Positions 1-52,226 of a stretch of DNA of 52,226 nucleotides are shown piece by piece. Below the pieces are notes generated by a model. That model was given only the letters and a program-made list of their open reading frames with translations, had not been told where the DNA came from and ran no database searches. The stretch is from Syntrophomonadaceae bacterium. GTDB taxonomy: Bacteria > Bacillota > Syntrophomonadia > Syntrophomonadales > DTU052. The stretch lies in the NCBI GenBank assembly GCA_012728655.1, contig JAAYEQ010000067.1:1-52226 (forward strand), read 5' to 3'. A program made the translations under genes and the position numbers. How positions within the stretch are numbered: the first letter of the stretch is position 1; each line of letters opens with the position of its first letter.

Positions 1-212
1 CCGAAGGTATTTAGATATGGCTGAATACCATGAATACCGTTCATGCCGGCCAAAACCAGGTTCTAATATCTTTTATCTCTAGCTCAAAGAGTCACTGCCA
101 TGACCAGAGGAATTTACACAAAATATTGGACTTGATCATATATCGGGTAGTTTATTTTTTTTCAACCGGTTAATACGGTAGATATCCTATAAAAAATAAA
201 AATTACGACAAT
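1..212. other. Left edge, no gene recognised
   Basis: An AT-rich stretch lies below the last minus-strand gene. Six bases at 6-11 and 24-29 form a short inverted repeat, but it has no T-tract. I found no open frame, RNA motif or convincing terminator. It is either intergenic DNA or the far end of a neighbouring gene's leader outside the window. Confidence 0.5.
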
Positions 213-476
213 TCACTCGTTTAAATGATGAATTTCGTTATAGGGGTTTATTTCCACCAGGATCACATCCCGGCCGATTTTCACTATCCGGTCCCAGGGA
301 ACAATGATATCATCTTTGCGGGTGAAAAAGTTTATCAACCGGTTTGGTCCCGGCAGCACCAATGCGTTTATCCTTCCTTTATCCACATCAAGGTCAAAAT
401 CCTTGATGAGCCCAAGCTTTCTGCCATCCTGCACGTTAACCACTTCCCGGGTTCTCAGGTCGGATATTTTAATCAT
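213..476 (-). CDS. ylmC: YlmC/YmxH-family PRC-barrel sporulation protein
   Basis: This 87-residue protein is a single PRC-barrel domain of the YlmC/YmxH type. It opens with the family pattern KISDLRTREVVNV, followed by DGRKLGLIKDFDLD and a central IIVPWDRIVKIGRDVILV block. The ATG follows a strong GGGGGAGGG ribosome binding site. It lies 138 bases downstream of spoIIR and beyond that gene's terminator, so it may be transcribed separately. The family is common in spore formers and often sits near sporulation or division genes, but its biochemical role is not established. Family assignment is firm; the function is only inferred from context. Confidence 0.85.
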   Translation of the reverse strand: MIKISDLRTREVVNVQDGRKLGLIKDFDLDVDKGRINALVLPGPNRLINFFTRKDDIIVPWDRIVKIGRDVILVEINPYNEIHHLNE

Positions 477-575
477 TTGATTCCCTCCCCCCTGATACGG
501 TTGTCCCGCAAGACCATGTATCCTTTTCTATTAATATGTGGCTGCGGCGGGGACATGTGATAGAAAATGGTGGCG

Positions 576-605
576 AAAAAAAAAGCCCCCGGCTTTAAGG
601 GGGCT
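576..605 (-). terminator. Rho-independent terminator after spoIIR
   Basis: On the minus strand a 7-bp perfect stem (AGCCCCC with GGGGGCT, 8-base loop) is followed directly by eight or more T. It lies 10 bases past the spoIIR stop and should end the sigG-spoIIR transcript. Confidence 0.88.
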
Positions 606-614
606 GCAGCTTCA

Positions 615-1169
615 TTACTCATGCGCTTCAGCTTTCTTCTTTAATTCCGAAAACAAGCTGGAAATAAACCAGCGCACATCTTTGTCGGCTTCGGCGGTCT
701 TCCCGACACAGAGCGGCGGGTACAGAACACACCACCAGTTGCTCCCCTTGCCGTCTCCCAACACCACCTTCAAGGCCTGATATTTTCCTTCAGGCAGGGT
801 GATCTCCCCGTAAGTCCGAACCGGAAAATCAAATTCCCCCAGCATTACCGAGGCTCCGTAATTCCCCCGGCAAGCCTCAATCTCACGGCAGGTCTCATCC
901 CGGATGGCATCGAGCTTCTGCTCCAGTATCAGGCGGCACTCCTGCGCCGAGCTGCAGGCGGCCAACTGAGGCGACAGCCAGTTGACCAGATGATCTCTGA
1001 CCTTCAACTTGATGTCCTGATCGAGCTTGCTGTCACTGTGGGCCACAATATGCATGCGAATAAGGCTGTTGGGGGTGAACGCCTCCTGTTTTTTCAACAA
1101 GTGCTGCAAAACGGGAAAAGCAATGCCGATAGCCAGTATCAGGATTAAAATACCCCACGCCTTTTTCAC
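615..1169 (-). CDS. spoIIR: Stage II sporulation protein R
   Basis: SpoIIR is the forespore signal, secreted across the septum, that triggers SpoIIGA to process pro-sigma-E in the mother cell. The 184-residue product begins with a signal or anchor helix at about 5-22, followed by the family core RMHIVAHSDSKLDQDIKLKVRD and later EITLPEGKYQALKVVLGDG and NWWCVLYPPLC. The start is GTG, behind AGGAGGGG at good spacing. It begins 12 bases after the sigG stop, so the two are probably cotranscribed. A strong terminator follows. Its placement beside spoIIGA, sigE and sigG puts the whole signalling circuit in one block. Confidence 0.95.
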   Translation of the reverse strand: MKKAWGILILILAIGIAFPVLQHLLKKQEAFTPNSLIRMHIVAHSDSKLDQDIKLKVRDHLVNWLSPQLAACSSAQECRLILEQKLDAIRDETCREIEACRGNYGASVMLGEFDFPVRTYGEITLPEGKYQALKVVLGDGKGSNWWCVLYPPLCVGKTAEADKDVRWFISSLFSELKKKAEAHE

Positions 1170-1181
1170 TTTTCACCCCTC

Positions 1182-1952
1182 CTACATATACTTTTTCATG
1201 TGCTTCAAGGCCGCTTTTTCCAATCTTGAAACCTGCGCCTGGCTGATGCCGATCTCCTCGGCAACCTCCATCTGCGTTTTGCCCTCAAAGAATCGAAGCG
1301 AGAGAATCAGCTTCTCCCGCTCCCCCAGTTTTTTCAAGGCTTCTTTTATGGAGATTTCCTCCAGCCATATGTCGTCGTTGGTCTTTTCGTCGCTGATCTG
1401 GTCCATCACCAGGATGGGATCCCCGCCATCGTTGTATATGGGTTCAAACAGTGAAATCGGCTCCTGGATGGCATCCAGGGCAAACACCACCTCTTCCTGG
1501 GGCAGTCCCAACTGATCCGCGATTTCCTGGAGGCTGGGCTCTCTCGATTTTTCCGCCACCAGCCGTTCTCTAACCTGTAAGGCTCGATACGCAATATCTC
1601 GCAGAGACCGGGACACCCTCACCGGGTTGTTGTCGCGGAGGTACCTTCTGATCTCGCCAATGATCATGGGGACGGCATAGGTGGAAAACCTTACGTTTTG
1701 TTCCAGGTCAAAGTTGTCGATGGCCTTGATCAGACCAATACAGCCCACCTGAAACAGATCGTCCACGTACTCTCCGCGATTGCTGAATCTTTGAATTACG
1801 CTCAAAACCAACCGCAAATTGCCTCTGATCAGCTCTTCTCGGGCTTCCTTTTCACCTTGCTGCGCCCGCAAAAACAGGGTCATCATTTCTTCATTCTTGA
1901 GAACCGGGAGATTGGAGGTATTTACACCGCAAATTTCAACCTTGTTGATCAT
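1182..1952 (-). CDS. sigG: RNA polymerase sporulation sigma factor sigma-G
   Basis: Sigma-G is the late forespore-specific sigma factor. The N-terminal NKVEICGVNTSNLPVLKNEE is diagnostic. Region 2 holds GEYVDDLFQVGCIGLIKAID, and region 4 ends with EIGISQAQVSRLEKAAL. I place the start at the ATG at 1952: it follows AGAGGACGGG at 8 bases and gives the MINKVEICG start expected of the family. An ATG seven codons upstream (1973) has no ribosome binding site and lies inside that Shine-Dalgarno region. Predicted length is 256 residues, normal for the family. A hairpin and a forespore-type promoter candidate separate it from sigE. Confidence 0.96.
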   Translation of the reverse strand: MINKVEICGVNTSNLPVLKNEEMMTLFLRAQQGEKEAREELIRGNLRLVLSVIQRFSNRGEYVDDLFQVGCIGLIKAIDNFDLEQNVRFSTYAVPMIIGEIRRYLRDNNPVRVSRSLRDIAYRALQVRERLVAEKSREPSLQEIADQLGLPQEEVVFALDAIQEPISLFEPIYNDGGDPILVMDQISDEKTNDDIWLEEISIKEALKKLGEREKLILSLRFFEGKTQMEVAEEIGISQAQVSRLEKAALKHMKKYM

Positions 1953-1994
1953 CAAGTTTTCCCGTCCTCTCATTTTGCGGAATTTTCATCAACA

Positions 1995-2023
1995 GTATTA
2001 GCCTTCAAGATTGTATTTATTCT
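1995..2023 (-). promoter_or_regulatory. Candidate sigma-F/G-type promoter for sigG-spoIIR
   Basis: On the minus strand upstream of sigG, GAATA is followed after 14 bases by GGCTAATAC. This resembles the sigma-F/sigma-G consensus (a GnATA-like -35 and a GG-rich -10), but spacing and several positions deviate. Separate forespore transcription of sigG is known in Bacillus. Coordinates are approximate. Confidence 0.33.
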
Positions 2024-2054
2024 GAGGGCGCGGGAAGGAAAGGAACCAACCGGC

Positions 2055-2079
2055 AAAAAATGAGGGACCTTACGGTCCC
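2055..2079 (-). terminator. Probable terminator between sigE and sigG
   Basis: On the minus strand, GGGACC-GTAA-GGTCCC forms a perfect 6-bp stem followed by TCA and six T. It lies 30 bases past the sigE stop. The three bases between stem and T-run make it a weaker terminator, so some read-through from spoIIGA-sigE into sigG is possible. Confidence 0.6.
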
Positions 2080-2108
2080 CGTGCGGTGATGAGCAGATAT
2101 GGCGGGCA

Positions 2109-2837
2109 CTATTCGGATTTTTTTATCTCGCGGCGCAATCGCCTTAGAATCCTTTTTTCCAGTCTTGATATATACGACTGTGAGATTCCAAGGACATCGG
2201 CTACTTCTTTCTGAGTCTTCTCATTGCCGTCTTCCAGCCCGAATCGCAGTTGGATGATCTTCTTTTCCCGGGGCGAAAGTTTCAGGATCGCCTGTGAAAG
2301 CAGTTTCTTCTCCACCTCTTCCTCAATCTGCTTGTAAATCATATCGCCTTCCGTCCCCAGAATATCCGACAGCAGCAGTTCGTTGCCGTCCCAGTCAACA
2401 TTCAGGGGCTCATCCAACGAAACCTCAATCTTGGTCTTCATGTTGCGGCGCAGGTACATGAGGATCTCGTTTTCGATGCAGCGGGAAGCATAGGTGGCGA
2501 GTTTTATATTCTTCTGCGGATCGAAGGTGTTGACGGCTTTGATTAAACCTATGGTCCCAATTGAGACCAGGTCTTCAATATTGATTCCCGTGTTTTCAAA
2601 CTTTTTGGCTATATAAACGACCAGTCTCAGGTTGTGCTCAATCAGACTGCTCTTAACCGAGAGGTCCCCTTTTTCCAGACGACTTATGAGATGCCCTTCT
2701 TCATCCGCCGACAGGGGTGGAGGTAAAACCTCGGTGCTGCCCACATAGTACACATACCGGTAAGCCCGGGCCTTTAGCAGTACCCTCACCAGGAAATACT
2801 TAATCGCAGCCTGGACTCGATTGATTATCTCTGCCAC
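2109..2837 (-). CDS. sigE: RNA polymerase sporulation sigma factor pro-sigma-E
   Basis: Sigma-E directs early mother-cell transcription and is made as an inactive precursor. The sequence carries [14 protein letters not shown] just after a hydrophobic, basic pro-region, then [18 protein letters not shown] in region 2 and [18 protein letters not shown] in region 4. The frame stays open upstream to 2945, but that part overlaps spoIIGA and gives a non-family extension. GGGAGG precedes two in-frame GTG codons (2843, 2837). The second has the better 9-base spacing, giving 242 residues with a pro-sequence of roughly 30. The gene starts about 30 bases after spoIIGA, as in other spore formers. Confidence 0.95.
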
Positions 2838-2868
2838 TTCCACATACCTCCCTACTTGCACAAGCTGA

Positions 2869-3753
2869 TCACTGCTGGACAAAAGCGGCGGGAACCAGCA
2901 TCTGAAAGCTTCCTTCCGGGCTGAGAGTATCGCGGTACAAGCCAATGACCACCCCGGGATAACTTAACCAGCGGTTTCCGGCTTGAATCTTGAGTTCGTC
3001 GCTGCGCACCCCAACAAGCAGCCCGTGCTTTTTGCCGATTGAGGTGAAAGGAATTACACGAAGGCGATGGGCCCAACTGGTCTGGGCCAGGGCTTCAAAC
3101 AGGTTATCCTCCTGCTCGCAGTAATCAACAGCCTCACGAACATCACTGGGAAAGCAGTTGCTGACAAGTTTGTATTCAGCCACCACCACCGGTTTGTTGG
3201 TTAAAGGATCGGTCAGGTTGTTGCCGGTATCAATGAATCCTTCGCCATGGCACCAGGTGGAGCCGAAGCGCATCTCCACCGAACATCTGAGCAGGCCGGG
3301 CAGGACCCGCTCCTTCATCAACCGGTCCCCATACGCTCCCAGGGCCACGGCACAGATTATGCCTCCCCCCAGCCAGAGGTAAGAGAAATCTGATACCGAT
3401 GCCAACGGATAACCCTGAAACAGGTACGACAAACCCACAACCGCTCCGGCCATGGCAAAGCTTACCCCATAGAAGTACGCCCAGGCCTTCAAGAACATGC
3501 GGCCGCTATCCGGCCAGTAGGCCAGGATGACGATTATTCCGGAGATAATAATTTTTACCGGGAAATCATACCAGACCGACAGGTTGCTGAATACACACCC
3601 TGCCGAGTAGACTGCACCGAGTATGGAAGCGGTAAGAATTCGCCCGTAACGTATTTCAATACCGGCAAGCTTACCGGCCGCCCACAGGAGCAGGAAGTCC
3701 ATAACCAGGTTGACCAAAAAGATCACATCTATATAAACCGGGGTTTGCTCCAT
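2869..3753 (-). CDS. spoIIGA: Sporulation sigma-E processing aspartic protease SpoIIGA
   Basis: SpoIIGA is the septum-located membrane protease that cuts pro-sigma-E after receiving the SpoIIR signal. The N-terminal half has about five hydrophobic membrane segments (from residue 6 to about 145). The C-terminal half holds the aspartic-protease signature [19 protein letters not shown], with the catalytic Asp at about 175. Length is 294 residues, typical. The ATG follows GGGAGG at 10 bases. It is cotranscribed with its substrate sigE. A Spo0A-box match and a possible promoter lie upstream, just below the ftsZ terminator. Confidence 0.95.
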
Positions 3754-3792
3754 CTGCTATTACCCTCCCGTCTCCCGGAGTGTGAAGCCGCA

Positions 3793-3871
3793 TTCGCCAT
3801 TAAATCACTATGATTGTTGGCGGTAAAACATTCTCCCAAAGTATAGCAAAATAACACTGCATATCTTGTAA
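3793..3871 (-). promoter_or_regulatory. Candidate spoIIG promoter with Spo0A-box match
   Basis: On the minus strand, TTACAA (3871-3866) is followed after 20 bases by TATACT (3845-3840), which is preceded by a TGn extension. A TGGCGAA word (3799-3793) fits the 0A-box consensus TGnCGAA. In B. subtilis the spoIIG promoter is Spo0A-activated and has an unusually long spacer, which makes the 20-base spacing suggestive. Here, however, the box lies downstream of the -10, so the arrangement differs and the call is tentative. Confidence 0.35.
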
Positions 3872-3879
3872 TTTTATGG

Positions 3880-3914
3880 AAAAAGAAAAGGCCCCCTGTT
3901 TTGACAGAAGGCCT
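3880..3914 (-). terminator. Rho-independent terminator after ftsZ
   Basis: On the minus strand AGGCC, a 2-base bulge and CTG pair with CAG, a bulge and GGCCT across a short loop. The stem is followed by a T-rich tract (TTTTCTTTTT). It lies 32 bases past the ftsZ stop and separates the dcw cluster from spoIIGA. Confidence 0.75.
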
Positions 3915-3946
3915 CACAAAGTATGTATTATCGAATTGATTACCGC

Positions 3947-4996
3947 TTATTTCCTCCTAAGGAAAGTGGGGATCTCGAGGTCCTGAGAGACAAAGGATTT
4001 CATTTTCAACTCGGGTATTTCGGGGTGGGATTCTTTCTTCTTGCCGTCAAAGCCAGTGGCGATAACGGTCACCCTGACCTCGTCCTCCAGATTGTCATCG
4101 ATCATCACGCCGAAGATGATATTGGCATCCGGGTCGGCCGCCTGCGATATAATCTCCGCCGCTTCATTTATCTCGTACAGGGTCAGTTTGGAATCGCCGG
4201 TAATGTTAAACAGGACCCCCCGGGCGCCGTCGATGGAGGTTTCAAGCAGCGGGCTGGAAATCGCGGCCCTTGCCGCCTCGACCGCCCGGTTTTCACCGCG
4301 TCCGACCCCAATCCCCATCAAAGCGGTTCCCGTCTCCTGCATGATCGTCCTGACGTCTGCAAAGTCGCAGTTGATAAGAGCCGGAACGGCAATGAGATCC
4401 GATATGCCCTGTACTCCCTGTCGAAGCACATCATCGGCAATCCGAAATGCATCGTTGATTGAGGTGTGTTTATCGACAACCTGCAACAGGCGATCATTGG
4501 GGATGGTAATAAGACTGTCGACCTTGGCCTTCAGTTCGGCCACTCCCTGCTCCGCCTGGCTGCTTCTCTTTCTCCCCTCAAACATGAAGGGACGAGTCAC
4601 AACCCCCACGGTTAAAGCGCCCAATTCCTTGGCAATTTCAGCGATAACCGGCGCTCCCCCGGTTCCGGTGCCTCCGCCCATTCCGGCGGTAATGAAGACC
4701 ATATCCGCACCCTGCAGCGCCTTTTTTATCTCCTCCCTGCTTTCTTCCGCAGCTTTTTTGCCAATCTCGGGGTTGGCACCTGCACCCAATCCTTTGGTAA
4801 GCTTCTCTCCCATCTGGATCTTGACTTCCGCTTTGGAGAGCTTTAGGTCCTGGCTGTCGGTATTGGCTGCAATAAATTCCACCCCGCGCAGGTCGGCTTC
4901 AATCATGCGATTGACGGCGTTGTTGCCACCACCACCCACACCTATTACCTTTATGTCGGCAAATCGTTGATGTTCTTCCACGTCAAACTCGAGCAC
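3947..4996 (-). CDS. ftsZ: Cell division GTPase FtsZ
   Basis: FtsZ polymerises into the cytokinetic Z-ring. The 349-residue protein shows the tubulin signature GGGTGTG at 107-113, the upstream [11 protein letters not shown], the T7-loop region [11 protein letters not shown], and a C-terminal peptide [11 protein letters not shown] that binds partners such as FtsA. The start is GTG, 8 bases after AAGGGGG, 12 bases below the ftsA stop, so the two are translated from one message. The linker before the C-terminal peptide is short. It is the last gene of the dcw block before its terminator. Confidence 0.98.
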
Positions 4997-5008
4997 CTTT
5001 TAACCCCC

Positions 5009-6238
5009 TTAACTGAACAACTCTTTGAACCAGTTGCCTATTCTGGAAATAAATCCACTCACAAGCTTATCCGGCTTTTCTCCTCCCAGGTCGCCTATGA
5101 CACGTGTTCCGTACAGCAGATTGCCCAGTACGGCAGCGTACTCGGGCCCGTACTGCTGATTGAGGCCCAGGCCGCCGTTCTCCGGATAACCTATCCGCAT
5201 GGGCATATTAAGGTATTCTTCTCCGAAAGGTATAATTCCTTTTAATAAAGAACACCCCCCTGTCAAAACCATCCCCGCCGGCAGCACGCCGTCAAAACCG
5301 GTGCGACGCAGTTCGTTATTAAGAATTTCCAGAAGTTCTTCTACCCGGGGCTGAATAATTGAGGCGATGGTTCTTTGGGAAACCCGACGACTGTCCTTGC
5401 CGTAAATGCTGGAAATATCAACCACTGTATCTTCGGGAATCAAGTCTACATGAGCATAGCCGTAATTCTCTTTGATGCGGCGGGCCTCATCGATGGTCGT
5501 CCTCAGTCCTACCGCCAGGTCACGAGTAATGTAATCACCGCCTACCGGCAGTACCGACGCATAAACCAGTGACCCCTGTTCAAAGATCGCAATATCGCTG
5601 GTACCCCCTCCGATGTCCACCAGCACCACGCCCATTTCCTTTTCCGCAGGCTGGAGAACCGCTTCGGCAGCCAGAATGCTGCTTAAAACAATCTCCTTGA
5701 CCCTGGTTCCCGTACGGCTGACCGTCTTAATCATATTCTGCAGAGCAGAGGTCATGGCGGTAACGATTATTACCTCGACTTCCAGACGTGATCCCATCAT
5801 TCCCAGGGGATCAACTACCCCCTCATATCCATCCACAATAAACTGCCTGGGTATTATGTGCACCACGGAGCGATCAGGAGAGACGGGAATCATCCTTGCT
5901 GCTTGAATGGCTCGATTGATGTCGTCACTGTTGATCTCGTGATTGGGATGTGTTACCGCAATAGTTGCCCGGTTTATCGTCGTAGCTATACTGGTACTGT
6001 TGAAGCCCACACGGGTGGCGGTGATAGGGGTTCCGGCAATTCGTTCTACTCCATCCAGCAGTTGATCAATGGTCCGGGCCGAGGATTCAATATCAACCAC
6101 ATTTCCCCGGCGCATCCCCGCTGACTCTATTTGACTGAGTGCCAGCAGAGTAAGAGAATTGTCGGGATTAACTTCCCCTACTGCAACTGCCATTTTGGTG
6201 GAACCCAAATCGAGGCCGACCAAAATATTCCTTCTCAC
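5009..6238 (-). CDS. ftsA: Cell division protein FtsA
   Basis: FtsA is the actin-like protein that tethers FtsZ to the membrane. Visible are the phosphate-1 motif VGLDLGSTKM, the 1C subdomain stretch, phosphate-2 VLVDIGGGTSDIAIF, the adenosine motif VLTGGCSLLKG, and a C-terminal amphipathic helix ending IGNWFKELFS that should bind the membrane. The frame is open to a TTG at 6259. The GTG at 6238 is preferred because CGGGGG stands 6 bases upstream and the product starts MRRNILVGLDLGS. Length is about 409 residues, normal. It sits directly upstream of ftsZ. Confidence 0.97.
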   Translation of the reverse strand: MRRNILVGLDLGSTKMAVAVGEVNPDNSLTLLALSQIESAGMRRGNVVDIESSARTIDQLLDGVERIAGTPITATRVGFNSTSIATTINRATIAVTHPNHEINSDDINRAIQAARMIPVSPDRSVVHIIPRQFIVDGYEGVVDPLGMMGSRLEVEVIIVTAMTSALQNMIKTVSRTGTRVKEIVLSSILAAEAVLQPAEKEMGVVLVDIGGGTSDIAIFEQGSLVYASVLPVGGDYITRDLAVGLRTTIDEARRIKENYGYAHVDLIPEDTVVDISSIYGKDSRRVSQRTIASIIQPRVEELLEILNNELRRTGFDGVLPAGMVLTGGCSLLKGIIPFGEEYLNMPMRIGYPENGGLGLNQQYGPEYAAVLGNLLYGTRVIGDLGGEKPDKLVSGFISRIGNWFKELFS

Positions 6239-6317
6239 CGAAGACCCCCGCAGAACCAAACTTGCCCTGTCATCTATTTACCACACCAGTGCAAAATTTC
6301 CTTTTTTATGTCGTAAA

Positions 6318-6656
6318 TTAATAGTATTTCTTTAAAAAGTAGCGCCTGATTATCGCAAGGTTTTGGAACAGCCTTACTCCAAAGGCTACTACAGCCGCCA
6401 AATACAGTTCAACGCCCAACCGGTCCCCCAGATAAGCCAGGCCGGCGGCCAACAGGGCATTGGTAATAAACCCGCTGACAAAAACTGCGTTGTCAAACAC
6501 ATTCTCCATATAAGCTCTAATTCCGCCAAAAACCGAGTCCAGCATCGCGAGTATGGCAACCGACATGTATTTCGCATAGACCAAGGGGATAAATACCGGC
6601 AGCTGAAAGCCGATAATGAGGCCAATGAGCAAGCAGAATATTACCACTAACCACAT
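6318..6656 (-). CDS. sbp: Small basic protein Sbp (DUF1290)
   Basis: This 112-residue integral membrane protein has about three hydrophobic helices and the family motifs LAMLDSVFGGIRA, FVSGFITNALLA and VAFGVRLFQNLAIIRR, matching Bacillus Sbp. It lies between DUF881 and ftsA, exactly where sbp lies in Bacillus. The molecular function is unknown, but the conserved position implies a role connected with division or the envelope. The ATG follows GAGAGGCGG at somewhat long spacing. Confidence 0.9.
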   Translation of the reverse strand: MWLVVIFCLLIGLIIGFQLPVFIPLVYAKYMSVAILAMLDSVFGGIRAYMENVFDNAVFVSGFITNALLAAGLAYLGDRLGVELYLAAVVAFGVRLFQNLAIIRRYFLKKYY

Positions 6657-6733
6657 AAATTATACCGCCTCTCTACGAAATAAGAATTCCGGCGTCACCC
6701 GCATCCCGTTCGATATCTGAACTCGGGTCCTCA

Positions 6734-7459
6734 TCAGGTATTTCCGGTACCGCTTTTTACCGGTTCCGCATACTGGAACTTGATAGATCCCTTATAGGCC
6801 GGTATCTCGATCGAATCCGAAGGCTGAATCTGGTACTGGATGCCAAAGTTCTCAATATAGCTTAACCAGCCCCCGGTGATCCTCAGCGAGCTTTCCAGAA
6901 CCTGTGGATCGCCAATAGCTTTGATTACAAACGGAGGTGCGATCTTGTTTACATTTACCAGGATGGTGGTACCGGCGCAGCGGATTTCGGAATTGGCCAC
7001 CAGCCGGTGCTCATTGATGCTGATGGCTTCGGCTCCTGCCGCCCAGAGTTCATTTACCACCTTTAATAAGTCCTCATCATGAACCAAATAATTATTGGGA
7101 TCCTCCCCGGGTTGCAATGCATGAGGGCTGTCATTAAGGGTTACGATGACTCCTTTTCCTCTCACCGGCACCAGTCCCGCCGCCATATTGGCTTTGACCA
7201 GTTCTTCTCTAAGAGCCTTTACCGCTTCCCCCTCCTGGCTCGCGGCCGTTTCTTCCAGTTTCTCCCGGAGGGACAAAACCTCTTCCGCCAGATAATCTCG
7301 CTCTCGCTTCAGGTTTTCCATTTGTACCGTAATCTCCGCCCAGCGATCGGTCGACACGTACCGGGGACTTTTTTCATTGGACCTGAATTGAAGCGCCAGC
7401 AATATTCCCAGGACCAGACATACAACGGCCATCGAGATCTGGGCTCCCTTAAGTTTCAA
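6734..7459 (-). CDS. DUF881 division-cluster protein (YlxW/YlxX-like)
   Basis: The 241-residue protein has an N-terminal membrane helix at about 8-25, a coiled-coil at about 40-95 rich in Leu and Glu, then the DUF881 domain (GLVPVRGKGVIVTLNDSP, NELWAAGAEAISIN, RCAGTTILVN). Bacillus carries two copies (ylxW and ylxX) at this point; only one is present here. It probably faces the outside of the membrane. The start is TTG behind GGGGTGAT. Function is unknown, and the conserved coiled-coil and location suggest a divisome accessory. Confidence 0.87.
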   Translation of the reverse strand: MKLKGAQISMAVVCLVLGILLALQFRSNEKSPRYVSTDRWAEITVQMENLKRERDYLAEEVLSLREKLEETAASQEGEAVKALREELVKANMAAGLVPVRGKGVIVTLNDSPHALQPGEDPNNYLVHDEDLLKVVNELWAAGAEAISINEHRLVANSEIRCAGTTILVNVNKIAPPFVIKAIGDPQVLESSLRITGGWLSYIENFGIQYQIQPSDSIEIPAYKGSIKFQYAEPVKSGTGNT

Positions 7460-7473
7460 CAGGTATCACCCCA

Positions 7474-8214
7474 CTAGTGTTTCTCCTGAATTACCGGTTG
7501 TCCCTTGAAACGCAGATCAATGTATTCGAACCCGCTGTGATTATCCTCTTCCTTTTGTTTCTTAATCACCCGCCGCCAGTAGCTTATTTTTTCGTCCATG
7601 CGCTCCTTGCCTCCGAGCCTGACCTCGGTTCCATCAAGGGTAAATACCGTAACCTGTCCGGTCGAGGAATAGTGAAACTCGGATACCTCCTGCATGAGGT
7701 CATCGGGCAATGCTTGAGATATATACCTGATTAACTCGACTGCGTTTGGGTTAACCTTCTGTCCTTCCACTACCCTCTCTTCGATACCGGCAATGGAAAT
7801 CACCAAAAGGTCTGTCTCTCCCATCATTTCCAACTTGTCCAAACACACCCCTTCATTGTCTATTACCAAAACGCCCCCATTATGTATAACATACGCCCAA
7901 GCTTCCCTTTCGACTACACTTATCCGCACCCGGTTGGGAAAAATTCTTTTTACCTCGGCTTGTCTTACATAAGGGATTACTTCAATAGCTTTTTGGCTGG
8001 CCTCGGTTTTGAATTTAAAGATGTTCTGCCCGGTATTGATACCGGACAGAGCAATGATCTCTTGGGTCGGAACGATGTGATTGCCTGTAACCTCAATGTC
8101 TTCAATAAAAAAGACTGAACTGTGAAGGAAGTAATAGAAGCCAACAATAACAGCCAGGCAAAGGGCGAGGAACATAATGACATTGCGGCCGTTTCTGTTT
8201 CTTCGTCTTCTCAT
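7474..8214 (-). CDS. ftsQ: Cell division protein FtsQ/DivIB
   Basis: FtsQ/DivIB is the single-pass divisome protein that links FtsL and its partners. A basic cytoplasmic start (RRRRNRNGRN) precedes a membrane helix at about 13-32. A POTRA domain then begins with FFIEDIEVTGNHIVPTQEI, followed by the beta domain. Of two in-frame ATGs, the one at 8214 is preceded by GGGAGGAG at 5 bases; the one at 8229 is part of that Shine-Dalgarno. A sigma-A promoter candidate lies immediately upstream. Confidence 0.93.
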   Translation of the reverse strand: MRRRRNRNGRNVIMFLALCLAVIVGFYYFLHSSVFFIEDIEVTGNHIVPTQEIIALSGINTGQNIFKFKTEASQKAIEVIPYVRQAEVKRIFPNRVRISVVEREAWAYVIHNGGVLVIDNEGVCLDKLEMMGETDLLVISIAGIEERVVEGQKVNPNAVELIRYISQALPDDLMQEVSEFHYSSTGQVTVFTLDGTEVRLGGKERMDEKISYWRRVIKKQKEEDNHSGFEYIDLRFKGQPVIQEKH

Positions 8215-8241
8215 CCGTTCTCCTCCCATGGCGTCAGCAGC

Positions 8242-8271
8242 ATTATATCAGATATACCTTGACGGTTGGAA
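8242..8271 (-). promoter_or_regulatory. Candidate internal sigma-A promoter for ftsQ-ftsZ
   Basis: On the minus strand, TTCCAA (8271-8266) and a perfect -10 TATAAT (8247-8242) are separated by 18 bases. Transcription would start about 20 bases before the ftsQ ATG. This would let ftsQ, ftsA and ftsZ be expressed apart from the mur genes. Confidence 0.5.
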
Positions 8272-8280
8272 GCAATATCC

Positions 8281-8309
8281 CTTCTCCCTGCACCATAACC
8301 ATGGAGAAG
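8281..8309. other. Hairpin between murA and ftsQ promoter
   Basis: CTTCTCC (8281-8287) and GGAGAAG (8303-8309) form a perfect 7-bp stem with a 15-base loop. No T-tract follows on either strand, so it is not a standard terminator. It lies between the murA stop and the internal promoter and could be a processing or attenuation site. Confidence 0.4.
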
Positions 8310-8338
8310 ATTATTAAATTGGCGGCCGGTATTCAGCA

Positions 8339-9601
8339 TCAGCTTTCAGAAACGATGCGGACCGCTTTTATCCCCAAAGCCCCCAACTTTTCTTCAATCT
8401 TTTCGTATCCCCGATCAATGTGAAAGGCGTTGTCTATTATCGTTTCTTCCGCACAGCCGACGGCTGCAATTATCAGGGCCGCCCCCGCCCTGAGATCGGT
8501 CGCTTCAACTGCGGCCCCCCGCAGGCGGCTCTTTCCCTTGATGATCGCGACGCGCCCTTCCACCTTGATGTCTGCGCCCATGCGGCGGAGTTCGTTGACA
8601 TGCATGAAACGGTTTTCAAAGATGGTTTCCACTATTACACTAGTTCCTTCAACCCCGGCGAGCAGGGCCATCATCTGGGGCTGCATGTCAGTGGGAAAAC
8701 CGGGATAGGGCATGGTCTTGATATCAACCGGTCCCAGCTTTCTCTTGCCCAGCACCCGCAGGGTACCGCCGTTATGCTGGATTACCTCGGCACCGGTTTC
8801 CCGTATCTTGGCCGTTACCGGCAGCAGGTGCTCGGCAACTACGTTTTCAATCACCACATCCCCTTTGGAAGCCGCAGCCAAAACCATAAATGTTCCCGCC
8901 TCAATTCGGTCGGGGATGACTTCGTGCTCCACCCCGTTAAGCTCACTGACCCCTTCAATCCTGATCACGTCAAGGCCGGCACCCCTGATCCTTGCACCCA
9001 TCCGGTTGAGAAAGTTTTGCATATCCACGATTTCCGGTTCCCGCGCCGCATTCCGGATCACGGTATTGCCCCTGGATACGGCGGCTGCCATCATCAGGTT
9101 TTCCGTAGCCCCGACACTGGGAAAATCCAGCATTATTTCGCAATCTGCCAGCTTCTCCGCCTGGCCTTCGATATATCCGTAGCGCTCCTCGATCCGATAC
9201 CCCATCTCGCGAAAACCCTTGATATGTATGTCCATCGGACGCTGGCCAATGGCGCAACCGCCGGGATATGATACCCGGGCTTTGCCGAACCGGCCCAGCA
9301 GTGCACCCATAACCAGATTGGAAGCCCTCATTCTTCGGCTCAGATATTCGGGCAGCTCACAGGAATTAATGTTTTCGGGGTTAATTACCAGAGTTCCGTT
9401 TTCCCTTTTTACCTTTGCCCCCAGGCTGACCAGGACCTCTTCCATCACCTTGACGTCGTCCAGATCCGGGACCTGGTGCAAGACACACTCTTTGCGAGCC
9501 AAAAGGCAGGCGGCCATAATTGGCAGGGTCGCATTCTTGGAGCCACTGACTCTAACCCGGCCACTGACTCTCGTTCCTCCACCAATCAAAAGCTTGTTCA
9601 A
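8339..9601 (-). CDS. murA: UDP-N-acetylglucosamine 1-carboxyvinyltransferase MurA
   Basis: MurA transfers enolpyruvate from PEP to UDP-GlcNAc, the first committed step of peptidoglycan synthesis. The 420-residue protein has the N-terminal SGSKNA (Lys22, Asn23), the active-site loop [11 protein letters not shown] with Cys116, and the C-terminal [13 protein letters not shown]. The cysteine (rather than aspartate) is the residue normally alkylated by fosfomycin. The start is TTG behind GGAGG at 8 bases. It sits between murC and ftsQ, where murB is often found, and no murB is present in the cluster. Confidence 0.97.
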
Positions 9602-9619
9602 AACTCCACCTCCGCCAAG

Positions 9620-11005
9620 CTATGCTGACGGGTGTGAGCCTTCCAGGAGCAGTTTAAATTTTTCTCCGATTTTCCATATATCACCGGCCCCCATAAACAG
9701 GATTAAATCTCCGGGCCGGGATTCCTTTACCAGGTAATCGATAATCTCATCTGTCTCTGCAATAAATACGGCATTACAGCCATGTTTTTTCGCCGCTTGG
9801 CAGATCGTATCCCCGCTGATGCCGGGGATAGGCTTTTCACCGGCACTGTAAATATCGGTAATTATTAATTGATCCACACCCTTGAAGGCCCCACCAAATT
9901 GTTCCCGCAGTATTTTGGTCCGTGTATAGCGATGGGGTTGGAAAACCACCGTCAGCCTGCCTTCGTGGAACTGGCGGGCTGCTCCTATGGTCGCTGCAAT
10001 CTCTGTTGGGTGGTGGGCATAGTCATCGATCAGGGTAATCCCGCCAACCTTGCCCAGCAGTTGCAGGCGTCTCTTGGCACCCTTGAAGCGAAGGAGAGCC
10101 TCTGCCGTTACCTTAAAAGGAATCCCCAGTTCACAGGCCACTGCGGTCGCCGCCAGGGCGTTTAACACGTTGTGGTATCCGGGAATTGAAAGCTGCATCG
10201 TTCCCAGATATTCTCCATGATGGTGCACCGCAAAGGACGAACCCCAACCGTTGTGCTTCAGGTTGGAATAGTAGTAATCGGCATCCGGTGTGGCTCCGTA
10301 ATAGATCAAATGGCGAAACTCATTTCTCAAACTGCGCAAAAAGGGATCGTCATGGCACAGAACGGCAAACCCTCCCGTTCTGATTTGGCTGATGAACTGG
10401 CGGAAAGCATCCTTCAACCGGTCCATGGAGCGATAGAAGTCCAGATGATCATTCTCAACATTGGTCACTACCGCCACATAGGGATTCAACTGCAGGAAAG
10501 AGGCATCGCTTTCGTCGGCTTCGGCAACAAAATACTCGCCGCTGCCAAGTTGGGCTCCGAAATTGGAATCCTGCAGTTCGGCTCCGATTATGAAACTGGG
10601 ATCGAGGTCATGCTCCTTAAGTATCCTGGCAATCATCGAGGTAGTGGTAGTCTTTCCATGGGCACCGGCGACCGCAATGCCCTGACTGGAATTCACCAAA
10701 TGGGCCAGCATCTCTCCGCGCCTGATTACCGGTATACCCAGGCGGTGAGCCTTTCTCACCTCCGGGTTGCTGCTCGGTATCGCGGATGAAAAAACCACCA
10801 GATCGGTATCCTTGTTCAGGTTGGCCGAAGAATGACCGTTATAAACGGTTATCCCCATGCTCTCCAAACGGCTGGTGACTTCACTGCTGTTCAAGTCAGA
10901 ACCGGTGATATCCTTACCCATTTGCTTCAGGATCCGGGCGATACCACTCATTCCGGCCCCGCCGATACCTACGAGGTGTATCCTCTTTTCCGAGTCAACA
11001 GCCAA
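9620..11005 (-). CDS. murC: UDP-N-acetylmuramate--L-alanine ligase MurC
   Basis: MurC adds the first L-alanine to UDP-MurNAc. Domain 1 opens with IHLVGIGGAGMSGIA, the ATP loop is GAHGKTTTTSMIA, and the central and C-terminal domains carry EADESDASFL, DDYAHHPTEI and QPHRYTRT. An ATG at 11014 directly abuts the AAGGAG ribosome binding site and cannot use it. The TTG at 11005 lies 9 bases from that site and is preferred. This gives 461 residues, a normal length. Confidence 0.96.
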   Translation of the reverse strand: MAVDSEKRIHLVGIGGAGMSGIARILKQMGKDITGSDLNSSEVTSRLESMGITVYNGHSSANLNKDTDLVVFSSAIPSSNPEVRKAHRLGIPVIRRGEMLAHLVNSSQGIAVAGAHGKTTTTSMIARILKEHDLDPSFIIGAELQDSNFGAQLGSGEYFVAEADESDASFLQLNPYVAVVTNVENDHLDFYRSMDRLKDAFRQFISQIRTGGFAVLCHDDPFLRSLRNEFRHLIYYGATPDADYYYSNLKHNGWGSSFAVHHHGEYLGTMQLSIPGYHNVLNALAATAVACELGIPFKVTAEALLRFKGAKRRLQLLGKVGGITLIDDYAHHPTEIAATIGAARQFHEGRLTVVFQPHRYTRTKILREQFGGAFKGVDQLIITDIYSAGEKPIPGISGDTICQAAKKHGCNAVFIAETDEIIDYLVKESRPGDLILFMGAGDIWKIGEKFKLLLEGSHPSA

Positions 11006-11100
11006 TTGCTCCATCTCCTTTTTGAGGTGCCTGCGGATTAAACGCTACACCGTATCTTATGCAAATCTAATAAAAGTGGTTACTATTATTACTCCGCCGT

Positions 11101-12216
11101 TTACGGCGAGTCAATCTCCTTCTTTGATTCCACTACCTCTTCTATTATATCAAGGATATCCTCCAAGGCTCGGGGACGACCTTCATTTTTCATTATCTGC
11201 CCCATGCGGAGCAATCTGAATTTGTTGTTCAGCAGTTCGTTGATTTTGGCGGCCAGGGTCTGCTGATCCAGGAACTCGTCGATAATTACCAGGGCAGCTC
11301 CTTTCTTTTCAAGGTACCGCGCGTTTTTTTCCTGGTGGTTTTCCGCTGCGTAAGGGTAAGGCACCAGGATCGCAGGAACACCGCGCACCGCCAGTTCGGA
11401 AAGCGTTGCGGCCCCGGCCCGGCATACCGCCAGATCGGCCATGGCCAAAGCAAGCTCCATGTTGAACAGATATGGATAAATCCTTACATTATCGATGTTA
11501 CCCCGGGAAACGATTGACTCCTGGATGGTCGCATAGTGCTGTTCGCCGGTTATCCATATCAGTTGAATCCCATTTGCGGACAACTGTTCGACCAGGCCTT
11601 CCACCGCCCGGTTTATCCGCTGGGCACCCCGGCTGCCGCCGAAAACTACAAGGGTGAACCTGTCCTCCTTCAGGGCAAAAAAAGACGCGGCTTCCCGGCG
11701 GGTGGCGGTTAAAATCTCAGGCCTTACCGGCAGACCGGTCACCGTGGTTTTATCTTCCGGAAAGTAAGCAGCGGCTTCGGGAAAGGTTAACATGATCCGG
11801 TCGGCTCTTTTCCCCAGGGCTCGATTCGCCAGCCCGGGAAGGGCATTCTGCTCATGAATAACCGTCTTGAACTGCATTATGCCGGCGGCCAGAACCACCG
11901 GATAGGACACGTACCCCCCGGTGCCCACAACTACATCGGGATTAAATTCCTTGATGATATTGCGGGCCTGCCAGAATCCGATCGGGACCTTCAAGGCGGA
12001 GGACGCCGCTTTAACCAGGGAAGACCGGTTCAGACCTTTAGCCGAAATAGTTCTGAATTCAAAGCCGCTTTCCGGAACAATGTCTTTTTCCATACCTTCC
12101 CTGGTGCCGACAAAGATTATCTTGGCACGGGGCCATCTATCCATTATCCCCCGGGCAATTGCCAGGGCGGGATATATGTGTCCGCCGGTGCCCCCGCCAG
12201 TCATGATTACCCTCAT
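11101..12216 (-). CDS. murG: UDP-GlcNAc:lipid I GlcNAc-transferase MurG
   Basis: MurG makes lipid II from lipid I at the inner face of the membrane. The GT28 signature is complete: MRVIMTGGGTGGHIYPALAIA at the N-terminus, VVGTGGYVSYPVVLAA and HEQNALPGLANR, then VFGGSRGAQRIN and CRAGAATLSELAVRGVPAILVP in the C-terminal domain. The ATG at 12216 follows GGGAGG at 5 bases; the ATG at 12231 lies within that region. About 371 residues. It begins 11 bases after the ftsW stop. Confidence 0.97.
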   Translation of the reverse strand: MRVIMTGGGTGGHIYPALAIARGIMDRWPRAKIIFVGTREGMEKDIVPESGFEFRTISAKGLNRSSLVKAASSALKVPIGFWQARNIIKEFNPDVVVGTGGYVSYPVVLAAGIMQFKTVIHEQNALPGLANRALGKRADRIMLTFPEAAAYFPEDKTTVTGLPVRPEILTATRREAASFFALKEDRFTLVVFGGSRGAQRINRAVEGLVEQLSANGIQLIWITGEQHYATIQESIVSRGNIDNVRIYPYLFNMELALAMADLAVCRAGAATLSELAVRGVPAILVPYPYAAENHQEKNARYLEKKGAALVIIDEFLDQQTLAAKINELLNNKFRLLRMGQIMKNEGRPRALEDILDIIEEVVESKKEIDSP

Positions 12217-12227
12217 CTTAGCCTCCC

Positions 12228-13331
12228 TCATCGATCATGAGTGTATCGAGAAACGCTCAACAGTAAGCCCACGCCGGCCATGGTAAACATCAATGAGGAA
12301 CCCCCATAACTGATGAACGGAAGCGGAATCCCGGTCACCGGCAGCGATCCGGAAACAACTCCCAAATTGATGGACGCCTGGGCGGTAATCATGGTGGTTA
12401 TTCCGGCTGCGAGCAGGCTGCCGAATATATCCGGCGCCTTCAATGCGATCTGAAAACCCCGCCAGGCAAATATAAAGAGCAGGGTCAACACCACAAAAAC
12501 CCCAAGATATCCTAATTCTTCCCCCAGAATGGCAAAGATAAAATCGGTATGCTGTTCCGGCAGGTAAAAAAATTTCTGCCGGCTCTGGCCCAGTCCCATG
12601 CCGAAAAGCCCGCCGGAGCCAATGGCATAAAGGGACTGTATGGTCTGAAACCCCTCATCGCTCGCATACTTCCAGGGGTCAAGGAAGGCTATAAACCTCA
12701 CCATGCGGTAGGGCTCCAGATAAATGGCGAGACAGACCAGTCCCACACCGAGCAGGGCCAGAATCAACATATGGCTTATCCGGGCTCCGGCCATCACCAG
12801 CATCAGGTAGGCGGTAACCGCGATAATCAGCGCCGTTCCCAGGTCCGGCTGGAGCATAATCAGCCCGCAGACCACTCCGATGAGCACCAAGTACGGCAGC
12901 AGTCCCTGAACAAAAGATTTTATTTTCCCGTAATTCAAACTCAGGCTGGAGGCGAAAAAGAACACCAAACACAGTTTGGTCAGTTCCGAAGGGGTAAAGC
13001 TGGTGAACCCCAAATCAATCTGGCGCACAGCCCCCTTGACATCCATGCCTATACCCGGCAGCAGCACCGCCACCAGACATATCAGGGCCAGGATGAGACC
13101 GGCCACCCCCAATTCCCGCAGTTTCTGGTAGTTCATCTTCATTAAGACCAGCATGGCGGTCAAACCGAAGACCGCCCAGATCAACTGCCTTTTAACAAAG
13201 AAAAAAGCATCCTGGTACTTGACATCGGAGGTTACAGCACTGGCGCTGAAAATCATGATCAACCCTATGCATACCAGGAGTACGACAACCAGGAAAAGCA
13301 TCAGGTCCGGAGGACCTTGCTTCAGACGCAT
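12228..13331 (-). CDS. ftsW: SEDS-family peptidoglycan polymerase FtsW/SpoVE
   Basis: This is a polytopic SEDS glycosyltransferase that polymerises lipid II together with a class B penicillin-binding protein. The 367 residues hold about ten membrane helices. Family motifs include MIFSASAV, LGLGQSRQKFFYLPEQHTDFIFAILGEELGYLG and LPFISYGGSSL near the end. It overlaps the murD stop by 10 bases and has a GGGGGAGG site. Its likely partner is the PASTA penicillin-binding protein of the same cluster. From sequence alone I cannot tell a division FtsW from the sporulation paralogue SpoVE. Confidence 0.94.
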   Translation of the reverse strand: MRLKQGPPDLMLFLVVVLLVCIGLIMIFSASAVTSDVKYQDAFFFVKRQLIWAVFGLTAMLVLMKMNYQKLRELGVAGLILALICLVAVLLPGIGMDVKGAVRQIDLGFTSFTPSELTKLCLVFFFASSLSLNYGKIKSFVQGLLPYLVLIGVVCGLIMLQPDLGTALIIAVTAYLMLVMAGARISHMLILALLGVGLVCLAIYLEPYRMVRFIAFLDPWKYASDEGFQTIQSLYAIGSGGLFGMGLGQSRQKFFYLPEQHTDFIFAILGEELGYLGVFVVLTLLFIFAWRGFQIALKAPDIFGSLLAAGITTMITAQASINLGVVSGSLPVTGIPLPFISYGGSSLMFTMAGVGLLLSVSRYTHDR

Positions 13332-14689
13332 ACCTCATCCTCCCCCAGGGCCATTACGGCGCGGCAGAAAAGGTCTCCCCTCTCTTCGTAGTCCCTAAAC
13401 ATATCCCAGCTGGCACAGGCCGGCGACAGCAAAACCACCTCCCCGGGCTGTGCGATTCTGTGGGCTGCGAGCACTGCTTCCTCGATCGAGTCGACCTCCA
13501 CAATTTCCTTAAATCCCGCGTCCTCAACGGTTTGTCTAATTATACTCCGGGCCTCGCCCAGTAATACCAGGGCCTTTACCTTTTTGGCAATCAGATGAGC
13601 CAGTTTGTCAAAATCGCCGCCTTTGCTTCTCCCGCCGGCGATAAGAATAATCGGTTCCGAAAACGATTCCAGGGCCTTAATGGTTGACTCCGGATTGGTG
13701 CCCTTGGAATCATTGACATAAAGAACCCCGTTCAAGGTCCTTACCTCCTGCAGGCGGTGGCGAACCCCGGCAAAGGCAACCAGGGCCTCTCGGATGGCTT
13801 CCGGGGGGATCCCAACCGCTCGGGTCATACCCACCGCACACAGGATGTTCTCCAGGTTGTGGCGTCCCCGCAGCTTGACCTCCGAGACGCCGCATATCAC
13901 CTCCCGCCTGCCTTCCAGGGATGCTGTGATCTTGCCGTCCTCAATCCATACGCCCCTTTCCAGAACGCGGTCGGCGGAAAAATACAGGGTACGGCACGGC
14001 GGCTTGAACTTCGCAATCCAGGGGTCCATATGGTTTAAAACCGTATATTCATCCGGATCCTGATTCATAAAAATCCGGGATTTGATCTCCGCGTAGTTTT
14101 CCATGGTGCGGTGCCGGTCCAGGTGATCGGGAGTGATGTTAATCACCCCGCTGCAGCGGGGGTGAAAGCTCTCGATGGTTTCCAACTGAAAACTGGAACA
14201 CTCCACGGCGATCATCCCCGCTGCCAGCTCCTCTATGGCCTGAGTCAGGGGGATGCCGATGTTCCCGGCGGCCGCCGACGGAATCCCGCTCGTCCTTAAG
14301 ATATCGGCGATGAGCGCGGTAGTAGTCGTTTTGCCGTTGGTACCGGTAACCGCAAGGAAATCAACTCCGGGAGGTTTAAGGCGGTAGGCGAGTTCGATCT
14401 CGCTTATCACTGGAACCCCGGCCTGAATGCTTTCCGCCAGCAGCGGGCTGTCCAGGGGAATGCCGGGGCTGGTCACCACCAGATCGAAAACCCCGGGGTC
14501 CACCTTCCCGTTGGACCCCAGCACCGTACCGACATCCGGCGGCAGGGACTTGATCTCGGCCTCCAGTTCCGCCGTCTCTTTGCGGTCATAAACGGTAACC
14601 GCCGCCCCGTGTCTCAACAGCAAGCGGGTCGCAGCCAACCCGCTTCTGGCCATACCCGCTACCAAGACTTTTTTGCCAATTAATCTCAA
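13322..14689 (-). CDS. murD: UDP-MurNAc-L-alanine--D-glutamate ligase MurD
   Basis: MurD adds D-glutamate to UDP-MurNAc-L-Ala. Visible are the N-terminal nucleotide fold KKVLVAGMARSGLAATR, the ATP loop VTGTNGKTTTTALIA, ECSSFQLETI, NITPDHLDRH, FAGVRHRLQEV, NDSKGTNPEST and the closing LLSPACASWDMFRDYEERG. Length is 455 residues, normal. The start is TTG behind GAGGTGG. It lies between mraY and ftsW, overlapping ftsW slightly, as is usual in dcw clusters. Confidence 0.97.
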   Translation of the reverse strand: MRLIGKKVLVAGMARSGLAATRLLLRHGAAVTVYDRKETAELEAEIKSLPPDVGTVLGSNGKVDPGVFDLVVTSPGIPLDSPLLAESIQAGVPVISEIELAYRLKPPGVDFLAVTGTNGKTTTTALIADILRTSGIPSAAAGNIGIPLTQAIEELAAGMIAVECSSFQLETIESFHPRCSGVINITPDHLDRHRTMENYAEIKSRIFMNQDPDEYTVLNHMDPWIAKFKPPCRTLYFSADRVLERGVWIEDGKITASLEGRREVICGVSEVKLRGRHNLENILCAVGMTRAVGIPPEAIREALVAFAGVRHRLQEVRTLNGVLYVNDSKGTNPESTIKALESFSEPIILIAGGRSKGGDFDKLAHLIAKKVKALVLLGEARSIIRQTVEDAGFKEIVEVDSIEEAVLAAHRIAQPGEVVLLSPACASWDMFRDYEERGDLFCRAVMALGEDEVCV

Positions 14690-14710
14690 TCATACCACCT
14701 CTGCCGGTTA

Positions 14711-15688
14711 TCAGGCTCCAATGCCTTTGAATCCCCACAGCCCCAGAATTACAAACAATAAAGACACCAACCAGAATACCCTCACCACTCGCTTCTCGCC
14801 CCATCCTTTCAGCTCGAAATGATGGTGCAGAGGGCTCATCAGGAATATGCGCCTTCCCGTAAGCTGAAAGGAGATAACCTGTAGTATTACGCTCAAAGCT
14901 TCAATAACATATATCCCGCCAATAAGAATCAATGCCACTTCCGCTCTGGTTATGGCGGCAATACTGGCAACCGCTCCCCCCAGGGCCATCGATCCGGTAT
15001 CTCCCATGAAAACCCGGGCCGGGTGACGGTTAAACAAAAGAAACCCCAGGCAGGCCCCGGCAATACTGGCAGCAAAAACGGCCAGCATGTTATGGGAGGT
15101 CATGTGACAGATAATTAGCAGCCCCAGGGCCACGAAAAAGGTGGTTCCCGCTGCCAGGCCATCCAATCCGTCGGTAAGGTTTACGGCATTGGCGGTGGCC
15201 AGGAAGACAAGGACAATAAACGGGAAATACCAGTAACCCAGGAATATCTCCTGCCCCGTAAAGGGCAGCACGATATCCGTACCCCGGAACAGGCCGAACA
15301 CCACGTAGATGGCGAAAACCAGCGCGAAAAACACCTGCATTACCATTTTCTCACGTGCTCTCAACCCCAACGACCGGCGCATGACCACTTTGGTGTAATC
15401 GTCGATAAAGCCGATTATGCCGAAGGCAACCGTGGCCGCCAGGCACAGGATTACCTCCCGGCTGTGGCCGGCCATAACCAGGGAAGCCAGTATTATCGCC
15501 GATATTATCATTATTCCCCCCATGGTCGGCGTGCCCGCCTTTCCCAGGTGACGGGCGGGGCCGTCATCACGAATCACCTGGCCGGCTTTCATCCTGGTCA
15601 GGATGGGAATCAGAATCGGCCCCAGCACGGCGGTGGTCAAAAAAGCTATTCCCATGGCAATCAGCGCATTCATGACGTAGTGGCTCAA
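14711..15688 (-). CDS. mraY: Phospho-MurNAc-pentapeptide transferase MraY
   Basis: MraY moves phospho-MurNAc-pentapeptide onto undecaprenyl phosphate, forming lipid I. The protein has about ten membrane helices and the family motifs GTPTMGGIMI, FIDDYTKV, NAVNLTDGLDGLAAG, FMGDTGSMALGG and PLHHHFELKGW. A frame-open ATG at 15718 overlaps murF. The TTG at 15688 is preferred: GGAGG stands 6 bases upstream, and it starts one base after the murF stop. About 325 residues. Confidence 0.96.
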   Translation of the reverse strand: MSHYVMNALIAMGIAFLTTAVLGPILIPILTRMKAGQVIRDDGPARHLGKAGTPTMGGIMIISAIILASLVMAGHSREVILCLAATVAFGIIGFIDDYTKVVMRRSLGLRAREKMVMQVFFALVFAIYVVFGLFRGTDIVLPFTGQEIFLGYWYFPFIVLVFLATANAVNLTDGLDGLAAGTTFFVALGLLIICHMTSHNMLAVFAASIAGACLGFLLFNRHPARVFMGDTGSMALGGAVASIAAITRAEVALILIGGIYVIEALSVILQVISFQLTGRRIFLMSPLHHHFELKGWGEKRVVRVFWLVSLLFVILGLWGFKGIGA

Positions 15689-15689
15689 A

Positions 15690-17063
15690 TCAGTCCTCCT
15701 CCAATGCTGGGGGCTCATTCCCCGGCAGCAGTTTATTCACGATTTCTTCCAGGTGCATACCCCTCGATGCCTTAAACAATACCACATCATCCGAGCGGAT
15801 CTCACCCTGAAGATACTCAATGGCCCCAGCTTTCCGGTCAAAGTGAATCAGTATCCCCTCAAAGCCGGATTCCCGGGCTCCTTGCGCGATGTGTTTTGCT
15901 CTTTCCCCAATGGTCAGCAGGATGTCAACCCCAAGGGCTGCGGCTTTTTCCCCCACCAGACGGTGTCCCTCCTGTTCATAGGAACCCAACTCAAACATGT
16001 CCCCCAGTACCGCAATTTTTCGCCGGTTCCCCGCCAGATCGCAAAGCACCTGCAGGGCCGCCATCATGGACAGGGGATTGGCATTATAGGTGTCGTCAAT
16101 AAAAACGGCCCCTTCCGGTCCAGTCTTGATGTTCAGGCGCCCGGCGGATGGTTCGAAATGGGCCAGCCGCTCGGCAATCTCCCCGGGCTCAACCCCGAGA
16201 AGCATTGCTGTACCGGCGGCAGCGGCTACACTGCCGTACAGATGGGTCGCCGGAAAAGGAAGGTTGACCACAAATCTCCTATACATGATATCTAGTTGAA
16301 AACGGGTAAAGGGCGGCTGATAGCGGCAGGATAAAACCCGCCAGTCGCAATCCCGCCCCCGGCCAAAACGGTAAAGCTCTCCTCGAGGAAACTCAACCCT
16401 ACTCAATTCGGGCAGATCGCCGTTAATGACGGCAAAGTCGCGAGTATAATCCAGTACCTCACACTTCGCCTTCACAATGTTATCGAGGGACCCCATGGTC
16501 TCCAAATGGACCGGGGCCACATTCACGATTATGCAGGCGGTGGGCTGCGCTATCCTCGAAAGCTGCGCGATTTCTCCCGGGGCGCGCATGGCCAGTTCCA
16601 CCACGCAGGCCCGGTGTTCATCGTTAAGCCCCAGCAGCGTCAGGGGCAGACCGATTTCGTTGTTGTAATTGCCGGGAGTCTTCAAGGTGCTGCGGTTATC
16701 CAAACAGGCTGCCAACAGATCCTTGGTGGTGGTCTTGCCCACACTCCCGGTTACGGCAATAACCGGAATCGCGTACCGGCTCCGATGGTAGACGGCCAAA
16801 TCCTGGAGCGCCTCCAGACAATCCCTTACCTCTATGGTCGGTCCTCCCCGGACCGGGCGGGATACAACCGCAGCCCCGCCCCGGGAAAAAACCTCTCCGA
16901 CAAAATCATGTCCGTCATGATTCGTTCCCTTTAAAGCGAAAAAAAGACTCCCCGGTGTTACCTTCCGGGAATCGGTCACCACGCGTTCAATCAACATCCG
17001 ACCGTCCCCGGCTGCAACCCGGCCGCCCAGGGCGGCAGCAATTTCTGACAGCGTTCTATTCAT
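15690..17063 (-). CDS. murF: UDP-MurNAc-tripeptide--D-Ala-D-Ala ligase MurF
   Basis: MurF adds the D-Ala-D-Ala dipeptide, completing UDP-MurNAc-pentapeptide. Domain 1 has RVVTDSRKVTPGSLFFALKG, the ATP loop is VTGSVGKTTTKDLLA, then NNEIGLPLTLLGL, FIDDTYNANPLSM and the C-terminal VLGDMFELG. Length is 457 residues. The ATG follows AAAGGA. It overlaps the murE stop by 8 bases and is followed by mraY at one base, showing tight translational coupling. Confidence 0.96.
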   Translation of the reverse strand: MNRTLSEIAAALGGRVAAGDGRMLIERVVTDSRKVTPGSLFFALKGTNHDGHDFVGEVFSRGGAAVVSRPVRGGPTIEVRDCLEALQDLAVYHRSRYAIPVIAVTGSVGKTTTKDLLAACLDNRSTLKTPGNYNNEIGLPLTLLGLNDEHRACVVELAMRAPGEIAQLSRIAQPTACIIVNVAPVHLETMGSLDNIVKAKCEVLDYTRDFAVINGDLPELSRVEFPRGELYRFGRGRDCDWRVLSCRYQPPFTRFQLDIMYRRFVVNLPFPATHLYGSVAAAAGTAMLLGVEPGEIAERLAHFEPSAGRLNIKTGPEGAVFIDDTYNANPLSMMAALQVLCDLAGNRRKIAVLGDMFELGSYEQEGHRLVGEKAAALGVDILLTIGERAKHIAQGARESGFEGILIHFDRKAGAIEYLQGEIRSDDVVLFKASRGMHLEEIVNKLLPGNEPPALEED

Positions 17064-18534
17064 GTTTAATCCTTTCCCTTATATATTCCCTGGCCACCAG
17101 CCTATCATCAAAAGGATACACCTTTCCTTTGATGATCTGGTAGTCCTCATGCCCCTTACCGGCAATAATCACCATGTCGCCGGGGTGTGCCAGGTAAACG
17201 GCATGGCGGATAGCTTCCCTCCGATCCGGCACCACCGCATAATGAGCATCTTTTATCTCTTTCAGACCGGCGAGGATATCCTCAATGATTGCCAGAGGGT
17301 CTTCGTTACGCGGGTTGTCGGAGGTAACAATGCTGAAATCGCTTTTCTCCGCCACGATCCTCCCCATCAACGGCCTTTTGGTCCGATCCCGGTCCCCACC
17401 GGCACCAAAAACGGTGATAATCCGACCTTCGGTTATCTGCCGGGCGGTCTTCAAGATGTTCTCCAGCCCATCCGGGGTATGAGCGTAGTCAACCACCACC
17501 GAGAACTCCTGTCCCTCGTCAATGGTTTCAAAACGCCCGGCAACCCCCTGAACCTTTTCCAGGGCTGCGGCAATCACCCGGGGCGGGATTCCCTCCTGCA
17601 GAGCAAAGGCAATGGCCGCCAGGGCGTTGTAAACATTGAAAAGCCCTGCCAACCGGATGCGCAGCGACATCCGGCCCTCGGGGTACAGCACCTCAAAAGA
17701 CGAGCCCCGGGAGGTAATTTGGATATTTACGGCTTTGACCGTCGCCGGATTGTTTATTCCGTAAGTGACGCTTTCTCCCGGAGAGGCGTCAATAAAGCTC
17801 TGTGCATGTAGGTCATCCGCATTTATGACCGTAAACCGACCCGATTCCACCGGAATGCTGCGGAACAGCTTGGTCTTGGCTTCACGGTAATCGTCCAAAT
17901 CCCGGTGGTAGTCCAGATGATCCTGGGAAAGATTGGTGAACACGGCGGCATTAAAATCGATTTGGCTCACCCGCCCCAGGTCGAGGGCATGGGAGGATAC
18001 CTCCATTACCACATATTTGCCGCCCTCATCACTAACCCTGCGCATGAAACGTTCGAGATCCAGGGACTCCGGGGTGGTGTTGGCCAGCTTTTCCTGGTAG
18101 CCCTTAAAAGTGGCGTAAAGCGTGCCGATCAAACCAACGGCGTAACCCGCTTCCTGAAGGATGGCGGCAATTAAGTGGGTTGTGGTAGTCTTGCCATTGG
18201 TTCCGGTCACCCCCACCACCTTCAGGTTCTGTGAAGGTCGGCCGTAAAAACGTGAGGCCAGCAGGGGCAGGATCCACCGGGTATTTTTAACCTGCACTAT
18301 AGTACACCCCGGACAGCCCTCAACCCCTCTTTCCACCACCAGGGCCCGGGCTCCTCTTTGGGCGGCATCGGCGGCATAATTGTGACCGTCGGTCTTGAAT
18401 CCGGGGATGCATACGAAAACATTGCCCTCCTCCACCCGACGGGAATCGTATGCTATCCCGGTTATCTCCAGACCGGGATCCCCGTGTAACACCTGATATT
18501 CAACACCTGTTAAAAGCTGCTCGAGTATTGGCAT
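17056..18534 (-). CDS. murE: UDP-MurNAc-tripeptide synthetase MurE (mDAP type)
   Basis: MurE adds the third amino acid of the stem peptide. The ATP loop is GVTGTNGKTTTTH (about 109-120), followed by NTTPESLDLERFM, MEVSSHALDLGRV and NLSQDHLDYH. The specificity motif DNPR at 406-409 is the one associated with meso-diaminopimelate, not lysine, so the organism probably has mDAP-type peptidoglycan. Length is 492 residues. The ATG follows AGGAGGGG. It lies between the penicillin-binding protein gene and murF. Confidence 0.97.
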   Translation of the reverse strand: MPILEQLLTGVEYQVLHGDPGLEITGIAYDSRRVEEGNVFVCIPGFKTDGHNYAADAAQRGARALVVERGVEGCPGCTIVQVKNTRWILPLLASRFYGRPSQNLKVVGVTGTNGKTTTTHLIAAILQEAGYAVGLIGTLYATFKGYQEKLANTTPESLDLERFMRRVSDEGGKYVVMEVSSHALDLGRVSQIDFNAAVFTNLSQDHLDYHRDLDDYREAKTKLFRSIPVESGRFTVINADDLHAQSFIDASPGESVTYGINNPATVKAVNIQITSRGSSFEVLYPEGRMSLRIRLAGLFNVYNALAAIAFALQEGIPPRVIAAALEKVQGVAGRFETIDEGQEFSVVVDYAHTPDGLENILKTARQITEGRIITVFGAGGDRDRTKRPLMGRIVAEKSDFSIVTSDNPRNEDPLAIIEDILAGLKEIKDAHYAVVPDRREAIRHAVYLAHPGDMVIIAGKGHEDYQIIKGKVYPFDDRLVAREYIRERIKHE

Positions 18535-18556
18535 CGAACCCCTCCTGTTGACGAAA

Positions 18557-20665
18557 TCATTCCAGGGGCTGGAAGCTTACTTTAATCGTAGACCCTACCG
18601 GCACCCGGGTTCCCGCGGCCGGCGACTGCTTGTAGGCCAGGCCGTGACCGTCGGGACTCAAGTGTAACCCGAGTTGGGAGAGTATCCGGGCTACTTCCTT
18701 CATTGATTTTCCTTCCAGATCCGGCAGTGTTACCTGCCCTGAACCCTGCTGTTCTTCAACCGGCGACAGGTATACTATTACTCGCGAGTTCTGCTCCACT
18801 CTGGTATTGGCTTTAGGTACCTGCCCCCACACCAGATTGCCGTCTCCCTGCACCTCAACCTTCAGGCCGACCTTTCTCAGGGTCTGAACCGCTTCATCAA
18901 GCGGCAGGTTTATTACATCGGGCACGGCGACCGTCTTTTTCTGGTTGGATTCCTCCTTAGAAATCTCGGTGCGGGGAACACCAAGATACCGCAGGCTGTC
19001 GGCCATAACCTCCCGAAATACGGGGGCGGCCACCCATCCACCGTAATAGGGATACCCCTTGGGAGCATCGATTACTATCAGGCACACCAGCCGGGGATCG
19101 TCGGCCGGAGCAAATCCAAGAAACGAAGCCACGTATTCATTGGCCATATAGCCGCCCCCCGGCGCTATTTTCTGGGCGGTACCCGTTTTGCCTGCTACAC
19201 GGTAACCTTCAATCTGGGCATTGCGCCCACTACCATTCTTTACAACTCCCTCAAGGATCAAACATAATTCTTTGGCGGTTTCTTTGGATAACACCTGTCT
19301 GACTTTGGTGGGAGTAATCGTCTCTTTGATCTTGCCGTCGGGGGCTATTACCTGTTTAAGCAGGTGAGGCTTCATGTAGGTTCCGCCGTTGGCAATTGTA
19401 CTGGCGGCGGCTATTAACTGAATGGGGGTTACGGCATTGGCCTGCCCAAATGACATGGTTGCCAGGTCTATCTGAGTTGCTCTGGACTGGGGAACGATTA
19501 TCCCCTTGGCCTCACCGGGAAGGTCGATTCCGGTTTTCTGGCCGAAACCGAAAGCATTAAGGTAGCGATAGTATTTTTCAAGGCCGAGCTTCAATCCAAT
19601 GTTGATGAAACCCACGTTACAGGAGTTTTCTACTACACCGGCAAAGTCCATGCTGCCGTGGCTGGTTCCTCCCGCACATGATATACTCCGATTGGATACC
19701 TTAATACTTCCGGGACAGTGGAACCTGTCACTGACTTTGACCGTATCTTCCTCCATGGCGGCGGCGGCGGTAACGATCTTCATGGTGGAACCGGGTTCAT
19801 AAGCATTATGAACCGCAAAATTGCGGCGGTTGTCGGCAGGATAATCGTTATACCGGTTGGGATCAAAGTTGGGTCGGGAGGCCAAAGCCAGTATCTCACC
19901 GGTCTTCGGATCCATCACTATGCCGCAAGCCGCTTTGGGCTGGCGCTGTTCCATCACTTTGTCGAGTTCACGCTCTAAAATGTACTGAATGGTCTCATCA
20001 ATGGTCAGGACCACACTGGAGCCATCGATCGGCGGTATGTAGCGATGAGTGGCCTCGGGGATTTCACGGCCGAATGCGTCGTGCTCAATCACGATTTTGC
20101 CATCGGTGCCTCCGATCAACTGGTCGTAATAAAGGTCTACGCCGTCCAATCCGGTGTTGTCAATTCCTGAAATGCCGAGAACATGGCTGGCCAATGTGCC
20201 CTTGGGATAGAAGCGGCGGCTTTCCTCCAAAAGGCCAATCCCTTCCAGATCAAGTTCCCTGAGTTTCCGGGAAGTTTCCAAATCCACCTGTCTCTTTATC
20301 CAAACGAAGCTGACCTGGCGGGTAATCCGATCATAGATCTCTTTCTCGTCCATTTGCAGGACTTCCGCCAGCTTCTGCGCCACTTCCCTTTCCTTTTTTG
20401 CTTTTCTGATTTGAGCGGGTACCGCGTAAACCGAATCGGTACTGACGGATATGGCCAATTCCCGTCCGTTACGGTCATATATCGTCCCTCGTTTGGCTTT
20501 GAGGGTAATATCTCGCATCCGGTTGTCAAGAGCCCTCTCCGCCAGTTCATCGCCTCTTACTACCTGAAGCCAGAAAAACCGTCCCGCAAGGAGACAGATT
20601 ACAACAACAAATATGAAAAAAAGCGTCGCGATGCGCTTTCGAATTTCCAAACCGGTGGTTTTCAC
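18557..20665 (-). CDS. spoVD: Class B penicillin-binding protein with two PASTA domains (SpoVD/FtsI)
   Basis: This transpeptidase cross-links septal or cortex peptidoglycan. Order of parts: membrane helix at about 14-30; PBP dimerisation domain; transpeptidase domain with active-site STMK at 293-296, SCN at 348-350 and KTG at 493-495; two PASTA repeats at about 579-635 and 645-698. The start is GTG behind AAAGGTGG. PASTA repeats at this dcw position fit SpoVD as well as the division protein Pbp2B. A single such gene here may serve division, and the family name cannot be fixed by sequence alone. The SEDS partner is encoded in the same cluster. Confidence 0.92.
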   Translation of the reverse strand: MKTTGLEIRKRIATLFFIFVVVICLLAGRFFWLQVVRGDELAERALDNRMRDITLKAKRGTIYDRNGRELAISVSTDSVYAVPAQIRKAKKEREVAQKLAEVLQMDEKEIYDRITRQVSFVWIKRQVDLETSRKLRELDLEGIGLLEESRRFYPKGTLASHVLGISGIDNTGLDGVDLYYDQLIGGTDGKIVIEHDAFGREIPEATHRYIPPIDGSSVVLTIDETIQYILERELDKVMEQRQPKAACGIVMDPKTGEILALASRPNFDPNRYNDYPADNRRNFAVHNAYEPGSTMKIVTAAAAMEEDTVKVSDRFHCPGSIKVSNRSISCAGGTSHGSMDFAGVVENSCNVGFINIGLKLGLEKYYRYLNAFGFGQKTGIDLPGEAKGIIVPQSRATQIDLATMSFGQANAVTPIQLIAAASTIANGGTYMKPHLLKQVIAPDGKIKETITPTKVRQVLSKETAKELCLILEGVVKNGSGRNAQIEGYRVAGKTGTAQKIAPGGGYMANEYVASFLGFAPADDPRLVCLIVIDAPKGYPYYGGWVAAPVFREVMADSLRYLGVPRTEISKEESNQKKTVAVPDVINLPLDEAVQTLRKVGLKVEVQGDGNLVWGQVPKANTRVEQNSRVIVYLSPVEEQQGSGQVTLPDLEGKSMKEVARILSQLGLHLSPDGHGLAYKQSPAAGTRVPVGSTIKVSFQPLE

Positions 20666-20691
20666 GTTACCCCACCTTTATTACCCCTATC

Positions 20692-21186
20692 TTAAAAGGA
20701 TACAGCAATCCCCACTCGGTCCAATATGCTCGAAATAAACTGATAATCCTTTTTCTTCACCGATGCAACCTGTTGACCGGCATCAGCCTGGGGGGTAACC
20801 TCGGTTACCTCGGCTGCCCGGGGTTCATAAAGCAACGCCACCATGTTTTCCGGCTGAGGTTTGAACATCCCCAGCCTCTTTTCCGCCTCCGCCTGGACCC
20901 TTTCCAAGGAGGATAGTTCCGCAATGGTGTATTCCAGGCGGCTGTTTTCACTTTCAAGCCGAGCGATCTCCCGTTTCAACTCCACTATCTCGTATCCCAT
21001 CAATGCGCTTTTTACGCACAGGGTGACTCCAATGACCGCAAAGGCAATGGCATATACCGCCAGATTGATGAGCAGGCGGGCTCTGGCTTTCTTTATCGAA
21101 GCTCGGCGTTTTCTCTTGACCTGCCTCGGCAATACAACTTCCGGCTCGGTAAAGCTGGGTTGCTTTTTTAACTCGGCCAATACCAA
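20692..21186 (-). CDS. ftsL: FtsL-like cell division protein
   Basis: This 164-residue bitopic protein has a basic N-terminal segment (KRKRRASIKKARAR), one membrane helix at about 37-58 and a heptad-rich coiled-coil (LKREIARLESENSRLEYTI) followed by RLGMFKPQPENMVAL. This is the septum-forming FtsL/DivIC layout, and the position between rsmH and the penicillin-binding protein gene is classical for ftsL. Sequence conservation is low, so the call rests on architecture and location. The start is TTG behind GGAGG at long spacing. Confidence 0.85.
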   Translation of the reverse strand: MVLAELKKQPSFTEPEVVLPRQVKRKRRASIKKARARLLINLAVYAIAFAVIGVTLCVKSALMGYEIVELKREIARLESENSRLEYTIAELSSLERVQAEAEKRLGMFKPQPENMVALLYEPRAAEVTEVTPQADAGQQVASVKKKDYQFISSILDRVGIAVSF

Positions 21187-21208
21187 AATTATTCGACCTC
21201 CATCCTCT

Positions 21209-22135
21209 TTAGAACTCCAACTTCTGAGCCACTCGCAGTTTGGAACTACGAGCCCGCTTGTTCCCGGCCACCTCGGCGGGGGATGCTTCCACGGGTTTCT
21301 TGGTCAATACTTTAAGCTGCGCTCTATGTCCACAGGTGCAAACCGGTTGTTTGCCGGGGCAAAGGCAGTCCCTGGACTCCCGGGCAAAGTACTCCTTAAC
21401 AATGCGATCTTCCAGGGAGTGAAAGCTGATAATACAGAGTCTTCCGCCGGGTTTCAACAAGGCCACCGCCTGGGGCAGAACCTCTTTCAGGGACTCAAGT
21501 TCCCGGTTAACCTCAATGCGCAGGGCCTGAAAAGTACGCCTCGCCGGATGGGTTTCCCGCTTATATCCGGGCGGCATACTGCTGCGAATTACCTCCACCA
21601 GTTCCAGGGTGGTATCAATAGAACGGTGTTGCCTGGCATTGACTATGCCCCGAGCTATCCTCCCGGCATAGCGTTCCTCCCCGTATTCGGCGATTATCTG
21701 TTCCAGCTTCTCCAGGGGCCATTTGTTGACCAGATCCCAGGCCTTTATATCCAGTTCCGGATCCATTCGCATATCCAACGGGCCGTCCAGGTGATAGGAA
21801 AACCCGCGCTCTTTTTCATCCAGTTGAAAGGATGATACCCCCAGATCTATCAGTATCCCATCAACTGAAGTGATGGAAAGCTCATTCAGAATAATCCGCA
21901 GGTTGCGGAAGTTTCCCTTTACCAGGATTACATTGGCATGGCTGCTCATCCTTGCTCTCGTCTTTTCAAGGATTTCGCCGTCCTGGTCTATTCCAATCAG
22001 TACTGCCTCTTCTTCGGTTCTTTCGACAATACCCTGGAGATGTCCTCCGCCGCCTACGGTGCAATCGACATAAACACCCCGGGGGTCGGTAATCAGATAC
22101 TCCAGGGTTTCATTAAGCAACACGGGAACGTGCAA
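21209..22135 (-). CDS. rsmH: 16S rRNA (cytosine-1402-N4)-methyltransferase RsmH
   Basis: RsmH (formerly MraW) methylates N4 of C1402 in 16S rRNA. The 308-residue protein begins HVPVLLNETLEYL and continues with the SAM motif VDCTVGGGGH, ILIDLGVSSFQLD, RGFSYHLDGPLDMRM, ARRTFQALRIEVN and IISFHSLEDRIVK. Near the C-terminus a cluster of cysteines (CLCPGKQPVCTCG) is seen, as in many Firmicute members. The start is TTG behind ATAGGGGG. It follows mraZ by 11 bases and is cotranscribed. Confidence 0.97.
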   Translation of the reverse strand: MHVPVLLNETLEYLITDPRGVYVDCTVGGGGHLQGIVERTEEEAVLIGIDQDGEILEKTRARMSSHANVILVKGNFRNLRIILNELSITSVDGILIDLGVSSFQLDEKERGFSYHLDGPLDMRMDPELDIKAWDLVNKWPLEKLEQIIAEYGEERYAGRIARGIVNARQHRSIDTTLELVEVIRSSMPPGYKRETHPARRTFQALRIEVNRELESLKEVLPQAVALLKPGGRLCIISFHSLEDRIVKEYFARESRDCLCPGKQPVCTCGHRAQLKVLTKKPVEASPAEVAGNKRARSSKLRVAQKLEF

Positions 22136-22146
22136 CTATTCGCCCC

Positions 22147-22578
22147 CTATATGCCCAGTTCCACCAGTTTTTCGGAGATCTCTTCATATGAGGCACCGGC
22201 ATTCCGGGAGTACTCCTGCCAGTGCTGTTCAGACCATACTTCCACCCGGTTGCCCACCCCGATGATAACAACTTCCTTTTCAATACCTGCATACTCCCTC
22301 AGACCGGCCGGCAGAAGAATACGGCCCTGTTTGTCGGTTTCACACTCGCAGGCACCGGCAAAGAAGAAACGAACAAAAGCCCGCACATCACCCCGGGTAA
22401 ACGGGAGACTTCTAAGCTTTTGTTCTACCGTATTCCATTCCGCCATTGGATACAAAAAGAGACAGTTATCCAGGCCCTTGGTGGCGATGAAGGTTTCCCC
22501 CAACTCCTCGCGGAACCGGGCCGGGATTGTTATCCTGCCTTTGTTATCCAGACTGTGTTGGTATTCTCCCAAGAACAT
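22147..22578 (-). CDS. mraZ: Transcriptional regulator MraZ
   Basis: MraZ is the dcw-cluster DNA-binding regulator, an AbrB-fold protein with two SpoVT/AbrB-like repeats. The first repeat is FLGEYQHSLDNKGRITIPA, the second CECETDKQGRILLPAGLRE. The 143-residue length is typical. The ATG follows AAGGGCG at 8 bases. Three regularly spaced boxes upstream are likely its own binding site, so it should autoregulate the cluster. Confidence 0.96.
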   Translation of the reverse strand: MFLGEYQHSLDNKGRITIPARFREELGETFIATKGLDNCLFLYPMAEWNTVEQKLRSLPFTRGDVRAFVRFFFAGACECETDKQGRILLPAGLREYAGIEKEVVIIGVGNRVEVWSEQHWQEYSRNAGASYEEISEKLVELGI

Positions 22579-22612
22579 ATGTTCGCCCTTCTGGAGAATT
22601 TATAGGGAGTAT

Positions 22613-22652
22613 GCTCCACTTTTCTCCACTTTACTCCACCTTATTCTACTTC
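22613..22652 (-). promoter_or_regulatory. MraZ boxes upstream of mraZ
   Basis: On the minus strand three direct repeats with an exact 10-base period read AAGGTGGAGT, AAAGTGGAGA, AAAGTGGAGC (22642-22613). A degenerate fourth (GAAGTAGAAT) precedes them. They lie 35 bases before the mraZ start. They match the known MraZ operator type, GTGG-core repeats with 10-base pitch. The promoter itself is not obvious; a TATAAA lies between the boxes and the start codon. Confidence 0.85.
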
Positions 22653-22942
22653 TTGTTTTTCAGTTCCTGCCTGGGAGCAAAAAATTATTTTGATTTTTAT
22701 TAGCAATATTTCATCATTTTTATACAGCATGCGACATTTTTGGATGTACAAACGCCGCCTCGGTCAGTGGCGGGCTGCAAGGCCCTTATTGTTGTTAATC
22801 GCCAAGCGGCTGCTGAGTTTTAGCCCTAAGGCAAATCGGGCCGCGGTAATGCCGGAGGGGTTCATTGAGGAGACAACCGGCCGCAGGCAGTATTTACCGA
22901 CCGTCGCCGGCGGCGCCACTCGAATCCGGAGGCAGGCTCTTA
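22653..22942. other. Intergenic region between PHP gene and mraZ boxes
   Basis: Between the PHP gene stop and the MraZ boxes I see no minus-strand gene. An AT-rich tract (about 22680-22730) could be an UP-element-like part of the mraZ promoter. A weak GGGC/GCCC hairpin near 22783-22796 has no T-run on the minus strand. A plus-strand frame through here looks like noise. Confidence 0.5.
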
Positions 22943-23977
22943 TCAGTCCAGGTAGATGGGATTGGAATAGATCCAGGCGCGGTAACCGAGACCATGCCGG
23001 TGTCGGACCTCCACCCGGTAAACCCCGGGCTGCAGACGGGAAAAGCGGTGGGTTCGACCGTCACTCTCCCGATACGGTTTGCCGTTCCTGATTAAGACCA
23101 CCCGGGCTTGGGCGGGGGTGAAGACCGCAAAGACGGTGCCGTCGGCGGGGGCTCTTTCCCCCATGTGTATTATCCGCCCGCGGCGATGGGCTTCAAAACG
23201 AAATCCTTTGGAGTTCTTGAAGAAGTCGTAACCGACGAAACACCTGCCCGCCCGCAAGGCCTCGATTACTGCTTCTTTATCCTTCTGAAAATCGCCGGAG
23301 AGGGGTTCCTTTAACAAGAGGTGGGTATTGATGGAGCGAAAACAGGTATAGTAATCGGAAATCACCGGTTTCCAGGGCCCCAGGTTGGTTTTGATGCCAT
23401 GGGCATCGGAACAGCCGATGCCCACGACCATTCTCTGCTGCAACAGCTCATCCCACTTCTGAAGGGTGGCATTAAGGGGCCCCCGTCTGAAGGCGTGGTG
23501 AGGGTTAAAATAGAGGTAGATTCCCTTGAGAATCCCGGGGGCGTTATCCCTCCACTGCGAGAGGTAACTCCAGATATCCATCCCGGTAAAACCGTTGACC
23601 CCCCAATCGGTCCAGGGGTAGGTTTTCCCCTGTTTGTAAACGGGAGACCCGATTTCAAAGGGATGGGCCAGGAAACCGATCCCAGCCTGGTCGTTTACAC
23701 CGTCAATCACTTCCTGGGGTCGTTCATCGTTGCCGGCTATCTCATGTTCAATGTTTATGCCCAGGTAGTGGTTCTTTTCGGCATTGAATTCGCAGCCGAC
23801 TATGACCAGGACCCTGCCATGGTAACCCTCTTCGGGTTTCCCCCGCAGGTGGTGGTGATCGGTGATAATGATAAAGTCAAGGCCCGCCTTCTCTGCAGAC
23901 CGGGCTATTTCAGGTATGCTCCCCGACCCGTCGGAATAGCGGGTGTGGATATGTATGTTCCCGGCGCTGTCATACAT
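22943..23977 (-). CDS. PHP-domain metallohydrolase, CehA/McbA-like
   Basis: The 344-residue protein has a full set of PHP metal ligands: NIHIHTRYSDGS (His9, His11, Asp16), ITDHHHL (Asp40, His41), GCEFN, AHPFE (His105) and GCSDAH (Asp191, His193). A C-terminal beta-rich part ends YRAWIYSNPIYLD, as in CehA/McbA-type hydrolases. No signal peptide is seen, so it is probably cytoplasmic. The substrate is unknown; PHP proteins are usually phosphoesterases or related metal hydrolases. A sigma-A promoter candidate stands just upstream. The gene sits between the ACT gene and the dcw cluster without clear functional tie. Confidence 0.85.
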   Translation of the reverse strand: MYDSAGNIHIHTRYSDGSGSIPEIARSAEKAGLDFIIITDHHHLRGKPEEGYHGRVLVIVGCEFNAEKNHYLGINIEHEIAGNDERPQEVIDGVNDQAGIGFLAHPFEIGSPVYKQGKTYPWTDWGVNGFTGMDIWSYLSQWRDNAPGILKGIYLYFNPHHAFRRGPLNATLQKWDELLQQRMVVGIGCSDAHGIKTNLGPWKPVISDYYTCFRSINTHLLLKEPLSGDFQKDKEAVIEALRAGRCFVGYDFFKNSKGFRFEAHRRGRIIHMGERAPADGTVFAVFTPAQARVVLIRNGKPYRESDGRTHRFSRLQPGVYRVEVRHRHGLGYRAWIYSNPIYLD

Positions 23978-24042
23978 TCAACTCACCTACATCATGGCTA
24001 ATCATTATGTGAGCCTAATTATTCTGTATGCCCCGGTCCCCG

Positions 24043-24071
24043 ATATTAGCTTGGTAAAATCATATAATCAA
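24043..24071 (-). promoter_or_regulatory. Candidate sigma-A promoter for the PHP gene
   Basis: On the minus strand, TTGATT (24071-24066) and TAATAT (24048-24043) are separated by 17 bases. The promoter lies 13 bases past the ACT-gene stop and about 65 bases before the PHP start. Confidence 0.5.
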
Positions 24072-24083
24072 GGGAGAGCATAA

Positions 24084-24512
24084 CTAGAGCGCATATACCT
24101 TGCTGCTGTCGAGTACGTTAACCCCGCGCTCCCGAAAGACCTCAACCGCCCGTTCGGGGTCTTCGACTTTAAATATCACCAGTGCATCCTCAGAGGCCTT
24201 TCCGATAAAGGCATACAGGTACTCGATGTTAATGGATGCTTCTCCCATAACCTCCAGCACCTTTGCCAATCCTCCCGGAGTATCCGGCACCTCAACCGCG
24301 ATTACTTCGGTCTCGCTGACGGTATATCCCGCCTTTTTCAGGACTTTATAGGCTTTCTCCGGATCATTGACGATCAGCCTCAGGATGCCGAAATCGGAGG
24401 TGTCTGCTATCGAGAGGGCTCTGATATTGATCCGGTTGTCTCCCAAAACCTTGGTTACGCTTGCCAGTCTTCCCGCCTTGTTCTCCAGAAAAACAGAGAT
24501 CTGCTTAACCAT
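24084..24512 (-). CDS. Tandem ACT-domain protein
   Basis: The product (about 142 residues) consists of two ACT domains: [20 protein letters not shown] at the start and [19 protein letters not shown] from about residue 70. ACT domains bind small ligands, often amino acids. Such proteins are frequently encoded beside phenylacetate-CoA ligase genes, as here, and are then often taken as ligand sensors for the pathway. No catalytic domain is attached. The start at 24512 is chosen because GAGGAGGG precedes it by 7 bases; the frame is open to 24542. Confidence 0.88.
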
Positions 24513-24632
24513 AACGTCTCCCTCCTCGCTTATTATGGTCATACCGCCCGTTTACCCGCGGTCGTTGTTCTGACGGGAGGATCATTATCACTGCCAATGG
24601 ACGGCCCATCATCATGGTACCTAAATTATACC

Positions 24633-25931
24633 TTAGAATTGTCGGCGGTCTTCAACCCTTTTGGCTTTGCCTTCACTCCGCTGCAGGGACTTGGGTTCCA
24701 CCAGCCTGACCTTGACCGACACTCCCAAAGCGCTTTCCAGCTCCTTGGTAATGGTTTTACCCAGCTGCTCCAGCTTCCTTACCTCGTCGCTGAAGGCCTT
24801 CTCCGAAACCTCCACCCATACCTCCAACTCATCCAGGTTGTTCCTTCTCTCCACCACCAGGAGGTAATAGGGTTCAACATTGGGGATATTCAACAAAACG
24901 CTCTCCACCATCGACGGGAATACGTTAACTCCTCGGATGATTACCATGTCATCCGACCGCCCCAGTACCTTGCTCATCTTTACATGGGTGCGGCCACAGG
25001 AACAAGCCTCATAATTGAGGGAGGTGAGATCGCGGGTGCGGTATCTTATCATGGGCAGAGCCTCTTTGTTGATGGTGGTCAAAACCAGTTCTCCTTTTTC
25101 CCCCGGAGGCAGGACCTCACCGGTTTCAGGGTTGATGATCTCGGCAATAAAATTGTCCTCAAATACATGGAGGCCGTTCTTCTCCGGGCACTCGATCGCC
25201 ACCCCGGGGCCTATTATCTCGCTGAGGCCGTAAATATCGAATGCATCGATTTGCAGCCGGTTTTCCAGGTCACGCCGCATGTTTTCCGACCAGGGCTCGG
25301 CCCCGAATATACCCGCTTTAAGCTTCAGGTCCGAGGGGTCAATCCCCATCTCGGTCATAACCTCGTGCATATACAGAGCGTAGGAAGGAGTGCAGGTTAA
25401 GTGCGTGGTTCCGAAATCCTGCATCAGCATGATCTGCCTCTTGGTGTTGCCTCCCGAGCTTGGGATAACCGAGGCTCCGATCTTCTCGGCTCCGTAATGC
25501 ACTCCCAGCCCGCCGGTGAACAGCCCGTAGCCGTAGGCGTTTTGGACCACGGAGTGGCGGGTGGCACCGGCACAGGTCAAAGCTCGGGCCATCAGTTCCG
25601 CCCATCGATCCAGGTCCCGTCTGGTGTAGCCCACTACGGTTGGTTTCCCGGTAGTTCCCGAGGAGGAGTGGATCCTCACCACATCGGTCATAGGCACTGC
25701 AAACAGCCCAAAGGGGTAATTGTCGCGCAAGTCCTGTTTGGTGGTGAAAGGCAGCTTGGTGATATCCTCCAGGCTTTGGATATCGCCGGGGCTGACCCCC
25801 ATTTCATCCATCTTCGCTTTATAGCCGGGCACGAAGGAGTATACCCGGTACACGGTCTCCTTGAGACGCCGCAGCTTCAGTTCATCCAGTTCTTTCCGGG
25901 GCATGCATTCTATTTCTTGGTTCCAGTACAT
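24633..25931 (-). CDS. paaK: Phenylacetate--CoA ligase
   Basis: This 432-residue AMP-forming ligase activates aryl acids such as phenylacetate to CoA thioesters. It carries the phosphate loop [16 protein letters not shown] (about 88-102), [15 protein letters not shown], the adenylate motif [14 protein letters not shown] and the C-terminal [15 protein letters not shown], all typical of PaaK. The ATG follows GGGAGGG. It is grouped with the double-ACT gene downstream and the carrier/tcdA pair upstream. In anaerobes these enzymes often serve aromatic amino acid or indole/phenylpyruvate breakdown; the true substrate cannot be read from sequence. Confidence 0.94.
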
Positions 25932-25964
25932 TTCAACACCCTCCCAAATTGTCGTCTTTTCTCT

Positions 25965-26225
25965 CTACCCTCCGACTACGAAGGGTATGATAACCACCCG
26001 GTCTCCGTCGTGCAAATAATCACCGGCGTCGGCTTTGCGATCGTTGACCATGATGACCAGATCCTGACGGTCGATTCCCAGGATGTCGAGCAGGGTTTCC
26101 ACATCCAGTTGTTCCTCGGTGTCAATAACCCCTTCCGCCGGATTCATCTTCTGCTTCAGCTCGCCCAGCGCGCGGTAAAAGACCTGCATACCATCATCCT
26201 TTTCTTTTTGATCGCAGTATTGCAT
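25965..26225 (-). CDS. ThiS/MoaD-like sulfur-carrier protein
   Basis: This 86-residue protein has a ubiquitin-like pattern: DVETLLDILGIDRQDLVIMVNDRKA, then GDRVVIIPFVVGG ending in a free Gly-Gly. A terminal GG is the site adenylated by E1-like enzymes and thiocarboxylated in ThiS and MoaD. Its first ATG overlaps the stop of tcdA (TAATG), so the two are coupled; a second ATG at 26189 would give a more MoaD-like start. No thiazole or molybdopterin genes are in view. The link to the adjacent E1-like TcdA is inferred from coupling. Confidence 0.85.
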   Translation of the reverse strand: MQYCDQKEKDDGMQVFYRALGELKQKMNPAEGVIDTEEQLDVETLLDILGIDRQDLVIMVNDRKADAGDYLHDGDRVVIIPFVVGG

Positions 26226-26929
26226 TAATCGGCCTTTTGAATACCCTTTAGAAGATCTTTTATCACGGTGGCGGCCAGAAGCAGTCCGGCGGTTGAGGGC
26301 ACAAACGAGATGCTTCCCACCGGTGACCCGGCGGCAACTGAGACCGGTTTTTCCTGGGAATATACTACCCGCACACCTTCATATATATTGGCCCGGTGCA
26401 GTTCTTGCCGAACCCTGCGTGCCAGGGGACAGGTGTGGGTCTGCGATATGTCGGCAACGGTGAATTTGGTGGGATCAATGCGATTTCCGGCTCCCATTGA
26501 ACTGATTATCGGTATGGAACGAAAAAAACACTCTTTTATCAGACAAACCTTGTCGGGAACAGAATCGATGGCATCTACTACGTAGTTGGGCTTCAGATTA
26601 AGGAGATCATTGACGGTTCCCCGGTTACAGCGGATGGCATATGCTTGTACGCTGCAGTCCGGGTTTATGTCCCTTACCCGGTTCGCCATGACCTCCGCCT
26701 TGGGCTGACCCAGGGTACTGGTGAGAGCCACCAACTGGCGGTTGATATTGCTCATCACCACCCGGTCATGGTCCACCAGAATCAGCTCCCCGATTCCGGC
26801 CCGGGCCAGGCCTTCCGCGGCATATGAGCCTACTCCTCCCAGTCCGACGACCATGACCCGCGCCTGCATCAGGAGGTTACAGGCCTCCTCTCCCAGCAGC
26901 AGTCTGGTCCTTTCCCATCTGTCTTCCAA
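26225..26929 (-). CDS. tcdA: tRNA threonylcarbamoyladenosine dehydratase TcdA (E1-like)
   Basis: TcdA converts t6A37 in tRNA to cyclic t6A in an ATP-dependent, E1-like reaction. The 234 residues show ERTRLLLGEEA, the nucleotide loop VVGLGGVGSYAAEGLARAG, DHDRVVMSNINRQLVAL, STLGQPKAEV and KFTVADISQTHTCPLARRVR, all matching the YgdL/YrvM group. The start is TTG behind GGGGGG. Its place below aspS and the 6S RNA gene equals yrvM in Bacillus. The coupled carrier gene is unusual for this family and leaves open an additional sulfur-transfer role. Confidence 0.92.
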   Translation of the reverse strand: MEDRWERTRLLLGEEACNLLMQARVMVVGLGGVGSYAAEGLARAGIGELILVDHDRVVMSNINRQLVALTSTLGQPKAEVMANRVRDINPDCSVQAYAIRCNRGTVNDLLNLKPNYVVDAIDSVPDKVCLIKECFFRSIPIISSMGAGNRIDPTKFTVADISQTHTCPLARRVRQELHRANIYEGVRVVYSQEKPVSVAAGSPVGSISFVPSTAGLLLAATVIKDLLKGIQKAD

Positions 26930-26951
26930 GGTAAGCCCCCCAAGAAATAAT

Positions 26952-27157
26952 TAACCCCACCGAGTCGTGTATAGCCGGTTGTTTTGAACCTGCGTCTCCA
27001 GCAGGTGGGCGACCTCCTGTCAGCTTTATGACTCCCTGTCAAAGCAGGGCCTGCAAGCCACTGACAGAGACCAGAAGCCCTTCATTTTGGTGTTGGGCCA
27101 AAACGAAACCAGCTTCTCACGAACACAGCAGGGGCTGTTCTTTAGTATCTCTGATCT
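26952..27157 (-). ncRNA. ssrS: Probable 6S RNA (6S-1/BsrA-like)
   Basis: A transcript of about 200 bases is predicted between aspS and tcdA, the locus of 6S-1 RNA (bsrA) in Bacillus. It starts about 7 bases after a near-consensus promoter. The 5' GCCCC and a GTTCGTG stretch can pair with CACGAC and GGGG near the 3' end to close the molecule. Inside are a long hairpin (AGAAGC with GCTTCT, then a 10-bp stem) and a CTGTCAG/CTGACAG hairpin. 6S RNA binds sigma-A RNA polymerase by mimicking open promoters. The call rests on synteny, promoter and size; the branched fold is less rod-like than the textbook form. Ends are approximate. Confidence 0.65.
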
Positions 27158-27163
27158 AAGCTA

Positions 27164-27192
27164 ATAATATCACAGCCCGCCGGGGTTTTCAA
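27164..27192 (-). promoter_or_regulatory. Strong sigma-A promoter of the 6S RNA gene
   Basis: On the minus strand TTGAAA (27192-27187) and TATTAT (27169-27164) are spaced by exactly 17 bases. This is the best sigma-A promoter seen in the window. It lies 33 bases past the aspS stop and would drive the structured RNA and possibly tcdA by read-through. Confidence 0.8.
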
Positions 27193-27224
27193 GAATCGCC
27201 CAACCCAATTGAGGTTTTGCGCCT

Positions 27225-28985
27225 TTACTTAATTATGGTTTTTATGTTAAGTTCTTTAAGCTGTTCCTCTCTTACCGTTGAAGGCGCATGGGTCATGGGA
27301 CAGGAGGCGCTTTGGGTCTTGGGGAACGCGATCACATCCCGGATGGAGTCACGCTTGGCCATCAGCATTATCAGCCGGTCCAGCCCGAAGGCGATACCAC
27401 CGTGCGGAGGAGCCCCGTACTCAAAAGCCTCCAGCATATACCCAAACTTGTCGGCTACCTCTTCTGCGGTCAATCCCAGCAGGGCGAACATCTTATCCTG
27501 CAGCGTTCGGGAATGGATACGAATACTCCCCCCGCCGATCTCGGTCCCGTTCAAAACCAGATCATAGGCTCGGGCCTTGGCCGATTGGGGCGCAGCCTCC
27601 AACTGTTCGGGATCCTGCGGGGAGGTGAAGGGATGATGCACGGCTATATACCGCTTCTCCTCCTCGTCCCATTCCAGCAAGGGGAAGTCGGTAACCCAAA
27701 CAAAGCTTAAGGCATCTTCGTCGATAAGCTGCAATCTCCGGCCGAGCTCAAGCCTGATTCCTCCGAGAACCCGGGCCACCGTATCTTCGAAGTCGGCGCA
27801 GAACAGGAGCAAATCGCCGGGTTTCGCCTCCAGACGGGAGGCAATACCATCCAGCTCTTCAGGGCTGATAAACTTGATGATCGGCGACTTCATGCCTTCG
27901 TCGGTAACCTGTATCCAGGCCAAACCTCTGGCCCCGAGGTCAATTGCCAGCTTAACCAGATCGTCAATCTCCTTGCGCGACATGGATGCACAACCCTGGG
28001 CGTTGATGGCTCTGACCACGCCCCCGCTGTTGATGGCGGTAGCGAAAACCTTGAATTCCGATTCCCGCAGCAGGTCGGTAAGATCCTGAATGACCAGCCC
28101 GAAACGCAGATCGGGTTTATCGGTCCCATAAAACTTCATGGCCTCGTCATAGGTCATCCGGGGGAAGGGAACGGAGATCTGCCGGCCGATACCATCGGCA
28201 AAGGCTCGAGCCAGCATGGACTCCGTCAGTTCCATGATGTCCTCTTCGTCGATAAAGGACATCTCGATATCCAACTGAGTAAACTCGGGCTGGCGGTCGG
28301 CTCTTAAGTCCTCATCCCGGAAACACCTGGCCACCTGGTAGTATTTCTCAATCCCGGCCACCATCAGGATCTGTTTGAATATCTGGGGGGACTGAGGCAA
28401 GGCATAAAACTCCCCAGGATGTATACGGCTGGGGACCAGATAATCCCGAGCTCCCTCCGGTGAGCTTTTCGTCAGAATGGGGGTTTCAATCTCCAGGAAT
28501 CCGCGTTCATCCAGGAAATTGCGCAGCGATTTAATCACCCGGTGGCGCAGCACCATGTTGTTTTTCATCTCCTGGCGCCGGAGATCGAGATACCGGTAGC
28601 GAAGCCGCAGGATTTCATCAACTTGAATGTTATCCTCCAGGTAGAAGGGAGGGGTCTTGGCGGTATTCAACAACTCGAGTTCCGAGGCGTAAACCTCGAT
28701 TTCACCGGTAGGCAGGTTCGGGTTGACGGTGCCTTCGGGCCGCATTCTCACCGTCCCGGCAACGGCAATGACATACTCGTTGCGGATCCTTTCGGCCAAT
28801 TCAAAGGCCGGTCTGCTGATTTCAGGGTTAAACACCACCTGTACCAGTCCCGAGCGATCCCGCAGGTCCACAAAAATCAGTCCTCCATGGTCACGGCGGG
28901 TATTGACCCATCCGGTAAGTACAACCGGATGTCCGGCCATACCGGGGTTGAGCTCCTGAATCGTATGAGTTCTCTTTAATGCCAT
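27225..28985 (-). CDS. aspS: Aspartyl-tRNA synthetase
   Basis: AspRS charges tRNA-Asp. The 586-residue bacterial-type class II enzyme has an anticodon-binding OB-fold ([26 protein letters not shown]), motif 2 [20 protein letters not shown], the inserted GAD domain and motif 3 [13 protein letters not shown]. The ATG follows AAGGAGG. It is 14 bases below hisS and cotranscribed with it, probably under the upstream T-box. Whether it also charges tRNA-Asn cannot be decided here; no asnS is in the window. Confidence 0.97.
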
Positions 28986-28999
28986 TTTTATAATCCTCC

Positions 29000-30271
29000 T
29001 TAAGGTGTGACCAAAATGGACTTAATTCTGTCAATAATCTGGCTCGAGGGGACCTCCTGCTGTTCCTGGCGCCTCATGTCTCGCAGCACATAAGAATCGT
29101 TCCTGATTTCTTCCTCCCCGATAACTACCACCAGGCGCGCTTCACTTTTACCGGCATACTTCATCTGCGCCTTGAGGCTTCTATCCATATAATCCTTGTC
29201 GGCTTTGATCCCCGCCAGGCGGAGCCGATCCAGCAAGAGACAGGCCTGGGTATCATATTCCCGGTCGGCGACGGCCACAAATACCTCCATCGCCGGTGGT
29301 CTGGTGAAGATTCCGGAATCCTGTTTGAGGGCCGCCAGCAGCAGACGTTCCAGTCCGATGGCAAAACCGATGCCGGGGGTAGGCGGTCCGCCGCACTGCT
29401 CAATGAGGCCGTCATACCTCCCGCCGCCGCCAACGGCGGCCTGAGCCCCCAAACCCGGTACCAGCAGTTCGAAAGCGGTATTGGTATAGTAATCGAGCCC
29501 CCGCACCAGCCGGGAATCGATCACATAATCGATTTTATAAACCGCCAGCATGTTCCGGACCTGTTCAAAGTGCTGCCCGCAGCGGTCGCAGAGGTAGCTG
29601 ATGATGGGGGGGATTTCTTTCACCACTTCCCGGCACCGAGGGGTCTTGCAGTCCAGAACCCGCAGCGGGTTCTTATCCATTCTCTGACGGCAGTCATGGC
29701 AGAGCTCGCCGGCCAGGGGGGCCAGGTATTGAAGCATTCGTTCCCGGTACAGGGGCCGGCAGTCGGGACAGCCGACGGTATTCAAATGCAGTTCGGCTTC
29801 CTTCACACCCAGCCTCTGAGCCATACGCACCAGCAGGGCAATCACTTCGGCATCCACATTCGGATCCCGGCTTCCGAACACCTCCAGGCCAAACTGATGA
29901 AACTGGCGATACCTGCCGGCCTGGGGGCGGTCATACCTGAACATGGGACCGATATAGTACCATTTGGTCGGTTGGGCCTGGTTGTAAACCCGGTGCTCAA
30001 TAAACGCCCGGGCACAGGGCGCAGTGCCTTCCGGCCTCAGGGTCAGACTGCGGTCCCCACGATCCATAAAGGTATACATCTCTTTCTGGACGATATCCGT
30101 GGAATCTCCAACCCCGCGTTCAAAAAGCTCGGTGTGTTCGAAGATGGGCAGGCGCACTTCGGAATAGCCGTATAATTCCGCCATCTGTCGCAGGGTGGTC
30201 TCCATGGTTTGCCACCAGGGAGATTCGTCAGGCAGTATATCGTGGGTCCCTCTAGGTCCCGAGATTTCCAT
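29000..30271 (-). CDS. hisS: Histidyl-tRNA synthetase
   Basis: HisRS charges tRNA-His. It starts with the family's PRGTHDILP, motif 2 region [16 protein letters not shown], and the histidine-specific [15 protein letters not shown]. An insertion between residues 160 and 240 carries pairs of cysteines (CPDC, CHDC, CK, CR, CDRC), a conserved feature of the bacterial form that suggests a metal site. Length is 423 residues. The ATG follows CGGAGGAA. It lies between hemZ and aspS. Confidence 0.97.
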
Positions 30272-30325
30272 TTTTATTCCTCCGGTTCACTATGCTGGAT
30301 TTGCCGAAAAACGCTAGATTTAATT

Positions 30326-31765
30326 CTAGGATAAGGCCCTAAGCTTGTCAACTTGGGCTTTTATCAGCTCTTCCACCCTTTTGATGTAGGCCGCCGGGTC
30401 CTTGGGATAGTGTAAAGTGGTCAGCTTCCAGGTGTGCGGGTCCACATATTTGCTGGCCGCACCCCCACCCATTCCGATAATGGTCTGCCGTTCCTCAATA
30501 ACCCGGATGTTGTATATGCTGAAGCACCCGGGAAGGGCGTAGCCGATATTCTCCTGGTTGCCGGTCATGTACTTTTGACGGTAAAGATAGTAGGACAGGT
30601 ATCCGGCGGAGGCCATAATGCTCCCGGTATCGGTGCCGATATCGGCCTCGTTTTGCTCGATAGCCGCCTCCTGCATCTGCCAGACTGAACCTCGTTTCCA
30701 GGCCAGGTGATGAACGGTTATGCTCTCAGGCTTAAGCCGTATTACCTCCTGCAGGCTGTTCTCGAATTCAGCCGCCCCCTCGCCCGGCAACCCGACAATC
30801 AAATCCATATTGATATGCTTGATACCTGCGGAACGGACCAGTTCATATCCCGACCTCACCATCTTGACGGTATGCCGCCTGCCGACCCGGATCAAGGTCT
30901 CATCGTTCATGGTCTGGGGGTTGACACACATGCGGTTTACTCCCCCCGCAGCCAAAAGCTGTAGCACTTCGCCGCTCAGGGTATCAGGACGGCCCGCTTC
31001 CACCGTAAACTCGGTGCCCGATCCCAAATAGTACCGGTTTAAAACATCGAGCAGCTTTTCCCACTGCGTTAGGCTCAAGACCGTCGGCGTACCCCCGCCT
31101 ACATATAGGTTGTCAACCGTAAGGTCCAACTCCTTAAGAGCCTGGCCGATGCGGCTCAGCTCCAGCAGCAGAGCGGAGAAGAACTCATCCAGACCGGGCC
31201 GGTGCTCCAGCGGGTAAGCCGGGAAGGAGCAGTAATGACAGCGGGTGGGGCAATAGGGAATGCCGATGTAGACCCCCACACAGCTTTTGACCTGTTCCGG
31301 GTTAAGCAGATAAGGCCGGTTCCTTAGGGCCACTTCCGTCAGCAGCCCCGCTTTTTGGGGTTCGACCAGGTATTTGTCCCTGAGTTCCTTTTGTATCTCC
31401 TCCTCCTGATAACCGTTATCCAGGTAGCGGTGAACCAGCTTGGTCGGCCTGACCCCGGTAAGAATGCCATAGGGGCTGGGGTTCATGGAGGTGGCTTCCA
31501 TCAGCAAGCGGTATGTGAAAGCACGTACCTCTCTTTTCACCTCTCCGAGCTCATCGGTGAAAATGCGGCTCTGCCCGGTTTTTTTAAGCAGCCCCTGCAG
31601 CTCTCCGGCAATTTCCAGGTACCCCGGACCTTCCTTTACCCGTATATCCACCTTGAGGTCGGTTTTGACCGGCTCGTAAGTCACCCGGCACCGGGGGAAA
31701 AAAAGCCGTATAATTTCATGTATTCCGCCATCGTAACCCCTGCTCACCTGCAGACCAATCAGCAT
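30326..31765 (-). CDS. hemZ: HemZ-type radical SAM protein (coproporphyrinogen dehydrogenase-like)
   Basis: HemZ proteins are HemN-like radical SAM enzymes of the Bacillus/Clostridia. The iron-sulfur motif CPTRCHYCSF (Cys172, 176, 179) is followed by NLYVGGGTPTVLS and MDLIVGLPGE, with an N-terminal domain ending NPSPYGILTGVRPTKLVH. The frame is open to a TTG at 31870, but the ATG at 31765 follows GGTGGTGAG and gives the expected start MLIGLQVSRGYDGGI. About 479 residues. The gene is first in a likely hemZ-hisS-aspS operon below a T-box leader. A role in heme synthesis is assumed from the family. Confidence 0.9.
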   Translation of the reverse strand: MLIGLQVSRGYDGGIHEIIRLFFPRCRVTYEPVKTDLKVDIRVKEGPGYLEIAGELQGLLKKTGQSRIFTDELGEVKREVRAFTYRLLMEATSMNPSPYGILTGVRPTKLVHRYLDNGYQEEEIQKELRDKYLVEPQKAGLLTEVALRNRPYLLNPEQVKSCVGVYIGIPYCPTRCHYCSFPAYPLEHRPGLDEFFSALLLELSRIGQALKELDLTVDNLYVGGGTPTVLSLTQWEKLLDVLNRYYLGSGTEFTVEAGRPDTLSGEVLQLLAAGGVNRMCVNPQTMNDETLIRVGRRHTVKMVRSGYELVRSAGIKHINMDLIVGLPGEGAAEFENSLQEVIRLKPESITVHHLAWKRGSVWQMQEAAIEQNEADIGTDTGSIMASAGYLSYYLYRQKYMTGNQENIGYALPGCFSIYNIRVIEERQTIIGMGGGAASKYVDPHTWKLTTLHYPKDPAAYIKRVEELIKAQVDKLRALS

Positions 31766-31920
31766 ATGCTCACCACCGGATCGTTGTGATCTCCTTATCA
31801 TTTTAACCTTATTGTCGCCTGGTTTCGTTTTAATTGATGACCCAAATCGATTGGAAATCGCAGACCCCAAATATTCAGTTGTAATAAGCTTATCCCCTCC
31901 TTCCTTGACAGCACCATGGC

Positions 31921-32024
31921 AAAAACAAAACCCCTCATCCCCAAGGGACGAGAGGTTGGTTTTCCCGCGGTACCACCCTTATTGGTACAATGTACCCCGC
32001 TCTTAAGGGTACGGGATTACCATC
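31921..32024 (-). promoter_or_regulatory. Second T-box antiterminator/terminator module
   Basis: A second perfect T-box word AAGGGTGGTACCGCG (31980-31966) lies 101 bases below the first. It is preceded by a stem III-like hairpin (GTACCC with GGGGTAC) and followed by a terminator stem (AACCTCTC with GAGGGGTT) and T-rich TTTTGTTTTT. There is no room for a stem I, so this unit is a duplicate of only the 3' half of the leader. A message must probably pass both terminators to reach hemZ-hisS-aspS. Confidence 0.85.
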
Positions 32025-32306
32025 AAAAAAGCCTTTCTCCTCAAGGGACGAAAGGCTTGTTCCTTCCGCGGTACCACCCTTGTTGACCAGGGTCCGCTTA
32101 TTCAAGGTACGAGATGGTCGATCCGATACCCCCTTCCTTTTAACGGTGGAAGTTCCGCCCGCACCTACTTGCCATCTTTGATGGTTTCAGCTGGGAGTTC
32201 CAAAGGGAACTTCAGCCCGTTCCTTTTGGAGATGCTTTCAGTCGCGGCATCTCCTCCCTGTAAAAAGTACCCCGAGCCTACTTTCCTTTGTCATCACTTC
32301 TGTTGA
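32025..32306 (-). promoter_or_regulatory. T-box riboswitch leader upstream of hemZ-hisS-aspS
   Basis: This is a full T-box leader that senses uncharged tRNA. The T-box word AAGGGTGGTACCGCG (32081-32067) precedes terminator stem AGCCTTTC/GAAAGGCT and six T (to 32025). Stem I is upstream: CAAAGG pairs with CCTTTG and GGCTCG with CGGGCT. Between them is a specifier loop with AAAGTA on the 5' side and GAAGTTC on the 3' side. In my fold the specifier would be GTT or TTC, not a His or Asp codon, although the downstream genes include hisS and aspS. The T-box identity is firm; the amino acid is not. Confidence 0.92.
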
Positions 32307-32322
32307 TATATAGTTATGCTAA

Positions 32323-32352
32323 ATGATAGCACAAGACCGGTTATCAAGTAAA
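32323..32352 (-). promoter_or_regulatory. Candidate promoter of the T-box operon
   Basis: On the minus strand TTTACT (32352-32347) and TATCAT (32328-32323) are 18 bases apart, with a TG one base before the -10 (extended -10). A second option, TTGTGC-N16-TATATA, lies slightly downstream. Both would start transcription just before stem I. Confidence 0.45.
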
Positions 32353-32398
32353 CAGTTTTGTGAACCGCCCTTTAAGGGGTGAGCTTTCGGTTCCATTA

Positions 32399-33025
32399 TT
32401 ACAAAAACGGGTTGTGCTTTCTTTCAAAACCAATGGTAGTCGGCTGCATGTGGCCCGGGTAGACGATGACGTCATCGTCAAGGCACATCAGCTTTTCCTT
32501 AATCGAATTGATCAGGGTCTTGTAGGATCCTCCCGGGAAATCCGTGCGGCCGATGGAGCCCGCGAACAATGTATCCCCGGAGAATAAGATATTGCCGGTT
32601 TTCAAACAGATACCGCCGGGCGTATGACCGGGGGTATGAATTACCTCCAGTTCGATGGTGGTACCGATCTTGATGATATCGCCGTCTTTCAGCAGGCGGC
32701 TGGCGGGAGGACTGGTAATCCTTCGCCCCATAAGCATGGAAAAATTGGCAGCCGCACTGGTCAGCATCTTGGCGTCGGCTTCATGTATCAGGATATCGGC
32801 ACCGGTAGCTTCTTTAATTCTGGCATTGGCCCCGATATGATCAATATGACCGTGGGTGTTGATAATGTACTTGATCTTCAGGTTTTCCTCCCTGATGATC
32901 CGCAGTATGGCTTCGGCGCCGGCACCGGGATCGATGACGGCCCCCTCTCTGGTTTCTTCGCACCCGATGATATAACAATTGGCCCCCATGCCGCCGCCGT
33001 CCAGGCCTCGTAAAATCATGAACAA
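32399..33025 (-). CDS. Metallo-beta-lactamase-fold hydrolase (glyoxalase II-like)
   Basis: The 208-residue protein has the metal-binding THGHIDH (57-63), a later HTPGHTPGG, SGDTLFAGSIGRTDFPGG and a closing VYPGHMQPTTIGFE. This is the small hydroxyacylglutathione-hydrolase-like group found beside relA-dtd in Clostridia. Glutathione is unusual in such organisms, so the natural substrate is likely another thioester or is unknown. It begins about 15 bases below the dtd stop. The start could be TTG (33025, 5 bases from GGGAGG) or ATG (33019). Confidence 0.88.
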   Translation of the reverse strand: MFMILRGLDGGGMGANCYIIGCEETREGAVIDPGAGAEAILRIIREENLKIKYIINTHGHIDHIGANARIKEATGADILIHEADAKMLTSAAANFSMLMGRRITSPPASRLLKDGDIIKIGTTIELEVIHTPGHTPGGICLKTGNILFSGDTLFAGSIGRTDFPGGSYKTLINSIKEKLMCLDDDVIVYPGHMQPTTIGFERKHNPFL

Positions 33026-33040
33026 TAAACCTCCCTCGTT

Positions 33041-33484
33041 TTATGCTCGACTGTCCAGTATTATCGTGCAGGGGCCGTCATTGATAATTTTTACGATCAT
33101 ATGGGCCCCAAATTCACCGGTCTCAACCGGGATTCCCCGCTGAAGCATCTGCTCCTTAACCCGGTTAAAGAGGGGTTCTCCCAATTCCGGAGGAGCCGCT
33201 TCCATAAAATTGGGCCGGCGACCCTTGCGGGCATCACCATACAGTGTAAATTGGGGCACTGCCAACACCGCACCCCCGATATCGGACACCGAACGATTCA
33301 TCTTGCCGGCCTCGTCTTCAAATATTCTCAGGTTGACAATTTTATCGGCGATAAAATCCGCATCTTTGGTGGTATCATCTCTGCCCACCCCGATTAAAAC
33401 CACCAATCCCTGCCGGATGGCCCCGCAGATTCTTTCACCGACCAGAACCTGCCCTTCAATGACTCGCTGTACTACTGCTTTCAT
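33041..33484 (-). CDS. dtd: D-aminoacyl-tRNA deacylase
   Basis: Dtd removes D-amino acids mis-attached to tRNA. The sequence shows MKAVVQRV at the start, AVPQFTLYGDARKGRRPNF and NDGPCTIILDS near the end. The usual SQFTL is PQFTL here, a small deviation; the C-terminal NxGP motif is intact. The ATG at 33484 follows the GAGGA that overlaps the relA stop at close spacing; a TTG at 33493 overlapping that stop is an alternative. It belongs to the relA-dtd operon. Confidence 0.94.
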   Translation of the reverse strand: MKAVVQRVIEGQVLVGERICGAIRQGLVVLIGVGRDDTTKDADFIADKIVNLRIFEDEAGKMNRSVSDIGGAVLAVPQFTLYGDARKGRRPNFMEAAPPELGEPLFNRVKEQMLQRGIPVETGEFGAHMIVKIINDGPCTIILDSRA

Positions 33485-33489
33485 ATTCC

Positions 33490-35667
33490 TCAATGATGAG
33501 TGGTCGGTACCACCCTTTTAACCTCCACCACGTCTTTTACTTTGCTGATCCGCTGCATAATAGCCTGCAGGTGATCCAAATCCTTGATCTGCAGCTTCAA
33601 ATTGATGGTGGCCATTGAATTGCGGGTAGCTCTTGAAAACACCGAATGCAAGGTAATATGCGCATCGGCAATGACGGTCACCACATCCGCCGTCAGGCGG
33701 GCTCTGTCAATGGCGGTAACCTCAATCTCCACCATGTAAAACGTCGGGTTGGCCGAGACCCAGTCAACCTCAACTATCCGATCCGCCTCCGTACGGGCAT
33801 GAGCCTTGATATTGGGGCAATCAACCCGGTGGACGGAAACCCCTTTGCCTCGGGTGATGTATCCCACTATTTCATCACCGGGAAGAGGGTTGCAGCAGTG
33901 AGAGAGGCGAGCCACAACATCCTCCACCCCTTTGACCCGCACTGCGGTTGAAGGCTTATCCCGGTGCAGTTGCCCGCTGCTTTTGGGGGCGGGAGAGACG
34001 AGAAGTTCATCAATCTTTTTCTCCGGGAAGTACTCCTCCTTAAGCTTGCCGATAACCTGGTTGGCGGTGATCACACCGTCCCCGATGGCGGCGTAGAGGT
34101 CCTCCGCCCGGTTGAAGCTGAACTTGGAAGCGATCTCATCCAGTCTTTCCTCTTTGAGGAATTCCTTGGCGTCCAGATGGTTGCGCTTAAGCTCAAGTTC
34201 CAGGCTGTCCCGGCCTTTGATAATGTTCTCCTGCCGCTTTTCTTTTTTAAACCAGGCTTTGATCCGGCTCTTGGCCTGGGAGGTCTTCACAAAATTCAGC
34301 CAATCACGGCTGGGACCGTTGGACTGCTTGGAAGTCAGGATTTCAACAATGTCGCCGTTCTTTAACTTGTATTCCAGCGGAACTATGCGCCCGTTTACTT
34401 TGGCACCTATGCACCGGTGTCCCACCTCGGTATGCACCCGGTAGGCAAAGTCAACCGGGCAGGAATCGGCAGGCAGCTCGATCACATCGCCTTTGGGAGT
34501 GAACACAAAGACGGTGGCTGAAAACAGGTCGATTTTCAGTGATTCCATGAATTCCCGGGTATCCTTGACATCCTGCTGCCATTCCAGGGTCCTTCTTAGC
34601 CAGGCCAGTTTTTCGTCAAAGTCCTTGTCGCCCGGGGTGCCTTCTTTGTAACGCCAGTGGGCGGCAATGCCGTACTCCGCCGTCTGATGCATCTCCCAGG
34701 TTTTTATCTGCACCTCGAAAGGCTCTCCCCCCAGTCCGATTAAGGTGGTATGCAGTGACTGGTACATGTTGGGCTTGGGGGTGGCAATATAATCCTTGAA
34801 CCGCCCAGGGAGGGGCTTCCATTGGGTATGGATCACCCCCAGGATGGCATAGCATTCCCGCACCGAATTGACTATCACCCTGATGGCAATCTTGTCGTAG
34901 ATCTCATCCAGGTCCTTGCCCTGTTTCAGCATTTTGTTGTAAATCGAATACAGGTTTTTTGGCCTGCCGGCGATATCGGCTTCAATCCCCAAACGATCAA
35001 TACCGGCCCTGATCTGATCGATCAGGCTCTGCACGTACTGCTCTCTCTCTTTGCGTTTAACCTTGAGGCGGCGGACCAGTTCGTAATATACCTCCGGTTC
35101 CAGGTACCGGAGCGAGAGGTCCTCCAGTTCCCATTTGAAGCGGAAGATCCCGAGTCGATGAGCCAGAGGGGCGTAGATATCCAAGGTTTCCTGAGCTATC
35201 TCCCTCTGCTTCTGCGGGTTTTGGTACTTCAAGGTCCGCATGTTATGCAGCCGGTCCGCGAGTTTGATCAGGATCACCCTTATATCCTTGGCCATGGCCA
35301 AAAACATCTTACGGAGGTATTCGGCCTGCGCATCCTCTTTGGACTTGAACTCAATCCGGGACAGCTTGGTGACGCCGTCCACCAGCAGGGCGATCTCTTC
35401 CCCAAACGTCTTTTCAATTTCATCCAGGGATACACGGGTATCCTCAACCACATCATGCAGCAAAGCCGCCGCAATCGTCGTCACATCCAACCCCAGATCG
35501 GCCAATATATAAGCGGTTTCCAGCGGATGCTTGATGTATTCTTCCCCGGAAATCCGGTACTGCCCTTCATGAGCTTTGGCCGCAAAATGGTAAGCCTGCT
35601 CAACCACAGCAGTGTCTATGTCGGCATTATTCTGTTTCATGCGTTCCAACAATGCTGACAAATCCAT
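33490..35667 (-). CDS. relA: Bifunctional (p)ppGpp synthetase/hydrolase RelA/SpoT
   Basis: This enzyme makes and degrades the stringent-response alarmone. Order of domains: HD hydrolase (LLHDVVEDT, LADRLHNMRTL), synthetase (GRPKNLYSIYNKM, GRFKDYIATPKPNMYQSLHT, EIQIKT-like EVQIKTWEMH), TGS (VFVFTPKGDVIELP), a zinc-finger/helical part with SHCCNPLPGDEIVGYITRGKG, and a C-terminal ACT domain. Both catalytic parts look intact. The ATG at 35667 with AGGAG upstream is preferred over a TTG at 35694 that overlaps recJ. About 725 residues. It is followed by dtd. Confidence 0.96.
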   Translation of the reverse strand: MDLSALLERMKQNNADIDTAVVEQAYHFAAKAHEGQYRISGEEYIKHPLETAYILADLGLDVTTIAAALLHDVVEDTRVSLDEIEKTFGEEIALLVDGVTKLSRIEFKSKEDAQAEYLRKMFLAMAKDIRVILIKLADRLHNMRTLKYQNPQKQREIAQETLDIYAPLAHRLGIFRFKWELEDLSLRYLEPEVYYELVRRLKVKRKEREQYVQSLIDQIRAGIDRLGIEADIAGRPKNLYSIYNKMLKQGKDLDEIYDKIAIRVIVNSVRECYAILGVIHTQWKPLPGRFKDYIATPKPNMYQSLHTTLIGLGGEPFEVQIKTWEMHQTAEYGIAAHWRYKEGTPGDKDFDEKLAWLRRTLEWQQDVKDTREFMESLKIDLFSATVFVFTPKGDVIELPADSCPVDFAYRVHTEVGHRCIGAKVNGRIVPLEYKLKNGDIVEILTSKQSNGPSRDWLNFVKTSQAKSRIKAWFKKEKRQENIIKGRDSLELELKRNHLDAKEFLKEERLDEIASKFSFNRAEDLYAAIGDGVITANQVIGKLKEEYFPEKKIDELLVSPAPKSSGQLHRDKPSTAVRVKGVEDVVARLSHCCNPLPGDEIVGYITRGKGVSVHRVDCPNIKAHARTEADRIVEVDWVSANPTFYMVEIEVTAIDRARLTADVVTVIADAHITLHSVFSRATRNSMATINLKLQIKDLDHLQAIMQRISKVKDVVEVKRVVPTTHH

Positions 35668-35683
35668 GCCCAAACCACTCCTG

Positions 35684-38494
35684 TTATCTGCCAAGCTTAC
35701 CCCGCCATTTTTCCAACGCCTTCTTTTCCTGAATACCCTCCCGGTAAAACGGGGATGCTTCCAACTCCGACACTTTTAGATTTCGAGTAACGGCATTTAT
35801 CTCATAGTGATCGTTCCGGTTGACTATCCGGCACCGACCCAACTGATACAGAACCCTCAGCCCGGAAAGGAGGGCCTGATTACGGCCGTCCATCGCCCGG
35901 TTTTCAGTTAATGCCTCTTTGGGTAATCTTATATTGCCGCGCTGCCGCCGCAACCTTTCATATAGTAAACATATGTATTCGGCACCGGGGTACAGGTGTT
36001 CCAGGTGCTTCCGGTTCCACTGCAAATCGTCTTCCGAAAAAACGGCTATAATCTCCTTGATCTCACCGGTCTGCGCCAGCAGGTTTTCAACCTCATACCA
36101 TCCGAAAGGGGAATCTCCCAGTATTATCTGATCCGCGGGCACCGGGGGCAGTCCTCCGCCGAAGGTGCCATCCCAGAAAATCGAGCCCGGCTCTCCATCC
36201 AGGAATCGCCGCCGCAGCCTGATCCGCTCGTTTATATCCTCCAAACCCGCTTCCCGCAGGTCTCCATCACGAGACATGGTGCACAAGGTCTTCTTTCTAT
36301 TAGTGTAAATTATCCGGCGGCCACTGCCAATCCTTACAGGAACATCAGGCTCGAATCCTGTCAAAAGAATTGGTTCAGGCGTTTCGCGCAGGAAAAACTG
36401 CCAATCCAGGCCTTTATCACTCAGCATCTCTTCCGTCGGCCACAGGACGATCCCCCTCACTCCGGGCCCGATACCTCGCCCCTTGATCACATGGCGGAAA
36501 AAGGCTTCGGTCGTCAGGAATACACACCGGTGCCTGCTTTCCAGACGCTGCAGGTTGCGCCGCATCACTGCCTGCGGCAGACACCCGTGAAGGGGGGCCA
36601 GGACCCGCTCCGGAAACAGGCGTTTCAGCCCCGGGACGTGCTTTTGCAGACATCTTAACGTGGGGTACACAACCAGAACCGGTGAACCGTCTCTCAGTCC
36701 GGATTTGATGCAGCTTTCCATGCGTTCAAAGAGAGAACCGCCTGCAGCGGCACGGTTACGGGCAAAATCCCGGGGATTGTCCCAACAATCCGCGGCCTTC
36801 ATATCGTGAACCCGTATCTGAATGCGCTCCTGCCCGCGGAAACTGTTGACCTCCGGTTCGAATGCCACGTCAAAGAGTTGAGTAGCCCACGGCTGTTGCA
36901 GGAAATCGGCCATGCCGAATCCGATGGCCTCCACCGGTTCCCCGGAGCAGCCGCCAACCCCAACCCGGAATTTCAGGTGCTCTTTATTCTTTCCCACCGC
37001 CCGGGGATTGAGTATCGCCGCCGAACGCAGAACGAACACCGGGGATGCGTTCCCCGGGCCAAAAGGCTCAAGCAGAGAAATCTCCCGGGGCAATTCCCTG
37101 GTGATCTCGTGAAACTCAAGCTCCCCATCGATAACGAGGTGTGAAGCCTTCTCTTCCTCCCAGGTGGCGGCCGCCACTTCGTTCAACGCCCGGCGGAGGG
37201 CGTCAAGCTGCGAGCGACGTACCTCCACCCCGGCTGCCTGTTGGTGACCGCCAAACCGCTCCAGGTAGTCCCGGCACTGGCTGAGGGCCTGGAACAGATC
37301 AAAGCCGGGGGCGCTTCTGCCCGATCCTCTCCCGGTTTCTCCTTCCCAGGATATCAATAAGACGGGCCTCCCGAATTCTTCCGCCAGCCGGTTGGCAACT
37401 ATCCCCAGGACGCCCTGATGCCAGCCCTCTGCGGCCATAACCAGAACTTTCTCCCCCCGGGCCGTCCTGAGGGAAGCCTCGGCCTGGGCCTCCTTTAATA
37501 TGCCGGATTCGATCCCCTGGCGGGCGGTGTTCAAGACCGTCATCTTTTCCGCCAGGATCCGGGCCTCGGTTTCATTATCGCTGAGCAGGAGTTCCACCGC
37601 AGCCCTGGCATCCTCCATCCTGCCGGCGGCGTTGAGCCGGGGGGCCAGGATGAAGCCCAGGTGCCAGTACTGCAATTCACGGTTTCTGAGGCCGGCGGAT
37701 TCAATCAAGGCTCGAAGTCCCGGTCGTCCGGTTTCTTTAAGCCGTCTCATCCCCTCTACCACCAGGATCCGGTTGTCACCGGTGAGCGGAACAATATCCG
37801 CCACCGTTCCCAAAGCTACCAAATCCAGCCATTCCAGGGGGTCGATCTCGTGGAAGACCCGGCTTAAGGCCCTTATCAGATAAAACACAACTCCGACTCC
37901 GGCCAATTCGGAACCACCAGTCGGGGCCAGTTTGGGATTTACCACCGCCGCTGCTTCCGGCAGAGCCGAACCCGGGTGATGGTGATCGGTAATAACTACC
38001 TCCATGCCCAGCCGGGAGGCCAACGCCACCTCCTCCACCGAGGCAATCCCGCAGTCGACGGTTATCAGGAACTCACAACCCCGGCTGTGAATCTCCCTGA
38101 TCGCATCGGGGTTCAACCCATATCCCTCTTGAAAACGGTTGGGTATGTAATAGTCTACCTCCGGCAGGAACTTCTCCAAACACTCTTTCAAGATGGTTAT
38201 GCTGCAGATCCCGTCCACGTCATAGTCTCCGTAGATAACCACCTTTTTCTTATGGCCAATCGCCTTCCTGATCCGGTTTAGGGCTTCTGTCATCCCGGGT
38301 ATGGACAAGGGGGAGGACAACGCTTCAATCCGGGGATAGAGGAAAGAGCGGGCCTTCTCCACATCGGAGAGGTTTCGCTTTACCAGAAGGTCGGCCAAAA
38401 CCCGTGAGATGCCGAGTTCCCGCATAAGGTTATGTACCAGGTCTTCGTGGTCTGTGACCGGGTCGACTACATGCCAGGTCTGGTTTCTTCTCAT
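35684..38494 (-). CDS. recJ: Single-stranded-DNA exonuclease RecJ, long form
   Basis: RecJ digests 5' ends of single-stranded DNA in repair. The DHH core is complete: YGDYDVDGICS (Asp90-92 region), VDCGIAS, DHHHPG (170-173), ALGTVADIVPLTGDNR, then the DHHA1 part with LNAAGRM and ISWEGETGRGSGRS and an OB-like region. The protein is about 936 residues, longer than most RecJ. The last 350 residues hold helicase-like fragments (VLVVYPTLRCLQKHV, CVFLTTEAFF, RGIVLWPTEEM) without a recognisable Walker A. The ATG at 38494 is chosen for AGGAG upstream. It lies directly above relA. Confidence 0.94.
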   Translation of the reverse strand: MRRNQTWHVVDPVTDHEDLVHNLMRELGISRVLADLLVKRNLSDVEKARSFLYPRIEALSSPLSIPGMTEALNRIRKAIGHKKKVVIYGDYDVDGICSITILKECLEKFLPEVDYYIPNRFQEGYGLNPDAIREIHSRGCEFLITVDCGIASVEEVALASRLGMEVVITDHHHPGSALPEAAAVVNPKLAPTGGSELAGVGVVFYLIRALSRVFHEIDPLEWLDLVALGTVADIVPLTGDNRILVVEGMRRLKETGRPGLRALIESAGLRNRELQYWHLGFILAPRLNAAGRMEDARAAVELLLSDNETEARILAEKMTVLNTARQGIESGILKEAQAEASLRTARGEKVLVMAAEGWHQGVLGIVANRLAEEFGRPVLLISWEGETGRGSGRSAPGFDLFQALSQCRDYLERFGGHQQAAGVEVRRSQLDALRRALNEVAAATWEEEKASHLVIDGELEFHEITRELPREISLLEPFGPGNASPVFVLRSAAILNPRAVGKNKEHLKFRVGVGGCSGEPVEAIGFGMADFLQQPWATQLFDVAFEPEVNSFRGQERIQIRVHDMKAADCWDNPRDFARNRAAAGGSLFERMESCIKSGLRDGSPVLVVYPTLRCLQKHVPGLKRLFPERVLAPLHGCLPQAVMRRNLQRLESRHRCVFLTTEAFFRHVIKGRGIGPGVRGIVLWPTEEMLSDKGLDWQFFLRETPEPILLTGFEPDVPVRIGSGRRIIYTNRKKTLCTMSRDGDLREAGLEDINERIRLRRRFLDGEPGSIFWDGTFGGGLPPVPADQIILGDSPFGWYEVENLLAQTGEIKEIIAVFSEDDLQWNRKHLEHLYPGAEYICLLYERLRRQRGNIRLPKEALTENRAMDGRNQALLSGLRVLYQLGRCRIVNRNDHYEINAVTRNLKVSELEASPFYREGIQEKKALEKWRGKLGR

Positions 38495-38667
38495 TCTGAA
38501 ATCTCCTATGCTTGAGCACAATCCAAACAAAAAGACGTCTAACCGACGCCAGACTAGAGCCTTAAGTTGGAAGCGGACTCTTCACTCCTGCCAGGCCGGT
38601 GTTCGCTCATGATCCCCAATCCTTTCGAAACGAGTAAAGAAGCCCGGGCAGAGTCCCCAATCGTGTA

Positions 38668-38949
38668 TCATGCACCGGCGGAGCCTCCGGTTCTGGCAGA
38701 CTCCTGCGGTTGGTTTTTACCCCCCGTATTCTTCTGTCGGAACAACTGCATCTTCTTTATATTACGGAATCTCTCGACCAGAAAGGTTATCAAGGCTCCA
38801 AAACAGGCCGCCAAAAGGACTACCAGTGCCAATGATACCTCCGGGGAGACCCAGGTGACAAACCTTATCCTTACCAACTGCTGATTCTGAAACACGAAAA
38901 TCAACATGGTGGTTAAGAAAATCAGGGCTCCGATCAGGTAAAACTGCAA
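38668..38949 (-). CDS. LapA-like (DUF1049) membrane protein
   Basis: This 93-residue protein has two membrane helices (about 4-22 and 39-60) joined by VRIRFVTWVSPEVSLALVVLLAAC, followed by a basic, glycine-rich tail. This is the LapA/DUF1049 pattern FxxQNxxxVxxxF. The start is TTG, 7 bases behind AAGGGGG. In proteobacteria LapA works with envelope assembly; here the role is unknown. It lies between the cation transporter and recJ. Confidence 0.78.
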   Translation of the reverse strand: MQFYLIGALIFLTTMLIFVFQNQQLVRIRFVTWVSPEVSLALVVLLAACFGALITFLVERFRNIKKMQLFRQKNTGGKNQPQESARTGGSAGA

Positions 38950-39116
38950 GCTACAGCCCCCTTTCCCGGCATCTTGTAATTCATTTTACTTGAGCCGCAG
39001 GTATTAGTCCATAACCCCGTTGTCGCTTTGCCGATGAGGCAATGCCGGGCCTCGGCATCATAGGCCTTGAAGCATTGGTTTCCGTTAGCTTATACGGGCG
39101 ATCCGGCAAACCCGCC
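38950..39116. other. Hairpin-rich gap between cation transporter and LapA genes
   Basis: This stretch has a perfect 6-bp hairpin (ATGCCG with CGGCAT) and several overlapping alternative pairings of GCCGATGAGGC and CCTCGGCATC. There is no T-run next to them. It resembles a structured leader, but I cannot match it to a known riboswitch. Confidence 0.35.
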
Positions 39117-39989
39117 TTACGTTTGCCTTTCCTCATCCGGTTCCGCATGGATCAGGACATGGCAAAAGGGTATTTTTTCTCTTATCCCTTCTTCAATCTG
39201 GTCACAGAGGTCATGAACCTCTTTTATGCTCATCTCCGGTCTGGCAACCAGGTGGAGGTCCACATGGCACTCCCTGCCCGCGCGCCGGGTGCGTATTTTA
39301 TGGTAACTGACATAATAAGCGGCATACTCATCCAAAACCTCCTTGATGGATTCGATCTCACTGTCGGAGAGCGCGGTATCCATCAAGGGCATAAATGCCT
39401 TCCTGGTCAGATCGTAAGCTGCCTTCAAAATCAGCATCGCCACCAGGATAGCGGCAATGGGGTCAATGATGGTGTAACCGGTCAGCTTGATCAGGAGGAG
39501 CCCGAGGAAGACACCGGCGGATGTATAAACATCGGTTCTCAAGTGTAAAGCATCTGCCTCCAGCGCTATGGAATCCGTTTTCTTAGCCACATACATCAGG
39601 TACTGGGATACTATCAGATTCAAAACCGCGGAAAAACCCATAACTCCCAGACCCCAGCCCAGAGTCTGGATCTCCGTCCCGTGAAAGAGCCTCTCCACCG
39701 CTTCTTTAATTATTAAGAAAGCCGCCAGAAAGATCAGCAGGGCCTCAATGGTCCCGGATATGTTTTCCACTTTGCCGTGACCGAATGGGTGTTCTTTATC
39801 CGGCGGCTTGCCGGCGGTCCTGACCGCGAACAGCGCAATCAGTGAGGCCAGGAGGTCATTGGCGGAATGAATGGCCTCGGAAATGATACTGACCGATCCC
39901 ACATAAAACCCGGCGACCAGCTTGCCGATCACCAGCAAGGTGTTGCTGGCCACCGAAACTGACGCTGCTATAGTTCGTTCATCCTTCAT
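39117..39989 (-). CDS. Cation diffusion facilitator transporter
   Basis: The protein (about 290 residues) is a CDF antiporter that exports divalent metals such as zinc or manganese. It has six membrane helices, with metal-site patterns EAIHSANDLL (HxxxD) and ADALHLRTDVYTS (HxxxD), the loop HPFGHGKVE and a C-terminal cytoplasmic domain ending CHVLIHAEPD. The first HxxxD is preceded by Glu rather than Asp at the usual neighbouring position, so metal choice is uncertain. The ATG at 39989 follows GGGGAGG. It is isolated from the secDF operon by a strong terminator. Confidence 0.92.
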   Translation of the reverse strand: MKDERTIAASVSVASNTLLVIGKLVAGFYVGSVSIISEAIHSANDLLASLIALFAVRTAGKPPDKEHPFGHGKVENISGTIEALLIFLAAFLIIKEAVERLFHGTEIQTLGWGLGVMGFSAVLNLIVSQYLMYVAKKTDSIALEADALHLRTDVYTSAGVFLGLLLIKLTGYTIIDPIAAILVAMLILKAAYDLTRKAFMPLMDTALSDSEIESIKEVLDEYAAYYVSYHKIRTRRAGRECHVDLHLVARPEMSIKEVHDLCDQIEEGIREKIPFCHVLIHAEPDEERQT

Positions 39990-40094
39990 CGATAATTCCT
40001 CCCCTGATCGCGAGCCGGGCACCAAAAGGCGTAAACGGCAAGACGAATGCGTGTACAACTAATGATTCCAGTATTCTCCGGGTTGCACTGGGTT

Positions 40095-40123
40095 AAAAAA
40101 AGCGGGACCGAAAACAGTCCCGC
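40095..40123 (-). terminator. Rho-independent terminator after secF
   Basis: On the minus strand, GCGGGAC and GTCCCGC form a perfect 7-bp stem with an 8-base loop, followed by seven T. It lies 80 bases past the secF stop and closes the tgt-yajC-secDF transcript. Confidence 0.93.
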
Positions 40124-40202
40124 GATCTTAAACCGCTGCCCATAATGGGCCCGGCGCCAGGCGCCTGACACAGTCATTTATGTTATTGAATAAATCGAAC
40201 CG

Positions 40203-41051
40203 TCAGCTCTCCCTTATTTTCAGATCATACCATATCGGGCTGGCAATGAATATCGATGAGAAACAACCGACGACGATGCCGATCAGCATTGCCAGGACGA
40301 AATACTTGAGGGTCGCACCGCCCAGCAGCAGCAGCGCCCCCAGGCAGAAGACAACGGTAAGCACCGTATTGATGGAACGGTTTACCGTTTGGAGGACGCT
40401 TTTATCGACAATAACGTCGTAGGGCTCCTTGCGTCTCAGCCTAAGATTCTCACGGATCCGGTCAAACACCACGATGGTGTCATTGATAGAGTAACCGAGT
40501 ATGGTCAGGATGGCGGCAATGAAAGAGCTGTCAACCTCCCATTGAAAGAGCGAGAACACCCCCACCACAATCAGTACGTTTTGCACCAAGGCGATGACCG
40601 CCCCTACGCCAAACTTGAATTCAAAGCGAATGGTTATATATATGAGCATCAGGACACAGGCTATAACGGTTGCCATCAGAGCCTTATTGGTCAATTCCTT
40701 CCCAATAACCGCTCCCACCTCGTCAATGCGCAAGACCTCCAAGTCCCCCAGTTGGTCACGGAGACCCTCTACCAACTGACTACTCTGTTGTTCGGTAAGG
40801 ATCGGGGTTCTGATAATATATTCGTTCTCACCTGCTTGCTGAATCGGCACTCCCCTGTCGATTTCATACTGCCCCAGTACGTTTCGGATCCGTTCCATCT
40901 TTACCGGTTTTTCGAACTTGACGTGTATAAGGGAACCCCCGGTAAAATCGATCCCCAGGTTCAGCCCCTGGGTAAACAGGGAAACCAGTCCGGGAAGTAT
41001 CAGCAGCAACGACACCAGATACGCATACTTTCTCAGTTTGGTAACGTACAT
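40203..41051 (-). CDS. secF: Protein-export membrane protein SecF
   Basis: SecF partners SecD to use proton motive force in late steps of Sec export. The 282-residue protein shows LGIDFTGGSLIHV after the first helix, a periplasmic domain, then TVIACVLMLIYITIRFEF and LGYSINDTIVVFDRIRENLR in the membrane block; six helices in all. The ATG follows AAGGGGGG. It is 12 bases after secD and ends the operon before a strong terminator. Confidence 0.97.
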   Translation of the reverse strand: MYVTKLRKYAYLVSLLLILPGLVSLFTQGLNLGIDFTGGSLIHVKFEKPVKMERIRNVLGQYEIDRGVPIQQAGENEYIIRTPILTEQQSSQLVEGLRDQLGDLEVLRIDEVGAVIGKELTNKALMATVIACVLMLIYITIRFEFKFGVGAVIALVQNVLIVVGVFSLFQWEVDSSFIAAILTILGYSINDTIVVFDRIRENLRLRRKEPYDVIVDKSVLQTVNRSINTVLTVVFCLGALLLLGGATLKYFVLAMLIGIVVGCFSSIFIASPIWYDLKIRES

Positions 41052-41063
41052 CCAAATCCCCCC

Positions 41064-42278
41064 TTATGCCACGTACAGCTCGGTTTTCTTGAACAGATCC
41101 GATACCATCTTCAATATCCACCGGGTGAAGGTTATGGCGGTAAACATGCTGGCTATGATCCCGATGGAGAGGGTCACCGCAAACCCTTTTATCGGACCGG
41201 TTCCAAAGAACATCAATACACCGGCTGCAATCAGGGTAGTGAGATTGGCATCAAAGATGGTCCAGAACGCCCGGCTGAAACCAGATTCAATTCCGGCTTT
41301 AAGCGTTTTGCCGTGCCTCAGCTCGTCCTTGATTCGTTCGTAGATGATTATGTTGGCATCAACCGCCATACCGATTGACAGTATAAATCCGGCAATTCCC
41401 GGCAGGGTCAAAGTGGCGTTGAGCAGTACCAGGACCCACAGGACGATGCATGCGTACAGGACCAGAGATACCGCTGCCACCGTTCCCGGTACCCGGTAGT
41501 AACCGATCATGAACACCAGGATCATGATTATACCGATGACTCCGGCTTTAAGGCTCTTGGCCAGCGAGTCGCTGCCGAGGGTTGGTCCCACTGTTCTTTT
41601 TTCCTCAATGCTGAGGCTTACCGGCAGGGCCCCGGACCGGAGCAGAACCGCCGTTTCTTCCGCTTCTTTCAGGCTTTCAAATCCCCCGGATATCCGGGCC
41701 ATACCATTGGGGATTACCTCTTTGATCGTTGGATTGCTGATCATACGGTCATCAAGGTAAATTCCCAGCGGCTTGCCAATGTTGGCGGCCGAAAACTCCT
41801 TGAATTTCTCGGCGCCTTCCTTATCGAATTCCAGAGACACCTGAGGCTCATTGTTCGTCGGATCCAGTTCCGCCCGCGCTTCCTTCAGGTTTTCACCGCT
41901 TAAGATCACATTCCCGTATTCATCCTTGAACTTCAATTCTGCAGTCTGCCCGATGACATCCGCGGCTGCTTCCGGGTCTTCCACTCCCGGCAGCTCAACA
42001 ATTATCCGGGTGTTGCCCTCACCCTGAATAATGGGTTCCGTCACTCCCAACTGGTCAACCCGCTGGCGCAGGATGCCTATTGACTTCTGGATGGTATCCG
42101 GGGTTACCTCCCGGCCTTCTTCCTCCCGGGCTTCCATGACCACGTGCAGTCCGCCCTGCAGGTCAAGACCCAGTTTGATTCGCTCTTTAATCGGGTTGTA
42201 GCTAAATCCAGCCAATAAGGCCACCGCCAGCACCACGACCGTCAATTTAACCAGGCTGGTGGCATTGACTCTTTCCAT
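41064..42278 (-). CDS. secD: Protein-export membrane protein SecD
   Basis: SecD is the larger half of SecDF. The about 404-residue product has KLGLDLQGGLHVVMEA after the first helix, an external domain with LRQRVDQLGVTEPIIQGEG and RIIVELPGV, then the membrane block with LPGIAGFILSIGMAVDANIIIYERIKDEL. The ATG at 42278 is preferred because GGGAGGAGG precedes it; the frame is open to 42359, overlapping the HD gene. SecD and SecF are separate genes here, unlike the fused form of Bacillus. Confidence 0.96.
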   Translation of the reverse strand: MERVNATSLVKLTVVVLAVALLAGFSYNPIKERIKLGLDLQGGLHVVMEAREEEGREVTPDTIQKSIGILRQRVDQLGVTEPIIQGEGNTRIIVELPGVEDPEAAADVIGQTAELKFKDEYGNVILSGENLKEARAELDPTNNEPQVSLEFDKEGAEKFKEFSAANIGKPLGIYLDDRMISNPTIKEVIPNGMARISGGFESLKEAEETAVLLRSGALPVSLSIEEKRTVGPTLGSDSLAKSLKAGVIGIIMILVFMIGYYRVPGTVAAVSLVLYACIVLWVLVLLNATLTLPGIAGFILSIGMAVDANIIIYERIKDELRHGKTLKAGIESGFSRAFWTIFDANLTTLIAAGVLMFFGTGPIKGFAVTLSIGIIASMFTAITFTRWILKMVSDLFKKTELYVA

Positions 42279-42324
42279 CGGTGTTCCTCCTCCCACAGTA
42301 TAACGCGGATTCGTCAGGTTTAGG

Positions 42325-42993
42325 TTACAGAAGCTTGGCTCCGTTAATAAGGAGCTCAAACTGACATTCCAGGAAAGCCGCCGCTCTCCGGCACATCACC
42401 ATCCGGGTCAGAAATATCTCAAAGTATTCCATCACCGGACATATCTCGGTTTCAATGGAAATCTCCATGGTGATTACCCTGGATTCTCCATCAACCCTTA
42501 AAACCGACTCGTTTACAGCATAGTTTACCCGGTCATGAATATCGAAGGTGGAAATATCCGGATTTCTGACCCGAGACCGGTGCACGTGAGACTTGTCGGC
42601 CAGGATCAGAGCAGCCGCCACCCGGCTGATCGGTTGTCCGTTTCCCTCATCGTGGTTGCCGATGGCTCCTGCCACCACTGCGATCTCCGCCGGATCCATC
42701 CCCAGACGGCGCATTATGGTCATGGCCAACAGGGCACCGCTCTGGCTGTGTCCCTGTCTATTTATAACATTTCCGATATCATGAAGGTACCCGGCAATTG
42801 CTGCCAGTTCCCTCTCACGCTCCGGACATCCCAACCGCTCCAGTATTTCGTAGCAGCGCTCAGCCACCAGGGTCACGTGCAATTTCCCATGATTGGTGTA
42901 ACCGAGTGCTCCCAGGTGATCGTTTCCTTTGGCGATCAGGGTTTCAATAAGCGGGTCATCCTTGAGGTCCTGCAAAGTTACCAACCGTGCCAC
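42325..42993 (-). CDS. HD-domain phosphohydrolase
   Basis: The 222-residue protein carries HD-domain metal residues: HGKLH (His39 region), YLHDIGN (His71, Asp72), RQGHS (His82) and GNHDEGNG (His114, Asp115). It has no second domain and no membrane segment. HD proteins hydrolyse phosphate esters, often nucleotides; the substrate is unknown. The start is GTG behind GAGGAG. It is wedged between yajC and secD, a few bases from each, so it must be cotranscribed with the export genes. No functional link to secretion is established. Confidence 0.87.
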   Translation of the reverse strand: MARLVTLQDLKDDPLIETLIAKGNDHLGALGYTNHGKLHVTLVAERCYEILERLGCPERERELAAIAGYLHDIGNVINRQGHSQSGALLAMTIMRRLGMDPAEIAVVAGAIGNHDEGNGQPISRVAAALILADKSHVHRSRVRNPDISTFDIHDRVNYAVNESVLRVDGESRVITMEISIETEICPVMEYFEIFLTRMVMCRRAAAFLECQFELLINGAKLL

Positions 42994-42995
42994 TT

Positions 42996-44428
<1,433 letters not shown>

Positions 44429-45469
44429 TCAGACGATTAACATGGCATCACCATAGCTGAAGAAACGGTATCTGTTGGCGATTGCATGTTGATAAGCCTC
44501 TCTGATCAGCTCGATTCCTCCAAAAGCCGATACCAGCATAAGCAAAGATGACTTGGGCAGGTGAAAGTTGGTTACCAGGGCATCCACCGCTGCAAACGAA
44601 TACCCGGGGTAAATAAAGAGCCCGGTTTCTCCGGTTCCGGCTTTAAACCCCTCCCCGGCCTTGTACGTCGATTCCAGTACCCGAACCGAGGTGGTCCCTA
44701 CGGCGACAATGCGTTTGCCCTCACGGCGGGCCTCGTTGAGCCTCCCGGCCGCTTCCTCCTTAAGATCATAAAACTCTTTGTGCATTACGTGGTCGCGGAT
44801 ATCAGCGGCCTCCACCGGGCGAAAAGTACCCAATCCCACATGAAGGACCAACCTTACGATCTCGGTTCCCCCCTGCTCAATCCGGCTCAGGAGTTCGGGG
44901 GTAAAGTGCAGACCGGCGGTGGGAGCGGCTGCCGAACCATACTCCCGGGCATAAACGGTCTGGTAATCTTCCGCATCTTTCTCCGTTGCGGGTCGGTTTA
45001 TGTAAGGCGGCAAGGGAACCCGGCCGATTTCATTTATGGTTTCGAAAAAGTCGCCATAACCATCAAAGCGGACCAGCTTCCCTCCTGCAAAGTCCAGATC
45101 CGCCAGCACTTCTCCCCGCATTCTGCCCTCTCCGAATTCAATGACGGTACCCGGCCTCATCCGCTTGGCGGGCCTCCCCAGACATACCCAGTCCTTCCCC
45201 TGCGGCCGCAGCAACAACACCTCCACCCGGCCGCCGGTGTCCGGCTTTCTTCCCTCGAGGCGGGCCGCCATTACCCGGGTCTCATTCAAGACCAGGACAT
45301 CCTGCTCGCCGAGCAGCTCCTCAATCTGCCGGAAGATGAGGTCCCGGAACTCCCCGGTCTTTCGGTCCACCACCAGCAGACGTGCATGATCCCGGGGCGA
45401 ATGAGGGTGCTGGGCGATAAGGTCGGCGGGCAGATTAAAATTGTAAGTGTTGATATCATACCGGTCCAT
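44429..45469 (-). CDS. queA: S-adenosylmethionine:tRNA ribosyltransferase-isomerase QueA
   Basis: QueA adds the epoxycyclopentanediol ring from SAM to preQ1-tRNA. The sequence opens YNFNLPADLIAQHPHSPRDHARLLV and contains NETRVMAARLEGRK, REYGSAAAPTAGLHFTPELL, HVGLGTFRPVEA and VTNFHLPKSSLLMLVSAF. About 346 residues. The ATG at 45469 is preferred over 45475 for spacing from AAAGG. A sigma-A promoter candidate stands right upstream. With tgt and queH it forms the local queuosine set. Confidence 0.97.
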   Translation of the reverse strand: MDRYDINTYNFNLPADLIAQHPHSPRDHARLLVVDRKTGEFRDLIFRQIEELLGEQDVLVLNETRVMAARLEGRKPDTGGRVEVLLLRPQGKDWVCLGRPAKRMRPGTVIEFGEGRMRGEVLADLDFAGGKLVRFDGYGDFFETINEIGRVPLPPYINRPATEKDAEDYQTVYAREYGSAAAPTAGLHFTPELLSRIEQGGTEIVRLVLHVGLGTFRPVEAADIRDHVMHKEFYDLKEEAAGRLNEARREGKRIVAVGTTSVRVLESTYKAGEGFKAGTGETGLFIYPGYSFAAVDALVTNFHLPKSSLLMLVSAFGGIELIREAYQHAIANRYRFFSYGDAMLIV

Positions 45470-45492
45470 CGGCATAACCTTTCCCAGTTATC

Positions 45493-45521
45493 ATTACATC
45501 CATTTCCCTGTTATTGATCAA
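45493..45521 (-). promoter_or_regulatory. Candidate sigma-A promoter for queA-tgt-yajC-secDF
   Basis: On the minus strand TTGATC (45521-45516) and TGTAAT (45498-45493) are separated by 17 bases, just above the queA start. A 7-bp hairpin (AGACCGG/CCGGTCT, 45524-45545) without T-run lies immediately upstream and may blunt read-through. Confidence 0.5.
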
Positions 45522-45587
45522 GCAGACCGGGTCCTCTTCCGGTCTACATTTCCTGCCAGTATTATCCCGGCGACAGGCAGCCATAAT

Positions 45588-46178
45588 TCAGGATGATACC
45601 ATGAGCAAATAGAAAACCGCAACCGCCAGGACCAAGAGCACTAAAAACGTCAGGGCGTAAGCAGCAATCTCGCCGTAGTCTCGAACCGTTACCTCCCGGC
45701 CCGGCTCGATCCCTTTAGGGGACGGCCGACAGTTCCTAAACTCCCCGTCTTCGGTTAACAACGTCGCCTGATGGCCGTCCTTTTGGAGAACTATCCCCTT
45801 AACCCCGAAAATCGTAAGCGTTCCCGGTTCCTGCAAGTATCTGGTCAATACCGGGAAAGGTCCGGAGAAGATACAGCTCAGGGCGGTAATATACCGGAAA
45901 TGGTGTTCCAGGAGTTTCCAGTCGGCCGGATCAACTATCCGGCTTAAATCCGGGGGCGGAGAACGGTTTGTTCTTATGTAGTTCATCCATTCCGGATCGC
46001 CGGCCAGCAGACCTGCCACCCTCTTGGCTCTTTCCCGCTCCTGCCAGGAACGGGGGTTGTTTCCGACGAGACCTTCCAGGCTCAGCCCGTGCTGGGCCAG
46101 CAGGTGCAGAAATCTGTTTACCTCTTCGCCGGCGGCAATCTCATGCTCTCTCGACTTCACTGCCTCTCTTGACTTCAC
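45588..46178 (-). CDS. SigI C-terminal domain fused to RsgI N-terminal anti-sigma domain, membrane protein
   Basis: This 196-residue protein joins parts that are normally separate. Residues about 18-116 match the C-terminal region of sigma-I (LLAQHGLSLEGLVGNNPRS, ERAKRVAGLLAGDPEW, LEHHFRYITALSCIFSG, LTRYLQ). Residues about 126-165 match the RsgI N-terminal anti-sigma domain (VKGIVLQKDGHQATLLTEDGEF). A single membrane helix at about 171-193 ends the protein. Sigma region 2 is absent, so it cannot act as a normal sigma factor. RsgI-N is known to bind the SigI C-terminal domain, so the two halves may bind each other. The recognition-helix part looks less basic than in SigI. The start is GTG behind AAAGGCGG; the function is unknown. 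Confidence 0.72.
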   Translation of the reverse strand: MKSREAVKSREHEIAAGEEVNRFLHLLAQHGLSLEGLVGNNPRSWQERERAKRVAGLLAGDPEWMNYIRTNRSPPPDLSRIVDPADWKLLEHHFRYITALSCIFSGPFPVLTRYLQEPGTLTIFGVKGIVLQKDGHQATLLTEDGEFRNCRPSPKGIEPGREVTVRDYGEIAAYALTFLVLLVLAVAVFYLLMVSS

Positions 46179-46180
46179 TG
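46145..46180 (-). repeat. 18-bp tandem repeat at the start of the SigI-C/RsgI-N gene
   Basis: Two copies of GCAGTGAAGTCRAGAGAG lie head to tail, differing at one base. Each copy contains an in-frame GTG, giving the protein start MKSREAVKSRE. The duplication doubles the possible start codons: the first (46178) has a Shine-Dalgarno at 9 bases, while the second (46160) has only the GAGAGG of the repeat itself. Confidence 0.8.
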
Positions 46181-46373
46181 CGACCGACCGCCTTTCAAAT
46201 TCTTGTGCGAATGGCGGGGCAATACCCCAACCAACAGTCAGGCCGTCTCCTCAGATTTTGCGCCCCCAGAGCCACCACGGTTCTCACCAATCGTATCTTA
46301 CAAAAACTTAAGGTGGTGAACCGGACCAACTCAGGAATCCGAAGAGCTGCTGTCAGAAAAACCCCGCCCGATG

Positions 46374-46598
46374 TCAACGCCGAAAGAAAATATTGAGGAG
46401 GAGAGTCAATACAATGCTGAGCACGATGCAGGTCATCACCGGGAAGAAAAAGGTGAAGTTGCCTTTCTGAATGAAAATATCTCCCGGCAGACGCCAGGAG
46501 AAACCGCTCCTGGACAGAAGGTAGGTGATCCCCGCCAGGACCAGCAGAATAACACCTCCGATCAGCATTAACCGAGAAATACTCTCCCAGGGATTCAT
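46374..46598 (-). CDS. DUF2905 membrane protein
   Basis: This small protein (about 74 residues) has two membrane helices flanking the family motif SWRLPGDIFIQKGNFTFFFPV and ends LTLLLNIFFRR. The family is widespread in Firmicutes next to ruv and queuosine genes, with unknown function. The ATG at 46598 follows AAGGAGAGG at 8 bases; the frame is open to 46643, which overlaps queH. The stop lies 195 bases above the SigI-C/RsgI-N gene. Confidence 0.88.
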   Translation of the reverse strand: MNPWESISRLMLIGGVILLVLAGITYLLSRSGFSWRLPGDIFIQKGNFTFFFPVMTCIVLSIVLTLLLNIFFRR

Positions 46599-47149
46599 GA
46601 CTTCTGCCTCTCCTTCTTTCCTTTCCGGCGGTAACGCTCCCATTCACTGTAGAGACAGCCGCAGTAGGGCTGACGGTAAAGGCCAAGTTCTTTCGACCTC
46701 TTTACAGTTTCGGGATAATACGGTCTCCAATCATAATACAAAAAAGGTATCCCGTACTTCTCGCCGCAGTTCATACCCACCTCTTTTATCAGTTCGTGCT
46801 TTTGATAGGGGCTTACCAGGAGTGAGGTGGTAAAAGCATCAAACTTGCCTTTACGAGCGACCTGAGCCGCCCGCTCCAGCCGCAGCTGGTAGCACATTTT
46901 ACAGCGCTGTGGTTCCCGAAAAGCTATGGCCTGCAGATAGGGCGTGGGGTCATAATCCTCCTCCCCGATCACCGGCAGGTTGTAATTCCGGGCCAGTTCG
47001 TAGAACCCCTCCCGGCGTTTTTCATACTCCGTAAAGGGATGAATATTGGGGTTGTAAAACAGGGCATAAAGGCTGTGACCCATATCCAGGAGGGAGGGCA
47101 CCGGATAGGAGGCGCAGGGCCCGCAGCACACATGCAACAGTACTTTCAT
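46595..47149 (-). CDS. queH: Epoxyqueuosine reductase QueH
   Basis: QueH performs the last step of queuosine synthesis, reducing epoxyqueuosine in tRNA, and is unrelated to QueG. The 184-residue protein has the iron-sulfur and catalytic cysteines [11 protein letters not shown] (8-13), [14 protein letters not shown] and [28 protein letters not shown] is also typical. The ATG overlaps the ruvB stop by four bases, and GGAGG is 7 bases upstream. With queA and tgt, the window holds all three tRNA-level steps of the pathway. Confidence 0.95.
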
Positions 47150-48174
47150 TCCGTTTCCTCCGCAAACAGACTCCCCGCCGGCTCCACCGGCGGCGGCTCT
47201 CCCAGGTGGGTATAAGCCCGGGCCGTTGCCACCCGTCCCCGGGGGGTACGCTGGAGGAAGCCGATTTTCATCAGATAGGGCTCGTACACATCCTCCAGGG
47301 TATCAGGTTCTTCAGAAACCGCAGCCGCCAGGGTGTCGAGTCCCACCGGACCCCCGCCGAACTTCTGAATAATTGTGCTCAAAATGGTGCGGTCGAGTTT
47401 ATCCAGTCCTTCCTCGTCCACCTCCAGCATGGCCAGCCCCTGCCGGGCTACCTCGCGGTTGATAACCCCGTTGCCTTTTACCTCGGCAAAATCGCGGACT
47501 CTGCGCAGCAGGCGGTTGGCAATACGCGGGGTTCCACGGGCGCGGCGGGCAATCTCCTGAGCCCCTGATTCATCAATACTGATATTTAAGATTCTCGCCG
47601 CCCGCATCAGTATTTCCCCCAGTTCTTCCGGGGTGTAAAAGTCCAAACGACAGGCAATACCGAAACGATCCCTCAAGGGCGCGGTAAGCAAACCGGGCCG
47701 GGTAGTGGCTCCCACCAGAGTAAAAGGAGGCAGTTCCAGCCTCAAGGTACGGGCGCTGGGTCCTTTGCCGATTACAATATCCAGCGAGTAATCCTCCATC
47801 GCCGGGTACAGGATCTCTTCCACCGCCCGGTTCAGCCGGTGGATCTCATCAATAAACAATACCTCCCCGGGTTCCAGGTTGGTCAGGATCGCCGCCAGAT
47901 CCCCGGGCCGTTCAATGGCCGGCCCCGAGGTCTTACGGATGGGTTTTCCCATCTCATTGGCGATAATCGACGCCAGTGTGGTTTTGCCCAATCCGGGAGG
48001 CCCGCTCAACAGCACATGGTCGAGCTGTTCGCCGCGGTCCCGGGCCGCCTTAATAAAAACCGCGATGTTCTCTTTAACCCGAGGCTGGCCAATATACTCC
48101 CGCAGGCGCATCGGCCGGATATGCGCTTCAAGATTGTCTTCCTCCTGATAACCGGAGGCCATCAGTCTTTCCAC
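47146..48174 (-). CDS. ruvB: Holliday junction branch migration ATPase RuvB
   Basis: RuvB is the hexameric motor that moves Holliday junctions together with RuvA. It shows [12 protein letters not shown], Walker [13 protein letters not shown], Walker [12 protein letters not shown], sensor [18 protein letters not shown], the arginine-finger region and the C-terminal winged helix [25 protein letters not shown] choose GTG at 48174, close behind GGGGGAAGG; the frame is open to a TTG at 48192, and an ATG at 48162 is another option. About 342 residues. Confidence 0.97.
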
Positions 48175-48273
48175 TAAACCTTCCCCCAACAATTAATACT
48201 GGTACCCCACGTTTCCCGCTCGAACCAAGGCGGGTGATCTTTATCAAATACCTAATCGTCCGGGAAACCGGGG

Positions 48274-48867
48274 TTATCTCTGGAATCTCTCCCCTTTGGC
48301 CTTGAGCACCCGGCGCAGGTTTTCCTCCAGAGTGCCCATCTCACCCTTCTCTACCATTTTCATGATGTGAGGATAAACCTCTTCCCTACTATACCCCAAA
48401 ACCATTAACGCTTCCAGCAGGGCTGCAATCTCCGAGTCCGTGGAGGAACCGGAGTCAGGCAACCCGGAAAAGATGCGATCCCTCAGTTCGAAAACGATCC
48501 GCTCAGCACTCTTCTTCCCTACCCCGGGGACCGAGGTCAAAGTCTTGAGATCCTGACTGGCAACGGCGCGATAAAACCGAGCGGTATCAATATGACCCAG
48601 GATGGCCATCGCCACCTTGGGACCGATGCCGGAAACGGCCAGCAGCGTTTTGAAGAGCTCCATCTCCTGGCGCGTCAGAAACCCGTAAAGCCTTAATTCA
48701 TTGGCGCTCACCTGCAGCCAGGTATAAAGCCTGACGGCCTGGCCTTTCGCGGGCATGGCCTGTAACGCGCGGGTATGTACAGCAACCTCAAAGCCGATGC
48801 CGTGGACATCCAACAGAATGCTGTCCGCGGTGATATCAATCAGCTTGCCCTGAAGAAACCCAATCAT
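48274..48867 (-). CDS. ruvA: Holliday junction DNA helicase subunit RuvA
   Basis: RuvA binds the four-way junction and loads RuvB. It starts MIGFLQGKLIDITADSILLDV in the OB-fold, has the helix-hairpin-helix motifs LLAVSGIGPKVAMAIL and LTSVPGVGKKSAERIV, and a C-terminal RuvB-binding domain. About 197 residues. The ATG at 48867 follows GGGGAGGGG and overlaps the ruvC stop; the frame's upstream ATG at 48903 lies inside ruvC. Confidence 0.97.
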   Translation of the reverse strand: MIGFLQGKLIDITADSILLDVHGIGFEVAVHTRALQAMPAKGQAVRLYTWLQVSANELRLYGFLTRQEMELFKTLLAVSGIGPKVAMAILGHIDTARFYRAVASQDLKTLTSVPGVGKKSAERIVFELRDRIFSGLPDSGSSTDSEIAALLEALMVLGYSREEVYPHIMKMVEKGEMGTLEENLRRVLKAKGERFQR

Positions 48868-49349
48868 GGTGTTGCCCCTCCCCGGCAGGAATGGATATGG
48901 CATATGGCAATCGCCAGGGCATCGGCCGCATCATCCGGTCGGGCGACCTCATCCATCTTTAAGATGGCTTTGACCATCTTCTGTACCTGTTCTTTTTCGG
49001 CCCTTCCGTATCCGACCACCGCCTGTTTTACCTGCAGGGGCGTGTATTCAAAGACCTGAATACCGCACTGGGCCACGGTCAGAATCAAAGCACCCCGGGC
49101 CTGGCTGACCGCGGAAAAAGTTTTGGCGTTACGGTGGAAGAATATCTCTTCCACCGCTACTGCATCGGGTCGGTAACGTTCCAACAGTTCTTTAACCTGT
49201 TCGTGTACCTGAACCAGTCTTAACGCAGTTTCGAGCCCGGCCGGGGTGCGAATAACCCCGTGCTCGACCGCCGTTAACCTCCCGCCGGCTTTGGCCACCA
49301 GTCCGTAACCGATGGCAGCCGTGCCGGGATCTATCCCCAAAACCAGCAT
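48864..49349 (-). CDS. ruvC: Holliday junction resolvase RuvC
   Basis: RuvC cuts Holliday junctions symmetrically. The 161-residue protein has catalytic acidic residues in LGIDPGTAAIGYG (Asp7), AVEEIFF (Glu67/68) and RPDDAADALAIA (Asp139-143), and QARGALILT. The ATG follows GGGGAGAG. It overlaps ruvA by four bases, giving a ruvC-ruvA-ruvB-queH run. Confidence 0.97.
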   Translation of the reverse strand: MLVLGIDPGTAAIGYGLVAKAGGRLTAVEHGVIRTPAGLETALRLVQVHEQVKELLERYRPDAVAVEEIFFHRNAKTFSAVSQARGALILTVAQCGIQVFEYTPLQVKQAVVGYGRAEKEQVQKMVKAILKMDEVARPDDAADALAIAICHIHSCRGGATP

Positions 49350-49555
49350 TTACGGTTCTCTCCCCTAAAATCGGAAACACCCGAAGTGCTTCCGGTACCA
49401 ACAGCGTTCGTTTATGGGCGCCTTTGAGGCGTCGTCGCCCCGGGTTTTTCAGCCCTTGGGCGCGGTTGGCCTTTCAATAAATGATTCTCCGCCCCCGGGC
49501 AACATCCTGCTCCGCCAGGTCTTTCGCCCGGAACTCCCGGTGTAACCCACCAGGG

Positions 49556-50128
49556 TTAATCATACTCATCCAGGTTTTCCAGCACAAAATTGGCCTCATC
49601 TTCACTGTCGTACTCCAGGGTCCCGGCCTCCAGAGTCCGGCGTAGCTGTTCCGGCAGATGCTCGGCCTTGATTCCGGTTATGCGCAGCAGTTCATCATCA
49701 ACCCCGGCCGGACCGCGAAAAACGGCTACGTGTCCTTTGAAGAGCCCCAGATGAACACGTTTCCTATCGTCCGGACACCAATCATCGACCTGCTGCTGAA
49801 TCATCAGGGTCTCGTTTTCTTTGTCAGTCCATACCAGGTAACCCTCCTTGCCGGTGAGCTCCTGCTGGATCTCTGCCATGCTTTTACCCATCAGCTTATC
49901 GTGTTCCTCAAACTCCGAGGTTATTGTATGTCCGCATTTCTTGTAGGTCTTTTCCAGAATAACCGGGGTTTCAGCGGTAACCGGGGATCCCTGCCGGCTG
50001 ATGACCCCGGCAATCGTCTGCTGCTGAAAGAAACCGGCAATATTCTGATAATTAGCCGCGAGCAATCCCAGCGCGAAACCTGCCCCCAGGGCCAGGATTA
50101 CTATAAGCCCGGCAGTTGTCCGCTTCAT
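49556..50128 (-). CDS. bofC: BofC-like forespore regulator
   Basis: BofC in Bacillus is a forespore-secreted protein that delays sigma-K activation by acting on the SpoIVB signal. The about 190-residue product has an N-terminal membrane or signal helix (TAGLIVILALGAGFALGLLA), a KKCGHTI motif, and the C-terminal BofC domain: LMGKSMAEIQQEL, DDWCPDDRKRVHLGLFKGHVAVFRG and LPEQLRRTLEAGTL. The ATG at 50128 follows GAGGTGG at 5 bases. Its place near the ruv genes matches Bacillus. It is transcribed away from the hsp20 gene. Confidence 0.85.
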   Translation of the reverse strand: MKRTTAGLIVILALGAGFALGLLAANYQNIAGFFQQQTIAGVISRQGSPVTAETPVILEKTYKKCGHTITSEFEEHDKLMGKSMAEIQQELTGKEGYLVWTDKENETLMIQQQVDDWCPDDRKRVHLGLFKGHVAVFRGPAGVDDELLRITGIKAEHLPEQLRRTLEAGTLEYDSEDEANFVLENLDEYD

Positions 50129-50218
50129 GCAAACCACCTCTGTCAACAATTATTGCCAAATCTGAACGGGTCAAAACCTTATTAGCCGTGACCGGGCTTG
50201 GTTCCGGTTCCCCGGTAG

Positions 50219-50247
50219 TTACACCTTTCGCTTTCTTTTCATATTAT
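50219..50247 (+). promoter_or_regulatory. Candidate sigma-A promoter of the Hsp20 gene
   Basis: TTACAC (50219-50224) and TATTAT (50242-50247) are 17 bases apart, with transcription expected about 40 bases before the ATG. No CIRCE-type inverted repeat is visible, so HrcA control is not indicated. Confidence 0.45.
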
Positions 50248-50293
50248 TGGACAGAGGTGTCTAAACTATTGAAAAACAGGAGGTGCTTGCATC

Positions 50294-50764
50294 ATGAGAC
50301 GAAGACTTCCCGCCATGCGGAGAAACGACAATCCGCTGATCCCCTGGCTCAACAGCCTGGACAACCTGCACAGCGAGATCGATCGCTGGTTTGATGAATT
50401 TACCCGCGGTATTCCGGGGCTGGAATCCCTGCGGGCTGGTTATCCAAAGGTGGAGGTTTACGAAACGGATGAAAACATATTCGTCAACGCTGAACTGCCG
50501 GGAGTCGAGAGCAAGGATGTGGATGTCCGGGTCTTCCCCCACGAAGTCCGGATCAGAGCCGAAAAAAGGCAGGAACAGGAATACAAGGAGGATAAATTTT
50601 ACCGTTCCGAGAGGTACTACGGCAGCATCTCCCGGAACATACCCCTCCCCGAAGAAATAGACTCCGAGCGAGCCACCGCCTCCTTCAAGAACGGCATATT
50701 AAAGCTTACCCTGCCCAAGGTGACACCCACCGACAAGGGCCGAAGGTTGTCCATTGAGGATTAA
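50294..50764 (+). CDS. Hsp20-family small heat-shock protein
   Basis: This is the only plus-strand gene. The 156-residue protein is an ATP-independent chaperone that holds unfolding proteins. The N-terminal arm (RWFDEFTRGIPGLESL) leads into an alpha-crystallin domain at about 50-142: PKVEVYETDENIFVNAELPG, YYGSISRNIPLPEEID, and the conserved FKNGILKLTLPK; a short C-terminal tail follows. The ATG is 9 bases behind AGGAGGTG, an excellent ribosome binding site. Confidence 0.95.
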   Translation: MRRRLPAMRRNDNPLIPWLNSLDNLHSEIDRWFDEFTRGIPGLESLRAGYPKVEVYETDENIFVNAELPGVESKDVDVRVFPHEVRIRAEKRQEQEYKEDKFYRSERYYGSISRNIPLPEEIDSERATASFKNGILKLTLPKVTPTDKGRRLSIED

Positions 50765-50801
50765 AGAACAGAGGCTGTCAATTCCAGGCTAAAGGACAAT
50801 C

Positions 50802-50836
50802 GGGTGGGCGGATGACCGTCCCCCATCCTCCCACCC
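50802..50836. other. Large hairpin downstream of the Hsp20 gene
   Basis: GGGTGGG-c-GGATG pairs with CATCC-t-CCCACCC around a 9-base loop, 38 bases past the hsp20 stop. There is no T-tract on either strand. It could slow transcription or protect the message end. Its GGGTGGG word also recurs at the far end of the insertion sequence. Confidence 0.5.
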
Positions 50837-50971
50837 CGCCCCGTGCTTAAACGTTAATAATTCATCAAAAAAAGCCCGTCTGCCGGCCTTTCACACTGTC
50901 GAAAAAGTCCGTGGGTTTGAAAATAAAATATCTCTTTTACTGATTGTAACCTAAGTAACGCTAGTACCAGT

Positions 50972-52135
50972 TTATTCAATAAGAAACCGGTTGTAATAGG
51001 CCTGAGTTTCGTTCAATTTCTTAATATTACGTGGGGAATGGTCCCAAGGTATTTGGTTGAGGCGGAAAAGGTCGGAGATATGGACGGCCAAGCGATCCAG
51101 AACGACCACAGGCATAGCGCCGATAGCTGGATGGCATAAAGATCGGTAATAACGGATAGCTTCAACAGGTGTTTTGCCAGCCATATTAGAGCCGAAGTGA
51201 GGTCTTTCGTAGTTGTAATGGCAGATCCAGTTCTGAGCCATGTTAAGGAAAGAGCGAACTGAAGTAGAAAGAGAGAGGTTAAGGGCATAAAACTCTTCAT
51301 CATCGGTGCGGTGGGATCTTTCGACATAGCTATTGGCTTGTTTCTGGCCTGGTGGGATATTAAGCAAAGATACATTCAAAGGGTCAAAGATAAAAGACTG
51401 CATCATATGTCGTTTGCGTGAGGAAGCCTTGCCACCGAATTCCATACCGTTATCCGTTTGAAAGAACATATGTCTGTTAACACCGAAGGCCCTTAACCAA
51501 GAGGCAACGAGCAGCATAAAAGCCAAGCCGTTTGCGAAAGACAGAGAATGAGCATAGGCGATAAAGCGGAGTCGGGTCTTAATATCGATAGCAGTAAACT
51601 GGTATTGAGGCAATTTATTTCTAAATATAGCTGCATAAGCGTCTTTAGGTAGAGCTGACTGGTCAGCGATATGCTTAGCGTCGATCTGCCAGAACTCAAA
51701 GGGTGAAAACTCTGAGAGATTGGCAGCGTAACGGCGGTTACCATTGAGAGATTTATACTTACGGCAGCGCACTCCATAGCGTCTGAGGATGTTGCGGACA
51801 GTAAAAGGGGAGAGAGATACACCGCAGGAGCGCTTTAGTGCATCAGCAAGGCGCTGTGGGCCAAGATTAGTTTCTTTTGCAAGATTAATGACCAGTTCTT
51901 CGATATGTAGAGGGGTACGGTTAGGCATAGGTGAAGCCGGCCCGCGTTTTAACAAGCAAGAGGCGAGGTTACCGTTAGAATCGAGGTAACGTTTTCGGAG
52001 GGTATAGACCCACCTGACGGAAATACCCATAAGCTCAGCCACCTCATTAGGTGAATGTTTTTGCAGCAAAGAAATGACCATTTGGACAGCAGCTTGTGGG
52101 TTACCGGAATGCATAAGTTGATTGTATAATGTCAT
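50972..52135 (-). CDS. IS481-like DDE transposase
   Basis: The 387-residue protein has an N-terminal helix-turn-helix (EVAELMGISVRWVYTLRKRY) and a second HTH-like part (PQRLADALKRSCGVSLSPFTV). The retroviral-integrase catalytic domain follows, with FWQIDAKHI (Asp152), FQTDNGMEFGG (Asp228) and NSYVERSHRTDDEEFY (Glu272). The NxxVERxHRTxxEEF pattern is typical of IS481. The frame is intact, so the element may be active. The spacing of the second Asp to Glu (43) is larger than the usual 35, through a small insertion. Confidence 0.9.
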   Translation of the reverse strand: MTLYNQLMHSGNPQAAVQMVISLLQKHSPNEVAELMGISVRWVYTLRKRYLDSNGNLASCLLKRGPASPMPNRTPLHIEELVINLAKETNLGPQRLADALKRSCGVSLSPFTVRNILRRYGVRCRKYKSLNGNRRYAANLSEFSPFEFWQIDAKHIADQSALPKDAYAAIFRNKLPQYQFTAIDIKTRLRFIAYAHSLSFANGLAFMLLVASWLRAFGVNRHMFFQTDNGMEFGGKASSRKRHMMQSFIFDPLNVSLLNIPPGQKQANSYVERSHRTDDEEFYALNLSLSTSVRSFLNMAQNWICHYNYERPHFGSNMAGKTPVEAIRYYRSLCHPAIGAMPVVVLDRLAVHISDLFRLNQIPWDHSPRNIKKLNETQAYYNRFLIE

Positions 52136-52136
52136 T

Positions 52137-52202
52137 GGGTGGGTACACTCCCTTCAGGTTTGGTTTGTTGCCATAACCATAATACCTTAGGGATACCCAC
52201 CC
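52137..52202. repeat. Inverted repeat upstream of the transposase
   Basis: GGGTGGGTA (52137-52145) and TACCCACCC (52194-52202) are a perfect 9-bp inverted pair 48 bases apart, with flanking CTCCC and GGGA partly extending it. They bracket the presumed transposase promoter region. The outer arm may be the element's terminal repeat and the inner arm a second transposase-binding site, or the pair may form a stem in the message. Confidence 0.7.
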
Positions 52203-52226
52203 TTTTCAATGCTCTTTTTAACCGAA

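Follow-up and report, generated by a model that had tools for sequence, protein, structure and literature searches.

A structural class of T-box leaders with duplicated terminator-antiterminator elements was reportedly described by Vitreschak and colleagues in RNA in 2008. Such partially tandem T-boxes are also named in a review, according to which it is unknown how they work (PMC7583486). Fully tandem T-boxes are regarded as serial gates that respond to the same ligand, and a sharper response has been proposed for them (PMC12452182, PMC9413887).

The window analysed here is the whole stretch of 52,226 nt from a Syntrophomonadaceae bacterium (contig JAAYEQ010000067.1). It contains, on the minus strand, a leader in which the exact 16-nt T-box word AAGGGTGGTACCGCGG occurs twice (32081-32066 and 31980-31965), 101 nt apart. 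With up to three mismatches allowed, 0.45 matches to the word are expected in the window, and three were reached in 0 of 100 shuffles. The two units can be aligned over about 60 nt with a score of 57 (shuffles: mean 14, maximum 23).

The Rfam model RF00230 matches positions 32303-32041 of the minus strand over its full length (model positions 1-219) with 104.3 bits, the cut-off being 93, and this match comprises one stem I and unit 1. Unit 2 gives 31.2 bits and aligns only with the 3′ part of the model (positions 155-216), and thus has no stem I; a short-stretch search with RF00230 placed it at 37 bits below cut-off. A second stem I ahead of unit 2 was not found, and the 101 nt between the T-box words leave no room for one. 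The leader therefore combines a single stem I and a single stem II with two antiterminator/terminator units, and mutually exclusive antiterminator and terminator structures, with a U-run, are predicted in both units. A simple consensus terminator scan reports terminator 2 alone because of a bulge in terminator 1. The initial annotation had described two identical T-box words 101 bases apart, each with its own terminator and a stem III-like hairpin, and a stem I in the first unit only. The covariance search that it had proposed and the predicted structures bear this out; its coordinates are correct, and the strand, which it had not given, is minus. Features are listed below. A promoter like that of the window leader (TTTACW, 17-18 nt, TATNAT-like) was recognized by eye ahead of three other leaders (L016, L020 and L032).

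Features of the doubled T-box leader, the genes behind it and related loci; positions are those of the window unless another locus is named
Feature	Position	Strand	Basis or remark
Leader promoter TTTACT-18-TATCAT, TG before -10	32323..32352	-	9/12 consensus matches
Stem I, sole copy	32197..32303	-	RF00230 full-length alignment
Specifier codon UUC (Phe), register GAA-N-NNN	32207..32209	-	RF00230 alignment; register from own leuS, ileS and pheS T-boxes
Stem II and stem IIA/B pseudoknot (GCGG...CCGUU; CUUCC...GGAAG)	32133..32198	-	hairpins: RF00230; IIB: covarying CUYYY/RRRAG
Stem III, unit 1, GACC-CU-GGUC	32085..32094	-	RF00230 alignment and sequence
Antiterminator 1; bulge UGGUACC 32076-32070	32042..32082	-	RF00230, folding, unit alignment, covariation in relatives
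Terminator 1 and U-run, -15.8 kcal/mol	32025..32058	-	predicted
UCCCGUAYC/T-box complement, A1 columns 15-23 with 64-75	32017-32008 with 31976-31965	-	no compensatory change
Stem III-like hairpin, unit 2, GGUAC-AUU-GUACC	31984..31996	-	sequence
Antiterminator 2; bulge UGGUACC 31975-31969	31942..31981	-	partial RF00230 match, covariation test, exact repeat word
Terminator 2 and U-run, -21.5 kcal/mol	31921..31957	-	predicted; covariation; terminator scan
hemZ, first gene after leader	30326..31765	-	TIGR03994, 427.7 bits (cut-off 321.4); start codon by eye
Promoter TTGACA-17-TAGAAT just upstream of hisS	30323..30351	-	11/12 consensus matches
hisS	29000..30271	-	TIGR00442
aspS	27225..28985	-	TIGR00459 and NF001750
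6S RNA, directly downstream of aspS	26950-27137	-	RF00013, 88.5 bits
Paralogous aroF-pheA leader	L003:1501-1850; own genome C41:14219-14568		first bulge decayed
leuS leader with nested tRNA-Ala	L002:1501-1813, L168:1000-1450; own genome C46:111688-112000		relatives L169-L197, L204-L211, L215-L218

The amino acid to which the leader would respond can be read with the help of T-boxes of the same genome. In the leuS, ileS and pheS leaders the specifier follows GAA by one base (zero in pheS) and is CUC, AUC and UUC, respectively. In this register the window leader reads GAA-G-UUC, i.e. Phe, and GAAGUUC is kept in leaders of the order. Both antiterminator bulges are UGGU, for which the pairing partner is an ACCA end. 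The organism's own tRNA-Phe(GAA) ends in ACCA (A73) and its tRNA-Asp in GCCA (G73), and UUC together with UGGU fits one cellular tRNA, tRNA-Phe(GAA). Neither CAC nor GAC stands in register, nor do the bulges match C73 or G73. Since this is a Phe leader, yet the genes behind it are hemZ, hisS and aspS, leader and operon are mismatched. The Phe specificity of a leader at this place, as read from specifier and bulges, is new here; the initial annotation had mentioned neither the amino acid nor its misfit with the operon.

One might suppose that the leader senses His and so matches hisS, as a CAC triplet two bases downstream of UUC is present in the relatives' GAAGUUCAC. The window and its genus, however, carry GAAGUUCCC, which lacks CAC (CCC in the window), and CAC is out of the register of the leuS, ileS and pheS leaders. 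The GAAGUUC leader also stands before aroF-pheA. Finally, the UGGU bulges suit A73, but bacterial tRNA-His has C73 (the own tRNA loci read for the discriminator base included tRNA-Phe and tRNA-Asp but no tRNA-His). The His reading is therefore rejected as highly improbable.

The leuS leader shows a property of its own. In the Leu (CUC) T-box before leuS in this genome, the stem III loop holds an entire gene for tRNA-Ala(GGC), its CCA being encoded (GGCAAA...tRNA...UUUGCC). Of 30 leuS loci in the order, 25 have the nested tRNA gene, and the stem III arms on either side of it covary (GACAAAU/AUUUGUC, GACAGAU/AUCUGUC). In 44 of 199 genomes, from across the phylum, a T-box word is immediately preceded by a tRNA 3′ end. 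Among 15 of these 44 that were examined, 12 have tRNA-Ala(GGC) at that spot according to ARAGORN; nine of the 12 pass RF00230, and nine show LeuS in the locus. In three single-contig genomes the nested gene is the sole match to that tRNA. If the tRNA were cut out, stem I and the antiterminator would end up on separate RNAs, whereas the tRNA could be obtained even from a leader that had been terminated. The literature searched contained no description of a tRNA gene nested in a T-box, and this arrangement is perhaps more interesting than the doubled Phe leader.

Both units of the doubled leader appear to be maintained by selection. Units 1 and 2 were aligned separately for 33 leaders of the order. 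In the unit 1 antiterminator five pairs are changed on both sides, and the covariation score exceeds that of all 500 shuffles. The unit 2 terminator likewise exceeds all 500 shuffles, both in score and in cells changed on both sides, and 94.7% of its cells are paired, compared with 43-57% when the sequences are slid. The unit 2 antiterminator shows one covarying pair only, with 19 of 500 shuffles scoring as high, which is because its sequence hardly varies; its A1 often has just three pairs in relatives. No variation of the T-box bulge is seen in unit 2, nor in unit 1 outside the aroF leaders of the window's family and L032. Thus both units are kept in leaders of the order and terminator 2 covaries, as expected of a unit kept by selection and not of a recent duplicate.

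Ahead of the unit 2 stem III, leaders of the order share the almost unchanging sequence UCCCGUAYC, which is the complement of GGUACCGCGGGA in the T-box. A helix formed by these sequences (UCCCG-UAYC/GGUA...CGGGA), which would hide the T-box bulge, was considered for both units and rejected: 96.6% of cells are paired in unit 2, but there are no two-sided changes, and shuffles do equally well.

The two units differ in their predicted energies, which were computed for single strands and take account of neither tRNA nor the kinetics of co-transcriptional folding. The window leader has -17.6 kcal/mol for antiterminator 1 versus -15.8 for terminator 1, and -10.8 for antiterminator 2 versus -21.5 for terminator 2. 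Over the 33 leaders the mean terminator advantage rises from 4.2 kcal/mol (unit 1) to 10.7 (unit 2), and unit 2 has the larger value in 29; p-values for this asymmetry overstate independence, since the leaders are related. In a wider set, the last unit has the larger terminator advantage in 55 of 77. The modelled asymmetry suggests that gate 1 is nearly balanced and leaky, and that gate 2 is strict and strongly favours termination.

Most genomes of the order have the arrangement dtd-gloB-(doubled Phe T-box)-aroF-pheA-hemZ-hisS-aspS, which by comparison of gene orders is the ancestral one. In the window's genus aroF-pheA are absent from this place and are located elsewhere (C41) behind a paralogous doubled leader. 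Copies of this aroF-pheA leader (L003, L131, L132, L135 and L149) have a decayed first bulge (UGGUAUA and similar) with terminator 1 intact, and this holds for all five of the family's genomes; in L032, unit 1 has decayed independently. In a tree of leaders, the window leader groups with the aroF leaders of the family (100/97), which fits a duplication of the leader when aroF-pheA moved. As aroF-pheA left the spot, the leader was stranded before hemZ, and it could be slowly decaying there. This history of stranding, as reconstructed from gene order and leader sequences, is new here.

Three other genomes (G020, G035 and G037) also have the leader directly before hemZ, and PheA was not found in them with the window genome's own PheA as query. 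A single origin of all hemZ-proximal Phe leaders is rejected (p-AU 6e-78, in a set that includes the long-branch row L032). Two genomes of the window's family (G001 and G004) were found to have no such T-box before hemZ.

The hisS promoter is kept in 28 relatives with a spacer of 17 nt (18 in one). It overlaps the last hemZ codons, and part of its conservation may be coding constraint on the end of HemZ. Because a conserved consensus promoter lies ahead of hisS, hisS-aspS need not depend on the leader; the pair was probably freed from it by this promoter of its own and would mainly use it. Sequence comparison thus shows the presence of two units, their fit to tRNA-Phe, the conservation of the layout, the gene order of the ancestor and the sequence of the hisS promoter.

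Similar leaders are found outside the order. An exact-pattern scan of 84,980 genomes, for two T-box words with an antiterminator 3′ half between them, gave 90 stretches. About 86 look real, a count that includes a few stretches in odd phyla, taken as a group, and terminators follow the units in nearly all. L057, L092, L108 and probably L042 look like chance matches, being repetitive or terminator-less. Doubled leaders occur in Clostridia (with many Syntrophomonadaceae), Bacilli and Negativicutes, as well as in Synergistota and Chloroflexota records, and thus the layout recurs in several classes. The T-box words are spaced 68-116 nt apart, which is too short for a second stem I. The survey counts are lower bounds, as the scan misses decayed words and also words set further apart, such as those of G037 (206 nt) and G034 (228 nt). 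The initial annotation had proposed one sensing arm facing two terminators in series, and the conservation of both units in 33 leaders of the order and the recurrence of the layout in about 86 leaders of other genomes lend weight to this proposal.

In about nine leaders a single stem I is followed by three or four near-identical units of about 88 nt (L100:421-700, L114 on the minus strand, L123, L044, L070, L077, L079, L099 and L109). Most of them are from Lysinibacillus, Paenibacillus and Priestia, with a Phe specifier and a position before an NSS-type transporter. Lysinibacillus xylanilyticus has four near-identical 89-nt units in such a leader, the transporter having been named by eye. In L100 the terminator has been lost from the last unit.

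It is likely that the window leader is a transcriptional tRNA-Phe T-box with one stem I and two serial units, which once controlled aroF-pheA and now gates hemZ. With charged tRNA-Phe, RNA polymerase would stop at terminator 1 or terminator 2. Uncharged tRNA-Phe held by stem I would pair its ACCA end with the UGGU of antiterminator 1 and let the polymerase pass, and the pairing would be repeated at antiterminator 2 before hemZ is reached. After the polymerase has passed terminator 1, the acceptor end of the same tRNA, still held by stem I, probably leaves bulge 1 and pairs with bulge 2. The genes originally controlled would have been aroF-pheA, for Phe biosynthesis, then situated between leader and hemZ; control of hemZ would be the present state. 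We infer termination and antitermination at both sites, the hand-over of one tRNA and the effect on hemZ. As serial gates multiply their read-through, leak would fall and the response would steepen, and the doubled layout fits a tighter or sharper response.

The manner in which tRNA would serve unit 2 can be looked at in several ways. Stem I supplies most of the tRNA binding, stem III is repeated in each unit and up to four units share one stem I, and these properties favour hand-over of the same tRNA. The stem-I-bound tRNA-Phe might instead stay at gate 1, with a free uncharged tRNA having A73 pairing with bulge 2, such that the leader counts two tRNAs. Each unit does have its own bulge and stem III, unit 2 is without a stem I, and A73 is present in several of the organism's own tRNAs. 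However, an antiterminator alone binds the tRNA end only weakly, and since antiterminator 2 is predicted to be less stable than antiterminator 1 (-10.8 versus -17.6 kcal/mol), it would need more help and not less. In addition, arrays in which three or four units share a stem I would require three to four tRNAs, and the participation of a second tRNA seems quite improbable.

Another view is that only one gate matters, the other unit being a relic of tandem duplication or a plain backup terminator without a tRNA response. The family's paralogous aroF-pheA leader, where the first bulge has decayed and the terminator is kept, speaks for this, and unit 1 of L032 is similar. Nevertheless, the window leader has two intact bulges of the same sequence, most leaders of the order retain both units in intact form, and several classes have the layout; a single working gate is thus unlikely here. 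With hand-over of a single tRNA as the favoured reading, a more specific proposal can be put forward tentatively, as a possibility on the doubtful side: one tRNA might be shown to the leaky gate and then, after unit 1 collapses into the terminator hairpin, to the strict gate. This would amount to repeated proofreading of charging, with stringency set by the number of gates, two to four in nature.

These findings call for caution: the amino acid of a T-box should not be inferred from the gene behind it, nor the function of a gene from the T-box that precedes it. How partially tandem T-boxes work is an open question according to the review (PMC7583486), and the window leader offers a small system for tests, in which one sensor is combined with two unequal gates and which has about 86 natural relatives with two to four gates.

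Compared with the T-box family as modelled by RF00230, the window leader has stem I with a specifier loop, stem II, stem IIA/B, stem III, an antiterminator with a UGGN bulge and a competing terminator; it differs in that stem I stays single although both stem III and the antiterminator/terminator unit are repeated. The difference from fully tandem T-boxes is that each unit has a complete sensor there, whereas a single stem I is present here. It resembles the partially tandem T-boxes in having one sensing domain and more than one antiterminator/terminator, but this Phe leader has parted from its original target genes, and the present analysis describes an asymmetry of the energies and arrays with as many as four units. 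Since the class is already known, the window leader is a further partially tandem T-box, one with an unusual genomic fate.
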